Of a DNA stretch of 45,182 bases, positions 1-45,182 are shown one piece after another. The notes beneath the pieces are model-generated. The model was not told the origin of the DNA and ran no database searches. It saw nothing but the letters and a program-made list of their open reading frames with translations. The number at the start of each line of letters is the position of its first letter. The first letter of the stretch is position 1. The DNA is from Pseudomonadota bacterium (GTDB lineage: Bacteria > Pseudomonadota > Alphaproteobacteria > Rhizobiales > JAKPQE01). The DNA lies in contig JAKPQE010000121.1 in the NCBI GenBank assembly GCA_029572955.1, positions 1 through 45,182 of the forward strand, read 5' to 3'. Position numbers and translations under genes: made by a program.

Positions 1-821
1 GCCCGCTCGATGCCGGGCAGGCGGAAGCGCGACGGCTTCCGCGGTGCCTGCGGCCGCGTCTCGGTGAAGGCCGTCTCGAGATGATTGCCGAGGTCGCTCG
101 CCTCGCTGGCGCGCCGGCGCATGAGGACGCGGGTATGGGCGATGCGGCCGGTGGTCGGGCGGCCGGCGTCGATGAGGCCGTCGTCGGCGACAACCGCGGC
201 GCAGGCCTCGACGAGGGCGCCGGTGGCGCCGTTGCCGCCATCGCCGGCGCGGGTCAGGCGGCGGCGGTTGAGCATCGCAAAGGCGATGCCGGCATCGTCG
301 ACGAGCGGATTGGGGCGGCCGGCGAAAAGCTCCGCCGGGGCGATCTCGGCAACCGGGCGCGGCGCGGGGGCGACGTCGCGCCGCCCGGCGATGGCGACGA
401 AGGCCTGGAGCGCGCCCATGCCGTCGGAAAGCCCGTGCTTGAAATGGAAGGCGACGGCCGAACGGGTGCCCGGCGCGGCTTCCGGATTGATGACGAAGGC
501 GCGCCAGGGCGGGCGGCCCTTCGGCAGGCGCACACGGCGCAGCCGGTCGATGAAGGCGACGAGCGTGGCATCGTCGACGACCTCGGGCGCGCGCATGACG
601 GCGATGTGCCGGTCGATATCGAAGGCGGGATCGAGCGCCGCGACGAAGCCCGGCCAGCGGCGGCGCACCTTCTCGCGCAGCGCCGGGTTCTCGGCCGCCG
701 CATCGGCGAGCTCGGCGCGCAGGCGGCGCGGATCGAGCGGCGTCTCGAACAGGCAGACGCTGGTGATGTAGCGGTCGCCGAGATTGAAGAAGATCGCGTC
801 CGAGAGGGAGACGGGGCGCAT
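1..821 (-). CDS. WS/DGAT-like acyltransferase, partial (C-terminus off the left edge)
   Basis: The minus-strand frame starts at ATG 819-821 and stays open to base 1, giving about 273 residues. The family (wax ester synthase/diacylglycerol acyltransferase) moves an acyl group from acyl-CoA to an alcohol or diacylglycerol. Visible family features are the N-terminal segment NPALREKV followed by a W and FDIDRH (about residues 46-72), GRPPWRAFVI (102-111), and the active-site region KHGLSDG (128-134). The canonical motif is HHxxxDG: the second His, Asp and Gly are kept, but the first His is Lys here. Downstream NHLET (near bases 70-82) also fits the family. The gene is divergent from the mutarotase-like gene at 1082. 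Substrate is unknown. A related condensation-type acyltransferase cannot be excluded without the C-terminus. Confidence 0.75.
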   Translation of the reverse strand, partial: MRPVSLSDAIFFNLGDRYITSVCLFETPLDPRRLRAELADAAAENPALREKVRRRWPGFVAALDPAFDIDRHIAVMRAPEVVDDATLVAFIDRLRRVRLPKGRPPWRAFVINPEAAPGTRSAVAFHFKHGLSDGMGALQAFVAIAGRRDVAPAPRPVAEIAPAELFAGRPNPLVDDAGIAFAMLNRRRLTRAGDGGNGATGALVEACAAVVADDGLIDAGRPTTGRIAHTRVLMRRRASEASDLGNHLETAFTETRPQAPRKPSRFRLPGIER

Positions 822-997
822 GTCGACGCGGACTCTTCGCTGGAAGCCTTGAGGGTCGGGGCGCCGCTGCGCCTTATGCCGGCGCCGCGCGCCGGTCACG
901 CGGTCCTAGCGCAAAAGGGGGCGGGACGCAAAGGCGGCGCAGTTCCGGCGCCCCGCGCGCGATGCTGTGGCGCTTCGTCGCCGGGGCCGAAACGGTC

Positions 998-1014
998 TCT
1001 GGAAACGCTCCAGA
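998..1014. promoter_or_regulatory. Inverted repeat between divergent genes, possible operator
   Basis: TCTGGA and TCCAGA form a perfect 6-base inverted repeat separated by 5 bases. It lies 67 bases before the mutarotase-like start, in the 260-base divergent gap. No convincing -35/-10 pair was seen beside it, so an operator role is only a possibility. The rest of the gap (822-1081) shows no gene. Confidence 0.3.
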
Positions 1015-1081
1015 TCAATGAATCAGCGCGGCGAAAGCGTAGCTTCCACATGAAAAGATGCCAGCTGGGGGAGGCGACATC

Positions 1082-1981
1082 ATGAACATCGAACAACTGA
1101 ACGCCGAATTCGGCATTGCCGGAAAGCTCTCCTTCTTCGAGGGCAAGGGCGGCGTCACCATGGCGCGGATCGAGGCGGCGGGCGGCGAGGCGCTCGTCTC
1201 CTGCCAGGGCGGCCAGGTGCTGCTGTTCAAGCCCGCCGGCGCCGTCGAGGACGTCTTCTTTCTTTCCGAAAAAGCCCATTACGGGCCGACGAAGGCGATC
1301 AAGGGCGGCGCGCCGGTCTGCTGGCCGTGGTTCGCCAACGATCCGGAGGGGCGCGGGCGGCCGAACCACGGCTTCGTGCGCAACCGGCCCTGGGACGTGC
1401 GCGCCAGCGAAGCGCTGCCCGACGGGCGGGTGCGGCTCTCCCTCGGCGTCGTCGATACCGAGGATACGCGGGCGCTCTTTGCCCACGCATTCGACCTCGA
1501 ACTCGAGGTGACCGTCGGCGCGCGCATCGATATCGGGCTCATCACCCGCAACAGGAGCGGCGAGCCGATGACGATCACCGGGGCGCTGCACAGCTACTAT
1601 CGCGTCGGCGACGTGCGCCGCATCGCGGTCGGCGGCCTCGAGGGCGTCAGCTTCATCGACAAGACCGACGGCGGCAAGGTGAAGACGCAAGCGGGCGCCA
1701 TCACCATCGCCGGCGAGACCGACCGGGTGTTCCTCGACACGAGCGCGCCGATCACCATCGACGACCCGGCGCTCGGCCGCAAGATCGTCATCGAGGGCTC
1801 GGGCAGCCGCAGCGCCGTCGTCTGGAACCCGTGGATCGACGTTTCCACCTCGATGTCGGACCTCGAGGACGACGACTACGAGGTCTTCGTCTGCGTCGAG
1901 ACGGCGAACGCCGGCACCGACATCGTCACCATCCCGCCGGGCGGCGAACACCGGCTCGGCATGGTGGTGGGATTGGGGTGA
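1082..1981 (+). CDS. D-hexose-6-phosphate mutarotase-like (YeaD family)
   Basis: 299 residues, the usual length of YeaD-type aldose-1-epimerase-fold enzymes, which interconvert alpha and beta anomers of hexose-6-phosphates in the cytoplasm. Family signatures are KGGAPVCWPWF (74-84), RPNHGFVRN (93-101) with conserved His96, LHSYYRVGD (169-177) with His170, and VVWNPW near the C-terminus. The in-frame ATG at 1058 is rejected: a GGGGGAGG ribosome site at about 1066-1073 sits 8 bases before ATG 1082. The gene is alone on its strand and is followed by a repeat mosaic. Assignment to the family is firm; the exact sugar is inferred. Confidence 0.85.
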   Translation: MNIEQLNAEFGIAGKLSFFEGKGGVTMARIEAAGGEALVSCQGGQVLLFKPAGAVEDVFFLSEKAHYGPTKAIKGGAPVCWPWFANDPEGRGRPNHGFVRNRPWDVRASEALPDGRVRLSLGVVDTEDTRALFAHAFDLELEVTVGARIDIGLITRNRSGEPMTITGALHSYYRVGDVRRIAVGGLEGVSFIDKTDGGKVKTQAGAITIAGETDRVFLDTSAPITIDDPALGRKIVIEGSGSRSAVVWNPWIDVSTSMSDLEDDDYEVFVCVETANAGTDIVTIPPGGEHRLGMVVGLG

Positions 1982-2032
1982 GGCGGCGGAGGCTCGGCCG
2001 GCGCTGCGACTGCCGGGAGGCCGGAGCCGTAG

Positions 2033-2059
2033 GGTGCGTTAGCGTCAGCGTAACGCACC
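2033..2059. repeat. Palindromic intergenic repeat, copy 1
   Basis: GGTGCGTTA (2033-2041) and TAACGCACC (2051-2059) are perfect 9-base arms around a 9-base centre. A second related copy follows about 65 bases downstream. Short palindromes of this GGTGCGTTA type are frequent between genes in rhizobial genomes; that is general knowledge, and copy number here was not tested. Confidence 0.7.
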
Positions 2060-2098
2060 ATCCTGTGCGCCGCCGTAGGCACCATGACAAGCGCCGCC

Positions 2099-2130
2099 GG
2101 TGCGTTACGCCGCGTTGCGGCTGACGCACC
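2099..2130. repeat. Palindromic intergenic repeat, copy 2
   Basis: GGTGCGTTACGC begins this copy and ACGCACC (2124-2130) closes it, pairing with GGTGCGT (2099-2105). It matches the outer arms of the repeat at 2033-2059 with a longer, diverged centre. Confidence 0.65.
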
Positions 2131-2160
2131 ATACGCTTTCTGCGGGCTCGGCGCCCAGCT

Positions 2161-2364
2161 CTCGCCCCGCCGGGGAGGGGGCGGCCGCGAAGCGGTCGGG
2201 TGAGGGGGATTCACCGGGACGGCGGTTGGGCGCGGCTTCTTTTTGAAGGCTCGCGCCTCCCCCCTCATCCAACCTTCTCCCCCGAGGGGGAGAAGGCTTT
2301 CCGGGGCAGCGGTCGACCCCTGTCGTTCCCTCTCCCCGGCGGGGAGAGGGGCAGGGTGAGGGGG
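2161..2364. repeat. Mosaic of three stem-loop repeats in alternating orientation
   Basis: Three copies of one composite element occur. The middle copy (2259-2296) reads CCCCCCTCATCCAACC and then a perfect 11-base hairpin, CCTTCTCCCCC (2273-2283) against GGGGGAGAAGG (2286-2296). The flanking copies are inverted: one at 2161-2208 (degenerate hairpin, then GGTCGGGTGAGGGGG at 2194-2208) and one at 2328-2364 (CCCTCTCCCC/GGGGAGAGGG, then GGGTGAGGGGG at 2354-2364). No coding frame here looks real. The pattern fits the small mobile palindromic elements common between rhizobial genes. Confidence 0.75.
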
Positions 2365-2477
2365 CGTTAGATGTGGTCCGGTCGCGACGTCGCCACCACC
2401 CGCAATTCTCTGCCTTGTGGTTGTCGGATGAGGCCACCGCGCGGCCTCTATCATGGGGCGGGGTGAACACTGTTTCC

Positions 2478-2520
2478 GTCATCCTCGGGCGAGGCGAAGC
2501 CGAGACCCGGGGATCCCGAG
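2478..2520. repeat. Further palindromic element, end of the repeat mosaic
   Basis: GTCATCCTCGGGC begins the element. CTCGG (2484-2488) pairs with CCGAG (2500-2504), and CTCGGG also pairs with CCCGAG at 2515-2520. It resembles the short palindromes seen near GTCATCCTCGGGC in rhizobial intergenic DNA. From 2521 to 2681 the sequence becomes clearly AT-richer and no other element is seen; that stretch is the leader of the next gene. Confidence 0.5.
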
Positions 2521-2681
2521 GGGCGCTGCCCAAGTCGCATGGCCATTTGTCAAGTCAATGAAAAAAGTGAGAATGTTGGCATGTGGCGGCTACCGCATTC
2601 TACGGTCTATGCGACTTTGTGTTGTATTCAGTCTGATGGTATCTCATGAGGCAATGCAACGCATCGAGACGAGAATGATCC

Positions 2682-3998
2682 ATGGCATATCGACTGTTGT
2701 CTTTGGATGAGCTTGTAATCAATCGGGCCAACGACCGGCATGGCGAATTGGAGAATGAGACAGCAGCGATTGCTTGGCTGTTCAACAATCGCGAGACGCA
2801 TATGAAATCCCTTGCGGCGGACATCGTCGAAGTGGGTGAGATATACGAACCGCCCCTCGTTTCTCCCGACGGCGGCAAGTTTATCGTCCTTGACGGTAAT
2901 CGACGCTTAACCTGCCTCAAAGTTCTCGAGAATCCACGACGTGCCCCAAATATCGAACTGCAGGAATACTTTTCTGCTCTAAGAAACAAATGGAAAGTAG
3001 GTTTTCCTGACCGAGTAATGTGCCAGGTCGAATCTGACCGAGACCGAGTTGATGAGATTCTTTTCAGGCGGCATACGGGAACCCAAGGTGGCGTGGGGCA
3101 GAGCACTTGGGATGACCGGATGAAGGCCAATTTCATCAATCGCACCGGAAAAGGTAATGCCGTCAGTGTTGCTGACCAAGTTGAGCATCGCCTCAAAGCT
3201 GCTGGAATGATGCCGGGTCGGCGACAAATGCCACGCTCGACAATGAATCGGTTGTTGTCATCCGAGGTGTTTCGCAACCGTGTTGGCTTTAGTATAAGAA
3301 AAGGTCGATTTGAGTATACGCATCAAGAGGAAAAAGTTCTTTCTGCTCTCAAGAGAATCGCATCTGATCTTGCTGGTCGAAAAATTGTTCTTGGTAATAT
3401 TTGGGACACTGATGGGAAGACTTACTACCTTAACAAGCTTCAGTCTGAAGGTGTTTTACCTGGAGATCCCGATCGTTTGACGGCGCCAAAAGTCAAAGAG
3501 GCTGCGAGTCCGCAGTCTAGCCAGATTGCGAGAGCACCGGTGGCCAGACAGCCGACACCTCGGCAGCGCATCCATCTGATCGCAAAAGCCGACTATGGGA
3601 TCGCTTGGCCAGGTCGTCTTCAAAGGCATCGCGCAATTTGGGAGGAACTCCAATACCACTTAGATATTTCTGTGCATCGGAACGCGATTTCAGTCCTCTT
3701 TCGCGTGCTTCTTGAACTCTCAATCGAGAACTATATCTCGCAAACTGGACTTTCCATCGACTCCAATTCCAAATTTGCCATCAAGGCGCTAAAGATTGCT
3801 GCTGACCTCCAGTCGAGAGGTAAAATAGACGCGAAATACATGGGAATTATAAAGAAATTTCAGAATTCGGATCAGCTGATTTCTGCTGATACGTTCAATC
3901 GATACGTCCACTCCTCCAATTTTGCGCCATCAGGTGACCATTTGATAGCGCTCTGGGACACGCTAGCGCCGTTCATTGTCGAATGCCTGTCTGCATAG
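2682..3998 (+). CDS. ParB/sulfiredoxin-type N-terminal domain protein, AT-rich orphan
   Basis: 438 residues. The N-terminal region contains a ParB/Srx-like core: PPLV, then KFIVLDGNRRLTCLKVL (66-82) with the nucleotide-binding type DGNRR motif (71-75), then RRHTG and GVGQSTWDD (129-145). Residues 270-295 are a Pro/Ser/Ala-rich linker. The C-terminal 110 residues (about 325-438) look helical and end in FNRYVHSSNF and LIALWDTLAPF; I do not recognise that domain for certain. There is no ParB helix-turn-helix pattern, no parA partner and no sign of parS, so a partition role is unlikely. Base composition (around 50 percent GC by eye) and codon use differ sharply from both neighbours. The repeat mosaic before it and this composition suggest transfer. 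Stand-alone DGNRR-type proteins occur in defence islands, so a defence role is plausible but unproven. Confidence 0.7.
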   Translation: MAYRLLSLDELVINRANDRHGELENETAAIAWLFNNRETHMKSLAADIVEVGEIYEPPLVSPDGGKFIVLDGNRRLTCLKVLENPRRAPNIELQEYFSALRNKWKVGFPDRVMCQVESDRDRVDEILFRRHTGTQGGVGQSTWDDRMKANFINRTGKGNAVSVADQVEHRLKAAGMMPGRRQMPRSTMNRLLSSEVFRNRVGFSIRKGRFEYTHQEEKVLSALKRIASDLAGRKIVLGNIWDTDGKTYYLNKLQSEGVLPGDPDRLTAPKVKEAASPQSSQIARAPVARQPTPRQRIHLIAKADYGIAWPGRLQRHRAIWEELQYHLDISVHRNAISVLFRVLLELSIENYISQTGLSIDSNSKFAIKALKIAADLQSRGKIDAKYMGIIKKFQNSDQLISADTFNRYVHSSNFAPSGDHLIALWDTLAPFIVECLSA

Positions 3999-4001
3999 CT
4001 T

Positions 4002-4018
4002 TGGGAACATGTTTCCCA
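4002..4018 (+). terminator. Hairpin after the ParB-domain gene, weak terminator candidate
   Basis: TGGGAA (4002-4007) and TTCCCA (4013-4018) form a 6-base stem with a 5-base loop 3 bases after the stop codon. The T-run (near 4030-4034) is about 12 bases beyond the stem, too far for a classic intrinsic terminator. The rest of the gap to gatC shows no gene. Confidence 0.35.
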
Positions 4019-4181
4019 GAGACTAGGCGTTTTTCTGAGTTGAGTGTGTCGACGCTGCGGTTGTCCCCCACCCCCATCATTGCACCACCTCTCCCCCCGA
4101 TGATATGAGGGCAGGGACGTTTCACGAGACGGGGCGGCGGCCTCCCAAGCGCGCCCGGTCAAGACACCGAGGATGGATCCC

Positions 4182-4469
4182 ATGTCGGTCGATCAGGACA
4201 CGGTCCGCCGCATCGCGCATCTTGCGCGAATCGCCGTTTCCGACGCGGAAGTGCCGCATCTCCAGGACGAGCTGAACTCGATCCTCGGCTGGGTCGAGCA
4301 GCTCAACGCGATCGACGTCTCGGGCGTCGAACCGCTGACCAGCGTCGTCGAGATGACGATGAAGAAGCGCACCGACCTCGTCACCGACGGCGGCTATCCG
4401 GAAGCGATCGTCAAGAACGCGCCGTTGAGCGAGGACAACTATTTCGTCGTCCCGAAAGTGGTGGAGTGA
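4182..4469 (+). CDS. gatC: Aspartyl/glutamyl-tRNA amidotransferase subunit C
   Basis: 95 residues, normal for GatC, the small subunit that wraps around GatA and GatB in the complex that amidates Glu-tRNA(Gln) and/or Asp-tRNA(Asn). The N-terminus [17 protein letters not shown] and the segment [17 protein letters not shown] are typical, and the C-terminus ends [11 protein letters not shown] 4182 is preferred over the in-frame ATG 4173: a GAGG ribosome site ends 9 bases before 4182 but abuts 4173. Four bases separate the stop from gatA, so the two are one transcript. Confidence 0.95.
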
Positions 4470-4473
4470 TCCG

Positions 4474-5949
4474 ATGACCGACCTGACGGAGCTCACCATC
4501 TGGAAAGCGCGCGAGATGCTGGCCGAGCGCGAGATCACCGCGGTCGAGCTGACCGAGGCGTATCTGAAGGCCATGGAAGAGGCGCGCGGGCTCAACGCCT
4601 TCGTGCTGGAGACACCGGAAAAGGCGCTCGAGATGGCCCGCGCCGCGGACGCGCGCATCGCCCGGGAAGAGGGCGGCGAGCTCGAGGGCATCCCGCTCGG
4701 CGTCAAGGACCTCTTCTGCACCAAGGGCGTTCCGACGACGGCATCGAGCCGCATCCTCGAGGGCTTCACGCCGACCTACGAATCGACGGTGACGCGGAAC
4801 CTCTGGGACGCCGGCGCAGTCATGCTCGGCAAGCTCAATTGCGACGAGTTCGCCATGGGCTCCTCGAACGAGACGAGCGCCTTCGGCGATGTCGTCAGTC
4901 CGTGGCGGCGCGAGGGCGACACGACACCGATCGTGCCCGGCGGCTCGTCGGGCGGCTCGGCGGCCGCCGTCGCGGCGCGGCTCTGCGCGGGGGCGACCGG
5001 GACGGATACCGGCGGCTCGATCCGCCAGCCGGCGGCGTTCACCGCGACCGTCGGCATCAAGCCGACCTATGGCCGCTGCTCGCGCTGGGGCATCGTCGCC
5101 TTCGCCTCCTCGCTCGACCAGGCGGGCCCGTTCGCGCGCACCGTGCGCGACGCGGCGATCCTTCTCAAAGTCATGGCCTCGCACGACCCGAAGGACACCA
5201 CCTCGGTGCCGGCGCCGGTGCCGGAATACGAGACGGCGATCCGGCGCGGGGCCAAGGGCCTGAAGATCGGCGTGCCGCGGGAATACCGCGTCGAGGGCAT
5301 GCCGGCCGAGATCGAGGAACTCTGGCAGAAGGGCATCGCCTGGATGAAGGATGCCGGCGCCGAGGTCGTCGACATCTCGCTGCCGCACACGAAATACGCC
5401 CTGCCGGCCTATTACATCGTGGCGCCGGCCGAGGCCTCGTCGAACCTCGCGCGCTACGACGGCGTGCGCTACGGCCTGCGCAAGGACGGCCGCGACATCA
5501 TCGACATGTACGAGCAGACGCGCGCCGCCGGCTTCGGCAAGGAGGTGCGTCGCCGCATCATGATCGGCACCTATGTGCTCTCGGCCGGCTATTACGACGC
5601 CTATTACCTCCGGGCGCAGAAGGTGCGCAGCCTCATCAAGCGCGATTTCGACGAGGCCTTTGCGGCCGGCGTCGACGCCGTGCTGACGCCGGCGACGCCC
5701 TCGGCGGCCTTCGGCATCGGCGAGATGGCGGGCGGCGATCCGGTCGAGATGTATCTCAACGACATCTTCACGGTGACGGTGAACATGGCCGGCCTGCCGG
5801 GTCTCTCGGTGCCGGCCGGGCTCGACGCCAAGGGCCTGCCGCTCGGCCTGCAGCTGATCGGCCGGCCGTTCGACGAGGAGACCCTGTTCCGGCTGGGGCA
5901 GGTGGTGGAAGATGCGGCCGGCAGCTTCAAGCCGGAGCGCTGGTGGTAG
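4474..5949 (+). CDS. gatA: Aspartyl/glutamyl-tRNA amidotransferase subunit A
   Basis: 491 residues, full length. GatA is the glutaminase subunit, which releases ammonia that is channelled to GatB. The amidase signature is intact: Lys78 in GVKDLF, the cis-Ser158 in [11 protein letters not shown] (155-165), and nucleophile Ser182 in [11 protein letters not shown] (176-186). The 24-residue spacing between the two serines matches the family. It lies directly after gatC. The partner gatB begins 421 bases downstream, after a small inserted gene. Any alternative is very unlikely. Confidence 0.97.
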
Positions 5950-5980
5950 GGCGACCGGGGTGCCGGTCGGCGATGGTCCG

Positions 5981-6289
5981 ATGACTGCGATGGCGCCGGA
6001 AAGATGCGAGACCCTCGCGGAGCTGCGCGAGGCGATCGACGCGCTCGATGCGCGGCTGATCGGGCTTCTCGCCGAGCGGGTGCGCCACATCGACCGCGCC
6101 GTGGTGCTGAAGACGCGCGAGGGACTGCCGGCGGCGATCCCGGCCCGCGTCGAGGACGTCGTCGCCAAGGTGCGGGCGGAAGCGGCGCGGCAGGGGTTCG
6201 ATGCCGATCTCGCCGAGGCGCTGTGGCGGGCGATCATCGACTGGTCGATCGCGCGCGAGGAAGACAGACTGGGAAAGAGCAAGGCCTGA
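5981..6289 (+). CDS. Chorismate mutase-like protein (AroQ fold)
   Basis: 102 residues. The all-helical AroQ-type domain is visible: LREAIDALDARLIGLLAERV (helix 1), the Lys in VVLKTRE, PARVEDVVAKVRAEA, and a final helix ALWRAIIDWSIAREE. The family converts chorismate to prephenate, or in PchB-type members isochorismate to salicylate plus pyruvate. The active-site Arg and Lys positions appear kept. The position usually held by Gln in the last helix is not obvious and may be Glu. The start is uncertain: ATG 5981 has no strong ribosome site, and ATG 5990 or GTG 5960 are possible. It sits between gatA and gatB, an unusual place for it. Confidence 0.75.
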   Translation: MTAMAPERCETLAELREAIDALDARLIGLLAERVRHIDRAVVLKTREGLPAAIPARVEDVVAKVRAEAARQGFDADLAEALWRAIIDWSIAREEDRLGKSKA

Positions 6290-6370
6290 CGCGGAGGCGT
6301 CGGCCGGGCTGCGAGGGGAGCGGGCGGCAGGGCCGCGGCTCCCGGCAAGGGTGAGAGGATTTCGTCCGTC

Positions 6371-7852
6371 ATGAACATGGCCGAGCGGAAAGTCGACGCA
6401 AAGAAGCTCTTGAAGGGCGCGACCGGCGACTGGGAAGTCATCGTCGGTCTCGAGGTCCATGCCCAGGTGACGAGCAAGGCGAAGCTCTTCTCGGGCGCCT
6501 CGGCCTCCTATGGCGGCGCGCCGAACGACCATGTCTCGCTGGTCGATGCGGCGATGCCGGGCATGCTGCCGGTGATCAACGAGGAGTGCGTCGCCCAGGC
6601 GATCCGCACCGGCCTCGGCCTCAAGGCGCAGATCAACCTGCGCTCGGTCTTCGACCGCAAGAACTACTTCTATCCCGACCTGCCGCAGGGCTACCAGATC
6701 TCGCAGTTCAAGCAGCCGATCGTCGGCGAGGGCGTCGTCGTCCTCGACATGCTCGACGGCGAGCGCGTCGAGGTCGGCATCGAGCGCCTGCATCTCGAGC
6801 AGGATGCCGGCAAGTCGATCCACGACCAGCACCCGGCCTATTCCTATGTCGACCTCAACCGCTCGGGCGTGGCGCTGATGGAGATCGTGTCGAAGCCCGA
6901 CATGCGCTCCGCCGAAGAGGCGCGCACCTACATGACGAAGCTGCGCACGATCCTCCGGTACCTCGGCACCTGCGACGGCAACATGGAGGAAGGCTCCATG
7001 CGCGCCGACGTCAACGTGTCGGTGCGCCGGCCGGGCGGGCCGCTCGGCACCCGCACCGAGACCAAGAACGTCAACTCGATCCGCTTCCTCGGCCAGGCGA
7101 TCGACTACGAGGCGCGGCGCCAGATCGACCTCATCGAGGATGGCGGCACGGTGGTGCAGGAGACGCGCCTGTTCGACCCGGGCAAGGGCGAGACGCGGCC
7201 GATGCGCTCCAAGGAGGAGGCGCACGACTACCGCTATTTCCCCGATCCCGACCTGCTGCCGCTCGAGTTCACGCAGAGCTTCGTCGACGAACTGGCGGCG
7301 GCGCTGCCGGAGCTTCCCGACGACAAGCGGGCGCGCTTCATCACCGATTTCGGCCTGCCGGCCTATGACGCCAGCGTGCTCGTGCTGGAAAAGGCCTCGG
7401 CCGATTTCTTCGAGCAGGTGGCGGCCGGGCGCGACGCCAAGCAGGCGGCCAACTGGGTGATCAACGAGCTGTTCGGCCGGCTCAACAAGGAAGGCCACGG
7501 CATCGAGGACAGCCCGATGTCGGCGGCCCAGCTCGGCGCCATCATCGACCTCGTCGCCGACGGCACCATCTCGGGCAAGATCGCCAAGGACGTCTTCGAG
7601 ATCGTCTATACCGAGGGCGGCGAGCCGCGGGAAATCGTCGAGGCGCGCGGCATGCGTCAGGTCACCGACATGTCGGCGATCGAGAAGGCGGTCGACGAGA
7701 TCATCGCCGCCAACCCCGACAAGGTCGCCCAGGCGCAGGCCAAGCCGACGCTGCTCGGCTGGTTCGTCGGCCAGGTGATGAAGGCGACCGGCGGCAAGGC
7801 CAATCCGCAGGCGGTCAACGACCTCCTGAAGGCCAAGCTCGGCATCGGCTGA
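6371..7852 (+). CDS. gatB: Aspartyl/glutamyl-tRNA amidotransferase subunit B
   Basis: 493 residues, full length. GatB binds the misacylated tRNA and carries out the kinase and transamidation steps. Typical segments are [19 protein letters not shown] near the start, [19 protein letters not shown] and DVNVSVR, with a YqeY-like helical tail after about residue 390 that contacts the tRNA. It has an 81-base leader after the chorismate-mutase-like gene, and with gatC and gatA it completes the GatCAB set. No oddities were seen. Confidence 0.97.
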
Positions 7853-7959
7853 GGCAAGGCCGAAAGCGCCCGACCGACGCGCCCGCGTGCTATGCTCGCG
7901 GGCGGGCGCGGCGCACACTTTCCGACAGGCTCCGATCCGTTCCTGCGCCAGGGAGTTCG

Positions 7960-9690
7960 ATGGAAGACCACAGCACCATCCCATATCTCCGGGAAGTCGT
8001 GATCTTCCTCGTTTCGGCCGGCCTCGTCGTGCCGCTGATGAACCGGCTGCGGATCAACCCGGTGCTCGGCTACCTGATCGTCGGCGGCATCATCGGGCCG
8101 TTCGGGCTCGGCCTGCTGGTCGCCGACGTGCCGATCCTCGGGCTCGCGGTCATCGCCGATATCGAGGGCGTGAAGCCGCTCGCCGAGCTCGGCGTCGTCT
8201 TCCTGCTGTTCATGATCGGCCTCGAGCTTTCCTTCGATCGCCTGTGGACCATGCGCCGCCTCGTCTTCGGGCTCGGCAGCGCGCAGATCGGCGTGACCGG
8301 CCTCGTCATCGGCACGATCGCCTATGGCTTCGGCAACTCGCTCGCCGCCTCGATCGTGCTCGGCGCCTGCCTGGCGCTGTCCTCGACGGCGATCGTCATG
8401 CAGCTGCTCATTTCGAGCCGGCGGCTCGGGTCGTCGGTCGGCCGGGCGAGCTTCGCGATCCTCCTGATGCAGGATCTGGCGGTGGTGCCGATCCTCTTCC
8501 TCGTCGGCGTTTTCGGCGCCGACGAAGGCGCCAATATCGGCATGGATCTGCTCATCGCGCTCGGCAAGGCGGGGCTCGCGATCTCCCTCATCTATGTCGC
8601 CGGGCGGCTCGTGCTGCGGCCGGTGCTGCGCCTCGTCGCGCAGGCGCGCAGCCCGGAAATGTTCATGGCGGCGATCCTCCTGACGGTGGTCGGCACGTCG
8701 GCGATCACCGGCCTTGCCGGCCTGTCGATGGCGCTCGGCGCCTTCATGGCCGGCCTCGTCATCGCCGAGACGGAGTTCCGTCAGGAGGTCGAGGTCGACA
8801 TCGAGCCGTTCAAGGGGCTGATGCTGGCGCTGTTCTTCATGTCGGTCGGCATGGGCATCGACTGGCGCCTGATCGTTGCCGAGCCGTTCTGGATCCCGGC
8901 CTCGGTCATCGGCCTCATCGTGCTGAAATCGGCGATCGTGCAGGCACTCTGCCTCGCCTTTGGCCTGCCGCGCCACACCGCCTTCGAAACCGGTCTGCTG
9001 ATGGGGCAGGGCGGCGAGTTCGCCTTCATCGTCATCGGCCTGGCGATGAAGCTCGGGCTGCTGCCGCGCGACGTCGGCCAGTTCATGCTGATCGTCGCCG
9101 GCCTCACCATGATGCTGACACCGCTGGTCGGCTCGCTCGCCTCGCGTTTCGCCGGCCGGATCGAGCGCGATTCGGCCAAGCGCACGCTGGCCTGGGGCCT
9201 TGCCGCCTGGCGCGAGCTCGAGGGCCACATCATCCTTGCCGGTTTCGGCCGGGTCGGGCACACGCTCGCCGCCACGCTCGACGCCGAGGGCGTCACCTAT
9301 GTCGGCCTCGACGCCGATCCGAACAACGTCACGCGGGCACGGGCCGAGCACCGGCCGGTGTTCTATGGCGACGCCTCGCGGCTGGCCATCCTCAACCGGG
9401 CGCAGATCGCGACGGCGCAGGCGGTGGTCATCACCATGGACGCGCCGGAGACGGCGGAGCGGATCGTGCGCCAGATCCGTCGCGAGTGGCCGCTGGTGCC
9501 GATCTATGCCCGGGCGCGCGACGGCGCCCATGCGGCCCGGCTCGTCGCGGCGGGGGCGACGGTCGCGGTTCCGGAAGCGATCGAGGCGAGCCTGCAGCTC
9601 GCCGGCCGGGTGCTCGCCGGCCTCGGGGCGAGCGAGGAAGCGGTGCGCCGGCGCCTCGACCAGCAGCGGGCGATCGAAGAGACGCCATAG
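7960..9690 (+). CDS. CPA2 family cation/proton antiporter with RCK (TrkA-N) domain
   Basis: 576 residues. About 12 membrane helices occupy residues 8-390, starting VVIFLVSAGLVVPLMNRL; VGGIIGPFGLG and LGVVFLLFMIGLE are typical of KefB/KefC relatives. After a short linker a Rossmann-fold RCK_N domain runs from about 420 to 535, with the nucleotide-binding GFGRVG (427-432) and YVGLDADP. The protein should sit in the inner membrane and exchange K+ or Na+ for H+, gated by a nucleotide or ligand bound to the RCK domain. No KefF/KefG-like subunit gene is adjacent. Ion specificity cannot be read from the sequence. Confidence 0.9.
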   Translation: MEDHSTIPYLREVVIFLVSAGLVVPLMNRLRINPVLGYLIVGGIIGPFGLGLLVADVPILGLAVIADIEGVKPLAELGVVFLLFMIGLELSFDRLWTMRRLVFGLGSAQIGVTGLVIGTIAYGFGNSLAASIVLGACLALSSTAIVMQLLISSRRLGSSVGRASFAILLMQDLAVVPILFLVGVFGADEGANIGMDLLIALGKAGLAISLIYVAGRLVLRPVLRLVAQARSPEMFMAAILLTVVGTSAITGLAGLSMALGAFMAGLVIAETEFRQEVEVDIEPFKGLMLALFFMSVGMGIDWRLIVAEPFWIPASVIGLIVLKSAIVQALCLAFGLPRHTAFETGLLMGQGGEFAFIVIGLAMKLGLLPRDVGQFMLIVAGLTMMLTPLVGSLASRFAGRIERDSAKRTLAWGLAAWRELEGHIILAGFGRVGHTLAATLDAEGVTYVGLDADPNNVTRARAEHRPVFYGDASRLAILNRAQIATAQAVVITMDAPETAERIVRQIRREWPLVPIYARARDGAHAARLVAAGATVAVPEAIEASLQLAGRVLAGLGASEEAVRRRLDQQRAIEETP

Positions 9691-9787
9691 ACAAACGTCA
9701 ATGCCGAAGCGGCCCTGCTGCCCTAGATGATGCGCAAATGTCGTCCGCGCCGGAGCGGCCGGGCGTCCGATAACGGGAGGATACCCC

Positions 9788-10705
9788 ATGGTGCTCAGGA
9801 TTCTCGGCCGGTTCGCCGCGCTGACCGTTCTCCTCATCGTCGCGGCGCTGCCGGCGCGGGCCGCCGCGCCGCTCGTCGACGTCGCCTGGGTCGTCGAAAA
9901 CCTCGGCAAGCCGGGCATCGTCCTCATCGACATCCGCGGCCAGAAGGAGTTCGAGCGGGTCCATGTTCCGGGCTCGGTCTTCACCGACTACGGCCGCGAC
10001 GGCTGGCGCGAGAAGCAGGGGGCGGCGCCCGGCAAGTTCCCGGCCGATCCCAGGCAGCTCGCCGCCGTGATCGGGGCGCTCGGCATCGACAACGACACCC
10101 ATGTGGTGATCATGCCGATCGGCGCCGATGCCGGCGACGTCGGCGTCGCGACCCGCATCTTCTGGACCTTCAAGGTGCTCGGCCACGACGAGGTGTCGAT
10201 CCTCGACGGCGGCATCATCGCCTATGCGGCCGAGCGCAAGAACGGCGTGCCGGTCAATCCGCTGACCAGCGGCCCGATGGAGGCGACGCCGAAGACCTTC
10301 AAGGTCGACCTGCGCTCCGAAATGCTGGTCACGATCGAGGACGTCGAGGCGGCGGCGGCGGGCAACGGCGTCACCCTCGTCGATGCGCGCACGCCGGACG
10401 AGTTCACCGGCGCCAAGCGCTCGCCGGGCACCATTCACGGCGCGCGGCTCCTGCCGGAATACACCCTCGTCGAGCCGAAAACCGGCAAGTTCCTGCCGCT
10501 CGACCAGCTGAAGGCGAAGTTCGACGCCGCCGGGGTCGAGACGAGCGGCAACCAGATCGACTTCTGCAACACCGGCCACCGCGCCTCGCTGCTCTGGTTC
10601 GCGGCGAACGAACTGCTCGGCGACAAGGGCGCGCGGCTCTACGACGGCTCGATCACCGAATGGGCCGGCCAGGGCAAGCCGACCGAACCGGGCAAGATCG
10701 ACTAG
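9788..10705 (+). CDS. Secreted tandem-rhodanese sulfurtransferase
   Basis: 305 residues with a signal peptide: a hydrophobic stretch at 5-20, then PARAAA with likely cleavage near residue 25. Two rhodanese domains follow (about 30-155 and 180-295). Only the second carries the active-site loop CNTGHRAS with Cys260; the equivalent part of the first (around VVIMPIGADAG) has no Cys, as in classical two-domain rhodaneses. The expected reaction is sulfane sulfur transfer from thiosulfate or 3-mercaptopyruvate to an acceptor, in the periplasm. A GGGAGG ribosome site precedes ATG 9788. A strong terminator follows, so this is a single-gene unit. Confidence 0.87.
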   Translation: MVLRILGRFAALTVLLIVAALPARAAAPLVDVAWVVENLGKPGIVLIDIRGQKEFERVHVPGSVFTDYGRDGWREKQGAAPGKFPADPRQLAAVIGALGIDNDTHVVIMPIGADAGDVGVATRIFWTFKVLGHDEVSILDGGIIAYAAERKNGVPVNPLTSGPMEATPKTFKVDLRSEMLVTIEDVEAAAAGNGVTLVDARTPDEFTGAKRSPGTIHGARLLPEYTLVEPKTGKFLPLDQLKAKFDAAGVETSGNQIDFCNTGHRASLLWFAANELLGDKGARLYDGSITEWAGQGKPTEPGKID

Positions 10706-10766
10706 CGGCTCGCCGGATCGCGGAGCCTTCCGAGCGGAAGGTCGCCGCGGTCCGCCGGATCCTCGA

Positions 10767-10799
10767 CGCCACCTCCGCGAAAGCGGCGGTGGCGTTTTT
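10767..10799 (+). terminator. Intrinsic terminator of the sulfurtransferase gene
   Basis: CGCCACC (10767-10773) pairs with GGTGGCG (10788-10794), and CCGC with GCGG inside, separated by one T/C mismatch and closed by a GAAA tetraloop. Five T follow directly (10795-10799). It lies 61 bases after the stop at 10705. Confidence 0.9.
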
Positions 10800-10954
10800 G
10801 TCGGTGCGCCGACGTGTCGTCGATCCCGGTTTTCGCGGCAGGGCCGGGTGCAGCGGCCACCGGCTCCACGATGGTGCCTGAGGCTTTGGAAGAGATTCCG
10901 TCCTGCGTTCCAAGTGCCGGATAACGCGGGGATTTCGGCTCCGCCTTCACGCGA

Positions 10955-11008
10955 CGATTCACGTCTGGCGGAGAATTTGATTCAACGACTTCGCAGACTG
11001 ATTCAACG
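10955..11008. repeat. Iterated GATTCA direct repeats in a convergent gap
   Basis: TGATTCAACG occurs at 10978-10987 and again at 10999-11008, exactly 21 bases apart. A shorter relative, CGATTCACG, lies at 10955-10963. The middle copy contains the palindrome TTGATTCAA (10977-10985). Each unit has a GANTC site, the target of the CcrM methylase of alphaproteobacteria. The gap 10706-11091 (386 bases) lies between the ends of two convergent genes; apart from the terminator and these repeats I see nothing in it. Confidence 0.5.
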
Positions 11009-11091
11009 GCCGCGAAGTCGATCGGGCGCGCACGAGCGAGGCCCGGGCCGGCCGGGTGGTGCGGGCCCGCGCGAGTTCCTTGCCGGGGCCG

Positions 11092-13083
11092 TCACCCCCT
11101 CGCCGGCCTGTTTCGGCCCATCGGCGGCGGGTTGTCGGTGATGAAGTCGGGACCGAGGGCGAAGGCGTGTTCCTGGCCCTTCAGGATCGACAACCAGAAG
11201 GCCTGGGCGGCGAGCAGCCGGTCCTTGTGGCTCGCCCAGCGCATCAGCGGCACGTCCTCGGTGCCGGTCTCGGCCTCGACGTCGGCGAGGTAGTTGAACA
11301 GCATGTCGGCCATGCGTTCGGTTTCCCACGGCACGCCCTTGCCGAGCTCGCGCCGGGCGATCTCGTTAGCGAGCTCGAAGTGGTGCTTCTTGAAGTCGAC
11401 GCCGATGTCGTAGAGCCCGTTGATCAGCTCCTCGAGCAGCGGCTCGGCCCAGCCGCGATGGAAGCGGCAGATGCCGCAATTGTCGTTCATCAGCTCGTAG
11501 ACCATGCGCTCGACGTTCTTGCGGCCGAGTTCGGCCGGCGTCAGCAGGTCCTTGCCGTAGAAGACGTAGTATTTGCCCATCAGCGGCATCGGGCTGCCCA
11601 TGCCGGGCGTGAAGTACTGGTTCGGCACCATCGAGCCGGCTTCGCCATGGGCGAGATAGACGGCGCGGTGCCCCGGCAGGGTATCGGGATGGCGGGCGTC
11701 GAGGTCGTAGGCGGCGAGCCGGATGCCCTTGCGGAACGGGGCGGCGCGCTCGTCGAAGAGGATCGCGTCGATCGTCGCCATGGCATAGCGGGCGTTCTTC
11801 ATGCTGTCCTCGACGAGATCGAACTCGCCGGTGTCGGCGGTGAATTTCGAGAACACCATGTCCGCGGCCGGCGGCAGGCCGTAGTCGGACGCCTCGATGA
11901 GACCCTCGGCGACGCATTCCATGATCCAGGCGAGCATGCCGCCGACCTGGATGGCATCGAGCCCCATGGCGTCGGCATAGTCGTTGAGGATCTCGGCGCC
12001 GCGCTGGTCGAAGACGCCGACCTGCGGCCCGAGCGCATGATAGGGCTCGTAGTCCTTCTTGAACTTGCCCTGCATCTTCTTGCAGGCGGTGGCGCAGGGC
12101 TCGCCGCAATGCTCGAACTTCTTGTGGGCGATGGTCTCCTCGTTGAACTGCTTGAGGTAGTGGCCGAGGATGAAATCGCGATGCTGGCGCAGCCGGGCTT
12201 CCTTGGGCTCGAAGGTCGAGCGGTAGTTGAAGGTCATCAGCTTGTCGCCGATGGTCTGCAGGTTCGATCCGAAAGTGCCGCCGGTCTCCAGTTTCGGGTC
12301 GTAGCGGTACTTGATGGTCATGTCCTGATCGACCTGCGTGCCCTTCTTGCCGTAGTGCTCGAGGAAGATCGGGTCGGTCATCTTGTTGGTGATGGCGTTC
12401 GGGTTGGTCCAGTCGCCACCGAAGATGCAGCCGACGATGTTGTGGGTCTGCAGCAGGCGCGAGCCGAGACCGCCACGGCCGCACCAGTCGACGACCGGCA
12501 GGAAGCGGCCCTTCTTCAGCGTGTTGGAGCCGATCGCGCCTTCCGGCGTCACCGCGCCGGCGGGGCCGACGACGAAGAGGCGGACGCGGCGTTCGTTGTA
12601 TTCGCCGGCCCAGCGGTCGAAGATCGCCTGCTGCAGGCCGTAGATGCCGATCTGCGTCTCGCCGTCCGGATCGGCGTAGCCGGCCCAGGCCGCCTCGTAT
12701 TCGGGGAAGGGCTCGAGGCGGACCGAGATGGTCTCGCCGTCATTGTTGAGGACGAGGACGCTCGTCTCGGGCGCCCGGCCGTCGAGGCGGACATAGTTGA
12801 CGCCGAGATGCTGGAACGTATAGGCGGCGCCGCCCATCGAGGAGATGTAGAAGCTCTCCCATTGCGGGCTTTCGGCGCAGAAGACGAGGCGGCGCGAACC
12901 CGGAATGGCGCTCGAGGCGAGCAGGCCCTCGCCGAAGGTGAAGCAGTCGGGATTTTCCTTGAAGGCCGCCCAGCCGAAATCGACGGGCCCGATGATGCCG
13001 CTCTCCGGCGCGATGTCCTCGACCGCGAAGGCGCCGGTGGCGAGATCGATCTTCAGCGCGCGCTGAATGAGAGGCAGGGCCAT
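11092..13083 (-). CDS. Aldehyde:ferredoxin oxidoreductase family protein (tungsten/molybdenum pterin type)
   Basis: 663 residues, near the family's usual 600-plus. Members carry a bis-pterin tungsten (or molybdenum) centre and a [4Fe-4S] cluster and oxidise aldehydes, or reduce acids, with ferredoxin; others serve benzoyl-CoA reductases. The pterin-binding CGRGGLGSRLL (201-211) and MGGAAYTF (83-90) are visible. The cluster cysteines appear as Cys326, Cys330 and Cys334 (C-x3-C-x3-C; the classic spacing is C-x2-C-x3-C), with NDNCGICRFHR (533-543; Cys536, Cys539) supplying the distal ligand. A GGGGGGA ribosome site precedes the ATG. No ferredoxin, electron partner or pterin gene is adjacent. Substrate is unknown. 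Such an enzyme is uncommon in an alphaproteobacterium. Confidence 0.87.
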   Translation of the reverse strand: MALPLIQRALKIDLATGAFAVEDIAPESGIIGPVDFGWAAFKENPDCFTFGEGLLASSAIPGSRRLVFCAESPQWESFYISSMGGAAYTFQHLGVNYVRLDGRAPETSVLVLNNDGETISVRLEPFPEYEAAWAGYADPDGETQIGIYGLQQAIFDRWAGEYNERRVRLFVVGPAGAVTPEGAIGSNTLKKGRFLPVVDWCGRGGLGSRLLQTHNIVGCIFGGDWTNPNAITNKMTDPIFLEHYGKKGTQVDQDMTIKYRYDPKLETGGTFGSNLQTIGDKLMTFNYRSTFEPKEARLRQHRDFILGHYLKQFNEETIAHKKFEHCGEPCATACKKMQGKFKKDYEPYHALGPQVGVFDQRGAEILNDYADAMGLDAIQVGGMLAWIMECVAEGLIEASDYGLPPAADMVFSKFTADTGEFDLVEDSMKNARYAMATIDAILFDERAAPFRKGIRLAAYDLDARHPDTLPGHRAVYLAHGEAGSMVPNQYFTPGMGSPMPLMGKYYVFYGKDLLTPAELGRKNVERMVYELMNDNCGICRFHRGWAEPLLEELINGLYDIGVDFKKHHFELANEIARRELGKGVPWETERMADMLFNYLADVEAETGTEDVPLMRWASHKDRLLAAQAFWLSILKGQEHAFALGPDFITDNPPPMGRNRPARG

Positions 13084-13297
13084 TCCAGAATTCCCCCCGA
13101 GCAGGCTTTTTCGCCATCTTATGTGCAGCCGACGGCGTCGCGCATGACATTTCCATGCCAGACGACGGTGCCGGGACGGTCGTTCCGTGCCCGGCGCGAA
13201 GGCTTGCTCCTGTCTTGCGCAAGGATGAGGCAGGAATGCCCGGTCGTGTCAACGATATCGGTCAATCGGGGGCGGCAAGGGGCGCCGCCGGCGAGGA

Positions 13298-13789
13298 TCA
13301 GCCGGCCGCCGGCCGCCACAGCGCGGCGAGATAGGCGCCGGCATCCGGCTCGTCGCGGCCGAGGCCGCTGGCGATCCAGGCACCGCGCTCGAAGCCGGCG
13401 ATCTCGAGCTCGTGGATGCCGCCGACCAGCCCCTCGTGCGACAGGTCGATGAGGACCTCCGGGTTGTCGCGGTCGACGTGGTAGACGCGGTTCTGCAGGC
13501 TGTCGCCGAACACCCACCAGTAGACGGTGATCCAGGTGCCGGTCTCGGCGAGGTGGATGACGAGGAAGCCGAGGCCGTTATTGGGAAAATCGCCCTCGAA
13601 CGGGCCGGCGTCGGGCAGGTCGCGGAAGATGCGCTTGCCGATCGTCTCCTCGAAGGGCGCGAATTCGGCGGCGGCGCGCCCCGGCGCGACCACGACGTAG
13701 CGCTTCAGCCGCCAGCCCTCGTTCTCGGTGATGCCGGAGGACGAAAGCAGGCGCGGCGCGGCGGTCGTGGTGTCCGCCGGCCGGCTCAC
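13298..13789 (-). CDS. Uncharacterised protein translationally coupled to the ErpA/IscA-like gene
   Basis: 163 residues if begun at GTG 13787-13789, which overlaps the stop of the upstream Fe-S gene in a GTGA arrangement typical of coupled translation. I recognise no family. The product is soluble-looking, with no signal peptide or membrane helix, and is rich in aromatic residues: GLGFLVIHLAETGTWITVYW and NRVYHVDRDNPEV are its most distinctive stretches. GC content and codon use match the neighbours. The tight coupling suggests a role tied to Fe-S cluster handling, but that is inference from position alone. Confidence 0.7.
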   Translation of the reverse strand: MSRPADTTTAAPRLLSSSGITENEGWRLKRYVVVAPGRAAAEFAPFEETIGKRIFRDLPDAGPFEGDFPNNGLGFLVIHLAETGTWITVYWWVFGDSLQNRVYHVDRDNPEVLIDLSHEGLVGGIHELEIAGFERGAWIASGLGRDEPDAGAYLAALWRPAAG

Positions 13790-14175
13790 ACCGAAAAGCT
13801 CGTGCCGCAGCCGCAGGAGGCGACGGCCTGCGGATTGTTGATGTGGAAGGCCTGGCCCATCAGGTCGTCGACGAAGTCGATCTCCGAGCCGCGCATGTAC
13901 ATCAGCGACATCGAATCGACGATGACGACGGCGCCGTCGGCCTCGAGGATGAAGTCTTCCTCGTTGCGGGCGGTGTCGAAATCGAAGCGGTACTGGAAGC
14001 CCGAACAGCCGCCGCCCTCGACGGCGATGCGCAGGGCCGTGCCCGGTGCCTCGGCGGCGAGCACCTTGGCGATGCGGCGCACGGCGCGCTCGGTGATGGT
14101 GATCTCGTCCTCGATCGTGCGGTCGTCGAGCCGCAGTTCGTCGGACGTGTCGAGGTCGGTGAAGGCGTCGCTCAT
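13786..14175 (-). CDS. Iron-sulfur cluster insertion protein, ErpA/IscA family
   Basis: 129 residues. A-type carriers receive Fe-S clusters from a scaffold and insert them into apo-enzymes in the cytoplasm. The three conserved cysteines are present: Cys57 in EGGGCSGFQYRF and Cys121/Cys123 in the C-terminal SCGCGTSF. An in-frame ATG further upstream (14211) is less likely; ATG 14175 begins MSDAFTDL and leaves a short leader. The gene is divergent from dgt with a 143-base gap. ErpA against IscA cannot be settled from one copy. Confidence 0.9.
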   Translation of the reverse strand: MSDAFTDLDTSDELRLDDRTIEDEITITERAVRRIAKVLAAEAPGTALRIAVEGGGCSGFQYRFDFDTARNEEDFILEADGAVVIVDSMSLMYMRGSEIDFVDDLMGQAFHINNPQAVASCGCGTSFSV

Positions 14176-14318
14176 GGCGGTTTCCCCGGGACTTATGGGC
14201 CGACGACACATTCAACGGTCGCCTTGCACATATATTCCGCGCGTCCGTTGCATTTGTCGATGGCCGATAGGTAAGTTCCGACATCGGCGGGTCAATGCCG
14301 AGGCGGAGGGGATCGACG

Positions 14319-15524
14319 ATGTTCGGTATCGGATCGCAGCGTGCGGTCTATGCGGCGGACCCGACGCGCAGCCGCGGCCGGCTGGTCGCCGAGACCCCGC
14401 CGGCGCCGGGCCGCTCGCAGTTCCAGCGCGATCGCGACCGCATCGTCCATTCGACCGCCTTCCGGCGCCTGAAGCACAAGACGCAGGTCTTCGTCTATCA
14501 CGAGGGCGACCACTACCGGACCCGGCTCACCCACACCCTGGAGGTCGCCCAGATCGCCCGCTCGATCGCCCGGGCGCTCGGGCTCGACGAGGATCTCGCC
14601 GAGGCGCTGGCGCTCGCCCACGACCTCGGCCACCCGCCCTTCGGCCACGCCGGCGAGCGGGCGCTCGACCGGGCGATGCACGACCATGGCGGCTTCGACC
14701 ACAATGCCCAGAGCCTTCGCGCGGTGACGCAGATCGAGCGGCGCTATGCCGAGTTCGACGGCCTCAATCTCACCTGGGAGACGCTGGAAGGCCTCGTCAA
14801 GCACAACGGGCCGCTGACCGACCGCGCCGGCCGGCCGATCGGCCGCTATGCCGAGGAGGGGCTGCCGCACGCCATCAAGGCCTATTCGGCGCTGCAGGAC
14901 CTGATGCTGTGGTCGTGGCCGAGCGCCGAGGCGCAGGTCGCCGCGATCTCCGACGACATCGCCTATGATTCCCACGACATCGACGACGGCATCCGGGCCG
15001 GGCTCTTCACCCTCGACGATCTCGTCGGCATCGGCCGGGTCGGCAAGGCGATCGCCGAGGTGCGCGGCCGTTATCCGGGGCTCGAGCGCTCGCGCGAGAC
15101 CGGCGAGGTGCTGCGCCGCCTGATCACGGCGATGATCGAGGATGTCGTCGCCGAGACCGAGCGACGGGTGGCAGGGGCGCGGCCGCGCTCGGTCGACGAC
15201 GTGCGCCTCGCCGCGGGACCGCTCGTCGCCTTCTCGCCGGAGATGGCGCCGCACGACCGGCAGGTGAAGGAGTTCCTGTTCAAGCGCATGTACCGCAACG
15301 ACGCGGTGATGCGGGTGATGGCGGACGCCGAAAAGATCGTCGAGGAGCTGTTCGCGGTCTACATGGCCGACATCGACGAGTTGCCGCGGGACTGGCGCAC
15401 CGGCCTCGGGGCCGACCGGTCGCGACGGGCCCGGCGGGTCGCCGATTTCATCGCCGGCATGACCGATCGCTACGCCATCGACGAGCATCGGCGGCTGTTT
15501 GACGCCACCCCGGAATTGCGTTAG
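14319..15524 (+). CDS. dgt: Deoxyguanosinetriphosphate triphosphohydrolase-like protein
   Basis: 401 residues. An HD-domain enzyme of the dGTPase family, which cleaves dNTPs to the deoxynucleoside and triphosphate. The metal site is visible: His72 in TRLTHTLEV, His101-Asp102 in [16 protein letters not shown], and a later Asp in [14 protein letters not shown]. The N-terminal region ending [17 protein letters not shown] is typical. A GGAGGGG ribosome site 8 bases before ATG 14319 decides the start over ATG 14295. It begins the conserved run of genes that continues to pcm. Confidence 0.93.
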
Positions 15525-15671
15525 AGCCTTCGCGACTTCACGGGATTCCGGGACCTTGCGCCAAGCTGTTGATTTTGCGCGGTTCTTGATACGCGAAGGG
15601 AGACCCGGGCGAAGCCCTGCCGGAGCCGGCCGGGCAGCACCGGTCTCCGCGCGACGAGGCGAGCTCAGGCG

Positions 15672-17432
15672 ATGAACGTTTTTTCCGATTTTCTGGTGCG
15701 GGTGAAGGCAGCGGTCGAGGCGGCGCGGGTCGAGCCCGTCGACGGCGGCACGCTCGACCTCTCGCGGGTGGTCGTCGAGCCGCCGCGCGACGCCGCTCAC
15801 GGCGATCTCGCCACCAATGCGGCGATGGTGCTGGCCAAGGCGGTCGGCCTGAAGCCGCGCGAGCTGGCGACCCGCATCGCGATGACGCTCGCCCGCGATC
15901 CGGATGTCGCGACCGCCGAGGTCGCCGGTCCCGGCTTCATCAATCTCAGCCTCGAGCCGGCCTACTGGCACAAGGTGCTGGCGGCGATTCTGACGTCCGG
16001 CGGCACGTTCGGGCGCGGCGCGCTCGGCGGGGGCGAGAAGGTCAACGTCGAATACGTCTCGGCCAATCCGACCGGCCCGATGCATGTCGGCCATTGCCGC
16101 GGCGCGGTCGTCGGCGATGCGCTCGCCAACCTCCTCGCCTTCGCCGGCTACGACGTGACCCGCGAGTACTACATCAACGACGCCGGCGCCCAGGTCGAGG
16201 TGCTCGCCCGCTCGGCGTTCCTCAGGTATCGCGAGGCGCTCGGCGAGCAGATCGGCACGATCCCCGAGGGGCTCTATCCCGGCGACTATCTGATCCCGGT
16301 CGGCGAGGCGCTCGCCGAGCGGTACGGCCACGAGCTGAAATCGCGGCCGGAGGCCGAATGGCTGCCGCTGGTGCGCGAGGTCACCGTGGCGGCGATGATG
16401 GAGATGATCCGCGAGGATCTCGCCGCCCTCAACGTCAATCACCAGGTGTTCTTCTCGGAGCGCTCGCTGACGACCGGCGGCCACGATCGCGTCGCCGAGC
16501 TGATCGACGTGCTGCGCGAGCGCGGCCTCGTCTACGAGGGCCGGCTGCCGCCGCCCAAGGGCCAGCTTCCCGACGACTGGGAGGACCGCGAACAGACGCT
16601 TTTCCGCTCGACCGATTTCGGCGACGACGTCGACCGGGCGCTGATGAAGTCGGACGGCAGCTACACCTATTTCGCCTCGGACATCGCCTATCACTACGAC
16701 AAGTTCCTGCGTGGCTTCACCACGCTGATCGACGTGTGGGGCGCCGACCACGGCGGCTACGTCAAGCGCATGTCGGCGGCGGTCGAGGCGGTCTCGGGCG
16801 GCAAGGCGGTGCTCGACGTCAAGCTGTGCCAGCTCGTCAAACTGTTCCGCGCCGGCGAGCCGGTGAAGATGTCGAAGCGGTCGGGTGATTTCGTCACCCT
16901 GCGCGACGTCGTCGACGAGGTCGGCCGCGACGCGGTGCGCTTCATGATGCTCTATCGCAAGAACGATGCGCCGCTCGATTTCGACTTCCAGAAGGTCACC
17001 GAGCAGTCGCGCGACAATCCGGTGTTCTACGTGCAGTACGGCCATGCCCGCACCGCCTCGATCTTCCGCATGGCGGGCGAGGAGATGCCGGACCTCGAGC
17101 CGACCGACGACGTCCTCGCGCACGCGCCGCTCGTCCGGCTTGACGACGAGGGCGAGATTTCGATCATCCGGCGCCTCGCCGAGTACCCGCGCCTCGTCGA
17201 GAGCGCGGCGGCAAGTCACGAGCCGCATCGCGTCGCGTTTTACCTCTACGATCTTGCCAGCGAGTTCCACGCCCAGTGGAACAAGGGCAAAGAGTCGCCG
17301 CAATTACGCTTTATTAAGCATGATGATCGAGATTTGACGACGGCCCGGCTCGCGCTTGTGCGGGCGGTCGCATCGGTGATTTCTTCGGGGCTGGACATTC
17401 TCGGCGTCGAGGCACCAGACGAGATGCGGTGA
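15672..17432 (+). CDS. argS: Arginyl-tRNA synthetase
   Basis: 586 residues, full length for a class I ArgRS. An N-terminal additional domain is followed by the HIGH-type motif HVGH (138-141, in [11 protein letters not shown]), the KMSK-type motif in [10 protein letters not shown], and a DALR anticodon-binding domain at the C-terminus ([17 protein letters not shown] near residue 525). It charges tRNA(Arg) with arginine. It follows dgt after a 147-base gap that holds nothing clear, and precedes the SPOR gene by 71 bases. Confidence 0.97.
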
Positions 17433-17503
17433 CCTCCCGTTCGCGGCCTCAAGGATGGCGAGTGGCTGCCGTCCCGGGCCGGTGAAAAGGGACGTGTTGA
17501 CCG

Positions 17504-19666
17504 ATGACCGACAATTCCAGCCGAGCGATGTCGCGCACCCCCCATCCGGCGGGCGGCGACAGCTTGGAAGCAAAGCTCGCGAACCTGCCGGACGACGATC
17601 CGCTGGTCGAGTTGGCGCGCATCGTCAGCCAGAACCGCAGCTACGGCAGCCGTAGCGCGGCCCCGGTGGCCGCGCCGCGCCAGGAGCCGCGGCTGGTTCC
17701 GCAGTCGGCGCCGCGCATGTCCGACTACGAGCCGGCGCCGCAGGCCGTGGCCGAGCCGGCCGATCCCTTTGCCGAACTCGAGGCCGAGATTTCCGGCGAG
17801 CTGCGCTCGACCTTCGCGGCCGACGACGGCTATGCCGCGCCGCAAGGCTATGCCCCGCCGCAGGGCGGCGCCGACGACTATGGCGAGCCGGCCTATGGCG
17901 ACGAGACCGGCTACGACGACCGGCAGGGCTATGACCAGCAGCAGGGCTATGCCGACCAGCAGGGCTATGGCGAGGAGCGGCAGGACGCCGGCGCCTATGG
18001 CCGGCCGGAGGACTATGCCGAGGCCGACAGCTACGGCGAGCCCCAGGCCTATGCCGAGCCCCAGGCCTATGCCGAGCCGGAGCGCTACGCCCCGCAGGAG
18101 ACCTATGCCGAGCCGCAGGCCTATGCGGACGAGATGGCCTATCTCGACGAGATCGAGGAATACGCCGAGGACGTGGTGCCGCCCGAGCCGGACTATGTCG
18201 AGGCGCAGCCGGCCGTCGCACCGGCGCCCCGCAGTGCCCAGCCGGCCGCGGCCGATCCGTTCGCCCGGCTCGATCGCGCGATCCGCGGCGATGTGCGGGG
18301 CAGTGCCGAGGATTACGGCGAGCCGCCGGCCTTCGTGCGGGCCGAGCGCAGCCAGCCGACCTATCGCGAGCCGAGCGTCGCGGCCCCGGCCGACGAGTGG
18401 GCCGCGCAGGACAGCTGGAAGGCGACGCCGGCGGGCCGCCACGAGCAGCCGCTCGAGGACGTGCCGGGCTACGAGGACCGCAACTGGCGCCAGGCGCCGG
18501 CCGAGGCCTACGAGGAAACCGGCTACGGCGACCGCTACGAATACGGCGCCGAGGAGATCATCGAGGCCGCCGACGAGACCGATCCGACGGTCTATCGCGA
18601 GGGCGTCCTGCCGCCGCATTCGCTCGACGAGGAGCGGGCGGTGGCCGTCGAGCCGTCGTCGCGCAAGGGGCTGATGGTCGCGGCCGTGGTGCTCGCCCTC
18701 GTCGTTCTCGGCGGTGGCGCGGCGCTCGGCTACAAGCTTCTCTTCGGCAGCGCCAGCGATGGACCGCCGCCGGTGATCCGGGCCGACAGCGAGCCGACCA
18801 AGGTGGCGCCGCAGGATCCGGGCGGGGCCGAGATCCCGCATCAGAACAAGCTGATCTACGACCGGGTCGGGGGCAACGACGCCAACCTGGCCGAGGAGCG
18901 TATCGTGCCGCGCGAGGAGCCGGTCGTCGCCGTCGACGATGCCGGCACCAAGACGACGCCGCGCGTCGTCATGCCGCCGACCAACGCCACCGACACCGAT
19001 GCCGGCACCGGTCCGCGCCGGGTGCGCACCGTGATCGTCAAGCCGGACGGCACCATCATCGGCGGTGACGAGCCGGTCGCCAAGGAAACCATGCCCGAGC
19101 CGCAGATGCCGGCCGCGGCCCCGGCCGCCGAGACGGCTGCGGCCGCCAGCAACGACCTCGCCGAACCGGGCAAGGGCGGCTCGACGCCGAAGCCGCGCCC
19201 GGGCGAACCGGCAGCGCCGGCGATGGCCGCGCCGGCAGCCGAGGCTCCGGCCCCGGCTCCTGTTGCAGCCGAGCCGAAGGTCGCCAAGCTGCCGACCCCG
19301 GCCGTTCGTCCGGCGGCCCCGGCCGCTCCGGCTCCGGCGGCAACCGCGCCGAAGGAGATCACCCCGGCGGCGCCGACGCCGGCCGTGGCCAAGGCTCCGG
19401 CAGCGGCGGCGACGACCGGCGGCTATGTCGTTCAGGTCAGTTCGCAGCGTACCGAGGAGCAGGCCCGCGCCGCCTTCGCCGGCCTGCAGCGCAAGTTCCC
19501 CGCGGTGCTCGGCAACCAGCAGCCGGACATCCGGCGGGCCGATCTCGGCGATCGCGGCGTCTATTACCGCGTCCGCGTCGGGCCGATGGGAAGCCGCGAC
19601 GACGCCAACGCCCTTTGCGGCCAGCTGAAGGCCGCCGGCGGCGACTGCCTCGTCCAGCGCAACTGA
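17504..19666 (+). CDS. SPOR domain membrane protein with Tyr/Pro-rich cytoplasmic repeats
   Basis: 720 residues with four zones. Residues 1-385 are long, low-complexity and probably cytoplasmic, rich in Tyr, Glu, Pro, Gln and Ala, with 6-residue EPQAYA repeats near 179-208. One membrane helix lies at about 390-412 (LMVAAVVLALVVLGGGAAL). A Pro/Ala-rich periplasmic linker runs to about 635. A SPOR domain fills 641-720, starting GGYVVQVSSQRTEEQARAAF. SPOR domains bind denuded glycan strands at the division site, so a role in division or septal wall synthesis is expected. The gene stands between argS and nagZ as in other Hyphomicrobiales. The unusually long N-terminal tail is the variable part. 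Confidence 0.9.
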   Translation: MTDNSSRAMSRTPHPAGGDSLEAKLANLPDDDPLVELARIVSQNRSYGSRSAAPVAAPRQEPRLVPQSAPRMSDYEPAPQAVAEPADPFAELEAEISGELRSTFAADDGYAAPQGYAPPQGGADDYGEPAYGDETGYDDRQGYDQQQGYADQQGYGEERQDAGAYGRPEDYAEADSYGEPQAYAEPQAYAEPERYAPQETYAEPQAYADEMAYLDEIEEYAEDVVPPEPDYVEAQPAVAPAPRSAQPAAADPFARLDRAIRGDVRGSAEDYGEPPAFVRAERSQPTYREPSVAAPADEWAAQDSWKATPAGRHEQPLEDVPGYEDRNWRQAPAEAYEETGYGDRYEYGAEEIIEAADETDPTVYREGVLPPHSLDEERAVAVEPSSRKGLMVAAVVLALVVLGGGAALGYKLLFGSASDGPPPVIRADSEPTKVAPQDPGGAEIPHQNKLIYDRVGGNDANLAEERIVPREEPVVAVDDAGTKTTPRVVMPPTNATDTDAGTGPRRVRTVIVKPDGTIIGGDEPVAKETMPEPQMPAAAPAAETAAAASNDLAEPGKGGSTPKPRPGEPAAPAMAAPAAEAPAPAPVAAEPKVAKLPTPAVRPAAPAAPAPAATAPKEITPAAPTPAVAKAPAAAATTGGYVVQVSSQRTEEQARAAFAGLQRKFPAVLGNQQPDIRRADLGDRGVYYRVRVGPMGSRDDANALCGQLKAAGGDCLVQRN
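18038..18127 (+). repeat. In-frame 18-base tandem repeats inside the SPOR gene
   Basis: Five consecutive 18-base units encode variants of EPQAYA. The first two (18038-18055 and 18056-18073, GAGCCCCAGGCCTATGCC) are identical; the next three diverge. The units keep the reading frame, so copy number could change without frameshift. Confidence 0.85.
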
Positions 19667-19677
19667 TCCCGCCTTTC

Positions 19678-19710
19678 GCCTCCCGGTCGCCGACGACCGG
19701 GAGGCGTTTT
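19678..19710 (+). terminator. Strong intrinsic terminator after the SPOR gene
   Basis: GCCTCCCGGTCG (19678-19689) and CGACCGGGAGGC (19694-19705) form a perfect 12-base stem with a CCGA loop, followed by GTTTTGCTTTT. It separates the SPOR transcript from nagZ and also makes a nagZ start at 19709, within the T-run, unlikely. Confidence 0.93.
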
Positions 19711-19750
19711 GCTTTTCCGATCGATTCTCGCTCGTGCCGAGGGCAGCGCC

Positions 19751-20770
19751 ATGACCGTCCGGGCCTACATTTCCGGCTGCGCCGGCACCGAACTCAAGCC
19801 TGAGGAACGGGCGCTCTTTGCCGACGCGCCGCCCTGGGGGCTGATCCTTTTCCTGCGCAACTGCGAGAGCCCCGAGCAGATCGAGGCGCTCGTCGCCTCG
19901 TTCCGCGAGCTCGTCGGCCGGGTGGATGCGCCGGTGCTGATCGATCAGGAAGGCGGCCGGGTGCAGCGCCTGCGACCGCCGCTCGCGCCGAACTATCCGC
20001 CGGCGGCGCGGTTCGGTGCCCTGCACGGGCTCGATGCGCAGGCCGGCATCGCCGCGGCGCGGCTCGGGGCGCGGCTGATCGGCGCCGACCTTGCCGCGCT
20101 CGGCATCAATGTCGACTGCCTGCCGGTGCTCGACCTCGGCCTGCCGGTGACCCACAAGGTGATCGGCGATCGCGCCTATGGCGGCGACATGGCGACGGTC
20201 ATCACCCTCGGGCGGGCGGTCTGCGAGGGGCTTCTTTCCGCCGGCGTGCTGCCGGTGATCAAGCACATCCCGGGACATGGGCGGGCGATGGCCGACAGCC
20301 ATCTGGAACTGCCGGTGGTCGCGACGCCCGCCGCCGAGCTCGCCGCGACCGATTTCGTGCCCTTCGCCGCGCTCGCCGACATGCCGCTCGCCATGACGGC
20401 GCATGTCGTCTATTCGGCGCTCGATGCGGAGCGGCCGGCGACCACCTCGCCGACCGTCATCTCCGAGATCATCCGCGGCCATATCGGCTTTTCGGGCCTC
20501 CTGATGTCCGACGACCTGTCGATGAAGGCGCTGGCGGGCAGCTTTGCCGCGCGCACCGAAGCGGCGATTGCGGCCGGCTGCGATGTCGTGCTTCACTGCA
20601 ACGGCGAATTCGACGAGATGGCGGAGGTCGCGGCGGCGGCACCGGCGCTTTCCGGGGAGGCGGAGCGGCGGGCGAATGCGGCGCTGCAGCTTCTGGCCGA
20701 GCCGGACCAGGCGTTCGACGAAGTGGCGGCGCGACTGGAATTCGAGAGCCTGTTCGCCGCGCTCGCCTGA
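19751..20770 (+). CDS. nagZ: Beta-N-acetylhexosaminidase (GH3)
   Basis: 339 residues. NagZ removes N-acetylglucosamine from anhydromuropeptides in the cytoplasm during cell wall recycling. The KHIPGHG motif (171-177) with the Asp182-Ser183-His184 general acid dyad, and the nucleophile region MSDDLSMKAL (252-261, Asp254/Asp255), are intact. ATG 19751 is preceded by GAGGGCAG; the in-frame start at 19709 lies in the preceding terminator and is rejected. The next gene, scpA, starts 28 bases after the stop, so nagZ-scpA-scpB are probably cotranscribed. Confidence 0.95.
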   Translation: MTVRAYISGCAGTELKPEERALFADAPPWGLILFLRNCESPEQIEALVASFRELVGRVDAPVLIDQEGGRVQRLRPPLAPNYPPAARFGALHGLDAQAGIAAARLGARLIGADLAALGINVDCLPVLDLGLPVTHKVIGDRAYGGDMATVITLGRAVCEGLLSAGVLPVIKHIPGHGRAMADSHLELPVVATPAAELAATDFVPFAALADMPLAMTAHVVYSALDAERPATTSPTVISEIIRGHIGFSGLLMSDDLSMKALAGSFAARTEAAIAAGCDVVLHCNGEFDEMAEVAAAAPALSGEAERRANAALQLLAEPDQAFDEVAARLEFESLFAALA

Positions 20771-20797
20771 CGGCGGACGGGACGAGACGGGCGGACG

Positions 20798-21637
20798 ATG
20801 ACAGCTTCCGGCAACGAGGATCTGTGGACCGAGGCGGCGGCCGACGAGGCGCGCGCGAGCGCCGATCCGACCTTCGTCATCGACGTCGCCGGCTTCGAGG
20901 GTCCGCTCGACCTGCTGCTGACGCTGGCGCGCAACCAGAAGGTCGATCTCGCCCGCATCTCGATCCTCGCCCTTGCCGAGCAATACCTCGCCTTCATCGA
21001 GAACCTGCGCAAGCTGCGCCTCGAGGTCGCCGCCGACTACCTCGTGATGGCGGCCTGGCTCGCCTATCTGAAATCCCGCCTGCTGCTGCCCGAACCGCCG
21101 GGCGACGAGGAGCCGAGCGGCGAGGAGCTCGCCGCGATGCTCGCCTTCCGCCTGCAGCGCCTCGAAGCCGTGCGCGCCGTCGCGGCGCGGCTCTTCTCGC
21201 GCGACCGGCTCGGCCGCGACGCCTTCGCGCGCGGTGCGCCGGAGCCGCTGGAGGTCCGGCGCGAGCAGAGCCATGCCGATACGCTCTACGACCTGCTCAA
21301 GGCCTATGGCGCGCTGCGCCAGCGCACCATCGTGTCCTCGGTGCATGTGCGCCGCCGGCCGGTGCTGGCGCTGCCCGAGGCGCGCGACATCCTGATGCGC
21401 CTCGTCGGCACCGCCGCCGACTGGGTGCCGATCGACGTCTTCCTTGCCGACTATCTCGCCGAGGCGCCGGAGGGCAGGGTGAGCGTCCTTGCCTCCTCGT
21501 TCAGCGCGAGCCTCGAACTCGTCCGCGAGGGCGTTGCCGAATTGCGCCAGAGCGAGGCCTTCGGCCGGCTTTACCTCAGGCGGCGGGCAGAGGATAAGAA
21601 CGGGGCTGACAACGGAACGAGCGGGGCGGCGACGTGA
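20798..21637 (+). CDS. scpA: Segregation and condensation protein A
   Basis: 279 residues, within the family range. ScpA is the kleisin that closes the SMC ring in chromosome condensation. The N-terminal FEGPLDLLLTLARNQKVDL, EYL-type helix ADYLVMAAWLAYLKSRLLLP and the C-terminal winged-helix end (SLELVREGVAELRQSEAFGRLYLR) are typical. Its stop overlaps the scpB start by four bases, which indicates coupled translation. The smc gene is not in the window. Confidence 0.95.
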   Translation: MTASGNEDLWTEAAADEARASADPTFVIDVAGFEGPLDLLLTLARNQKVDLARISILALAEQYLAFIENLRKLRLEVAADYLVMAAWLAYLKSRLLLPEPPGDEEPSGEELAAMLAFRLQRLEAVRAVAARLFSRDRLGRDAFARGAPEPLEVRREQSHADTLYDLLKAYGALRQRTIVSSVHVRRRPVLALPEARDILMRLVGTAADWVPIDVFLADYLAEAPEGRVSVLASSFSASLELVREGVAELRQSEAFGRLYLRRRAEDKNGADNGTSGAAT

Positions 21638-22326
21638 TCGAGGACGACGACACCGACTGGACCGGCACGGCGCCCGACCGCGAGCAGCTGCGCATCGTCG
21701 AGGCGCTGCTGTTTGCCTCGGCCGAGCCGCTGTCGGACGGCGATCTCGCCATGCGCCTGCCGGAAGGGGCGGACGTCGCCGGGCTCGTCGCGGCACTCGC
21801 CGAGGACTATGCCGGGCGCGGCGTCAATCTCGTGCGGGTGGCCGGCAAGTGGATGTTCCGCACCGCGGTCGATCTCGGCGCGCTGGTGCGCGAGGACCAG
21901 CCGGAGGAGCGGCGGCTGTCGCGGGCGGCCCTCGAAACGCTCGCCGCCATCGCCTACCACCAGCCGGTGACCCGGGCCGAGATCGAGGACATTCGCGGCG
22001 TCACGATGTCGAAGGGGACGCTCGACGTGCTGATGGAGGCCGGCTTCATCCGCATGCGCGGGCGGCGGCGCACGCCGGGCCGGCCGATCACCTACGGCAC
22101 CACCGAGGGGTTCCTCGTGCAGTTCGGGCTCGAGGCGATCGGCGACCTGCCGGGCCTCGACGAGATGAAGGGGGCGGGTCTCTTCGACCAGGCCCTGCCG
22201 GCCGGCTTCAAGATCCCGGTGCCGAGCGACTCGATCCTGCCCGATGAGGAGGACCCGCTCGACGGCGACGAGCACGACGTGCTGCCGCTCGAAGCCGAGG
22301 AAGCGGGCGCCGGGACCGAGGACTGA
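21634..22326 (+). CDS. scpB: Segregation and condensation protein B
   Basis: 230 residues. ScpB is the winged-helix dimer that binds ScpA in the SMC complex. Typical segments are IVEALLFASAEPL near residue 17, RRLSRAALETLAAIAYHQPVTRAEIE and GRPITYGTTEGFLVQFGLE. It starts at GTG 21634 within a GTGA overlap with scpA. The acidic C-terminal tail (residues 205-230) is Glu/Asp-rich and probably disordered. Confidence 0.95.
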   Translation: MIEDDDTDWTGTAPDREQLRIVEALLFASAEPLSDGDLAMRLPEGADVAGLVAALAEDYAGRGVNLVRVAGKWMFRTAVDLGALVREDQPEERRLSRAALETLAAIAYHQPVTRAEIEDIRGVTMSKGTLDVLMEAGFIRMRGRRRTPGRPITYGTTEGFLVQFGLEAIGDLPGLDEMKGAGLFDQALPAGFKIPVPSDSILPDEEDPLDGDEHDVLPLEAEEAGAGTED

Positions 22327-22462
22327 GCGCCCGGTTGCCGCATTTTCAGCAGAGTTCCACGATATCCGGGATGGTGGCGCCGTTTATTGCGGGAGCCGAC
22401 CCTTTCTGCGATAGTGCGCCCCCGAGCCGCCGACCCGGCAACGAGTTGAGGAGAGTGCCTAA

Positions 22463-22699
22463 ATGTCCGTGGGTATCTGGCAGATCGTAATCATTGCCGT
22501 CGTCGTCGTTCTTCTGTTCGGACGCGGCAAGATTTCCGATCTGATGGGCGACGTCGCCAAGGGAATCAAGAGCTTCAAGAAGGGGCTGGCCGAGGACGAC
22601 ACGACCGTCGCCGGCAATTCGACGAAGACCATCGATCACAATCCCGGCGAGCCCGTCGGCAGCGCCGAAAAGACCAACGATCCGCACCGGGCGGGCTGA
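22463..22699 (+). CDS. tatA: Sec-independent protein translocase TatA
   Basis: 78 residues. TatA oligomers form the passage for folded proteins across the inner membrane. One N-terminal helix ([16 protein letters not shown]), the FGRGKISDL hinge and an amphipathic helix ([11 protein letters not shown]) are clear. A GAGGAGAG ribosome site precedes ATG 22463. It heads a tatA-tatB-tatC group; the 136-base gap from scpB holds nothing certain. Confidence 0.95.
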
Positions 22700-22781
22700 C
22701 CCGCGACAGGCCCGGCCGGCCAGGGACATCGGGACGCCCGGTGATCGCGGCCGGCCAATTTGCGGAGGCGTGGCGTAATCG

Positions 22782-23255
22782 ATGTTCGACATCGGCTGGA
22801 CGGAATTGCTGGTCGTTGCCGTGGTCGCGATCGTGGTGGTCGGACCGAAGGACCTGCCGCGCGTGCTGCGGACGCTCGCGCAGACGATCGGCAAGGTGCG
22901 CCGCATGGCCGGCGAATTCCAGAACACGTTCAACGAGGCGCTGAAGGAAGCCGAGCTCGACGACCTGAAGCGCGACGTGCAGGCGCTGCGCGATACCGCG
23001 ACCTTCAAGGACGTGCGTTCGAGCCTCGATCCGATCCGCCATCTCGACGATCAGTTCCGTAGCGAAATGTCCGGCAACGTGCTCGATTCGGCGAAGAAAA
23101 CGGCGGCCCCGAGCCCGGCGGCGGCAGGTTCCGCGCTCGAGGCGATGGCCGACGAGCCGGCCGAGACCGCTCCCGCCAAGCCCGCCGCGGCACCGGCGGG
23201 CGCGGCGACCGAGACCAAGGCCGGGAGCGAAGGCTCCACTGGAGGCTCGGCGTGA
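22782..23255 (+). CDS. tatB: Sec-independent protein translocase TatB
   Basis: 157 residues. TatB joins TatC in the receptor for twin-arginine signal peptides. MFDIGWTELLVVAVVAIVVV, then GPKDLPRVLRTL, is the typical start: one membrane helix and a conserved Glu8 and Gly-Pro hinge. A charged amphipathic stretch follows and then an Ala/Pro/Glu-rich tail. It overlaps tatC by four bases (GTGA). Confidence 0.95.
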   Translation: MFDIGWTELLVVAVVAIVVVGPKDLPRVLRTLAQTIGKVRRMAGEFQNTFNEALKEAELDDLKRDVQALRDTATFKDVRSSLDPIRHLDDQFRSEMSGNVLDSAKKTAAPSPAAAGSALEAMADEPAETAPAKPAAAPAGAATETKAGSEGSTGGSA

Positions 23256-24043
23256 GCGAAGACGACATCGAAGCCTCGAAGGCGCCGCTGATCGAGCACC
23301 TGATCGAGCTGCGCTCGCGGCTCGTCAAGGCGATGATCGCGATCGCGATCGCCTTCGTGCTGTGCTTCACCGTCGCCGACACGATCTTCAACATCCTGCT
23401 CTATCCCTATGAGCGGGCGGCCGGCGACGTCGGCGGCCTCGAACTCATCTACACGGCGCCGCAGGAATATTTCTTCACGCAGATGAAGCTGGCGCTGTTC
23501 GGTGCGCTGTTCCTCGCCTTTCCGGTAATCGCGGTGCAGATCTACATGTTCGTCGCGCCCGGGCTCTACAAGCACGAGCGCTCGGCATTCCTGCCGTATC
23601 TCATTGCCACACCGGTGCTTTTCATCGCCGGCTCGCTGCTCGTCTATTACGGCGTGATGCCGCTCGCCATGCAGTTCTTCCTGTCGCTGGAGCAGCACGG
23701 GGAAGGGGTGGCGACGATCCGGCTGGTCGCCCGGGTCAGCGAGTATCTCGGCCTCATCATGACGCTGATCTTCGCCTTCGGCCTCGTCTTCCAGCTGCCG
23801 GTGGTGCTGACGCTTCTCGCCCGCGCCGGGATGGTCACCAGCCAGACGCTGAAGGAAAAGCGCAAATACGCGATGCTGCTCGCTTTTGTCGCTGCGGCGA
23901 TCCTGACGCCGCCCGATCCGATCTCCCAGATCGGGCTTGCGGTGCCGACCCTCCTCCTCTACGAGATGTCCATCTATGCGGTGAAGCTCATCGAGCGGCG
24001 CCGAGCCGAGGCGGAAGCCAAGCGGGACCTCGTGGAGCAATAG
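23252..24043 (+). CDS. tatC: Sec-independent protein translocase TatC
   Basis: 263 residues with six membrane helices. TatC is the core receptor for twin-arginine signal peptides. The N-terminal PLIEHLIELRSRLVKAM and the periplasmic PYERA stretch are family signatures, as is the PDPISQIGLAVPTLLLYE end. The start is GTG 23252, overlapping the tatB stop. A hairpin (24043-24058) follows directly but has no T-run. Confidence 0.96.
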   Translation: MSEDDIEASKAPLIEHLIELRSRLVKAMIAIAIAFVLCFTVADTIFNILLYPYERAAGDVGGLELIYTAPQEYFFTQMKLALFGALFLAFPVIAVQIYMFVAPGLYKHERSAFLPYLIATPVLFIAGSLLVYYGVMPLAMQFFLSLEQHGEGVATIRLVARVSEYLGLIMTLIFAFGLVFQLPVVLTLLARAGMVTSQTLKEKRKYAMLLAFVAAAILTPPDPISQIGLAVPTLLLYEMSIYAVKLIERRRAEAEAKRDLVEQ

Positions 24044-24100
24044 ACGCCGCCCGGCGTCGACCCGGCGAGCCGCACGGCGTCTCATTTCCGGGGGATCTCC

Positions 24101-25381
24101 ATGTTCGACATCAAGTGGATTCGCGACAATCCGGAAGCGCTCGACAAGGCCCTGGCGAGCCGCGGCATGGCGCCGGCGTCGCCGCGCCTCTTGGAGATGG
24201 ACGAGGCGCGCCGGGCGCATGTGGCGCGACTGCAGGAAGCCCAGGAGCGGCGCAACGCGGCTTCGAAGGAGATCGGCCAGGCCAAGGCGTCGGGCGACGA
24301 GGCCAAGGCCGCCGCGCTGATCGACGAGATCGCCAGCCTCAAGAGCTTCGTCCAGAACGGCGAGGAGGAAGAGCGCCGGCTGACGGCCCTTCTCGACGAC
24401 GAGCTGGCGACCATCCCGAACGTGCCGCTCGCCGAGGTTCCCTTCGGCGAGAGCGAGCACGACAACGCGGTCCATCACGTCTCCGGCGAGAAGCCGGATT
24501 TCGATTTCGAGCCGAAGCAGCATTTCGAGATCGGCGAAGGCCTCGGCCTGATGGATTTCGAGGCGGCGGCCAAGCTCTCCGGCGCCCGCTTCGTCGTCTT
24601 GAAAGGCATGCTCGCCCGGCTCGAACGGGCGCTCGCCCAGTTCATGCTCGACCTGCACACCACCGAGCACGGCTACACCGAGATCGCGCCGCCGCTGATG
24701 GTGCGCGACGAGGTGATGTTCGGCACGGCGCAGCTGCCGAAATTCGCCGAGGATCAGTTCCGCACCATGGACGGGCGCTGGCTCATTCCGACGGCGGAGG
24801 TGCCGCTGACCAACCTCGTGCGCGAGAAGATCCTCGCCGAGGCCGAGCTGCCGATCCGGGTGACGGCGGGCACGCCGTGCTTCCGCCTCGAGGCCGGCTC
24901 GGCCGGGCGCGACACGCGCGGCATGCTGCGCCAGCACCAGTTCATGAAGGTCGAGATGGTGTCGATCACGACCGCCGAGAGCTCGCGGGCCGAGCTCGAC
25001 CGCATGCGCGACTGCGCCGAGAAAGTGCTGCAGCGGCTCGGCATCCACTACCGGGTCGTGACCCTTTGCACCGGCGACATGGGCTTTGCCTCGCAGATGA
25101 CCTACGACATCGAAGCGTGGCTGCCCGGCCAGAACACCTATCGCGAGATTTCGAGCTGCTCGGTGTGCGGCGATTTCCAGGCGCGGCGCATGGGCACGCG
25201 CTATCGCCCGACCGAGGGCAAGGGCGTGCGCTACGTGCACACGCTCAACGGCTCGGGCATCGCGGTCGGCCGGGCGCTGATCGCGGTGATCGAGAACTAC
25301 CAGAACGCCGACGGTTCGGTGACGGTGCCGGAGGCGCTGCGCCCCTATCTCGGCGGGCTGGAGACGATCGGCCGGGCCTGA
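24101..25381 (+). CDS. serS: Seryl-tRNA synthetase
   Basis: 426 residues, full length for a class II SerRS. An N-terminal coiled-coil arm (about 25-105, [20 protein letters not shown] onward) contacts the long variable arm of tRNA(Ser). The catalytic core shows motif 2 around [21 protein letters not shown] (split here as FRLEAGSAG and [12 protein letters not shown]) and motif 3 [17 protein letters not shown]. It starts at ATG 24101 after GGGGGA. It sits between tatC and surE, as is usual in this order. Confidence 0.97.
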
Positions 25382-25408
25382 CGGCCGGGCGGGGAAGAGG
25401 CGGACGCC

Positions 25409-26167
25409 ATGCGCATTCTGATCACCAACGACGACGGCATCCACGCCCCGGGCCTTGCGGTGCTCGAGCGCATCGCGCAGACGCTGTCCGGCGACGTCTG
25501 GGTGGTGGCGCCGGAGACCGACCAGAGCGGGGCGTCGCATTCGCTGACGCTCAACGATCCCTTGCGTCTCCGGAAGATCGGCGAGAAGACCTTTGCCGTG
25601 CGCGGCACGCCGACCGACTGTGTCATCATGGGCGTGCGCCACATCCTGCCGGAGCCGCCGGACCTCGTTCTTTCCGGCGTCAATCGCGGCCAGAACCTCG
25701 CCGACGACGTGACCTATTCGGGCACCATCGCCGGGGCGATCGAGGGCACGCTGCTCGGCGTGCGCTCGATGGCGCTCAGCCAGGCCTATGGCTGGGAGAG
25801 CCGCTCGCAGGTGCCGTGGGGCACGGCGGAGGCGCTGGCGCCGGCCCTCATCGACCGGCTGATGCGCGCCGAGCTGCCCGACAACACGCTGCTCAACATC
25901 AATTTCCCCGATTGCGCGCCGGAGAAGGTCGCGGGCGTCGAGGTCACCGTGCAGGGCAAGCGCAACCAGGACCTCCTCTATATCGACCCGCGCGAGGACG
26001 GCCGCGGCAATCCCTATTACTGGATCGCCTTCAAGCGCGGTCCGGAAGCGCCGGCCGCGGGCAGCGACCTTCGGGCCGTGCTCGACGGCCGCATTTCGGT
26101 GACGCCGCTGCAGCTCGATCTCACCGCCCATGCGGTGCATCGCGCCTTGACAGACGCCATCGCCTGA
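25409..26167 (+). CDS. surE: 5'/3'-nucleotidase SurE
   Basis: 252 residues. SurE dephosphorylates nucleoside monophosphates and is linked to stationary-phase survival. The metal ligands are visible: Asp8-Asp9 in [11 protein letters not shown], Ser40 in DQSGASHS, and Asn92 in SGVNRGQN. It starts at ATG 25409, 27 bases after serS, and is followed by pcm 43 bases later, the classic surE-pcm pair. Confidence 0.96.
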
Positions 26168-26210
26168 CGTCCGCTGATCGCTCGCTGAGGATCACCGAAA
26201 GAGGCGGCGC

Positions 26211-26903
26211 GTGCAGGGCGAAGACGACGACTGGATCGGCCCGTGGGAGGGTGGCGCTGCCGGCCCCGGACAGGTGACGCGCGCCGAATTCGTGCTGATG
26301 CTGCGCCGCCAGGGCATCCGTGACCGCCGCGTGCTCGCGGCGATGGAGCAGGTGCCGCGCGAGATCTTCGTTGCCTCCGTCGGCCGGCGCGAGGCCTATG
26401 CCGACCATGCGCTGCCGATCGAGTGCGGCCAGACCATCAGCCAGCCCTATGTCGTTGCCTTCATGACCGAGGCGCTCGACGTCGCGCCCGAGCACAGGGT
26501 GCTCGAGGTCGGCACCGGCTCGGGCTATCAGACGGCGGTGCTCGCCCATCTCGCCGGCCACGTCTTTTCCCTCGACCGCTATCGCACCCTCGTCGAGGGC
26601 GCGGCCGAGCGGCTCGCGACACTGAAGCTCGACAATGTCACGGTGAAGGCCGGCGACGGTTTCCTCGGCTGGCCGCAGGAAGCGCCGTTCGACCGCATCA
26701 TGGTGACGGCGGCCTTCCCCGAAGTCCCGCAGGCGCTGAAGGAGCAGCTCGCCGAGGGCGGGCGCCTCATCATGCCGGTCGGCCCGGAAGGCGGCGTGCA
26801 GGAGCTGCGGCTGCTGGAGAAGACGCCGGAGGGCTTTGCCGAGCGGCGGCTGATGGCGGTGCGCTTCGTGCCGCTCGTTCCCGGCATGGCGCGGGCGCTC
26901 TGA
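26211..26903 (+). CDS. pcm: Protein-L-isoaspartate O-methyltransferase
   Basis: 230 residues. Pcm methylates isoaspartyl sites in damaged proteins with S-adenosylmethionine. GQTISQPYVVAFMTEAL (73-89) and the SAM-binding VLEVGTGSGYQTAVLAHL (97-114) are clear, as is VTAAF. The start is taken as GTG 26211, preceded by AAAGAGG; a later start is possible but would remove only poorly conserved residues. It ends the conserved block. In many Hyphomicrobiales a LysM/M23 peptidase gene follows, but it does not here. Confidence 0.94.
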   Translation: MQGEDDDWIGPWEGGAAGPGQVTRAEFVLMLRRQGIRDRRVLAAMEQVPREIFVASVGRREAYADHALPIECGQTISQPYVVAFMTEALDVAPEHRVLEVGTGSGYQTAVLAHLAGHVFSLDRYRTLVEGAAERLATLKLDNVTVKAGDGFLGWPQEAPFDRIMVTAAFPEVPQALKEQLAEGGRLIMPVGPEGGVQELRLLEKTPEGFAERRLMAVRFVPLVPGMARAL

Positions 26904-26916
26904 TCGGGCTCTTTGC

Positions 26917-26956
26917 TTGACAAGATGTTATGTCGGTCATGCTTGGTAATACCAAG
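26917..26956 (+). promoter_or_regulatory. Promoter -35 box and palindromic operator of the toxin-antitoxin pair
   Basis: TTGACA (26917-26922) is a perfect -35 box. The expected -10 region has no good match. Just there lies CTTGGTAATACCAAG: CTTGGT (26942-26947), AAT, ACCAAG (26951-26956), a perfect inverted repeat that ends 11 bases before the antitoxin ATG. Type II antitoxins of the ParD family repress their own promoters by binding such palindromes. Confidence 0.75.
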
Positions 26957-26967
26957 AGGGCTATGCC

Positions 26968-27246
26968 ATGACCGTCAAGACCACCGTCAGCTCTACCGAT
27001 CGCCACCATGAGTATGCTGCGAGGAAAGTGGCGGAGGGTGTTTTTGCCTCGGTCAGCAGCATTGTTGCAGCCGGCATCGAACAGATGATGCATGACGAGG
27101 CCGAGCGTGAGGCAGCGCTCGAAGCAATGAAAGACACCATCCGGGCGCGTATGGAATTGCCGCGCGAGAGCTGGATCGAATTTGACGCCGCCGACGATGT
27201 GTTCGAGCGCGCCCGCGCGCATCTTGCATCGAAGTCTGGAAAATGA
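26968..27246 (+). CDS. ParD-family antitoxin
   Basis: 92 residues. The N-terminal half reads as a ribbon-helix-helix DNA-binding domain (VKTTVSSTDRHHEYAARKV then a helix through SIVAAGIEQMMHDEAERE), and the C-terminal half is charged and suited to neutralise the toxin (DTIRARMELPRESWIEFDAADDVFERA, given here as DTIRARME and FDAADDVFERA). It overlaps the toxin start by four bases (ATGA). Family assignment rests on layout and the RHH-like start; the exact antitoxin subfamily is not certain. Confidence 0.8.
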   Translation: MTVKTTVSSTDRHHEYAARKVAEGVFASVSSIVAAGIEQMMHDEAEREAALEAMKDTIRARMELPRESWIEFDAADDVFERARAHLASKSGK

Positions 27247-27563
27247 GCTATCGGATTGTCCGCCATCCGGCAGTTGAAAGGGACATATTCGATATCGTCG
27301 ATCTCATCTCCGATTACGCCGGAACAGAGGTTGCCTTCGCCAAACTTGCGGAAATCGAGAGATCCGTCCGGCGTCTTTCCGATACCCCTCGCATCGGTAC
27401 GATCCGGGATGATATTCGGCCGGGTCTCCGCGCAATCCCTACGGCGCGAAAGGGTGTATCGACCTTTACCGCCGACGATGCGGCACGGATCGTCTTTATC
27501 GTCAGCATCACCTATGCCGGTGCCGACTGGGTCGGGCGACTGTCGGATCGAAAGCCGGGCTAG
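27243..27563 (+). CDS. ParE/RelE-superfamily toxin
   Basis: 106 residues. The RelE/ParE fold is visible: YRIVRHPAVERDIFDIVDL at the start, FAKLAEIERSVRRLSDTPRIG in the middle, and a beta-rich end with RIVFIVSITYAG. ParE members poison DNA gyrase; RelE members cleave mRNA. The presence of a ParD-like partner favours ParE. It starts within the antitoxin stop. It lies at a break in the expected synteny after pcm, with a palindromic repeat just downstream. Confidence 0.8.
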   Translation: MSYRIVRHPAVERDIFDIVDLISDYAGTEVAFAKLAEIERSVRRLSDTPRIGTIRDDIRPGLRAIPTARKGVSTFTADDAARIVFIVSITYAGADWVGRLSDRKPG

Positions 27564-27616
27564 GTCGTGTCGCGCCAATGCTGAATCGCTCGACATTCTC
27601 CATCTTGTTGTTTTAT

Positions 27617-27660
27617 CACGTATTCTTGTCCGAAAACCGGTGCCCGCTTTTCGGGGATAC
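27617..27660. repeat. Palindromic intergenic element after the toxin gene
   Basis: CCGAAAA (27630-27636) pairs with TTTTCGG (27648-27654) around CCGGTGCCCGC, and outer GTAT (27620-27623) faces ATAC (27657-27660). Elements of this pattern (TCCGAAAACCGG then TTTTCGG) are widespread between rhizobial genes. Copy number in this genome cannot be tested here. Confidence 0.65.
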
Positions 27661-27695
27661 GCTCTAGCTGCGGCCGAAGTGCAGTCGCTGTGGCC

Positions 27696-28829
27696 TCAGT
27701 CGAGCGTCCGGCGGAAGCGCAGCAGGGCGAGACCGGCCGCGACGAAGACGAAGATCACCAGAATGCCGATCTCGTCGGCGACCGCCGGCCAGTCCGAGCC
27801 CTTCAGCATCACTGCCCTGATCACACGCAGGAAATGGGTCAGCGGCAGGATCTCGCCGATGGTCTGGGCCCAGCCCGGCATGCCGCGGAACGGGAACATG
27901 AAGCCGGAGAGGAGGATCGAGGGCAGGAAGAAGAAGAAGGTAAGCTGCATCGCCTGCATCTGGTTGCGGGCGAGGGTGGAGAAGGTGTAGCCGAGCAGCA
28001 CGAGGCCGACGATGAAGACGAGGATGGCGAGGATCATCAGCCAGAACGAGCCGACATAGGGCACCGCGAACAGGTATTTCGCGGCGCCGAGGATGACGAT
28101 CACCTGCACGGCGCCGACGCCGACATAGGGCGCGATCTTGCCGATCATGATCTCGAAGGGGGTCGCCGGCATCGCCAAGAGGTTTTCCATCGTGCCGCGC
28201 TCGATCTCGCGGGTCAGCGCCATCGCCGTCATCATCATCATCGTCATCTGCAGGATGACGCCGAGAAGGCCGGGCACGACGTTGTACTGGGTGATGCCTT
28301 CCGGGTTGTAGCGCTTGTGGGTGATGATCTCGATCGGCGGCAGGCTGACGGCCGAGGCATTGCCGGCGAATTCGCGGGCGAGGGCGCGCTGCGAGACCTC
28401 GCCGAGGGTGCCGACGGCGCCGCTCGCCGCCGCCGGGTCCGAGGCGTCGGCCTCGACGAGGACGGAGGGGCGCTCGCCGCGCGCGACCTTGGTGCCGAAG
28501 TCGCTCGGGATGGTGACGACGAAGGAGACGGTGCCCGAGGCGATCAGCGCCTCGGCCTCTTCGTGGCTCTCGGGCCGGTATTCGAAGCGGTAGTAGCCGG
28601 TGTTCTCCATCGCCGCGGAAACGGCACGGGCGTAGCGGCCATGATCGAGCGAGAGGAGCGCGGCCGGCAGGCCCTTCGGATCGGTGTTGATGGCATAGCC
28701 GAACAGCACGAGCTGCATCAGCGGCACGCCGAGCATCATGGCGAAGGTGAGCCGGTCGCGCCGCATCTGGATGAATTCCTTGACGAGCACCGCCGTCAGA
28801 CGCGCGAGCGAGAAGAAGTCGTCTTTCAT
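27696..28829 (-). CDS. ABC-2 type exporter permease (YbhS/YbhR/YhhJ-like)
   Basis: 377 residues, the normal size. It has the ABC-2 layout: one helix near residues 28-48, a large periplasmic domain (about 50-180), then five helices from about 185 to the end. Key segments are LVKEFIQMRRDRLTFAMML, ALTREIERGTMENLLAMPATP and GFMFPFRGMPGWAQ (just before the last helices). Relatives export drugs or help maintain cell envelope function. The ATG overlaps the ATPase stop by four bases. A matching E. coli operon has two permeases (YbhS, YbhR); here only one is present, so it probably works as a homodimer. Confidence 0.9.
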   Translation of the reverse strand: MKDDFFSLARLTAVLVKEFIQMRRDRLTFAMMLGVPLMQLVLFGYAINTDPKGLPAALLSLDHGRYARAVSAAMENTGYYRFEYRPESHEEAEALIASGTVSFVVTIPSDFGTKVARGERPSVLVEADASDPAAASGAVGTLGEVSQRALAREFAGNASAVSLPPIEIITHKRYNPEGITQYNVVPGLLGVILQMTMMMMTAMALTREIERGTMENLLAMPATPFEIMIGKIAPYVGVGAVQVIVILGAAKYLFAVPYVGSFWLMILAILVFIVGLVLLGYTFSTLARNQMQAMQLTFFFFLPSILLSGFMFPFRGMPGWAQTIGEILPLTHFLRVIRAVMLKGSDWPAVADEIGILVIFVFVAAGLALLRFRRTLD

Positions 28830-29797
28830 CGGCCGTCCTCCCCGCTCCTGGCGCTGCCGCCGGTGTCCTCGCCGCGGCTCATGAACTTGATGAAGACGTC
28901 CTCGAGGCTGGTCTCGCCGCGCGTCACCGCGGCGCCGCTTTCGGCGGCGAAGGCATCGAGCGATCTGGCGAGGAGGGCGGCATCGGAGCCGACGACATGG
29001 AGCGTCTGGCCGAAGGGCGCGACCTGCTCGACACCGTCGAGCCCGGCGATCGCCTTGCCGATGGCGGCGAGGTTGGCGCCGCGCACGAAGAAGGTGGCGA
29101 GGCCGGAATCGCGCACGACCTCCTCGACGGTGCCGCGGGCGATGAGATGACCATAGGAGATGTAGGCGATGCGGTGGCAGCGCTCGGCCTCGTCCATGTA
29201 GTGGGTCGAGACGAGGACGGTGAGGCCGTCGGCGGCAAGCAGGTGGATCTCGTCCCAGAAGTCGCGCCGGGCCTTCGGGTCGACGCCGGCGGTCGGCTCG
29301 TCGAGCAGCAGCAGCTTCGGCTTGTGCATGATGCAGGCGGCAAGCGCCAGGCGCTGCTTCCAGCCGCCCGACAGGGTGCCGGCGAGCTGGTTGCGGCGCG
29401 AGTAGAGGCCGAGATCGTCGAGCGTCTTCCTCACGAATTCGCCGCGCGGCTTCAGCCGGTAGAGGCGGGCGACGAAGTCGAGGTTCTCGGCGATCGTCAG
29501 GTCCTCGTAGAGCGAGAAGCGCTGGGTCATGTAGCCGACCTCGCGCTTGATCATCAGGCTGTCCTCGACGACGTCGAGGCCGAGCACGGTGCCCGAGCCG
29601 GCATCCGGCGTCAGCAGGCCGCAGATCATGCGGATCGTCGTCGTCTTGCCGGAGCCGTTCGGCCCGAGGAAGCCGACGATCTCGCCGCGCGCGACGTCGA
29701 GCGAGACGTCGTCGACGACGGTCTTGTCGCCGAAGCGCTTGGTCAGGCCGGTGACGTCGATGACGTTCGGCTCAGTCGTTGCGGGTGAGGCGGACAT
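28826..29797 (-). CDS. ABC exporter ATP-binding protein (YbhF-like, single NBD)
   Basis: 323 residues with one nucleotide-binding domain: Walker A GPNGSGKT (45-52), signature LSGGW (142-146), Walker B LLLLDEP (162-168), then THYMDEAERC. The C-terminal 70 residues (from about 245) are the usual regulatory tail of this exporter type. E. coli YbhF has two fused NBDs; this one is single, so it must dimerise. The start is ATG 29797 (MSASPATTEP), overlapping the HlyD gene by 26 bases; a longer in-frame version from 29926 is low-complexity and rejected. Confidence 0.92.
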   Translation of the reverse strand: MSASPATTEPNVIDVTGLTKRFGDKTVVDDVSLDVARGEIVGFLGPNGSGKTTTIRMICGLLTPDAGSGTVLGLDVVEDSLMIKREVGYMTQRFSLYEDLTIAENLDFVARLYRLKPRGEFVRKTLDDLGLYSRRNQLAGTLSGGWKQRLALAACIMHKPKLLLLDEPTAGVDPKARRDFWDEIHLLAADGLTVLVSTHYMDEAERCHRIAYISYGHLIARGTVEEVVRDSGLATFFVRGANLAAIGKAIAGLDGVEQVAPFGQTLHVVGSDAALLARSLDAFAAESGAAVTRGETSLEDVFIKFMSRGEDTGGSARSGEDGR

Positions 29798-30722
29798 CGA
29801 CGATCTGGCCGGGACGGAGCGAGGTGGCGTTGGCGTCGGGCCGGGCCTCGACGAGATAGACGAGCTTCTGGCGGCGCTCGACGGAATAGATGACCGGCGG
29901 GGTGAATTCGGGTTCGGCCGCGACATAGCTGATCGCGGCGGTGAGGCCGGCGGCGCAGCCGTCGCAGGCGACGGCGACCCTGCGGCCGACCGCCATGTCG
30001 GCGATCGCCGTCTCGGGAACGTAGAAACGCAGCTTCACCGCGCCGTCGGGCAGGAACGAGATCACCGGGGCGGTCGGGCCGGCGGTGTCGCCGACATGGC
30101 GCAGCACGTCCTCGACGAGGCCGGCGGCCGGGGCTTTGAGGCGGCGCTGGTCGAGCTGCCAGCGGGCGGTGGCGAGGGCGGCCTCGGCCTGGGCGAGGCG
30201 CTGTTCGGCGGCGACCAGTTCTTCGTCGCGGGCCGGCAGGCGGGCGACCGACAGGTTTGCCTCGATCTCGGCGACCTTGGCGGTGGCGACGTCGCGGGCC
30301 GATTCGGCCTGGTCGAGCTCGGCCTGCGAGGCGACGCCGCGGGCGCGCAGCTGCTCGCGCCGCTCGAGGGTCTGTGCCGCCTCCTTGCCCTGGGCCCTGG
30401 CCGAGGCGAGGGCCGCCTCGATGGCGGCGATCTCCTCGGGCCGCTTGCCGGAATTCAGGTTGGCGTACTGGGCGCGGGCCTCGGCGGCGGCGGCCTCGGC
30501 CTTCCTGACGGCGAGTTCGGCGTCCTCGGTTTCGGTGGCGGCGAGGGGCGCACCGGCGGCGACACGTTCGCCACGGCGCACCTCGACCGCGGTGACGCGG
30601 GCGACAGTGAGCGGCGCGACGGCGGTGTAGTCGCCCTCGACATAGCCGCCGAAGACCGCCGCGCCGGTATCGCAGAAGGGCAGGGCGCTCAGAAGGGCCA
30701 GCGAGCAGATCGTCTCGAGCAT
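29772..30722 (-). CDS. HlyD family periplasmic adaptor (YbhG-like)
   Basis: 316 residues. A short hydrophobic N-terminus (LETICSLALLSALPFC) anchors or exports it. A lipoyl-like half (VARVTAVEVRRGERVAAG, 41-58) leads into an Ala/Glu/Gln-rich coiled-coil hairpin (about 68-175), the second lipoyl half (LKAPAAGLVEDVLRHVGD) and a beta-barrel end with SLRPGQIVDVRL. It links the inner membrane exporter to the outer membrane. It sits between the regulator and the ATPase; only 4 bases separate it from the regulator stop. Confidence 0.9.
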   Translation of the reverse strand: MLETICSLALLSALPFCDTGAAVFGGYVEGDYTAVAPLTVARVTAVEVRRGERVAAGAPLAATETEDAELAVRKAEAAAAEARAQYANLNSGKRPEEIAAIEAALASARAQGKEAAQTLERREQLRARGVASQAELDQAESARDVATAKVAEIEANLSVARLPARDEELVAAEQRLAQAEAALATARWQLDQRRLKAPAAGLVEDVLRHVGDTAGPTAPVISFLPDGAVKLRFYVPETAIADMAVGRRVAVACDGCAAGLTAAISYVAAEPEFTPPVIYSVERRQKLVYLVEARPDANATSLRPGQIVDVRLTRND

Positions 30723-30726
30723 GGCG

Positions 30727-31467
30727 TCAGTCCTTGTCGGATGCGCGCGCGGCGCGGTTCTTGTCGGTCTCGGCCGCGATCAGCGCGGCGACGTTGGCAA
30801 CGACGGTCTCCTCGATCAGGCGGGCCTCGTCGGGGCCGAGGTCGGACCAGCCGAACCGGCTGAGCACGGTGGCGCGCCCGACGCGGAAGACGATGATCTG
30901 GCCGACGATGGCGAAGGCCTTGGCCAGGGTCTCCTCGGCGGCGGCGTCGGCGCCGGTGGCGATCGCCCACAAGGTACAGAAGCGCTCGTGCAGCGGCCGC
31001 ATGATGCCCTCGTAGAGGATCGCGAAGACGGGCGTCGGGTCCATCTGCTCGCGGATGATGAAGCGGGCGACGCGGTCCATGCGCGGCTCGCCGAGAAGCG
31101 TCTGGACGAAGCCGCGCACCATGACGAGCGCGCCCGCGGCGGCGGCCTCGGGCGTCAGGCGGTCGAGCGGGCCAATGTCGGCGATGCGGGCGGTGAGGCG
31201 GGCGTGGATGGTGGTCGCGATGAATTCGGCGCAGGCCCGGTAGAGGCCGTCCTTGCCGCCGAAATGGTAGGAAACGCCGGCGATGTTGACATTGGCGGCC
31301 TTGGCGATGGCGCGGATCGAGGCGGCGTCGTAGCCGGTGGTGCCGAATGCCTCGATGCCGGCGGCGACGAGCCGGGCGCGGGCATCACCGGCCTCGCCGG
31401 CACTCGCCGGACCGGCGGCGGGCATGGCGGCGGATGGCGGATCGGACGGGGCGAGGGGGTCGGTCAT
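30727..31467 (-). CDS. TetR-family regulator with DUF1956-type C-terminus (CecR-like)
   Basis: 246 residues. The HTH lies at about residues 28-75 (ARARLVAAGIEAFGTTGYDA, then IRAIAKAANVNIAGVSYHFG). The C-terminal ligand domain has RFIIREQMDPTPVFAILYEG, typical of CecR/YbiH relatives, which control the ybhG-ybhF-ybhS-ybhR exporter in E. coli. The same order holds here. ATG 31467 (MTDPLAPS) is chosen over TTG 31482, which lies inside the operator. The upstream palindrome suggests it represses itself and the exporter. Confidence 0.9.
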   Translation of the reverse strand: MTDPLAPSDPPSAAMPAAGPASAGEAGDARARLVAAGIEAFGTTGYDAASIRAIAKAANVNIAGVSYHFGGKDGLYRACAEFIATTIHARLTARIADIGPLDRLTPEAAAAGALVMVRGFVQTLLGEPRMDRVARFIIREQMDPTPVFAILYEGIMRPLHERFCTLWAIATGADAAAEETLAKAFAIVGQIIVFRVGRATVLSRFGWSDLGPDEARLIEETVVANVAALIAAETDKNRAARASDKD

Positions 31468-31478
31468 GACGATTTCAA

Positions 31479-31494
31479 TCAAACGATTGTTTGA
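31479..31494 (-). promoter_or_regulatory. Operator palindrome for the TetR/CecR-like regulator
   Basis: TCAAACGATTGTTTGA is a perfect inverted repeat (TCAAAC, 4 bases, GTTTGA). It begins 12 bases before the regulator ATG and lies immediately downstream of the predicted -10 box, the expected place for a TetR-type repressor site. Confidence 0.75.
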
Positions 31495-31496
31495 AA

Positions 31497-31525
31497 GAAA
31501 TAGCCTCGATCCATGCTCCGGTCAA
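31497..31525 (-). promoter_or_regulatory. Promoter of the regulator-exporter operon
   Basis: On the minus strand a -35 TTGACC (31525-31520) and a -10 TATTTC (31502-31497) are separated by exactly 17 bases. The -35 is a 5/6 match; the -10 is weak (3/6). The operator palindrome at 31479-31494 covers the expected start site. Confidence 0.6.
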
Positions 31526-31612
31526 CCGGTGGCGAACCAAGAAGAGAGTGTTTTTCGCCGGCTTTGCACCGGTCGCGGGCGGCATGGTGAACGGGCGAGC
31601 GCAGAAATCATT

Positions 31613-31639
31613 TTGATTAGACTATTGTTTTATTCTAAT
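31613..31639 (+). promoter_or_regulatory. Promoter candidate overlapping an inverted repeat, before the DUF2147 gene
   Basis: TTGATT (31613-31618) and TCTAAT (31634-31639, 5/6 to the -10 consensus) are 15 bases apart, 117 bases before the DUF2147 ATG. ATTAGA (31616-31621) and TCTAAT (31634-31639) also form an inverted repeat. The segment ATTAGACTATTGTTTTA resembles the CecR-like operator at 31479-31494, which could tie this gene to the same regulator. The rest of 31526-31755 shows nothing else. Confidence 0.4.
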
Positions 31640-31755
31640 TTGCGTCTCATCCGCCCGCACGGGATACTTGGCGCGCCATCAGACGCGGCGTCGGACCGAT
31701 CGGCGGCGATACCAACAAGGGCCTGCGGGCCAAGAAGAAAAGCTCTGGAGGAAGT

Positions 31756-32118
31756 ATGTCCAAGTCCCTCATCGGCGCCGTCGCGGCGCTCGGTTTCGCC
31801 ATGACCCTCGGTTCGGTCCTGCCGGCGGCGGCCGATGCCTTTGGCAACTGGAAGCGGCCGAACGGCGACACCGCCGCGGTCAGCAATTGCGGCGGCAAGC
31901 TCTGCGGCAAGATCACCGCCGGCAAGAAGCCGGGCTTCGTCATGTTCAACGGCATCCCTGCGAGCGGTGCCAATGCCTGGAAGGGCGACATGAAGCACCC
32001 CGACATGCCGGGCTTCATGACCTTCAACGGCACCGTCACCCTGAAGGGCGACAAGCTCGTCGTGAAGGGCTGCGCCGTCGGCCAGTCGATGTGCGACGCC
32101 GAGACCTGGACGCGCTGA
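31756..32118 (+). CDS. Secreted DUF2147-family protein
   Basis: 120 residues with a signal peptide (hydrophobic 6-22, then PAAADA, cleavage near 26). The mature part begins with the DUF2147-like GNWKRPNGDTAAVSNCGGKL, holds Cys residues likely to pair (NCGGKLCG and GCAVGQSMCD), and ends GCAVGQSMCDAETWTR. Members are small exported beta-sheet proteins of unknown function. A GGAGG ribosome site precedes ATG 31756, and an intrinsic terminator follows. Confidence 0.82.
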   Translation: MSKSLIGAVAALGFAMTLGSVLPAAADAFGNWKRPNGDTAAVSNCGGKLCGKITAGKKPGFVMFNGIPASGANAWKGDMKHPDMPGFMTFNGTVTLKGDKLVVKGCAVGQSMCDAETWTR

Positions 32119-32144
32119 CGCGCCGGTATCAGCCGAATTCGAAG

Positions 32145-32179
32145 GGCCACGGCGCGCGCCAAGCGGGCCGTGGCCTTTT
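32145..32179 (+). terminator. Intrinsic terminator after the DUF2147 gene
   Basis: GGCCACGGC (32145-32153) and GCCGTGGCC (32167-32175) form a perfect 9-base stem, followed by TTTT and a second T-run (CGCGTTTT). It also rules out a GTG start at 32170 for the next gene. Confidence 0.9.
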
Positions 32180-32205
32180 CGCGTTTTCGACCGCAAGGAG
32201 GCCTC

Positions 32206-32778
32206 ATGCGAACCCTTCTGCTCGCCCTCGCGGCGCTGCTGCCCGCCGCCGCCCTGGCCGCCGGCCCGACGGACCACGACCACATGGCGAACATGGACCA
32301 CGCGGCCCATATGGCGGCGATGGGCGAAGTGGCGCCGACGGAGCCCGGGCAGTCGGCCTTTGCGGCGATCGCCGAGATCGTCGCCCTGCTCGAGGCGGAT
32401 CCCGCGACCGACTGGAGCCACGTCGATATCGACGCACTGCGCACCCACCTTGCCGACATGGACCGCGTCACGCTGCACGCCGTCGCCACGGTCGCCGAGG
32501 TCGAGGGCGGGGCGCGCTTCGAGGTGACCGGCACCGGCGAGGTCGCCGACGCGATCAAGCGCATGGTGCCGGCGCATGCGGCTACCATGGACGGCGTCGA
32601 CGGCTGGCATTTCAGTGCGACCGAGACCGCCGACGGCGCGACGATGACCGTTACCGGCGCGTCGCAGGCCGACACGGCGAAGATCCGCGCGCTCGGCTTC
32701 TTCGGCGTGATGACCCGCGGCATGCACCATCAGGCGCATCACCTGATGATCGCCCGGGGCATGAACCCGCACCATTGA
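32206..32778 (+). CDS. Secreted His/Met-rich protein of unknown function
   Basis: 190 residues. A signal peptide (LLLALAALLPAAALA, cleavage near 19) is followed by DHDHMANMDHAAHMAAM, dense in His, Asp and Met, and the C-terminus is again His-rich (MHHQAHH and NPHH). The middle (about 45-160) is ordinary and soluble. The two clusters look suited to bind a soft or transition metal such as copper, but this is inference. No family is recognised with certainty. An AAGGAGG ribosome site sits directly before ATG 32206. Confidence 0.75.
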   Translation: MRTLLLALAALLPAAALAAGPTDHDHMANMDHAAHMAAMGEVAPTEPGQSAFAAIAEIVALLEADPATDWSHVDIDALRTHLADMDRVTLHAVATVAEVEGGARFEVTGTGEVADAIKRMVPAHAATMDGVDGWHFSATETADGATMTVTGASQADTAKIRALGFFGVMTRGMHHQAHHLMIARGMNPHH

Positions 32779-32903
32779 GGCGGTGTGGCGGATGATCGGC
32801 ACCTTGGCGTCGATCCTCGTTAAACCCTCGAAAACCAAACGGCTTAGCTCAAATTTCAAGCCTTTCTGGCAAGAAAGACATCTTGCTGGGGAGGCTTGCC
32901 GTA

Positions 32904-34373
32904 ATGAAAAGCAAAAAAAGCGCCGGTTCTAAGAGTATCGTTGTCCTCGTTTACCTGCTTTGCGCAGGGCTATTGGCAATTCTCGCCGGATCCAATCTCT
33001 TCGTCTTGCGGGCGGCCGGTTCCGTTGCCGAGGATGTTCGTGCGGACGCCGAGCGCAGTCTCATCCTCAACGAGGTCTCCCGGCAGATCGACGTGCTGGC
33101 GCGCGACCAGTCGCAGGTTTCCTATTGGGACGATGCCGTCGCCGCCCTCGGCAAGCGGATCAACGCCGCATTCGTGCGTGACGAGATCGCCGACTGGCTC
33201 TTCGAGGATTTCGGGATCGCCCGCACGGTCGTCATCGCGGCGGACGGCACGCCGCGCGTCGCCGTGTTCGAGGATCGGGTGCTCGCGCCGGCGGCCGGGG
33301 CGGCGATCGCCGCCGACAATGCCGACCTCGTTGCCGAGACGCAGCGGCGCTACATGGAACGCCGGGCGCCGCGCGGCAAGGGCTACGTCTATCCCGGCGA
33401 CCCGTTGCGGGGAAAAATGCTGCTCCCCGTTGCCGACCTTCGCAGCGTCGAGGGCGAAATCGGGCTGATGGTCGCCCAGGCGATCATTCCCGACGACGAG
33501 GCGGTCCTGCCCGACGGGCTGGCGCAGACCCTCGTCACCTTCAAGCCGCTCGATGCCGCCGCGCTCGCGGCGATCGCGGAGAAGCTCGGCTTTCGCGATT
33601 TCGCGATCGTTGCGGCGGGTGCTTCCGGCGCGGGCGAGAGCCTGCCGCTGCGGCTTTTCGGCGAGACGCCGGGCTATGTCGCGACCTGGGAATCCTCCTC
33701 GCCCGCCGCGGCGATCTGGGATCGGACGCTGCCGCTGCTCGCCGTCCTGCTCGGCCTTGCCGCGGTCAGCCTCGTCTTCATCGCCATGCGCTATGGCCGG
33801 GCGCTTGCCGCGCTCCATCGCAGCGAGGCGCAGAACCGCTTCCTCGCGCTCCACGACGCGCTGACCGGGCTCGCCAACCGGCTGCATTTCGATCGGGCGC
33901 TCGAAGACATCATCGCAGAGGGGGCGCAGGACCGCTGCGCCATCCTTTGCGTCGACCTCGACCGCTTCAAGGCGGTCAACGACACCTATGGCCATCAGGC
34001 CGGCGACGCGGTGATCGTGACCGTCGCCCATCGCATCGCCGAGACCGTCGGCGGGGCCGGGCTCGTCGCCCGCGTCGGCGGCGACGAATTCATCGTCCTG
34101 TTGCGCGACGGGCTGGAGCGGGACAACGTGCTCTGGCTCTGCGACAGCGTCATCGAACGGGTCTGCGAGGCTGTCGTCTTCGACGGCGGCTCGGCCAATG
34201 TCGGCGCGAGCATCGGCGTTGCCTGGTGGCCGGACGATGCCCTGACGGCAAAGACGGTGATCCGCAGCGCCGACGAAGCGCTCTACCGGGCCAAGGAAGA
34301 GGGCCGCGGCCGGGCCTATCTCGCCGGCGAGACGGGCGCGCGTGCGGCGGGTGTCGAAACCGCCGCCGCATGA
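32904..34373 (+). CDS. Membrane diguanylate cyclase with CHASE4-like sensor domain
   Basis: 489 residues. Membrane helix near 11-35, a periplasmic CHASE4-type domain (about 40-245, with SYWDDAVAAL), a second helix near 277-297, then a GGDEF domain (about 315-470) whose active motif RVGGDEF (GGDEF at 392-396) is intact. It should make cyclic di-GMP from GTP in response to an external signal. No RxxD inhibitory site lies at the usual place before the motif. ATG 32904 follows GGGGAGG; TTG 32883 is rejected. No partner phosphodiesterase is adjacent. Confidence 0.9.
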   Translation: MKSKKSAGSKSIVVLVYLLCAGLLAILAGSNLFVLRAAGSVAEDVRADAERSLILNEVSRQIDVLARDQSQVSYWDDAVAALGKRINAAFVRDEIADWLFEDFGIARTVVIAADGTPRVAVFEDRVLAPAAGAAIAADNADLVAETQRRYMERRAPRGKGYVYPGDPLRGKMLLPVADLRSVEGEIGLMVAQAIIPDDEAVLPDGLAQTLVTFKPLDAAALAAIAEKLGFRDFAIVAAGASGAGESLPLRLFGETPGYVATWESSSPAAAIWDRTLPLLAVLLGLAAVSLVFIAMRYGRALAALHRSEAQNRFLALHDALTGLANRLHFDRALEDIIAEGAQDRCAILCVDLDRFKAVNDTYGHQAGDAVIVTVAHRIAETVGGAGLVARVGGDEFIVLLRDGLERDNVLWLCDSVIERVCEAVVFDGGSANVGASIGVAWWPDDALTAKTVIRSADEALYRAKEEGRGRAYLAGETGARAAGVETAAA

Positions 34374-34449
34374 GGCGATGCCCGGCGGGGGGAATGCCGG
34401 GGCGCCGCCTTCTCCGGCGCGCCCGCCTCGCTCTCGGGCGCCGTCCGTC

Positions 34450-34986
34450 TCACACGGCGCCGGTGTGTTCGCCGCGCGCCGGGTAGTCGTATCGCAGGAT
34501 GAAATCGACAGCGCTGACCATCTCGGCGAAGTTCGGCCGGCTGAACGGCATCGACTGGACCGAGAGCCAGTAGATGGTGCGGTCGGGCCGGACCAGAAAC
34601 ACGCCCGGCTCGGAGAACAGGGCCGGTTCCTCGATGCCGATCGAGGTCATGCCACGCGAGGTCGAGACGTAAAGGCGCCACTCGCGGGCCTTGGCGAGAT
34701 CGAGGCCGTAGCCGAAGCGCAGCGAGGTGGCGCCGATCTTCTCGGCCATCCGCCGGGTCCGGTCCTCATCGTCCGAACTGATGGCGATGGTGTTGACGCC
34801 GCGCTCGGCGAAGGCCGGCGCCTGACGGTCGAGTTCGCGCAGATAGGTCGCGCAGATCGGGCAATGCAGGCCGCGATAGAAGCAGACGAGGGTGAAATTG
34901 CGGGCGCCGTCCGAGGCGAGGTCGAAGCGGCCATGGTCGAGGGTCTCGACGACGAGATCGGGCGCGGTGGTGCGGGGAACGAGCAT
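34450..34986 (-). CDS. Peroxiredoxin-like protein (AhpC/TSA, CxxC type)
   Basis: 178 residues with a thioredoxin fold. The active-site stretch FYRGLHCPICATYLRELD carries Cys42 and Cys45 (CPIC), and SSDDEDRTRRMAEKI is typical of the family. It probably reduces peroxides in the cytoplasm; no signal peptide is present. An AAAGGA ribosome site precedes the ATG. It is divergent from the AraC-type gene, whose product is an obvious candidate regulator. Confidence 0.82.
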   Translation of the reverse strand: MLVPRTTAPDLVVETLDHGRFDLASDGARNFTLVCFYRGLHCPICATYLRELDRQAPAFAERGVNTIAISSDDEDRTRRMAEKIGATSLRFGYGLDLAKAREWRLYVSTSRGMTSIGIEEPALFSEPGVFLVRPDRTIYWLSVQSMPFSRPNFAEMVSAVDFILRYDYPARGEHTGAV

Positions 34987-35060
34987 CCGGGTGTCCTTTT
35001 CCGGTGGGCGGCGTGTTGGGGCGGTTGATCGAATGTCCGTCCTATGCCATACGATGGAGC

Positions 35061-35861
35061 ATGAAACATCCAGATTGCATGATTGAAAATCCAGAACTGC
35101 CGAAACGCGATCGGCTTGCGGCGTTCTTTGCGACCTTCGAGCTGACAGCGCGGGTGGTGCCCTGCGATGCCTCGGGGGGCGCCAATCTGGTCGTCCTCGG
35201 CGAGGACGGTGTCGCCGATCGCATCGTTTTTCGGGCTTGCGGCGAGGGTGCGGCGGGGTCCGGCCGTCCGGTGCTCGCCGCCGCGGTCATCGCTTTCGGC
35301 GGCGTCACCAATCCGCTGATGAGCGCGCTGCCGGAGAGCCTCGAGGTGCCGCTCGCCGAGGTGCCGCTGCTCGGCGCCCTCGTCGAGGTATTCGTCGCCG
35401 AGGCGTCGACGAACCGCTGCGGCCGTCAGGTGGCACTGGACCGGCTCTGCGAGGTGATCGTGCTCCTCCTCCTCAGGCAGGCGATCGATCGCGGCGCGAC
35501 CGGGCGGGGCCTCCTTGCCGGGCTGTCGCACGGGGCGCTGCATCGGGCGCTCGTTGCCATGCACGACGATCCGGCGCGGCGCTGGCGCGTCGAAGACCTG
35601 GCCGAGGTCGCGGGCCTGTCGCGGAGCCGGTTCATGGACGAATTCCGCGAGACGGTCGGGACGACGCCGGCGGCCTATCTCACCGGCTGGCGCCTGACGC
35701 TGGCGCAGCGGGAGCTGCAGCGCGGCGGGCGGGTGAAATCGGTGGCGCGCCGGGTCGGCTTCGGCAGCGCGGCGGCGTTCTCGCGGGCCTATTCGCGCGC
35801 CTTCGGCCGCCCGCCGGTGTCTGCCCGCGAGGCCGAGGCGCCGCGGTCGGTACGGGCCTGA
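35061..35861 (+). CDS. AraC-family transcription regulator
   Basis: 266 residues from ATG 35061. A cupin-type ligand domain (about 20-140) precedes two HTH motifs: WRVEDLAEVAGLSRSRFMDEF and the final AYSRAFGRPPVSAREAEA region, with VARRVGFGSAAAFSRAYSRAF in between. The start is uncertain; ATG 35079 and GTG 35004 are in frame and none has a strong ribosome site. Divergent from the peroxiredoxin gene with a 74-base gap, it may control it. It is convergent with polA. Confidence 0.85.
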   Translation: MKHPDCMIENPELPKRDRLAAFFATFELTARVVPCDASGGANLVVLGEDGVADRIVFRACGEGAAGSGRPVLAAAVIAFGGVTNPLMSALPESLEVPLAEVPLLGALVEVFVAEASTNRCGRQVALDRLCEVIVLLLLRQAIDRGATGRGLLAGLSHGALHRALVAMHDDPARRWRVEDLAEVAGLSRSRFMDEFRETVGTTPAAYLTGWRLTLAQRELQRGGRVKSVARRVGFGSAAAFSRAYSRAFGRPPVSAREAEAPRSVRA

Positions 35862-35887
35862 GAGGGGCCGCGCCCGTCGGCCCTCAG
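35858..35887. terminator. Hairpin spanning both stop codons of convergent genes
   Basis: CTGA (35858-35861) pairs with TCAG (35884-35887), and GGGCCG (35865-35870) with CGGCCC (35878-35883), around a 7-base loop and a 3-base bulge. The outer arms contain the AraC-gene stop and the polA stop. There is no T-run, so it is at best a Rho-assisted or bidirectional end. Confidence 0.4.
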
Positions 35888-38868
35888 TGCGCCTCGTCCC
35901 AATTGTCGGCGGCGCGGGCGTCGACCTCGAGCGGCACGGCGAGCTGCAGCGCCGGCTCCGGCGCCTTCGCCATCACACTGGCGATGACCGGCAGGGTGTT
36001 TTCGACCTCGGCCTCGGGCGCCTCGAAGATCAGTTCGTCGTGCACCTGCAGCAGCATGCGGGCGGCAAGGCCGGCTGCATCGAGGGCCGGTTCCATGCGG
36101 ATCATCGCCCGGCGGATGATGTCGGCGGCCGAGCCCTGGATCGGCGCGTTGATCGCGGCGCGTTCCAGGAAGGCGCGCATGTTCGGGTTCTTGGTGTTGA
36201 TCTCGGGATAGTGGATGCGCCGGCCGTAGATGGTCTCGACATAGCCGTTCATACGCACCCGCCGCTTGGTGTCCTCCATGTAGTCCTGGATGCCGGGGAA
36301 GCGCTCGAAGTATTTCGCGATGTAGTCGCGTGCCTCCTCGCGCGAGATGCCGAGCTGGGCGGCCAGCCCGAAGGCCGAGATGCCGTAGATGATGCCGAAA
36401 TTGATCGCCTTGGCGCGGCGGCGGACCATCGGGTCCATGCCCGCGATCGGCGTGTTGAACATCTCCGAGGCGGTCATCGCGTGGATGTCGAGGCCGTCGG
36501 CGAAGGCCTTTTTCAGCTGCGGTATGTCGGCGATGTGGGCGAGGACGCGGAGCTCGATCTGGCTGTAGTCGGCCGAGATCAGCTTCATGCCGGGTTCGGC
36601 GACGAAGGCGGTGCGGATCTTGCGGCCGGCCTCGGTGCGCACCGGGATGTTCTGCAGGTTCGGCTCGGAGGAGGAGAGCCGCCCGGTCGTCGTCGCGGCG
36701 AGCGAATAGGAGGTGTGGACGCGGTGGGTCTCGGTGTTCACATAGCCGGGGATCGCGTCGGTATAGGTCGACTTCAGCTTCGATAGCTGGCGCCAGTCCA
36801 TGACGCGGGCCGGCAGGTCGTGGCCCTGTCCGGCGAGGTCTTCCAGCACGTCGGCGCCGGTGCCCCAGGCGCCGGTCTTGGTCTTCTTGCCGCCGGCAAG
36901 GCCAAGCTTGTCGAAGAGGATCTCGCCGAGCTGCTTGGGCGAGGCGATGTTGAAGGTCTCGCCGGCCAGCTCGTGGATCTCGGCCTCGAGGGCGGCCATG
37001 CCTTGCGCGAAGTCGCCGGACAGGCGCGACAGGATCTGCCGGTCGACCTTGACGCCGCGCCGCTCCATGCGGGCGAGCACCGGCACCAGCGGGCGCTCCA
37101 GCGTCTCGTAGACGGTGTCGAGCCGCTCGGCGACGAGGCGGGCCTTCAGCGCCAGCCAGAGGCGCAGCGTCACGTCGGCATCCTCGGCGGCATAGGCGGT
37201 GGCCTTGTCGAGCGGCACCTGGTCGAAGGTGATCTTCGCCTTGCCGGAGCCGGCAACCTCCTTGAACGAGATCGGCTTGTGGCCGAGCCAGCGTTCGGAA
37301 AGCTCGTCCATACCGTTGCCGCCGCGACCGCAGTCGAGGACGTAGGAAATCAGCATGGTGTCGTCGAGCGGGGCGATCTCGACGCCGTAGCGTGACAGGA
37401 GCAGCCAGTCGTATTTGAGGTTCTGGCCGATCTTGAGGACGGCGGGGTCCTCGAGCAGCGGCTTCAGGGCCGCGACCGCGTCCTTCAGCGGGATCTGGCC
37501 GGCGACCGGGCCGCCGCCGAGGAGGTCGTCGACGCCGTCGCGATGGCCGAGCGGGATGTAGCAGGCCTTGCCGGGCGCGGTCGCGAGGCTGACGCCGACG
37601 AGATCGGCGCTCATCGCGTCGAGCGAGGTCGTCTCGGTGTCGACGGCGACGACGCCGAGGGCGCGCGCCGCGGCGATCCACTCGCCAAGGCGGGAAAGGT
37701 CGGTGACGGTCTCGTAGCGGCTCGTGTCGATGCTGCCGACGAGGGCGTCCGCCTTGCGCCTTTCGGCAAGCTCGGCGGGTGCGTGCGCGCCTTCGGGCAG
37801 GGGATCGCGCGCCACGGCGGCCGGCTCGGCGTTCAGCGCGGCGGCCGGCTGCGGTGCCGGAACCGGGTCCGTGGCGCTTTCCGGGGACGCAGCGGTCTCA
37901 AAGCCCTCGATCCTGAGTTCGGCGGGGGCGATCGGCGCCGGGTCGAGGCCCGTCGCCTCGGCGATGCGGCGCGTGAGCGTGGTGAAATCGAGCGCCTTCA
38001 GGTAGGCGATGAGCCGCTCGCCGGTGACCGGGCCGACGCCGAAAGCTTCCAGGCCGACCGGCACCGGGGCGTTGCGGTCGAGCTCGACGAGGCGGCGGGA
38101 AATGCGCGCCTGCCCGGCGAATTCGAGGAGGTTCTGGCGGCGCTTCGGCTGCTTGATCTCGCCGGCGCGGGCAAGCAGCGTTTCGAGGTCGCCATATTCG
38201 CCGATGAGCTGGGCGGCGGTCTTGACGCCGATGCCCGGTACGCCCGGCACGTTGTCGACGGGATCGCCGGCGAGGGCCTGGACGTCGACCACCTTCTCCG
38301 GCGGCACGCCGAACTTCTCGACGACCTCGGCGGCGCCGATGCGGCGGTCCTTCATGGTGTCGAAAAGCGAGACCCTGCCGTCGACGAGCTGCATCAGGTC
38401 CTTGTCGGAGGCGATCACGGTCACCTCGGCGCCGGCCTCGGTGGCGAGCCGGGTATAGGTCGCGATGAGGTCGTCGGCCTCGTAGCCGGCAAGCTCGATC
38501 GAGGGCAGGCCGAAGGCGACGACCGCCTGGCGGATCAGCCCGAACTGCGGCACGAGGTCTTCCGGCGGGCTCGGCCGGTTGGCCTTGTAGTCGGGGAAGA
38601 TCTCGTTGCGGAAATTGTCGCCCTTGGCGTCGAAGATGACGGCGAAATGGGTCGGCTCGTCGCCCTCGGCCGGGGTCAGGCCCTCGCGCAGGAGCTTCCA
38701 GAGCATGTTGCAGAAGCCGGCGACGGCGCCGACCGGCAGGCCGTCGGACTTGCGCGTCAGCGGCGGCAGGGCGTGATAGGCGCGGAAGATGTAGGACGAG
38801 CCGTCGACCAGAAAGAGGCGGTCGCCGGGCTTCACCGGGCGCTTGTCGGAGGCGGGGGCGTTTGTCAT
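35884..38868 (-). CDS. polA: DNA polymerase I
   Basis: 994 residues with three domains. The 5'-3' exonuclease (about 15-300) shows FLVDGSSYIFRAYHALPPL, GYEADDLIATY and the Asp-rich SDKDLMQLV. A Pro/Ala-rich linker (about 310-385) leads to a 3'-5' exonuclease that looks active: Asp410/Glu412 in VAVDTET, NLKYDW (Asp487) and YAAEDAD (559-565). The polymerase shows motif A DYSQIELRV, motif B RRRAKAINFGIIYG and motif C LLQVHDELIFEAPE. The start is ATG 38868 (MTNAPASDKRP); a longer frame to 39267 runs antisense through the next gene and is rejected. It repairs gaps and removes RNA primers. Confidence 0.97.
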   Translation of the reverse strand: MTNAPASDKRPVKPGDRLFLVDGSSYIFRAYHALPPLTRKSDGLPVGAVAGFCNMLWKLLREGLTPAEGDEPTHFAVIFDAKGDNFRNEIFPDYKANRPSPPEDLVPQFGLIRQAVVAFGLPSIELAGYEADDLIATYTRLATEAGAEVTVIASDKDLMQLVDGRVSLFDTMKDRRIGAAEVVEKFGVPPEKVVDVQALAGDPVDNVPGVPGIGVKTAAQLIGEYGDLETLLARAGEIKQPKRRQNLLEFAGQARISRRLVELDRNAPVPVGLEAFGVGPVTGERLIAYLKALDFTTLTRRIAEATGLDPAPIAPAELRIEGFETAASPESATDPVPAPQPAAALNAEPAAVARDPLPEGAHAPAELAERRKADALVGSIDTSRYETVTDLSRLGEWIAAARALGVVAVDTETTSLDAMSADLVGVSLATAPGKACYIPLGHRDGVDDLLGGGPVAGQIPLKDAVAALKPLLEDPAVLKIGQNLKYDWLLLSRYGVEIAPLDDTMLISYVLDCGRGGNGMDELSERWLGHKPISFKEVAGSGKAKITFDQVPLDKATAYAAEDADVTLRLWLALKARLVAERLDTVYETLERPLVPVLARMERRGVKVDRQILSRLSGDFAQGMAALEAEIHELAGETFNIASPKQLGEILFDKLGLAGGKKTKTGAWGTGADVLEDLAGQGHDLPARVMDWRQLSKLKSTYTDAIPGYVNTETHRVHTSYSLAATTTGRLSSSEPNLQNIPVRTEAGRKIRTAFVAEPGMKLISADYSQIELRVLAHIADIPQLKKAFADGLDIHAMTASEMFNTPIAGMDPMVRRRAKAINFGIIYGISAFGLAAQLGISREEARDYIAKYFERFPGIQDYMEDTKRRVRMNGYVETIYGRRIHYPEINTKNPNMRAFLERAAINAPIQGSAADIIRRAMIRMEPALDAAGLAARMLLQVHDELIFEAPEAEVENTLPVIASVMAKAPEPALQLAVPLEVDARAADNWDEAH

Positions 38869-38983
38869 CGCCGGACTATGCCACGGTCTGGGTTGCGCCG
38901 CGACCCGCGTTGCCGTGGCGCGGGGCGCCTTCCCACAACATGCTATGGTCGCGGGACTCGGGGGCCGAATCGACGGGGAGCGG

Positions 38984-40258
38984 ATGACCGGCAGGACTTC
39001 GAAACCGCGGGGCAGGGGCTTCGCGATGCAGCTCGCCGCGACACTCGTCGCGGTCGCGGCGTTCTTTTTCGGCGCGCTGCCGGCGGCGGCGCTCGACAAG
39101 GCGGCGGTCGAGCAGCAGTTCCATGCCTGGATCGAAAGGCAAGTCTGGCCGGCGGCGAAGAAGGCCGGCGTCTCGCGCGCGACCTTCGCCGTCATGGACG
39201 GAACGAGCCTCGACTGGTCGCTGCCCGATCTCGTGCCGCCGGGTTCCAAGCAGCCGGCGAGCGACATGCGCCAGAGCGAGTTCGGCAGTCCCGGACGCTA
39301 TTTCGACGAAAAGAAGCTCGCCCCGTTGATCAGCCTCGGGCGCGAGCGGCTCGCCACCTACAAGGACACGCTCGCTGCGGTCGAGAAGCGCTACGGCGTG
39401 CCGGGGCCGATCGTCGTTGCCATCTGGGGGCGTGAATCGGGCTTCGGCCGGGTCAAGCTGCCGAACGAGGCGGTCCGCTCGCTGGCCACGCTCGCCTTCA
39501 TGGGCGCGCGGCGCGAGGACTTCTTCGGCGAACTCGTCGCGGCGCTGCAGATCCTCGAGGAAGACCACGTCACCTCCGACCGGCTCCGTTCGTCCTGGGC
39601 CGGGGCGCTCGGCCAGCCGCAGTTCCTGCCCTCGAAGTTCCTCGCCTTCGCGGTCGATTTCGACGGCGACGGCAAGCGCGACATCTGGAATTCGGTGCCC
39701 GACACGCTCGGCTCGATCGGCAACTACCTCGCCAGGCACGGCTGGCGCAGCGGCCGCGACTGGGGCTTCGAGGCCGAGGTGCCGGCGGGCGTCTCCTGCG
39801 CCCTCGAAGGGCCCGACCGGGGCAAGCCGATCACCGCCTGGGAGGGCGCCGGCGTTGCCCGGGTCGCCGGCAAGGCCTTTCCGGACAGCGAACGCAAGGG
39901 CGACGGCTTCCTGCTGATGCCGGCGGGGCGTCATGGCCCGGCTTTCATCGCCACGGAGAATTTCTACGTGCTGAAGGCCTATAACGAGAGCGACCTCTAC
40001 GCCCTCTTCATCGGCCATCTCGCCGACCGGATGCGCGGCGGCAAGCCGTTCGTCGCGCCCTGGGCCAATGTCGAGAAGGTCAACCGGCTCGCCGTGCGCG
40101 ACATGCAGCTTCGCCTCGAAAAACGCGGCATCGACGTCGGTGGCGCCGACGGTCTCGTCGGCTTCAAGACGCGCCGCGCCATCGGCGACTGGCAGGCCGC
40201 CACCGGCCTTGCCGCCACCTGCTTCCCGCAGCCGGCGATGGTCGACAAGGTGCGCTGA
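38984..40258 (+). CDS. Lytic murein transglycosylase (MltB/SltB-like) with peptidoglycan-binding tail
   Basis: 424 residues from ATG 38984. An N-terminal signal segment (MQLAATLVAVAAFFFGA, then LPAAA) exports it. The catalytic domain carries the active Glu in AIWGRESGFGR and GALGQPQFLPSKF. A C-terminal PG_binding_1-like domain (about 355-424, DMQLRLEKRGIDVGGADG) holds the wall. It cleaves the glycan between MurNAc and GlcNAc, forming 1,6-anhydro ends. ATG 38984 follows GGGGAG; a shorter start at ATG 39026 is possible. It is divergent from polA. Confidence 0.9.
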   Translation: MTGRTSKPRGRGFAMQLAATLVAVAAFFFGALPAAALDKAAVEQQFHAWIERQVWPAAKKAGVSRATFAVMDGTSLDWSLPDLVPPGSKQPASDMRQSEFGSPGRYFDEKKLAPLISLGRERLATYKDTLAAVEKRYGVPGPIVVAIWGRESGFGRVKLPNEAVRSLATLAFMGARREDFFGELVAALQILEEDHVTSDRLRSSWAGALGQPQFLPSKFLAFAVDFDGDGKRDIWNSVPDTLGSIGNYLARHGWRSGRDWGFEAEVPAGVSCALEGPDRGKPITAWEGAGVARVAGKAFPDSERKGDGFLLMPAGRHGPAFIATENFYVLKAYNESDLYALFIGHLADRMRGGKPFVAPWANVEKVNRLAVRDMQLRLEKRGIDVGGADGLVGFKTRRAIGDWQAATGLAATCFPQPAMVDKVR

Positions 40259-40261
40259 CCG

Positions 40262-40300
40262 GGCCTCTGGTCGCGACCGCGGCGCTCCGGGGCCTTTTTT
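40262..40300 (+). terminator. Possible terminator after the transglycosylase gene
   Basis: GGCC (40262-40265) can pair with GGCC (40291-40294), extended by imperfect pairs, and is followed directly by TTTTTT (40295-40300). The T-run is good but the stem is weak; an inner GGTCGCGACC palindrome competes. Confidence 0.4.
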
Positions 40301-40419
40301 CCCGGCACGGGCGTTGCTATGACTGCAGAAAATGGAGTTCGAGCCAGTGCCGCCCGCCGCGGGCGGCCGTGCCCGATCGGCGCCGGGGCGGCCCCGAGGG
40401 CAGGCATGAGGCAATGCGT

Positions 40420-41250
40420 ATGACCAAGCCCGGCTTGTTGAGAACGGTCTTCGACCATTCGTTCCTCGGCACCGTGCCGCGCCATTGGGAGCTGCTGCAG
40501 CGGCTCGCCTGGCGCGACATCGAGAGCCGCTTCCGCGGCTCGCGGCTCGGCATGTACTGGGCGCTCGTCTCGCCGGTCATCATCCTCGCGATCTACACCA
40601 TCGCCTTCAGCACGATCATCCAGCCGCGCTGGCAGGCGGCGGTCGACCGCAAGACCGACATCGCGCTGATCTATTTCTCCGGCCTCGTCGTCTTCGACTT
40701 CTTCATCGAATGCCTCAACCGGTCGTCGAACCTGATGCACGAGCACCGGTTCTACATCAAGCGCATGGTGTTTCCGGTCGAGCTGCTGGCCTATGTCGTG
40801 CTGATCGGCGCCTCGTTCCGGCTGGTGATCGGCTCCTCGCTGCTGCTCGTCTTCTTCGTCCTCACCCACGGCACGCTGCCGCTCGGCGTCTTCTTCCTGC
40901 CGGTGCCGATCTTCTTCCTCGCGCTGATCGCGCTCGGCGTGGTGTGGTCGTTCTCGGCGATCGGCGCCTATGCCAAGGATGTCGGCCTGCTCGTTTCGGC
41001 GCTGTCGCCGGTGCTGATGTTCGTCAGCCCGGTGTTCTTTCCCTCGACGATGATCCCGGAGACCTTCCGCACGGTGCTCTACGTCAACCCGCTGACGATA
41101 CCGATCGAGTGGGTCCGGTCGGTGTTCTTCGGCTTCGATCCGCCCTCGGTCACCGCCTCGGTCGTCTACATGATCTTCGCCGTCGCCTTCGCGCATTTCG
41201 GGTTCCGGGTGTTCCAGAACCTTCGGCGCGAATTCGCCGACCTCCTGTGA
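40420..41250 (+). CDS. ABC-2 type polysaccharide/lipid exporter permease (KpsM/Wzm-like)
   Basis: 276 residues with six membrane helices. RLAWRDIESRFRGSRLGMYW is the conserved cytoplasmic entry of this family (RD and the SRLGxxW stretch), and AYAKDVGLLVSALSPVLMFVSPVFF fits the later helices (split here as AYAKDVGLLV and LSPVLMFVSPVFF). ATG 40420 has a GAGG ribosome site 8 bases before it; ATG 40414 is too close. It forms the membrane channel of a capsule, O-antigen or lipid exporter with the ATPase gene at 42477. A glycosyltransferase gene lies between the two and overlaps this one by four bases. Confidence 0.87.
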   Translation: MTKPGLLRTVFDHSFLGTVPRHWELLQRLAWRDIESRFRGSRLGMYWALVSPVIILAIYTIAFSTIIQPRWQAAVDRKTDIALIYFSGLVVFDFFIECLNRSSNLMHEHRFYIKRMVFPVELLAYVVLIGASFRLVIGSSLLLVFFVLTHGTLPLGVFFLPVPIFFLALIALGVVWSFSAIGAYAKDVGLLVSALSPVLMFVSPVFFPSTMIPETFRTVLYVNPLTIPIEWVRSVFFGFDPPSVTASVVYMIFAVAFAHFGFRVFQNLRREFADLL

Positions 41251-42392
41251 CCGGCGGCGCGATGGCTCCCTCGCCCCTCGCCACGACGGCAGCGGTCGCT
41301 CTCGGGGTGTTCCTGCTCGTTCGCGCCGGCGCGCTCGTCATCGCGCTGTTGCAGCCGCTTCTCGCGCGCAGTCGGCCGAAGCGGGCCGACCGGCCGGGCG
41401 TCTCGGTGCTGGTGCCGGTCAAGGTCGTCGACGATGCCTTCGAGGCGGCGCTTCGCTCGCTGCTCGATCAGGACTATCCGCTCCTCGAGATCGTCATCTG
41501 CGGCGATGCCCAGTCGGCGGCGGCGTTCGCCGCGGCCCGGGCGATCGTCGGCGAGGCGCCGGCGGTGCCGGTCGTCTTTGCCACGGCGACGGAAATCGTC
41601 GGCCCCAATCCGAAGATCACCAACCTCGCGGCCGCCGTGAAGGTCGCCCGGCACGAGCTGCTGCTGATCAAGGATTCGAATGCGGTCCTCGAGCGCGGCG
41701 GGCTTGCCGATCTCGTCGGCGAGCTCCACGGCCGGGTCGGCATGGTCTGTGCGATCCCGATCGCCACCGAGCCCGAAGGAATTGCCGCCGAGACCGAGCG
41801 GGCAATGATGAACGGCCAGCTCGCGCCGCTCGTTCTTGCCGGCTCGTCGCTGACGATCGACATCGGCTACGGCAAGGTGATGCTCGTGCGGCGCGCCGAT
41901 TTCGACGCGATCGACGGCATCCGCGTGATGGCGCCGCATTTCGGCGACGACCACGCGCTCGCCATGGCGCTCGCGGCGCGCGGCCAGCGGACGGCCTTTG
42001 CCGCCCTGCCGGTGCGCCAGCCGCTGCACCGGCGCCGCTTTTCCGACGTCGCCGACCGCCAGCTGAGGTGGATGGTGATCCGGCGCGAACAGGCGTTCCT
42101 CGCGCTCTTTGCCGAACCGTTCATGACGGCGGCCTTCGTGCTCGTCATGGCATGGGTCGGTGCCGCCGATTTCGGCGTGCGGCCCTGGTCGCTCGTTGCC
42201 GGGACGGCGGCCTTCTGGGTCGCGACCGAACTCGGCTTCCAGCGGGCGAAGGGCTGGGGCGTCGCGCCGGCGAGCCTTGCCGGCATGGCGCTGCGCGAAA
42301 TCCTCATTCCCGTGCTCTGGGTGCGGGCCTGGTTCACGCGCCGCGTCACCTGGCGCGGGGCCTCCTTCGATGTGGCCGATCCGGCCGCCTGA
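41247..42392 (+). CDS. Membrane glycosyltransferase, GT21-like (ceramide glucosyltransferase/HpnI type)
   Basis: 381 residues. One N-terminal helix (about 12-36) is followed by a GT-A catalytic domain: SVLVPVK (53-59), LRSLLDQDYP, then KDSN (142-145, the usual DxD/DSD position, here Asp143-Ser-Asn145), GDDHALAM (233-240) and RQLRW (271-275, the RxxRW acceptor motif). Several helices end the protein. This D-D-D-RxxRW pattern is that of GT21 enzymes, which glycosylate ceramide or similar lipids. GTG 41247 overlaps the permease stop (GTGA); ATG 41262 is an alternative. Lipid acceptor and sugar are not readable from sequence. Confidence 0.82.
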   Translation: MTGGAMAPSPLATTAAVALGVFLLVRAGALVIALLQPLLARSRPKRADRPGVSVLVPVKVVDDAFEAALRSLLDQDYPLLEIVICGDAQSAAAFAAARAIVGEAPAVPVVFATATEIVGPNPKITNLAAAVKVARHELLLIKDSNAVLERGGLADLVGELHGRVGMVCAIPIATEPEGIAAETERAMMNGQLAPLVLAGSSLTIDIGYGKVMLVRRADFDAIDGIRVMAPHFGDDHALAMALAARGQRTAFAALPVRQPLHRRRFSDVADRQLRWMVIRREQAFLALFAEPFMTAAFVLVMAWVGAADFGVRPWSLVAGTAAFWVATELGFQRAKGWGVAPASLAGMALREILIPVLWVRAWFTRRVTWRGASFDVADPAA

Positions 42393-42476
42393 CCGGCCGG
42401 GCGGTGGACAGCCGATCGCGATTTCACTAAACCAGCGGCGGCGCCGGCCTCGCGCCTCCTCAGTCTCAAGCGTCCG

Positions 42477-43220
42477 ATGTCCGATCATTACGCCATTGTG
42501 GCCGACAACCTGTCGAAGAGCTTCGACACCCGGTGGAACCGCGGTGGCGCGCGCCTGCTCGCCCACATGACCGGGCGGCCGACGCCGCCGGCGCATCGCT
42601 TCACCGCCTTTTCCGGGGTGAGCTTCAAGGTGCGGCCGGGCGAGGCGGTCGGCATCATGGGGGTCAACGGTGCCGGCAAATCGACGCTGCTGCAGGTGGT
42701 CGCCGGCGTGATGGTGCCGACGAGCGGCACGGTCGAGGTCAACGGGCGCGTCTCGGCGCTGCTGGAACTCGGCGCCGGCTTCAATCCGGAATTCTCGGGC
42801 CGCGAAAACGTCTTCCTCAACGCCTCGATCCTCGGTTTCAGCAACTCCGCGATCGAGAAACTGATGCCGGAGGTGCTGGCCTTCGCCGACATCGAGGAGG
42901 AATTCGTCGACCGCCCGGTGAAAACCTATTCGAGCGGCATGTATGTGCGCCTCGCCTTTGCCGTGGCGATCCACGTCGACCCCGACATCCTGATCGTCGA
43001 CGAGGCGCTGGCCGTCGGCGACGCGTTCTTCCAGGAGAAGTGCCACAAGTTCCTCAAGGAGCGTCTCGGCGCCGTCACCAAGCTGTTCGTCACGCACGAC
43101 ACCAATACCTTGCGCGGCATGGCCGACCGGGCGCTGGTGCTCGACCGGCACGGGCTCATCTTCGACGGCGACATCGAGAAGGCGATCGAGGTCTACAGGA
43201 ACGAGCATCCGCAGAGCTAG
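42477..43220 (+). CDS. ABC exporter ATP-binding protein (KpsT/Wzt-like)
   Basis: 247 residues. Walker A GVNGAGKST (62-70), signature YSSGM (151-155) and Walker B ILIVDE (171-176) are intact, with LGAGFNPEFSGREN typical of the KpsT/Wzt group. It powers the KpsM-like permease at 40420. It is too short to carry the C-terminal carbohydrate-binding domain of Wzt, so export likely needs no terminal sugar recognition, as with KpsT. Confidence 0.92.
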   Translation: MSDHYAIVADNLSKSFDTRWNRGGARLLAHMTGRPTPPAHRFTAFSGVSFKVRPGEAVGIMGVNGAGKSTLLQVVAGVMVPTSGTVEVNGRVSALLELGAGFNPEFSGRENVFLNASILGFSNSAIEKLMPEVLAFADIEEEFVDRPVKTYSSGMYVRLAFAVAIHVDPDILIVDEALAVGDAFFQEKCHKFLKERLGAVTKLFVTHDTNTLRGMADRALVLDRHGLIFDGDIEKAIEVYRNEHPQS

Positions 43221-43247
43221 GGTGGCCGGAGCGGCCGAGATCCTGCC

Positions 43248-43279
43248 AATTTGACAAATTCGGCCATTGGTTTAGTAGT
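43248..43279 (+). promoter_or_regulatory. Promoter -35 within a 13-base palindrome, before the oxoamine synthase gene
   Basis: TTGACA (43251-43256) sits inside AATTTGACAAATT: AATTTG (43248-43253), one A, CAAATT (43255-43260). The -10 region 16-17 bases on (TAGTAG/AGTAGT) is weak. The overlap of a palindrome with the -35 box suggests a regulated promoter for the two downstream genes. Confidence 0.45.
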
Positions 43280-43313
43280 TTCCAGGGGAGCCGGGGGCGG
43301 CCCGGGTGACGTC

Positions 43314-44549
43314 ATGACCAACGATCCAGTTTCTCTGGGCGAATATGCAGCGCGGCTGTTCCGGCTCGGTGGCGGCGATGTCGTTCCGAGCGGGCGCTCG
43401 CCCTATTTTCTGGCCATCGACGAGGCCGAACGCGCTGCCGCCGAGAGCGGCAAGCGCTTCGTGAGCTTTGCCAATTACGACTATCTCGGCCTGTCGCGGC
43501 ACCCGGAGGTCGAGGCCGCGGCGGCCGAGGCGCTCGAGCGTTTCGGGACCGGCGCGCTCGCCTCGCGCGTCGTCGGCGGCGAGCGGTCCATCCATCGCGA
43601 ACTGGAGCAGGGGCTGGCCGACTTCTTCGGCGCCGAGGCGGCGCTCGTCCTCGTTTCGGGGTTCCTGACCAATGCCGCCGTTGTCGGGCATTATCTCGCG
43701 GCCAAGGACTGCATCATCCTCGACGAACTGGCGCATGCCTCCATTCTCGCCGGCGCCAAGGCCGGCCGGGCGACGGTCTACAAGTTCCGCCACAACGATC
43801 TCGACGATCTCGAACGGCTGCTGAAGGAAAAGCGCGCGGCGCACGGCAATTGCCTGATCGCCGTCGAGGGGCTCTACAGCATGGACGGCGACGTGCCGGA
43901 CCTGCCGCGCCTCGTCGAGTTGAAGGAGCGCTTCGGCGCCTGGCTGCTCGTCGACGAGGCCCATTCGCACGGCGTCCTCGGCGCACGCGGGCGCGGCATC
44001 GCCGAGCATTTCGGCGTCGATCCGGCGCGCATCGACATCGTCATCGGCACGATGTCGAAGACCTTCGTCTCCTGCGGCGGCTTCGTGCTGGCGCCGAAAG
44101 CGTTCATCGACCTTCTGCGCTTCAGCCTGCCGGGCTTCATCTTCAGCGTCGGCATGCCGCCGATGGTCGCGGCGGCGGCGAAGAAGGCGCTCGAAATCCT
44201 CGAGGCCGAGCCGTGGCGGGTCGCCCGGCTCGCCGAGAACACCGAACATTTCCTGAGGCTGCTGCATCGCGCGGGACTGGAGAGCGGGCCGGCGATCGGC
44301 CGTGCCGTCGTCCCGGTGATGTTCCCGAAGATCATCCAGACGATGATCGCCTCGGAACGACTGATGGACGAAGGCTTCTACGCGCCGCCGATCGTGCAGA
44401 TCGGCGTGCCGAAGGACCTGCCGCGCATCCGCTTCTTCTTCTCGGCCGTGCACGACAAGGCCGACATCGAGCGGGCGGTCGCGGTACTGGCCGGCGTTGC
44501 CGAGGAATTCGGCGCGGTCAGGCAGAAAGAGGCCGCACCGGCCGAGTAG
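43314..44549 (+). CDS. Alpha-oxoamine synthase (AONS/serine palmitoyltransferase-like)
   Basis: 411 residues. A PLP enzyme of the family that condenses an amino acid with an acyl-CoA or acyl-ACP, releasing CO2: BioF, KBL, ALA synthase and serine palmitoyltransferase. The PLP-binding Lys249 lies in GTMSKTFVSCGG, with Asp214 and His217 in VDEAHSHG, and His141 in ELAHASILAG. The start NYDYLGLSRHP (54-64) and RVVGGERSIHREL (85-97) are typical. ATG 43314 is preferred to 43251. Its place among exporter and glycosyltransferase genes argues against biotin synthesis; a lipid-type keto-amine is more likely. Confidence 0.87.
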   Translation: MTNDPVSLGEYAARLFRLGGGDVVPSGRSPYFLAIDEAERAAAESGKRFVSFANYDYLGLSRHPEVEAAAAEALERFGTGALASRVVGGERSIHRELEQGLADFFGAEAALVLVSGFLTNAAVVGHYLAAKDCIILDELAHASILAGAKAGRATVYKFRHNDLDDLERLLKEKRAAHGNCLIAVEGLYSMDGDVPDLPRLVELKERFGAWLLVDEAHSHGVLGARGRGIAEHFGVDPARIDIVIGTMSKTFVSCGGFVLAPKAFIDLLRFSLPGFIFSVGMPPMVAAAAKKALEILEAEPWRVARLAENTEHFLRLLHRAGLESGPAIGRAVVPVMFPKIIQTMIASERLMDEGFYAPPIVQIGVPKDLPRIRFFFSAVHDKADIERAVAVLAGVAEEFGAVRQKEAAPAE

Positions 44550-44623
44550 GGCCGTCCCGCGCGGGGGCGGCGTGGCGTATTCCGGGTTCGGCAGGGCGTC
44601 CGACCCGGTCTGGGGCAGTGTCG

Positions 44624-45182
44624 ATGGGGCGTATCCTTTACGGGGTTCTGGGCGACCGTGGGGGGCACCTGTCGCGTGGCCTCGGCATCGCCCATGCGCT
44701 TCCGCAACACGAGGTGCTGTTCGTCGGCGGCGGCCGCACCGCCGAGGTCGCGGCGCATGGCTTCGACCATGTCGAGGTGCCCTACATCGCCACCGAGCTG
44801 ACCGGCGGCAAGGTCGACTACACGGCGACCATCGCCGGCGCGGCCCGGGCCTTTGCGGAGCGCTCGCGGGCGATGGAGACGATCAAGAGCACGATCGGCG
44901 CCTTCGATCCCGATCTCATCATCACCGACTACGAGTATTTCGTGCCGCGCGCGGCCAGGGCGCTCGGCCGTCCGACGCTGAGCATCGACCGGCACCACGT
45001 CCTCAGCCATTGCCGCTACCAGAGGCCGCCGGGCCACCTGTCGACGCGAATGCTCGCCCTGTCGCTGCTCGGCACGCTCTACTCGGTCGCCGACCGCTAT
45101 CTCGTCGTCTCCTTCGCGCCGATCGAGGCGCGCGATCCGGCGAAGACCGAGATCTTCCCGCAGGTCATCCGGCGCGACCTCG
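44624..45182 (+). CDS. MurG-like glycosyltransferase, partial (C-terminus off the right edge)
   Basis: The frame begins at ATG 44624 and stays open to the edge, giving 186 residues. GVLGDRGGHLSRGLGIAHAL (residues 7-26) resembles the glycine-rich N-terminal loop of MurG/GT28-type transferases, and DPDLIITDYEYFVPRAARAL continues the GT-B pattern. It probably moves a sugar from a nucleotide donor to a lipid or glycan made by this cluster. It starts 74 bases after the oxoamine synthase stop. Family is likely; function is inferred from context. Confidence 0.75.
   Translation, partial: MGRILYGVLGDRGGHLSRGLGIAHALPQHEVLFVGGGRTAEVAAHGFDHVEVPYIATELTGGKVDYTATIAGAARAFAERSRAMETIKSTIGAFDPDLIITDYEYFVPRAARALGRPTLSIDRHHVLSHCRYQRPPGHLSTRMLALSLLGTLYSVADRYLVVSFAPIEARDPAKTEIFPQVIRRDL

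Follow-up and report, generated by a model that had tools for sequence, protein, structure and literature searches.

The gene at positions 2682–3998 of the stretch of DNA analyzed here (45,182 nucleotides, hereafter referred to as the window) is probably a horizontally acquired single-gene antiviral module that belongs to a methyltransferase-free branch of PD-lambda-5 A. The analysis established the family of the encoded protein, two predicted folds, the occurrence of the gene without a partner ("solo") across one clade, a patchy distribution, and the presence of defense genes next to some of the solo genes.

The window is a complete contig (C158) of a 3.76-Mb draft genome, which limits the visible upstream sequence to 2.7 kb. 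The open reading frame is intact (+ strand, ATG start, 438 residues). On its 5' side lie an aldose-1-epimerase gene and an intergenic stretch that carries repeats, and on its 3' side gatC and gatA; the location between repeats and gatC that had been described in an earlier, sequence-only reading of the window was thus confirmed, the repeats being modest. The same reading had claimed that base and codon use are unlike those of both neighbors, and this also holds. The gene has a GC content of 0.492 and a GC3 of 0.494, compared with 0.683 and 0.912 for the aldose-1-epimerase gene, 0.622 and 0.865 for gatC, and 0.696 and 0.929 for gatA (GC3 was computed without regard to strand and is quoted for these three neighbors only), whereas the GC content of the remaining window is 0.69. 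Along 120-bp windows, the GC content drops from 0.64–0.71 to 0.39–0.62 and then returns to 0.62–0.68, which delimits a low-GC block from about 2541 to about 4100. Table 1 lists the features of the gene and its product.

Table 1. Features of the solo gene and of the predicted domains of its product, with positions in the window
Feature	Position	Strand	Basis
Solo PD-Lambda-5_A-type gene, 438 codons	2682..3998	+	PADLOC PDLC03998; clade and tree
AT-rich block unlike the surrounding sequence, limits approximate	2541..4100	.	GC in 120-bp windows
Predicted ParB-CTPase / sulfiredoxin fold domain, residues 1–157	2682..3152	+	AlphaFold2 model; five ParB chains; Foldseek
N17-x-R19, ParB box-I-like position	2730..2738	+	Conservation
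D71-G-N-R-R75, putative phosphate-binding box II	2892..2906	+	Conservation; alignment with the genome's own ParB
H131...W143, family-invariant segment	3072..3110	+	Conservation
Predicted helical part like the ParB DNA-binding region, residues 158–260, R190 invariant	3153..3461	+	Structure alignments
Linker, residues 261–308, partly low-confidence	3462..3605	+	pLDDT <50 at residues 273–291
Predicted HEPN-like domain, residues 309–438, conserved R341, E345, and H410	3606..3995	+	Domain model; structure matches; conservation

The claim that neither a partner nor parA lies near the gene stands for the proteins that were scanned: no PADLOC match at E 0.001 was found among eight other open reading frames of the window, and no parA was found with Pfam among five window neighbors. 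The genome's own ParB is encoded on another contig, downstream of a ParA-like reading frame. Contig C84 of this genome (G000:C84; L275, L098) contains a weak ParB_N match in the same 524-residue frame as an N6_N4 methyltransferase, and this frame resembles the phage-type ParB–methyltransferase fusions described in the available text of PMC12704722. Neither the ordinary ParB nor this ParB_N-matching frame gave a match to the family models built here.

The PADLOC model for PD-Lambda-5_A (PDLC03998) matched residues 1–434 of the window protein with E = 1.3e-74, and a relative from Iodidimonas muriae is 56% identical across residues 1–438; these two matches, which span nearly or fully the length of the product, indicate that the gene is real. 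Searches of Pfam and NCBIfam gave no match above cut-off, hence no match to a DndB/DGQHR profile either, and sequence searches against solved structures gave nothing useful. In PHROGs, the protein matched phage families without a known function (best E 2.5e-42); as the only query, it retrieved nothing from viral contigs. It had been suggested that the gene is linked to defense through ParB-like proteins such as DndB. The link to a defense family stands, but the nearest known relative is PD-lambda-5_A and not DndB.

PD-lambda-5 originates from a functional selection (Vassallo et al. 2022, PMC9519451), and the available text of that paper describes a compact RM+Abi system that altered plating or plaque size for every phage tested except one, the host used lacking mrr. 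The division into an A and a B protein is PADLOC naming. PD-Lambda-5_B was matched by four proteins adjoining paired A genes, and the two PD-Lambda-5_B-type proteins of these four that were scanned with Pfam both matched PF02086 (D12 adenine methyltransferase). A literature search of openly available main texts found no paper describing a methyltransferase-free PD-lambda-5 A, and the available texts on PD-lambda-5 yielded no test of the A protein alone.

A DGNRR-type ParB/Srx domain had been placed at residues 66–82 of the window protein. These residues read KFIVLDGNRRLTCLKVL, and structure prediction bears the assignment out with a ParB-CTPase fold. The AlphaFold2 model, based on 68 sequences, has a mean pLDDT of 89.1. 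In structure comparisons with this predicted model, five ParB chains align at Z 9.6–10.1 over 92–95 residues, the best match being 7o0n_A (Z 10.1, rmsd 2.0, 92 residues, within residues 1–138), and the best Foldseek match is a ParB too (E 3.3e-4). Looser alignments to ParB, KorB, and Noc chains reach residues 251–259 (Z 7.1–8.9, rmsd 4.2–11.2 Å).

G72, N73, R74, R75, H131, W143, and R190 are invariant in 119 of 119 proteins, and N17 and R19 are kept in 118 of these, the one exception being a paired protein. All 119 proteins have GNRR in place of GERR with its catalytic Glu; when the window protein is aligned with the ParB of this genome (hhalign probability 48.7, E 1.8e-4), Asn73 falls on the GERR glutamate. 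According to the available text of PMC8367383, the E102A mutant of Caulobacter ParB (P-motif 2) binds CTP and does not hydrolyze it, so that the clamp is locked; we infer that Asn73 occupies the position equivalent to E102. At 27 positions, a residue that is almost constant within the solo clade is seldom found in paired proteins. That 24 of these positions fall within residues 1–260 is as expected if the sensor half had been retuned, and shared ancestry alone would leave such marks too.

The helical C-terminal domain had not been recognized from the sequence, and structure prediction with a fold search had been proposed as a check. The prediction points to a HEPN-like domain, a fold that is common among defense effectors, and not to a domain with an unrelated known role, which had been named as a finding that would speak against a defense gene. 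When folded alone, the domain reached a mean pLDDT of 95.2. HEPN/HepT structures head the list of matches to this model, with Z from 8.5 down to 5.9, and the alignment to 2hsb covers 117 residues with an rmsd of 3.4 (Z 8.5). Values for individual proteins are 8.5 for AF0298, 7.7 for HepT, 7.7 for the sacsin HEPN domain, 6.1 for RnlA, and 5.8 for AbiV, although Z values in this range do not prove a fold in the case of small helical bundles. HEPN or HepT is named in 12 of the 22 top-ranked titles, most of the others presumably being HEPN folds too, and Z falls below 5 from rank 23. Foldseek alone gave weak matches (best E 0.88). Conservation within the domain centers on H410 (64 of 68 proteins), R341 (59 of 68), and E345 (57 of 68). 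Because a single fold tops the list and these three residues are conserved, HEPN is the best reading of the predicted domain.

The canonical HEPN RNase motif, Rx4-6H, is present in only one of 64 proteins. Catalysis by the HEPN-like domain is therefore uncertain, and the domain may be structural. The absence of the motif from the other 63 proteins fits an alternative that we consider unlikely, in which the role of effector falls to the ParB-like half, which would deplete nucleotides or nick DNA, and the HEPN-like domain serves for dimerization or docking; the available text of PMC12839542 cites ParB/Srx proteins that have nicking activity. This alternative has to contend with the conservation of H410 and R341 and of a Gln, Asn, or His four residues before the His (52 of 64 proteins), which suggests a functional site in the HEPN-like domain.

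Homologues were collected from genomes, plasmids, phages, and viral contigs. A D12 adenine methyltransferase gene usually follows the A gene (104 of 123 full-length homologues), with a gap below 150 bp in 103 of the 104 paired loci and on the same strand in 87 of them. For the viral contigs, 83 loci were considered (three plus the best 80 of 131). A methyltransferase is present in 78 of these; of the remaining five, L183, L209, L222, and L223 are cut off by the contig edge. No D12 methyltransferase was found in the fetched flanks of the 18 solo loci, which include the window and three broken copies and of which two lie on short contigs (L038, 4.5 kb; L043, 5.2 kb).

The 15 full-length solo members, including the window gene, form one clade with an SH-aLRT support of 99 in a tree made with a "quick" method (SH-aLRT as the only support measure, midpoint root for drawing, long branches flagged). 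The clade is diverse, and its members share as little as 31% identity with the window protein. Fifteen of 138 loci were left out of the tree because they were shorter than 340 residues or scored below 120 bits. Seven of these have a methyltransferase; the other eight comprise the three broken solo genes, the contig-edge fragments L139 and L209, and L051, L053, and L054. Nineteen of the rows in the tree have no methyltransferase. For L183, L222, and L223, the contig stops at the gene or within it. L220 is a genuine unpaired case and groups with the solo clade (support 88). The L220 protein (L220:3968-5530) is a viral-contig A protein on a long branch beside the solo clade, with full flanks that lack a methyltransferase. 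L051, L053, and L054 encode distant A-like proteins (76–88 bits with the family model) and have no D12 methyltransferase within 18–20 kb. They are possible independent losses of the partner, and, since they lie outside the solo clade, loss of B is not unique to it.

We also considered a B methyltransferase acting in trans. PF02086 is absent from eight of the 14 solo genomes searched, the window's own genome being among the 14 and two others (G027 and G164) being only 67–68% complete; G359 carries a paired gene and was left out of the solo count. D12 matches in five of the 13 other solo genomes did not exceed 72.4 bits against the B model, compared with at least 239.7 bits for the 104 paired methyltransferases, and a trans-acting B was rejected because these matches are not B-like. 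The two D12 matches in the window's genome are very similar C-terminal fragments at contig ends (G000:C28 and G000:C50; L101, L102), for which our PD-lambda-5_B model gave a score of only 17.1 bits. The proposal of a stand-alone, possible defense gene thus gains support, at the level of sequence, from the PD-Lambda-5_A family, the lack of any partner found, and a clade that is solo at 18 of 18 loci.

The family (solo and paired members, window's genome included) is patchily distributed. It occurs in six of 101 relatives, and at the level of order, class, and phylum the counts are 22 of 397, 23 of 385, and 28 of 398 genomes, respectively; these genome sets overlap and were searched with different queries. 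None of the 20 nearest relatives (G001–G020) has a homologue, while 19 of the 20 gave a strong match to gatA. The upstream sequence of the window aligns with that of relatives from gatC onward only, besides one 19-base match elsewhere, and what lies upstream of gatC is not common to the relatives that align. Vertical inheritance next to gatC, which had been named as the other finding that would speak against a defense gene, was rejected on the basis of this alignment start together with the lack of homologues in the 20 nearest relatives. The GC content is below that of the flanks at all 18 solo loci (mean difference −0.10). Low GC is no mark of the solo clade, since the same applies to 24 of the 25 paired non-phage loci compared.

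Exchange of single genes is seen on Azospirillum plasmids, where a spot between two GntR regulator genes has both flanks preserved in five records. In the four records examined (L033, L263, L264, and L265), the flanks match at 95–98%, and the cargo is one gene each: a solo PD-Lambda-5_A, a dGTPase, and two unknown proteins of 314 and 293 residues. The latter two gave no Pfam or PADLOC match at E 0.01, and their genes are candidate defense genes.

A sample of 293 genomes from the class of G618, which belongs to the same phylum and which we take to be Gammaproteobacteria, gave 15 matches. The six that were fetched are all paired, and none of the 15 is of solo grade, the best scoring 284 bits compared with at least 525 bits for full-length solo members. 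Alphaproteobacteria use CcrM and GANTC methylation. One could imagine, although we think it quite unlikely, that the solo protein acts on DNA that the cell-cycle methyltransferase of the host (CcrM-like, GANTC) has not marked; a methyltransferase of its own would then be dispensable. The lack of solo-grade matches in another class is in line with this idea, as are the alphaproteobacterial hosts of three solo members (Iodidimonas and two Azospirillum), the placement of the 14 solo genomes searched (the window's own included) in the window's class, which we take to be Alphaproteobacteria, and a strong N6_N4 methyltransferase match in the window's genome, which is a candidate for the enzyme in question. 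The solo member on L038, a faecal phage scaffold without an assigned host, speaks against it.

It is very unlikely that the window gene is a remnant, that is, an orphaned A subunit that became nonfunctional or is decaying after loss of the methyltransferase. The missing partner and the state of three of the 18 solo copies (one split by an IS5-like element, one with stops/frameshift, and one shortened) would fit such a remnant. However, the other 15 are full-length members of one diverse clade (support 99), all of them keep the nine family-invariant residues, and conservation is at the protein level, with pN of 0.11–0.30, well below pS of 0.72–0.86, in eight pairs.

The neighborhood survey of homologues proposed in the sequence-only reading revealed defense genes beside some solo genes. 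The solo gene of L044 lies beside the Gabija genes gajA and gajB, with gajA about 78 bp away, and that of L046 lies inside a type I restriction operon (hsdM, hsdS, and hsdR), between hsdS and hsdR with one unknown reading frame in between. PD-Lambda-1 is found about 16 bp upstream of the truncated copy in L137, and there is a partial mad3-like match near the solo gene of L041. In this survey, 96 of 126 chosen reading frames from 17 solo loci (window left out) were compared with PADLOC. PDC-S01 is among the 25 matches listed first out of 314 matched families, and ten chosen proteins were assigned to loci at E 1e-50, four of them without a match; the named defense neighbors are therefore a lower bound.

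Besides A, no gene family is common to more than three of the 18 solo loci within 6 kb. Two candidates for a shared alternative partner were rejected as not general, namely a GIY-YIG-like small protein found at three of the 18 loci and an XRE/TPR-like protein of 609 residues found at two. The former is encoded downstream of and convergent to the solo gene (L039:10107-10640, L041:10488-10973, and L040:10935-11405, all on the − strand), and its GIY-YIG-like character is a reading of the sequence, the one protein scanned having no Pfam match at 1e-5. The latter has an apparent XRE-type N terminus and helical repeats; its gene and the solo gene are some 50 bp apart, in differing orientation (L044:10488-12314 and L086:10579-12402), with no Pfam match at 1e-5 for either copy and no PADLOC match at 1e-50 for the L044 copy. 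That the window protein is a transcriptional or DNA-structuring ParB-like regulator such as Noc or KorB, and not an immune effector, is highly improbable: its N-terminal and middle parts are of the ParB type and have ParB, Noc, and KorB as best structural matches, but a predicted HEPN-like domain apparently takes the place of the ParB dimerization domain, the family is PD-Lambda-5_A, and defense genes adjoin several solo loci.

If the gene is a single-gene antiviral module, as we favor, its N-terminal ParB-type module would bind nucleotide and close on, or sense, invading DNA or a phage replication intermediate, as suggested by the fold and the conserved boxes. The change of state would be passed via the linker to the C-terminal HEPN-like domain, whose fold and conserved histidine suggest that it could stop phage growth by attacking RNA or arresting the cell. 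Against this view stand the rarity of Rx4-6H, the Asn in place of the GERR glutamate that Caulobacter ParB needs to hydrolyze CTP, the three broken solo loci, the small number of loci with named defense neighbors, and the distant relatives outside the solo clade that lack B as well. Where A is paired with a D12 methyltransferase, this enzyme probably labels the DNA of the host as self. Because this DNA-marking partner is lacking, the solo protein probably tells self from foreign in another way; the solo branch would have to use another self cue, for which GANTC methylation of the host is one candidate. More speculatively, one protein could be a complete immune system, in which a ParB-type nucleotide clamp recognizes invading DNA without a self-marking enzyme of its own (or reads the cell-cycle methylation of the host) and fires an unusual HEPN-like domain that lacks the standard catalytic arginine. 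Such a system would have a single origin in a pair resembling restriction-modification, and alphaproteobacteria would have exchanged it in the form of a one-gene cassette.

Compared with the CTPase clamps ParB, Noc, and KorB, the window protein shares the predicted N-terminal fold, the GxRR phosphate box, and the helical middle part, but it has Asn for the GERR glutamate and apparently a HEPN-like domain for the dimerization domain, and no parA was found beside its gene. With HEPN effectors such as HepT, RnlA, AbiV, and Csm6, it shares the predicted C-terminal fold and a conserved His, whereas its family lacks the canonical Rx4-6H motif and the domain is fused to a ParB-type module. DndB and DUF262/GmrS-type proteins belong to the ParB/Srx superfamily as well, and DndB-type proteins have a DGQHR motif. 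The window protein differs from the DndB and DUF262/GmrS types of ParB/Srx protein (DUF262 is described in the available text of PMC10952713) in its motif, DGNRR versus DGQHR or DGQQR, in its C-terminal domain, and in having no Pfam match above cut-off. A survey of the ParB-CTPase fold published in 2025 (PMC12704722) reports numerous orphan fusions associated with mobile elements, as well as CTP, ATP, or GTP binding, and mentions neither HEPN nor PD-lambda in its main text; the fusion of a ParB-CTPase-type module to a HEPN-like domain would thus be an addition to this fold family.

Relative to PD-lambda-5, the window gene lacks an adjacent B methyltransferase, no B-like one was found in its genome, and the solo clade has DGNRR where paired proteins mostly have EGNRR. 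Over its whole length, the window protein is an A homologue, with the ParB-type half, the linker, the HEPN-like half, and all family-invariant residues. The reading of PD-lambda-5 as RM+Abi implies that the methyltransferase protects the host. A natural clade without this enzyme suggests that the A protein can be kept alone for long times, in which case self-recognition must be solved another way, and the solo clade makes it testable whether A senses methylation at all.
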